From positions 1 to 11,188 of the forward strand of contig QIDD01000013.1 in the NCBI GenBank assembly GCA_003230355.1: a stretch of DNA of 11,188 bases. Reading direction: 5' to 3'. Below are positions 1-11,188 of this stretch, in pieces. Under the pieces are notes generated by a model. It ran no database searches. It saw nothing but the letters and a program-made list of their open reading frames with translations, and was not told the DNA's origin. Every line of letters begins with the position of its first letter. Position 1 is the stretch's first letter. This DNA is from Methanobacteriota archaeon (GTDB taxonomy: Archaea > Hydrothermarchaeota > Hydrothermarchaeia > Hydrothermarchaeales > SZUA-236). A program made the translations under genes and the position numbers.

Positions 1-696
1 CTTTTTTTCAAAAACCATGAGGGTCTGTTCATCAAGCTGACTGCCAATAGGGGCCACGAGCCTGCCGCCGTCTTTTAGTTGGTCAAAAAGAACGCTGGGA
101 ACTTCGTCCAACGCGGCAAAGACGACGATAGCGTCAAAGAAGGTTTTTTCCGGGAAGCCCTGCCGGCCCTCTCCAAGAATTATATGGACATTTTCATATC
201 CGCGTTTTGTCATCCTGCTTTCAACCTTTGCTGTCAGTTCAGGCCGAGGCTCGATGGAAAAAACCTCTCCTGACAGTTCGGCGAGAATAGCAGTCTGATA
301 GCCGGAGCCATCCCCAATTACTAGAACACGGTCACCTCCTTGAAGATTCAAAGCCTCAATCATAACAGCAATAACATATGGCTGGGGAATGCTGCGCCCC
401 TCAGCTATGGGTAATGCTCCATCATCATATGCGAACAGTTGATAATCAGCAGGTATAAATTCCTCCCTTTCTATTCTTGACATCACCTCGATAATCCTTT
501 GATCTTTTATTCCGCGTCCTTTCAACTGCTCTTCGACCATGGCGATTCTGGCCTCATCAAAAAACAATGATTTCTCTATTGAGATGCCTTTTGCTCTTAA
601 AATATCTGAGGCAGAAATTAAATCTTGACCTGTTGATAAGCAGGCAGAGCTGGCTAAAAGCACAATGATTAAAACAAAGGGGAAGCTGAACTTCAT
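1..696 (-). CDS. pcm: Exported protein-L-isoaspartate O-methyltransferase-like protein (PCMT), 3' end cut by the window
   Basis: PCMT enzymes use S-adenosylmethionine to methylate L-isoaspartyl residues in damaged proteins. The translation from the ATG at 696 gives 232 residues and runs off the left edge, probably lacking only a short tail. The family pattern is clear: MVEEQLKGRGIKDQRII near residues 53-69, the SAM-binding motif VLVIGDGSGYQTAILAEL (family VLEIGTGSGYQ), and GGRLVAPIG near the end. Two things are odd. First, residues 1-19 (MKFSFPFVLIIVLLASSAC) form a hydrophobic leader ending in a lipobox-like Cys, so the protein is predicted to be exported or anchored outside, where SAM would not be expected; cytoplasmic PCMTs lack this leader. 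Second, the active-site stretch usually reading TISQPY reads SIPQPY, with Pro104 at the usual Ser. It may act on another substrate or be a non-catalytic relative. The family call is firm, the catalytic activity is not. It is divergent from the YkgJ-type gene. Confidence 0.88.
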   Translation of the reverse strand, partial: MKFSFPFVLIIVLLASSACLSTGQDLISASDILRAKGISIEKSLFFDEARIAMVEEQLKGRGIKDQRIIEVMSRIEREEFIPADYQLFAYDDGALPIAEGRSIPQPYVIAVMIEALNLQGGDRVLVIGDGSGYQTAILAELSGEVFSIEPRPELTAKVESRMTKRGYENVHIILGEGRQGFPEKTFFDAIVVFAALDEVPSVLFDQLKDGGRLVAPIGSQLDEQTLMVFEKK

Positions 697-720
697 CAAT
701 CTATAATTACTTTTCGCAAC

Positions 721-730
721 AATAAATTAT
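721..730 (-). promoter_or_regulatory. Candidate TATA box for the PCMT-like gene
   Basis: An A/T-rich element (minus strand reads AATAATTTATT across this stretch) is centred about 28 bases upstream of the ATG at 696. No ribosome binding site lies just before that ATG, which would fit a leaderless transcript. The surrounding sequence is A/T-rich, so the exact box is uncertain. Confidence 0.4.
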
Positions 731-745
731 TTCCCTACATAATTA

Positions 746-753
746 TTTATATG
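746..753 (+). promoter_or_regulatory. TATA box of the YkgJ-type gene
   Basis: TTTATATG is a good archaeal TATA element. It predicts transcription starting near 775-778. It contains the first in-frame ATG (751), so that ATG cannot be in the transcript from this promoter; the ATG at 793 is the better start, leaving a leader of roughly 15-18 bases. Confidence 0.6.
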
Positions 754-792
754 CTTCGAAAACCCCCCCATGTCACAGGTTGTGAAAATAGT

Positions 793-1509
793 ATGAAACG
801 CAGATGCCCCTACTGTAATACAGAGCTCAAAGGAAAAAAGCTTGCAAAACACCTCTCTGCGGTGCATGAGGGCGGGGGCGCAGAGTTTTACTGCCGAGAC
901 AGTTGCGTTCGCTGCTGCACAGACCCAGGCTCTCCACTTGAACTCCTCCTAGCTGACATAGAACGCATATCAAAAAGTCTCAAGATTTCAATGGCCGAAT
1001 TTTTCGAGCGCTATGGCGGCGTGCTCTGGACGAATATTCCTGGAACCGCTCTACTCATCCCAGCAACTGGCCTGCCTTTTCCATGCAAATTCCTGGTAGA
1101 TGGGAAATGCTCTATTTATGATGTGCGCCCCCTGCACTGCCGGCTCTTCCCGGAACGGCTCTACATAGCTCCTGAGCCCTGGTCCTATGAATCATTTTAC
1201 AGCGCCGGCTACGTGTGTGTTGACGCAGGACTCGGCATCCAGCCAAACCGTCGGGCCGAGCTTGAGGAGTTGATGGCTGAGGACCAAAGGGAGCTTGAGA
1301 GAACAGCCGCCTTTTTTAAAAATGAAAACTATGTTTATGAGCTAACGCCGGATCAGCTGGCTGAGGTTGAAGATGCCTTTTTGAAAATCGGTTCAAAGGA
1401 TCTTGATAGGGGTGATGCGAAGCGGCGTATACTGGATGAGATGATACCACAGGATTTCAAAGAACATGTGGGGCAGGCTTTTTTGAAGCGTCTTGGTGAG
1501 ACTTTTTGA
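793..1509 (+). CDS. YkgJ-family cysteine-cluster protein with N-terminal C2H2 zinc finger
   Basis: This 238-residue soluble protein combines two metal-binding modules. Residues 5-25 form a C2H2 finger (CPYC, 11 residues, H20, 4 residues, H25). From residue 34 comes the YkgJ / CxxCxxCC-type signature: C34-x3-C38-x2-C41-C42, then C98, C106 and C116 within FPCKFLVDGKC and CSIYDVRPLHCRLFP, the family hallmark. YkgJ proteins are thought to bind an iron-sulfur or zinc cluster; their function is generally unknown, although some relatives sit with flagellar or methyltransferase genes. The C-terminal third is charged and helical with no motif I recognise. I chose ATG 793 over the in-frame ATG at 751 because 751 lies inside the likely TATA box and the zinc finger starts right after residue 1 from 793. 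The finger suggests nucleic-acid or protein contact, which is an inference. Confidence 0.85.
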   Translation: MKRRCPYCNTELKGKKLAKHLSAVHEGGGAEFYCRDSCVRCCTDPGSPLELLLADIERISKSLKISMAEFFERYGGVLWTNIPGTALLIPATGLPFPCKFLVDGKCSIYDVRPLHCRLFPERLYIAPEPWSYESFYSAGYVCVDAGLGIQPNRRAELEELMAEDQRELERTAAFFKNENYVYELTPDQLAEVEDAFLKIGSKDLDRGDAKRRILDEMIPQDFKEHVGQAFLKRLGETF

Positions 1510-1555
1510 AAAATCAAGGAAATAGGTTTAACATTCTTCATATGTAAAGGTAAAC

Positions 1556-1565
1556 TATTTATTAA
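1556..1565 (+). promoter_or_regulatory. Candidate TATA box for the molybdate transport operon
   Basis: TATTTATTAA is centred about 28 bases upstream of the ATG at 1588. It would place the transcription start at or near that codon. A GGATGA at 1576-1581, 6 bases before the ATG, is an alternative translation signal if transcription starts further upstream. Confidence 0.45.
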
Positions 1566-1587
1566 CAGGAGCCTTGGATGAAGAGAT

Positions 1588-2394
1588 ATGAGGATTCTTC
1601 TACCAGTTCTCGTTACAACGCTCATGTTGACCGCGGCATGCACACAGCAGACCAGGACAGGCAGCGCAGAGATTGAAGAGTTCTCAGACCTATATAAAAA
1701 CGGGACGATGATAGCTGTCTGCGACCCCACACACTGTCCAGCCGGCAGATACGCTGAGATGGTTGTATCAAACCTTGAGCTGGCCGAGCCAGAGCAGGGG
1801 CGGATGCTTCGAGCAAATATTGCTACAAACGACCCCAACGTACGGGCAGTTCTCGACAAGGTTATCACAGGCGAGGTTGACGCGGGATTTGTCTATCTCA
1901 CAGACGCAATTCATGAGAACAGCTCGGTTCAGATAATCGAAATCCCCCGTGAATACACGCCTCTGCCCCAGTACGGCGCGTCAATTACCAGCTACAGCGA
2001 AAACCCTGACTCCGCCCGTCTCTTCATAAGATTTCTCACATCAAAAGAAGGTCAGGCTCTGTTGCAAAAATATGGTTTTACGCCTGGCATTCAACTGCCG
2101 GAACCATTTCAAAACACAAATAAAACAGATGAAACCCTCACAGTCTTTGCAGCCTCCTCACTTACAGAGTCATTCACAGACATTGCAAAAGAGTTTGAAA
2201 ACAAGACAGGCATTAAGGTGACAATCGGATACGCAAGCTCAGGCATACTGCGGCAGAAAATCGAGGCCGGCGCGCCTGCAGATGTCTATGCAACAGCATC
2301 GCTGCGCCATTCAGAAATACTCATGGAGCAGAATCTGATAGAAGAGGAAAGCGTATTTGCGAGAAACCACCTTGTAGTGGTGTCTCAGAGGTGA
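1588..2394 (+). CDS. modA: Circularly permuted molybdate/tungstate-binding lipoprotein, ModA-like
   Basis: This is the predicted extracytoplasmic oxyanion-binding protein of the ModABC importer, 268 residues long. Residues 1-18 (MRILLPVLVTTLMLTAAC) are a signal peptide ending in a lipobox-like Cys. What follows is ModA with its halves swapped. Residues about 29-166 match the classical C-terminal part (IAVCDPTHCPAGRYA, NVRAVLDKV, DAGFVYLTDA, and the terminal EGQALLQKYGF). Residues about 184-268 match the classical N-terminal part (LTVFAASSLTESFTDIAKEF, YASSGILRQKIEAGAPADV, FARNHLVVVSQR). A linker of about 17 residues, 167-183, joins the old C- and N-termini. The new ends fall in the loop that classically links LVVV-P to the LAVGDP strand. 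The five E. coli ModA ligand positions (S12, S39, A125, V152, Y170) correspond to S191, S218, A52, V85 and Y103, all conserved, so binding is expected to survive. Its stop codon lies within the ribosome binding site of modB. Confidence 0.9.
   Translation: MRILLPVLVTTLMLTAACTQQTRTGSAEIEEFSDLYKNGTMIAVCDPTHCPAGRYAEMVVSNLELAEPEQGRMLRANIATNDPNVRAVLDKVITGEVDAGFVYLTDAIHENSSVQIIEIPREYTPLPQYGASITSYSENPDSARLFIRFLTSKEGQALLQKYGFTPGIQLPEPFQNTNKTDETLTVFAASSLTESFTDIAKEFENKTGIKVTIGYASSGILRQKIEAGAPADVYATASLRHSEILMEQNLIEEESVFARNHLVVVSQR
2388..2394 (+). promoter_or_regulatory. Ribosome binding site of modB, overlapping the modA stop
   Basis: GAGGTGA is a strong archaeal Shine-Dalgarno sequence and includes the modA stop codon TGA. 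It sits 4 bases before TTG 2399 and 10 bases before TTG 2405, so the modB start is a TTG but which one is not settled. The ATG at 2419 is out of frame. Confidence 0.7.
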
Positions 2395-2398
2395 AAGA

Positions 2399-3184
2399 TT
2401 GGCATTGGAAGGTGACAGATGGATAAACACTTATCTCTGGATAGTGCTTTTAGCAGGAATCGTAATCTTCGCTGTTCCATTTATCGCGCTGCTTAATAAA
2501 ATCGATTTCACAAGGATGCTTACAATAATGACATATCCCCCTGTGAAGGCTTCAATAATGCTCAGTATTACAACAGCCTTTGTGGCTACTATAATCGCGC
2601 TTCTACTAGGTCTTGGAATAGCCTATATCCTGGCCTTCTGGGAGTTTCCCTTCAAAGGCGTAGTCGACACATTTTCAACTCTTCCAATGGTTCTGCCGCC
2701 CAGCGCAGCCGGCTACCTGCTGCTGCTCACATTCGGAAGATTCGGGCTTCTCGGCAGACCCGTCCTCGAGCGATTCGGAATCACAATCCTATTCACCACC
2801 TACGCGATAATCATCGCCCAGGTCTTCGTAATAACACCTTTCATAATCACAAGCACTAAATCAGCCTTTCTCGACATCAACCCAAACTATATCCGCGCCG
2901 CATCAACCCTAGGTTCAGACCCGCTTCACATCCTGCGCGAAATCGTTCTCCCCCTTTCAAGCAAAGGGATAATCGCAGGAACCATCATGGCATTTGCCCG
3001 CGCAATCGGCGAGTTCGGAGCATCAGTCATGGTCGCCGGCCTCTTGCAGACAATGCCAATCGCGATCTTCAACATGACCATGGGCGGAAGCCGCGACGAG
3101 GCAAACATCATCGCCCTCATCCTGATCGTCATATCATTCTCCATACTCTTTATATTCAAGCACTTCATAGGTGAGAGAAGATGA
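2399..3184 (+). CDS. modB: Molybdate/tungstate ABC transporter permease
   Basis: This 261-residue integral membrane protein forms the translocation channel of the ModABC importer. Several hydrophobic segments are visible (around residues 10-30, 50-80, 85-120, 135-155, 190-215 and 235-255). The family signatures are STLPMVLPPSAAGYLLLLTF and the ABC-coupling loop with LREIVLPLSSKGIIAG followed by FARAIGEFGASVMVAG (Glu205 starts EFGAS), which contacts the ATPase. This pattern is typical of ModB/CysT-like oxyanion permeases. The start is TTG 2399 or TTG 2405, set by the GAGGTGA just upstream. The gene is coupled on both sides: the modA stop lies in its ribosome binding site, and its own stop overlaps the modC ATG by 4 bases. 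Whether molybdate or tungstate is preferred cannot be read from the sequence. Confidence 0.93.
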   Translation: MALEGDRWINTYLWIVLLAGIVIFAVPFIALLNKIDFTRMLTIMTYPPVKASIMLSITTAFVATIIALLLGLGIAYILAFWEFPFKGVVDTFSTLPMVLPPSAAGYLLLLTFGRFGLLGRPVLERFGITILFTTYAIIIAQVFVITPFIITSTKSAFLDINPNYIRAASTLGSDPLHILREIVLPLSSKGIIAGTIMAFARAIGEFGASVMVAGLLQTMPIAIFNMTMGGSRDEANIIALILIVISFSILFIFKHFIGERR

Positions 3185-4254
3185 GTCTTGAGATGCGCGC
3201 CGTTTCAAAAAGCTATGACGACACCGTGGTACTGCGGGATATTTCATTCAAGCTTGAACCTGGTGAGCTGATGGTTCTATTGGGTCCGTCGGGCGCGGGT
3301 AAGTCAAAAACACTTGAAATCGCTGCAGGGATCGAAACACCGGACAAAGGTGTGGTGCTGCTCAACGGCGTGGACATGTCAGATGTGCCTGCGAGGAAGC
3401 GGGGTGTGGGATTTGTATTTCAGGATTACTCGCTTTTCCCACATAAAAATGTCTTTGAAAACATCGCCTTCGGCTTGAAGACCCGTGGTGAAAAGAATGC
3501 AAGGGAGCGTGTGGAGGCAATCGCCCGCGAGATGCAGGTTGAAGGTCTGCTTGACCGCTATCCTGATCAGATCAGCGGAGGGCAACAGCAGCGAGTGGCA
3601 CTTGCGCGCGCCCTTGTTTTTCAACCTGATCTCCTGCTTTTCGACGAGCCTTTGAGCTCGCTTGACCAGCGTGTGCGCGAGCAGCTTCGAAAAAGCCTGA
3701 AAAAGATTCAGCAAAAACACCATTTAACTACTCTTTACGTCACCCACGACTATGTGGAGGCAATAGCGCTTGCAGATAAAATTGCTATTCTCAAGCATGG
3801 AAGGATTTTGCAGACAGCAGCGCCGGATGAGATATTTTATCGTCCCCTGAGCCGTGAGGTTGCTGAGTTCACTGGGATGACAAACATCTTTAGCGGCAGT
3901 GTTCGCCAGTCCAGCGGGGGTTCGTCGATTATCAAGTTCAACGATCTTGAGCTGGTTGTTGACAGTGCTCTGCCCCTTGGCGATGTGACGGTTTGCATCA
4001 GGCCTGAGTCGATTATGTTTGTGCGGCCGGAGCGACCGTCGTCATTTGAAAACAACTTTGACGGAACCATTTCCGAGATGGAGTCTTTTGGCTCGGCCAT
4101 GCAGCGTATCGGGGTGGACGTAGGAGGCACAATGTTTTATGTTAACGTGCCGAATCACGTTGTGGAGAAGATGAAGCTTGAATCGGGTAAAGGTGTGAAG
4201 ATATCGCTGAAAAAAGAGAAGATACATATCCTGCCTGGAGCGGATAAGGAATGA
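3181..4254 (+). CDS. modC: Molybdate/tungstate ABC transporter ATP-binding protein with TOBE domain
   Basis: This 357-residue ATPase powers the importer from the cytoplasmic face. The nucleotide-binding domain has Walker A GPSGAGKS (35-42), the Q-loop at Gln81, the signature ISGGQQQRVALARAL (from 131), Walker B LLLFDEP (151-157, catalytic Glu156), the D-loop SSLD and the switch His189 in YVTHD. The residue after Walker A is Lys43, where Thr is usual; it is an uncommon choice but outside the core motif. From about residue 233 a C-terminal TOBE/MOP-like domain follows (TNIFSGSV, CIRPESIMFV, GTISEMESFGSAMQ), which in ModC proteins binds oxyanion and can inhibit transport. The ATGA overlap with modB implies translational coupling. 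The family is certain; the ModC rather than another oxyanion assignment rests on the ModA/ModB neighbours. Confidence 0.94.
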   Translation: MSLEMRAVSKSYDDTVVLRDISFKLEPGELMVLLGPSGAGKSKTLEIAAGIETPDKGVVLLNGVDMSDVPARKRGVGFVFQDYSLFPHKNVFENIAFGLKTRGEKNARERVEAIAREMQVEGLLDRYPDQISGGQQQRVALARALVFQPDLLLFDEPLSSLDQRVREQLRKSLKKIQQKHHLTTLYVTHDYVEAIALADKIAILKHGRILQTAAPDEIFYRPLSREVAEFTGMTNIFSGSVRQSSGGSSIIKFNDLELVVDSALPLGDVTVCIRPESIMFVRPERPSSFENNFDGTISEMESFGSAMQRIGVDVGGTMFYVNVPNHVVEKMKLESGKGVKISLKKEKIHILPGADKE

Positions 4255-4260
4255 TTCTTG

Positions 4261-4268
4261 AATATATT
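4261..4268 (+). promoter_or_regulatory. Candidate internal TATA box before the Tfx-like gene
   Basis: AATATATT is centred about 24 bases before the ATG at 4289, in the short gap after modC. It could give the regulator and tatC their own, nearly leaderless, transcript in addition to read-through from modABC. Confidence 0.45.
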
Positions 4269-4288
4269 TACATGCAGGTTCTGATATA

Positions 4289-4696
4289 ATGGCTAAGGAT
4301 AGTTTTCTGACTGAACGGCAGCTTGAAATATTGGAGCTGAGAAACTCAGGTAAAAGCCAGACCGAGATAGCTAAAAGCCTTGGCACAACACGGGCAAATA
4401 TTTCGGCAACAGAAAAGACGGCGCGGGGAAATATCCGAAAGGCAAAAAACACAATCAATGTTGCAAAGATGCTTTCTGCCGCGGCGATTGTACGCATCGA
4501 AAAAGACACAGATTTAAACGAGGTTCCAAAAAAGATATATGAAAAGGCTGGTGATCTGGCCATACACATAAACCTTGACTCGCCGTCACTTATCGGGACT
4601 ATCAACCGTGTTTGTGCAGACCAGATAAAAGGTAGAAGAATCATAAGCGACATTGAAATCGCGATTACAAAGGATGGAGATATAATACTGGGGTGA
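4289..4696 (+). CDS. tfx: Tfx-family DNA-binding transcriptional regulator
   Basis: This 135-residue protein matches the Tfx family. The helix-turn-helix covers about residues 7-50, with LTERQLEILELRNSGKSQ as the LuxR/sigma-like first helices and EIAKSLGTTRANISATEK as the turn and recognition helix. A C-terminal domain (about 60-135) carries the family's AHI-like core DLAIHINLDSPSLIGTI. The best studied member, Tfx of Methanothermobacter, binds downstream of the promoter of fmdECB, which encodes molybdenum formylmethanofuran dehydrogenase. Lying directly behind modABC, this copy likely links molybdate or tungstate supply to expression of Mo/W enzymes or of this operon. That role is an inference from context; no fmd gene is visible here. 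No clear ribosome binding site precedes the ATG. Its stop codon sits inside the tatC ribosome binding site. Confidence 0.88.
   Translation: MAKDSFLTERQLEILELRNSGKSQTEIAKSLGTTRANISATEKTARGNIRKAKNTINVAKMLSAAAIVRIEKDTDLNEVPKKIYEKAGDLAIHINLDSPSLIGTINRVCADQIKGRRIISDIEIAITKDGDIILG
4690..4696 (+). promoter_or_regulatory. Ribosome binding site that fixes the TTG start of tatC
   Basis: GGGGTGA ends with the tfx stop codon and lies 7 bases before TTG 4704. The next in-frame ATG (4740) has only a GGGG run too close to it, so the TTG is preferred. Confidence 0.7.
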
Positions 4697-4703
4697 ACAA
4701 GAG

Positions 4704-5432
4704 TTGGCGGAATACGACGGCGTGCCAGGCGACAGGGGAATGGAGCTTGAAGAGCATCTTGTTGAGCTTGGCAGAAGGTTTCTATGGGTCTTTGCAATCG
4801 TTGCAGTTGTCACCCTGGCTGCGTATCCTATAAGCGATAATGTAATCACCCGGATGAAGGCTGATTTTCTTCCTGCCGACACTAAGGTTATCGCCCTCAA
4901 CCCTGTGGAGATTGTTTTCACACAGATCAAGATAGCAATCACACTCGCCCTTGTCGTTGGCGCGCCTCTCATAGTCTATGAAACATTCGCCTTCATGCGT
5001 CCCGGCCTCTACCCTAGTGAACGGCGGTTTTACGTCGGTGTTGTTCCTGCGTCGCTAGTGCTTTTTATGCTTGGCGGAGCCATATCCTATCGTTTCCTCA
5101 TCGGCCCGCTTTCAAAGGCGCTTATCGGAACATCTTCGCAAACAACCACCCCTCTATTGGTTTTGAGCAGGTTCGTCGACTTTGTGTCGTTTTTGCTCGT
5201 TGCAGTTGGCACGGTGTTTCAGGTTCCGCTTATCATTAAGCTGCTGATTAAAATGGAGCTTGTGGAGCCAACGTTTCTGCGTGAAAAACGCCGTATAATC
5301 TACGTCGTAATGTTCGGAATTGTAACAATCATCAACCCTGACCCCACCATGGCCACGCCACTTGTAATCACAGCAGGTTTTATCTTGCTCTACGAAGTGA
5401 GTCTCTGGCTCTTTGCACGGGAGAAAAAATAA
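4704..5432 (+). CDS. tatC: Sec-independent (twin-arginine) protein translocase subunit TatC
   Basis: TatC is the polytopic receptor for twin-arginine signal peptides and, with TatA, exports folded proteins, often ones carrying metal cofactors. This 242-residue protein has the family's six membrane segments and landmarks: MELEEHLVELGRRF at the cytoplasmic N-terminus (equivalent to the E. coli HLIELR signal-binding region), FAFMRPGLYPSERR in the first cytoplasmic loop, FQVPLIIKLL in the fourth segment where E. coli has FEVP (Glu170 becomes Gln), and the INPDP loop. The TTG start is supported by GGGGTGA 7 bases upstream. No tatA is seen in the window. Placement 7 bases after the regulator suggests co-expression with Mo/W uptake, which makes sense if Mo- or W-cofactor enzymes are Tat substrates, though this link is inferred. 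Confidence 0.93.
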   Translation: MAEYDGVPGDRGMELEEHLVELGRRFLWVFAIVAVVTLAAYPISDNVITRMKADFLPADTKVIALNPVEIVFTQIKIAITLALVVGAPLIVYETFAFMRPGLYPSERRFYVGVVPASLVLFMLGGAISYRFLIGPLSKALIGTSSQTTTPLLVLSRFVDFVSFLLVAVGTVFQVPLIIKLLIKMELVEPTFLREKRRIIYVVMFGIVTIINPDPTMATPLVITAGFILLYEVSLWLFAREKK

Positions 5433-5520
5433 GATTTGACCTCTCTTTAGTTTGGTAAATGGACAGTTAGCTTTAAAGAAGAAGCTTGAAGTGTTTATTG
5501 AAGGCGGGGCGATCTCATCT

Positions 5521-5536
5521 CTGAGAAGAGGTTAAA
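5521..5536 (+). repeat. Imperfect 16-bp direct repeat, copy 1
   Basis: CTGAGAAGAGGTTAAA matches 14 of 16 bases with the copy at 5958-5973. The two copies bracket the minus-strand cysteine-rich gene. It is too short and imperfect to call an attachment site or target duplication. Confidence 0.4.
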
Positions 5537-5579
5537 TTGGTTGGAGTGTCTATTCTTTTAGGTTTATATGGAATACTTC

Positions 5580-5882
5580 TTATACTCCATCTTTGACATC
5601 CTTCATTCTTCGTAGTATCTCTTCTCTAAGTTCTTTTTTATAATCCTCAATGTGCCCTTGATTGAAGTGTCTCACGACACTGACGTATTCCTTCAAGAGA
5701 TCCTCGGCAGGTATTTCTAAGTTCATAAGCCTTTTTACTGGAACATGAACCCTGTTAGAAAAGTCTTTCACATCCTCGCAGATTTCTACACATCTTTCAT
5801 CGCAGTCAAGGTTGTTACAACAGAAGCAGCAGTCGCCCATGTCGAATGGACACTTATGCCTCTTCACGCATTCAAACAACAT
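5580..5882 (-). CDS. Small cysteine-rich hypothetical protein
   Basis: I do not recognise this 100-residue protein. Its first 35 residues hold nine cysteines: C5, C11, C18, C19, C21, C22, C27, C31 and C35, including a CCFCC core. The spacing suggests binding of zinc or an iron-sulfur cluster, or a disulfide knot; there is no signal peptide, so a cytoplasmic metal site is more likely. The rest is charged and mostly helical, ending in KKELREEILRRMKDVKDGV. It is the only minus-strand gene between plus-strand neighbours, has its own well-placed TATA box, no ribosome binding site, and is flanked by an imperfect direct repeat. These features support a real, independently transcribed gene. The cysteine pattern differs from the YkgJ-type gene earlier in the window. 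Confidence 0.7.
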   Translation of the reverse strand: MLFECVKRHKCPFDMGDCCFCCNNLDCDERCVEICEDVKDFSNRVHVPVKRLMNLEIPAEDLLKEYVSVVRHFNQGHIEDYKKELREEILRRMKDVKDGV

Positions 5883-5904
5883 GTGTTACTATTAATTCTT
5901 TCAC

Positions 5905-5912
5905 GTATATAA
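5905..5912 (-). promoter_or_regulatory. TATA box of the cysteine-rich gene
   Basis: The minus strand reads ATTATATA here. Its centre is 27 bases before the A of the ATG at 5882, the standard archaeal TATA-to-start distance, and no Shine-Dalgarno sequence is present, so the mRNA is probably leaderless. Confidence 0.65.
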
Positions 5913-5957
5913 TCCCTACCAGAGTTCTTTGTTGACCCCCTGGACATTGACCTTATC

Positions 5958-5973
5958 CTGAGAAGAAGTTAAG
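5958..5973 (+). repeat. Imperfect 16-bp direct repeat, copy 2
   Basis: CTGAGAAGAAGTTAAG differs from the copy at 5521-5536 at two positions. It lies between the promoter of the cysteine-rich gene and the anion permease gene. Confidence 0.4.
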
Positions 5974-6028
5974 TACTGTAAACCTTGAGGATGTTTCATT
6001 ATTGTGTGCAGTGAGGTGGATATAGGCA

Positions 6029-6877
6029 ATGTATTTTCCGCAGGCAGGGGTTGAGCTTAACCCCCTGATACCCGTATTTGTAGGCGCGGCTTTCTCACTG
6101 ATTTTTGGGCAGGTAGGGCTTACCGGAAGCATTGGAACACTGCCGTTCATGGTGTCAATTCTGAATTTCACGTCGCCAAGTGTGAGCGCGACAAACCTGA
6201 TCTACAACATTCTCACGCCCCTGGGAAGTGTTTATTCCTATCGGGCTGAGAAACGCGCGCTCTGGCGGCTTGGGCTTATCGCTGGCGCAGGCGGGATAAT
6301 CGGCTCGCTCGTGGGACCGCGAATCAGGGTGGGTGTGCTGTCAGATATCGGGCTGTTTAAAATCCTCTTTGCACTGCTTTTGGCAGCGCTCGGACTTAGG
6401 CTCACGTTTAAACGGTACTCTGAAATCAGGGTGGGCAAAATCGAGAAAACCACTGGCACAATAAGACGCCATGAATTCACGTTTTCAGATAAAACTTACA
6501 GCTTTCAAACAGCGCCAGTCTTCTTTGCAGGCATACTTGCAGGCACGATCTCAACGACCTTTGGAATTGGAACAGGCTTTCTGCTCGTCCCCTTTTACAC
6601 AACAATCCTGCGCCTCCCAATATACGCGGTTGCAGGCTCAGCGCTGATCTCAACTCTCATAATCTCATCTGCCGGAACAATTTCCTACGCCACACTTAAC
6701 TCTGGGGCCGCGGCAGCACCGGATATCCGACTAGGCGTGCTTCTAGGTCTGGGTGGAATAATCGGCGGCCTCGCCTCAGCGAAAGTCCAGAGGCGCCTGT
6801 CATCAAACACGCTGCACCGATTCCTGGGAGTTGTTTTTATATTCTGGAGCCTGGCCTATCTCAAACAAGGGTTTTAA
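6029..6877 (+). CDS. TauE/SafE (TSUP)-family membrane permease
   Basis: TSUP proteins move small anions such as sulfite, sulfoacetate or other organosulfur compounds across the cytoplasmic membrane. This 282-residue protein shows the usual duplicated architecture: an N-terminal half with GQVGLTGSIGTLPFMVSIL followed by SATNLIYNI, and a C-terminal half with GTISTTFGIGTGFLLVPFY followed by VAGSALISTLIIS. They are separated by a hydrophilic loop of about 30 residues (near 128-157). About eight membrane segments are evident. The ATG is preceded by GAGGTG (6013-6018), 10 bases away. The substrate cannot be inferred from the sequence; no sulfur-metabolism gene is adjacent. mgtE follows after 55 bases with its own TATA-like element, so the two may be transcribed together or separately. 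Confidence 0.88.
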   Translation: MYFPQAGVELNPLIPVFVGAAFSLIFGQVGLTGSIGTLPFMVSILNFTSPSVSATNLIYNILTPLGSVYSYRAEKRALWRLGLIAGAGGIIGSLVGPRIRVGVLSDIGLFKILFALLLAALGLRLTFKRYSEIRVGKIEKTTGTIRRHEFTFSDKTYSFQTAPVFFAGILAGTISTTFGIGTGFLLVPFYTTILRLPIYAVAGSALISTLIISSAGTISYATLNSGAAAAPDIRLGVLLGLGGIIGGLASAKVQRRLSSNTLHRFLGVVFIFWSLAYLKQGF

Positions 6878-6880
6878 ATA
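6873..6880 (+). promoter_or_regulatory. Candidate TATA box for mgtE
   Basis: TTTAAATA overlaps the stop codon of the TSUP gene. It predicts a start near 6903-6905 and a leader of roughly 28 bases that includes the GAGGTG ribosome binding site at 6919-6924. It could be chance in an A/T-rich junction. Confidence 0.4.
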
Positions 6881-6932
6881 TGCAAAGATAAATGCATTAA
6901 AGGTAAAAAGAGCGATGTGAGGTGGACCTACT

Positions 6933-8261
6933 TTGGATCATGAAGAGATGTCACGGTTGATAGAGGCGAAACGCTGGAGCGAACTCAAAGAAAGAGTTGT
7001 AAAACTTCATCCTCTGGATCTTGCAACCCTTCTTTCCGAGCTTTCCTCTGATGAGCGAAAGCGGATTGTGAAGCTGGCGCCCCATGAAACCGTTGAAAAC
7101 CTGCTGCCAGAGCTTCCCACAGACCTGCTCATCGAAGTCATCCTTGCCTTTCCATCTCGAAAAAGCGCGCAGCTCCTAAGCGAACTCCCTTCAGACGAGA
7201 TGACAGATGTACTCAAAGATCTGACACCAGAGATTCGAAAAAACGTCTTCCGCCACTTCTCAAAAAAAGACTCTGACGAGGCGCGGGACCTGCTTAAATA
7301 CCCCTCTGACACTGCAGGCGGGCTCATGACAACAGAGGTCCCAATACTCGAAGAGACCATGACAGTTAAAGAGGCACTGGCCTTTTTACGGGAAAAAGCC
7401 AAGGAATTCGAGACAATCTACTACATCTACCTGGGAAAAAAGGATAAGAAGCTCTCTGGAGTTGTGTCACTTCGAGACATTGTTCTAGCACCTCCCAAGG
7501 CCAGGCTGATCGACCTGGGAAAGCCGGAGGTAATCAGCCTCAATCCGCAGATGGACCAGGAGGAGGTTGCAAGGCTTATTGCACGACACGATTTCTTCGC
7601 GCTGCCAGTGGTAGATGAAAACGGCATACTTCTTGGGATGGTAACAGTGGATGACGTGGTGGACGTAATTATGGATGAGGCAGCAGAAGACATCACCCGA
7701 ATCGGCGGAACACAGCCGCTCAAAGAATCCTATCTCTTCTCCTCGCCACTAGCGCTTGTGAAAAGCAGGGTTGTCTGGCTTTTTCTGTTATTCGGCGCTG
7801 CAACGATTTCATCCAGTATTATCCGCAGCTTTGAAGATGTTCTAACGTCGATTGTAGCCCTTGCCTTTTTCATACCTCTCATCATCGACACCGGCGGAAA
7901 CACAGGCTCACAGAGCGCAACACTCATAATTCGCAGCATGGCCACAGGCGAGGTTAAACACGCCCATCTCTACAAAATAATGTGGCGGGAGCTTTTTGTA
8001 GGCACTATACTTGGACTGCTTGTGGCATCTGTTGGATTCATTCTAGCGCTTTTTATCAATGTACCTTTCATTGTATCGGTAACCGTGGCAATTACAATAA
8101 TTGCCGTTGTAATCGTTGCAAATATCATTGGAGCAACCCTGCCCCTGATAATCAAAAAGATCGGATGGGACCCGGCAATCGTCTCAGCCCCGCTTCTCAC
8201 AACAATCGTCGATGCACTAGGGCTTTTCATCTATTTCACAGTGGCAAAGATGCTTCTTTAA
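6933..8261 (+). CDS. mgtE: Magnesium channel/transporter MgtE
   Basis: MgtE is a Mg2+-gated magnesium channel of the cytoplasmic membrane. All domains are present in this 442-residue protein: the helical MgtE_N domain (about 20-125, ending in LKYPSDTAGGLMTTEVP), two CBS domains (about 131-190 and 195-250, containing LSGVVSLRDIV and GMVTVDDVVDVI), a connecting helix, and about five membrane segments from residue 280. The pore signature PLIIDTGGNTGSQSATLIIR lies at 315-334, and Asp427 in TTIVDALGLFIYF corresponds to the Mg2+-binding pore Asp432 of the Thermus protein. In the family, Mg2+ binding between the N and CBS domains closes the channel. The TTG start at 6933 is supported by GAGGTG 8 bases upstream and by the MgtE_N domain beginning soon after. 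It converges with the pilin-like gene, with only 20 bases between stops. Confidence 0.95.
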   Translation: MDHEEMSRLIEAKRWSELKERVVKLHPLDLATLLSELSSDERKRIVKLAPHETVENLLPELPTDLLIEVILAFPSRKSAQLLSELPSDEMTDVLKDLTPEIRKNVFRHFSKKDSDEARDLLKYPSDTAGGLMTTEVPILEETMTVKEALAFLREKAKEFETIYYIYLGKKDKKLSGVVSLRDIVLAPPKARLIDLGKPEVISLNPQMDQEEVARLIARHDFFALPVVDENGILLGMVTVDDVVDVIMDEAAEDITRIGGTQPLKESYLFSSPLALVKSRVVWLFLLFGAATISSSIIRSFEDVLTSIVALAFFIPLIIDTGGNTGSQSATLIIRSMATGEVKHAHLYKIMWRELFVGTILGLLVASVGFILALFINVPFIVSVTVAITIIAVVIVANIIGATLPLIIKKIGWDPAIVSAPLLTTIVDALGLFIYFTVAKMLL

Positions 8262-8281
8262 ATTAAGGGACAGGACAGGTT

Positions 8282-8821
8282 TTAAAGATCGCCAATGAAA
8301 TCACCTGTGCAGCCGTTTGTGAGCGCGAGAGAATTAGCGGTTGTGGAATTAATTGACTTATACTCGATTACGATTGTATAGCGTTTACCGCTGTTTTCAG
8401 AGATATAAGCCCCCCCAGCGGGATTAACGACAGTCCAACCCGTGCCATAAAGTTTCGAAGATATATTATGGCTTTCAATCACGCGGGACTGATTCATGCC
8501 TGCATTACCCCTGTCAATTGCAACGGTCGTGTTAATATAGGAGCCGTCAGTACATATCCTGGTCCCAATATTAATGTCACCTGATTTATATCCCGGCACA
8601 TAGACATCAATCGTCCGACGAGAACCCGGCGTAATAACGGTGCCAGATGCACCTGCAATCTGCTCAGTTGCAAACTTTGCATCAGCAAGAACAGATGTAT
8701 CAATCGCAGTATACCTGGCGTTAAAAGCCAGGGGCACTGTTACACCAATAAATATGAGCATAAAAAATCCGAGGATTAAAATAGCCTCAATTGTTATCTG
8801 CCCCTTCTCATCGGACACCAT
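8282..8821 (-). CDS. Pilin-like secreted protein with class III signal peptide
   Basis: Translation from ATG 8821 gives 179 residues starting with a textbook archaeal class III signal: a short charged head, then KGQITIEAILILGFFMLIF, where prepilin peptidase would cut between Gly7 and Gln8, with Glu12 at position +5. The hydrophobic stretch that follows (about 9-34) is the polymerising helix of type IV pilin-like proteins. The rest is a polar, probably beta-rich extracellular domain with four N-glycosylation sequons (NTT, NQS, NIS, NST) and two cysteines that could pair. An in-frame ATG at 8926 would add 35 residues before the signal, but the TATA box centred 27 bases before 8821 and the position of the class III motif make 8821 the start. 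It is likely a pilin or pseudopilin subunit; the C-terminal domain is not one I recognise. It is divergent from two other surface-protein genes. Confidence 0.85.
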   Translation of the reverse strand: MVSDEKGQITIEAILILGFFMLIFIGVTVPLAFNARYTAIDTSVLADAKFATEQIAGASGTVITPGSRRTIDVYVPGYKSGDINIGTRICTDGSYINTTVAIDRGNAGMNQSRVIESHNISSKLYGTGWTVVNPAGGAYISENSGKRYTIVIEYKSINSTTANSLALTNGCTGDFIGDL

Positions 8822-8844
8822 GAATATACTTCTAATTTGATGCG

Positions 8845-8851
8845 TATAAAA
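8845..8851 (-). promoter_or_regulatory. TATA box of the pilin-like gene
   Basis: TTTTATA on the minus strand is centred 27 bases before the ATG at 8821. With no ribosome binding site in between, a leaderless transcript is expected. This box lies inside the longer alternative reading frame and argues against it. Confidence 0.65.
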
Positions 8852-8970
8852 GGTTATCGCCAGCAATATTTGAACTCTAAGCGGCCTTATATATGTGACA
8901 AAAGATTTATACCCCTGTAGTTTCAAAATAATTTGAGCGAAGCTAGTTATAAAAGAGAAGGGTAAATATA

Positions 8971-8978
8971 TTATAAAA
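8971..8978 (+). promoter_or_regulatory. TATA box of the rightward surface-protein operon
   Basis: TTATAAAA is centred about 26 bases before the ATG at 9000, fitting a leaderless transcript starting there. A second TTATAAAAG at 8947-8955 could drive a transcript with a leader of about 20 bases. Confidence 0.55.
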
Positions 8979-8999
8979 GTCTAGACAGTGGGAAAAGCT

Positions 9000-10076
9000 A
9001 TGTCCCTGAAAACTAGGAATATCTTTAGAGATGATAGAGGGCAACTGCTTACTTTAGACCTTCTAGTCTCACTTATCCCTCTTGTACTGATACTGGGGAT
9101 ATCAGCAAATGCTATGACAGGGTCAGTGAACCAGGTGCAGGAGTATATCTTCGTATATGACATGCAAAGAGGGGTTAACAGTGCTATTGACGTCATTGTG
9201 AAATCTCCTGGGACCCCTGTTAACTGGAACATTTCCAATTCTCCTGAGATCGCGGGTCTTGCGACTTATAACCTCTCCACCGGGCTTGTGGTGCCTAATT
9301 TTCTGGATGTTGGAAAGGTTGTGGGGATGAATAACAGCCACCTTTCGATATTGCTTGGAGGAGAGATCCGCGGGATTTCCTATTGGAACTTAAACATCAC
9401 TGGTGCAGACAATAAAAGTCAGGGATTCTTCCTAAACTTCACTAACGGTTCTAGAGCTGAGGCAAAGGACCTTTTTGTTGCAGAGCGAATCGCCATTCTA
9501 AAGATTGAGGATATAATAGGGGGTTTGTTTGATATCACCCACAAGAACTCAGAAACTAACTGTAATACTGGAGGTGGGCAGGGTAAACCATCTCAATACC
9601 AGTTTGTGTTTACTGTAACTGCAAGTAAGCTGGCTTCCATGGATTTTTGGATGGTTGCCGAGGTTAATGATACGAATGGGCCTAATTCTAATTGGGGGAT
9701 TGACGTTGCTCCTTTCATAGGCGACATAACTTCGAATTGTGATGATTACTATAAAATTGGTCAGGCTGGAAATGCTGATTATTCAGCTGATCTCTTCAAG
9801 TGCACAGTCGGTAATCCCCCGTATCTGCCCGGATCGGGTCAGGATGAAATATGCGACATAGATGGAGCAATACCCGGAGGCATGGTCTATAAAGTTAAAC
9901 TCGACAGCTATATGGCGGCAGGCGAGAACCGGATATTCATCTACGTCGGAGGTGACCCAAAAATTGATTTCGATGTATATTTTATTGAGACCCCTAGCGG
10001 AACGACTGATACAACGGTTACACCTGACCTTGCAGATCCAAGCATTGTTAAGGTTCGACTGGAGGCGGGAAGATGA
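9000..10076 (+). CDS. Membrane-anchored, sequon-rich surface protein
   Basis: From ATG 9000 this is a 358-residue protein. I chose it over GTG 8988 (four residues longer) because of the TATA spacing. The N-terminus has a charged head, then RGQLLTLDLLVSLIPLVLIL (13-32), a hydrophobic anchor resembling a class III signal, but with Asp20 at +6 from Gly14 rather than Glu at +5. The remainder is an extracellular domain with eight N-glycosylation sequons, mostly before residue 160, and four cysteines (in NCNTGG, SNCDD, FKCTV and EICDI) that could form two disulfides. I do not recognise the domain. The last part (KVKLDSYMAAGENRIFIYVG, then IDFDVYF) looks beta-rich. It overlaps the next gene by 4 bases (ATGA), so the two are co-translated and probably belong to one surface structure. 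Function is unknown; a pilus accessory subunit or adhesin is a reasonable guess. Confidence 0.78.
   Translation: MSLKTRNIFRDDRGQLLTLDLLVSLIPLVLILGISANAMTGSVNQVQEYIFVYDMQRGVNSAIDVIVKSPGTPVNWNISNSPEIAGLATYNLSTGLVVPNFLDVGKVVGMNNSHLSILLGGEIRGISYWNLNITGADNKSQGFFLNFTNGSRAEAKDLFVAERIAILKIEDIIGGLFDITHKNSETNCNTGGGQGKPSQYQFVFTVTASKLASMDFWMVAEVNDTNGPNSNWGIDVAPFIGDITSNCDDYYKIGQAGNADYSADLFKCTVGNPPYLPGSGQDEICDIDGAIPGGMVYKVKLDSYMAAGENRIFIYVGGDPKIDFDVYFIETPSGTTDTTVTPDLADPSIVKVRLEAGR
10061..10065 (+). promoter_or_regulatory. Ribosome binding site of the second surface-protein gene
   Basis: GGAGG lies 7 bases before the ATG at 10073, inside the end of the upstream coding region, and supports a start at that ATG. 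Confidence 0.7.
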
Positions 10077-11188
10077 AAAACAAAGGTTTTATCTTCACCA
10101 TGGATGCTGTCCTCGCTCTTATCCCTCTATTTATCATATTAGCCTCTGTTTCCTCCATGGCTGACACAGCCACACCCGCAGGTTTTCAACTCCTTGCAAG
10201 TGAACGCCTCGCACAGGACACGCTCCTCATACTTGACAGGAACGGTTCCCTTAGAGATGTGAGCATAAAATATCAGACCGGGGTCAGGAGGGGTAGTGTG
10301 ATTCTGCAGAATGAGGCTATGGCTGACCTGAACGAGAGTTTGAACACCACTCTCCCAGACTATCTAAGATATGAGATTGACGTAGTGACACCAGAAGGGA
10401 ATTTCAACCTCACAAATGGTGACTCCTCTCTGGCAGAGAACCTCATCTCGATTTCCAGTACAACAGTCGGTCCTCCTGAAGGATGGGCAGGTTTTGCCTG
10501 GTATAAGGTTGAAGAGGCCAACTTCATAGATACTAACAGAACCGCTGTGTCCACGGCCTGGAACTTCCATAACTGGCTGTCGAACTTTTATTCTGACTAT
10601 TGCACCGATGGATGGGGGGATAATGGAGCCTCTATCAGCTTCAGCATCCCGGCAAACGCTACCCTTCACAACGCATATTATATGCTTGGTGCAGGTTCCC
10701 AAAACGCTGACCCCTTTGATGCAGGATTGTATATAAATGGGGGTATTGCAAACATATCTGTATATCCTGGTGATGATTATATGTTCCTTTATACTCGGAT
10801 TGGGGGTATGGAGATGTACAATTCCCGAAGGGGAGTACCTGTAAACACATCTACCGCTTTGGGCGTTATGGGCCCAGGCTCAAACAATATGAGACTGGAC
10901 TTTTATTCAGGCTGTTCCAGCTCCAATGATAACATGCCATGGTTTGCCCTTCTGGCAAACTACACAAATCCAGTTCCCACTCCTGAAAATATGATAGTAA
11001 AAACATTCAATCTTCCAAATGTAGAAGGTTTTGCCGTAGACCAAGCAGATGGCAATGACTTTGACGGCGACGGTTCAGACGAGTACGGGCTATACCTGGA
11101 TATTTACGATGATAACGGTAACGGCAGCACAACTGATTACGTCTATATTGAGGGAAGCGCAAGAGAGATAGATTGGTATGACGCCGAT
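10073..11188 (+). CDS. Large sequon-rich surface protein with Ca2+-binding-like repeats, 3' end cut by the window
   Basis: The open frame gives 372 residues and continues past the right edge. It starts MKNKGFIFTMDAVLALIPLF, an N-terminal anchor that matches the preceding protein in the pattern G-x3-T-x-D-x5-IP, so the two leaders are related. The extracellular part holds ten N-glycosylation sequons and two cysteines (in DYCTDGWG and SGCSSSND). Near residues 332-354 come Asp/Gly-rich stretches (DGNDFDGDGSDE, IYDDNGNG) of the DxDxDG type seen in dockerin and thrombospondin-type-3-like Ca2+-binding loops. I recognise no catalytic domain. It is probably a glycosylated cell-surface or pilus-tip protein encoded in an operon with the upstream gene. 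The start is supported by GGAGG 7 bases before the ATG and the ATGA overlap. Confidence 0.8.
   Translation, partial: MKNKGFIFTMDAVLALIPLFIILASVSSMADTATPAGFQLLASERLAQDTLLILDRNGSLRDVSIKYQTGVRRGSVILQNEAMADLNESLNTTLPDYLRYEIDVVTPEGNFNLTNGDSSLAENLISISSTTVGPPEGWAGFAWYKVEEANFIDTNRTAVSTAWNFHNWLSNFYSDYCTDGWGDNGASISFSIPANATLHNAYYMLGAGSQNADPFDAGLYINGGIANISVYPGDDYMFLYTRIGGMEMYNSRRGVPVNTSTALGVMGPGSNNMRLDFYSGCSSSNDNMPWFALLANYTNPVPTPENMIVKTFNLPNVEGFAVDQADGNDFDGDGSDEYGLYLDIYDDNGNGSTTDYVYIEGSAREIDWYDAD

Follow-up and report, generated by a model that had tools for sequence, protein, structure and literature searches.

A circularly permuted ModA encoded in a modABC operon

The window (the whole stretch of 11,188 nucleotides of DNA that was analysed) encodes, in a 268-residue forward frame at 1588-2394, what is very probably a circularly permuted ModA, the substrate-binding protein (SBP) of a modABC importer, which captures molybdate outside the cell: the C-terminal half of ModA comes first and the N-terminal half last. 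That degree of confidence applies to the account as a whole, with the mechanism and origin proposed below. The frame opens with ATG and runs without an internal stop to its stop codon. Its parts are:

1588-1641, + strand: lipoprotein-type signal sequence, residues 1-18, with a lipobox-like TAAC containing Cys18
1678-2088, + strand: ModA C-terminal half (first), residues 31-167, comprising lobe B (~31-123), the cross-over hinge (~124-127) and then part of lobe A
2083-2133, + strand: linker between the classical C- and N-termini, residues 166-182, with the best rotation point inside it
2134-2391, + strand: ModA N-terminal half (last), residues 183-268, in lobe A and extending slightly beyond the first hinge; assigned by sequence comparison

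Two halves in reversed order

NCBIfam and single-sequence PDB searches match the protein in two blocks whose order is reversed, which makes it a permuted and not a classical ModA. Positions 97-217 of the TIGR01256 modA model align with residues 37-163, and the N-terminal parts of ModA models with residues 178-266; Pfam SBP_bac_11 (PF13531) is likewise spread over two stretches, its C-terminal part lying at residues 24-165. The collinear N-to-C order of ModA is absent. The TIGR01256 score of 146.4 bits, in two stretches and against a curated cut-off of 62.5, establishes ModA homology over both halves. When the mature chain is shifted in five-residue steps and each rotation is scored against an HMM of 71 classical ModAs, the unrotated protein yields 139 bits over model positions 133-271, half of the model; the maximum of 255 bits spans positions 37-271, nearly all of it, and is reached at mature residue 155 (protein residue ~174), within the linker. 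Thus, a single rotation point restores collinearity and a linker of conserved length joins the old termini, which is the signature of circular permutation. The best identity of the rotated protein to a classical ModA is 45%.

The uninterrupted frame with reversed halves that a sequence-only reading had described is borne out by the two-block matches and the rotation test. Its further proposal of a natural circular permutation kept as a functional gene gains support, on sequence and model grounds, from the same rotation test, the homologues, the operon, purifying selection (dN/dS = 0.21), conservation of the ligand site and a confident AlphaFold2 model. In a structure search the predicted structure resembles two-lobed binding proteins over its whole length. 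Its C-half matches ModA structures, the halves having been compared separately rather than in a joint superposition, and a Foldseek match to A. baumannii ModA (68 columns, 0.8 Å, 38% identity), printed without its range, probably represents the N-terminal half.

A half-order scan covered 255 listed proteins, drawn from the top 120 matches to each of three permuted queries, and does not measure frequencies; it found 62 type-1 permuted proteins (including that of the window), 9 of type 2, 182 classical ModAs, one tandem and one fragment. The search for homologues of the same order that the earlier reading had called for also addresses its fear that an assembly artefact, or two tandem modA genes read across their junction, underlies the reversed halves. 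A tandem fusion of two classical ModAs does exist: P0126 (496 aa) carries them head to tail, the copies 82.5% identical over 229 residues. However, the permuted half order recurs in dozens of proteins from other assemblies, the 62 listed homologues hold a single pair of halves each, and the one tandem fusion is of classical order and distant from the permuted rows in trees. By the HMM measure, 56 of 58 type-1 proteins have a linker of 15-20 residues and the other two one of 25; the position of the C-terminus agrees to within two residues in 57 of the 58 (these being 58 of 65 CN rows, with P0027, P0128, P0133, P0135, P0171, P0136 and P0162 omitted). The signal sequence is fitted to the new N-terminus, and modB starts after a gap of only 4 bases. 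Homologues from independent genomes refute the misassembly and tandem-fragment readings, which retain practically no probability.

Hinges, predicted lipid anchor and ligand site

P. aeruginosa ModA has its two termini in lobe A, and its lobes are connected by a pair of hinges, at Gly104-Thr105 and at His209-Ile212 (PMC9171197). Carried over through structure and sequence alignments, with an uncertainty of a few residues, these hinges map to the window as follows:

1957-1968, + strand: second classical interlobe hinge, residues ~124-127, mapped from His209-Ile212; approximate; one full covalent cross-over
2365-2379, + strand: first classical interlobe hinge, residues ~260-264, mapped from Gly104-Thr105; approximate; 4-8 residues before the new C-terminus

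By this mapping the chain begins in lobe B, passes over to lobe A a single time and terminates 4-8 residues beyond the first hinge. The cut would accordingly lie at about the first interlobe hinge and leave each lobe contiguous. The claim that the new termini fall in a loop is retained, but its placement is refined: the loop adjoins the first interlobe hinge, with the new C-terminus mapped ~4-8 residues beyond. The proposed linker in place of the old chain ends is found (residues 166-182). The altered connection of the hinge strands that was also proposed gains support and precision, from mapping and not from a solved structure.

The signal peptide noted earlier is present and can be specified as being of lipoprotein type: the sequence predicts a lipoprotein whose signal peptide ends in the lipobox-like TAAC18, and Cys18 is invariant in the aligned rows (51/51). 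The lipobox test (a Cys after a hydrophobic stretch) detects the window protein under a relaxed rule and misses it under a stricter one. The relaxed rule finds a lipobox-like Cys in 61 of 62 type-1 proteins (the exception is without its N-terminus), 71 of 182 classical ModAs and 2 of 9 type-2 proteins; the corresponding numbers under the stricter rule are 45, 59 and 0. With the predicted lipid anchor at Cys18 now leading into lobe B, we infer that the anchor has moved there from lobe A. Tethering was raised as a possible reason for permutation by the authors of the TpMglB-2 study (PMC4990184); extended to ModA, the notion that the protein is permuted because it is lipid-anchored is suggestive only, and the lipobox counts do not account for relatedness.

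Residues S12, S39, A125, V152 and Y170 are those that we take to bind the ligand in E. coli ModA. Their equivalents, assigned by counting along an alignment to E. coli ModA 1AMF, turn out to be the five that had been proposed from the sequence:

1741-1743, + strand: A52, equivalent to A125 (Ala in 48 of 51 rows, Val in 3)
1840-1842, + strand: V85, equivalent to V152 (51/51)
1894-1896, + strand: Y103, equivalent to Y170 (51/51)
2158-2160, + strand: S191, equivalent to S12 (Ser in 50 of 51, Gly in 1)
2239-2241, + strand: S218, equivalent to S39 (51/51)

The use of five binding residues is shared by ModA orthologues (PMC9171197). A divergent permuted branch (the Deltaproteobacteria-MAG group) has Val for Ser12 throughout its 15 aligned sequences and keeps the other four ligand positions. 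The 15 come from 13 loci and two listed proteins, and no more than 14 are distinct, since L117 and P0162 look like one protein; to judge by these residues, its oxyanion specificity may differ from that of other ModAs. The motif FAAAVFY replaces the Ser12 loop in L103, L109, L112-L119, L121-L124, P0136 and P0162.

Might the window protein itself have changed its substrate and bind another oxyanion in place of molybdate? The Val-bearing branch points that way, as does 4H1X, a phosphate-binding protein that gives the closest structural match over the full length. Yet in the window protein all five ligand positions are as in E. coli ModA, the 45% identity after rotation and the 146 bits against a cut-off of 62.5 speak for the molybdate family, and its ModB groups beside ModBs that adjoin classical modAs. 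We consider a changed substrate very improbable. Nor is the protein a WtpA or TupA: WtpA models score far below cut-off and no TupA model matches at E <= 0.001. In genomes G000, G017 and G018, no second ModA accompanies the permuted one (A2 profile, E <= 1e-3) and the WtpA model matches the permuted protein only; a genome search for the TupB permease found a Tup-like one in each (161, 159 and 113 bits, all short of the 320 cut-off). WtpA-like genes are found below cut-off in G023, G024 and G094, and one above cut-off in G025. The bacterial groups were searched at a limit of 1e-20, at which a weak second ModA copy could be missed.

A permuted molybdate-binding protein would work as follows. Cys18, followed by some 12 flexible residues, would tether it to the membrane; lobe B would come first (residues ~31-123), with a single crossing to lobe A at ~124-127, and the 17-residue linker would bridge the old termini. 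The last strand (LVVV) would cross back and then stop, so that the second lobe contact no longer continues the chain. Molybdate would be held between A52, V85 and Y103 of lobe B and S191 and S218 of lobe A; the lobes would close, and the loaded protein would dock on ModB, as in ordinary type I importers.

Operon, distribution and origin

The genes downstream of permuted modA in the window are:

2399-3184, + strand: modB, molybdate ABC transporter permease (TIGR02141, 180.7 bits against a cut-off of 182.6; TIGR01581, 184.2 against 210.3; both under cut-off)
3181-4254, + strand: modC, ABC transporter ATPase with TOBE domain (PF00005, PF08402), overlapping modB by 4 bases
4289-4696, + strand: Tfx-family DNA-binding regulator (TIGR00721)

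Permuted modA is followed by modB and modC in 20 of 20 loci. Tfx is a regulator of a molybdenum enzyme operon, and the Tfx protein may control the mod operon of the window; in a sister family of the same order (G006, G010) classical modABC stands beside a Tfx gene, as permuted modABC does here. Just upstream of permuted modA, window positions 751-1509 encode a protein in which PF03692, a CxxCxxCC domain that chelates zinc or iron, is accompanied by a weak, below-cut-off zinc-finger match; an 83% identical copy of the protein occupies the same place in a genome of the same genus.

The permuted gene is present in 21 of 158 genomes in three groups, each chosen as holding a known permuted member: 3 of 23 in the phylum of the window (its own genome, one of the same genus and one of the same family), 4 of 113 in the class of a Desulfotomaculum MAG, and 14 of 22 in the class of a Deltaproteobacteria MAG, 13 of these 14 as a single open frame. 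A contig scan found L002, L003 and L004 permuted among the 80 loci listed, a count that is not a frequency. Source names among the relatives include Methanococcus aeolicus, Methanotorris igneus, Methanothermococcus sp., archaeon BMS3Abin16, Thermodesulfovibrionales, Peptococcaceae, Thermoanaerobacterales and Deltaproteobacteria. The nine type-2 proteins, also relatives, are cut ~22 residues earlier than type 1, before the first hinge.

In a tree of halves restored to classical order, a single branch (bootstrap 92, SH-aLRT 77) sets the 22 permuted rows apart, and they adjoin a classical clade starred 100/97. The same grouping, at 81, comes from a quick tree with more rows (86). P0027 (aberrant C-terminus) and P0137 (a fragment) were omitted from the trees, near-duplicates were dropped too, and the careful tree also leaves out the long rows L090, L012 and L007. 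The permease itself is not permuted, and its tree agrees: the ModB tree, which holds no type 2, unites 12 ModBs of permuted operons (type 1 and divergent branch) in one clade (95). Beside it (97) stand ModBs from a comparable classical set, found in Chloroflexi, Planctomycetes, Actinomycetes and the sister archaeal family.

These trees bear on whether permutation occurred more than once, in types 1 and 2 independently, or through fission and fusion of half genes rather than one duplication. None of three alternative groupings is rejected by the AU test: type 2 joined to the classical sister rows (p 0.093), type 1 joined to the divergent branch to the exclusion of type 2 (p 0.54), and type 1 alone (p 0.56). 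In L120 (genome G037) the permuted halves occupy adjacent open frames with a single stop between them in the linker region, which may be a split protein, read-through or an error. Against these, the best SBP trees hold all permuted rows together, and the ModB tree independently places type 1 and the divergent branch in one clade. Multiple or fission-fusion origins are unlikely on this evidence. The trees favour a single origin of the permutation, and by the AU test the two cut points may or may not share it.

On that favoured reading, a single event probably produced the permutation, accompanied by a ModB lineage of its own. The source would be a classical modABC whose clade is found today in Planctomycetes, in Actinomycetes and in a sister family from the same order as the window (by ModB also Chloroflexi). 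The route was perhaps duplication-fusion and trimming, with later spread between archaea and bacteria; tandem duplication and trimming had already been suggested from the sequence, and a tandem ModA fusion exists elsewhere on the tree. Judged by its sequence, that fusion, P0126, is a living form of the duplication-fusion intermediate, distant from the permuted group; a role as direct ancestor is unsupported. It is quite possible, though we put it forward tentatively, that the chain ends moved across the hinge within one ModA lineage: an ancestor with a copy of the hinge segment at either end (E. coli residues ~70-91) would have been trimmed in two ways. Type 1 would then have the hinge 1 strand at its C-terminus, one full covalent cross-over and a lipid anchor; type 2 would have that strand at its N-terminus, both cross-overs and mostly no lipobox. 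If true, this would be a natural series of one- and two-hinge versions of the same oxyanion trap.

Known permuted binding proteins and the value of paired ModAs

Classical ModA (TIGR01256; E. coli 1AMF, C. difficile 4KD5, P. aeruginosa 7T4Z) shares both halves, the five ligand positions and the modBC operon with the window protein; it differs in half order, termini and position of the lipid anchor and, by mapping, in having two full covalent cross-overs instead of one. Permuted type II binding proteins as such are already known. Circular permutation was found to relate OpuAC and ProX to molybdate-binding proteins and CysB in the CPSARST paper (PMC2395249). OpuAC and ProX have, like permuted ModA, a type II binding-protein fold with a permuted chain, and OpuAC aligns with the predicted window model over its length in sequence order; however, they bind another ligand, and the relation is one between families at the level of structure, with <24% identity (PMC2395249), whereas the ModA permutation lies inside one family, with up to 45% identity after rotation. 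TpMglB-2 (Tp0684, 'Type Ic') is also a natural permutation of a lipid-anchored ABC binding protein, but of the Type I / cluster B sugar-binding fold, and there permutation adds a fourth cross-over (PMC4990184), whereas in the window protein, by the mapping, it removes one full crossing.

The match 4H1X, S. pneumoniae PstS 2 (SP_2084), is 16% identical to the window protein. It aligns along its length with the chain in permuted order, and the profile match to it spans the junction; used as a single-sequence query, the junction piece failed to retrieve it. This suggests a further permuted type II binding protein, the half order being compared with the window protein. Among the literature matches listed, no paper describes 4H1X or PstS 2 as permuted. 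A permuted ModA likewise appears to be undescribed, in agreement with the earlier reading: none occurs among the matches listed, judged mostly by title and abstract, and the excerpt of PMC2861598 does not mention permutation. Permutation by duplication predicts tandem fusions and differently trimmed products (PMC3320104). Candidates for both exist among ModA proteins, in the one distant tandem and the two cut points, the tandem not being close to the permuted group.

How the two lobes are covalently joined probably influences the way in which binding proteins open, close and dock. ModA has been described as dual-hinged (PMC9171197); here the connection is rewired inside one family, at two cut points, with the ligand site kept and, in type 1, the partner permease too. 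It is a natural experiment on the hinging of two-lobed proteins, in archaea and bacteria, and with paired classical, one-hinge and two-hinge ModAs of similar sequence the roles of hinge connectivity, of anchor position and of folding order could be tested directly. There is also a warning for annotation: collinear models split a permuted ModA into two half matches, and the source names of the relatives say only molybdate-binding or molybdate transport protein. One relative, P0037, on a contig of 1,287 bases, has a PF00142 (NifH-like) stretch preceding the permuted ModA in frame, either a chimera or a real nif-mod neighbourhood; in M. thermolithotrophicus, modA in a modABC operon beside nif is strongly induced on N2 (PMC9765008).
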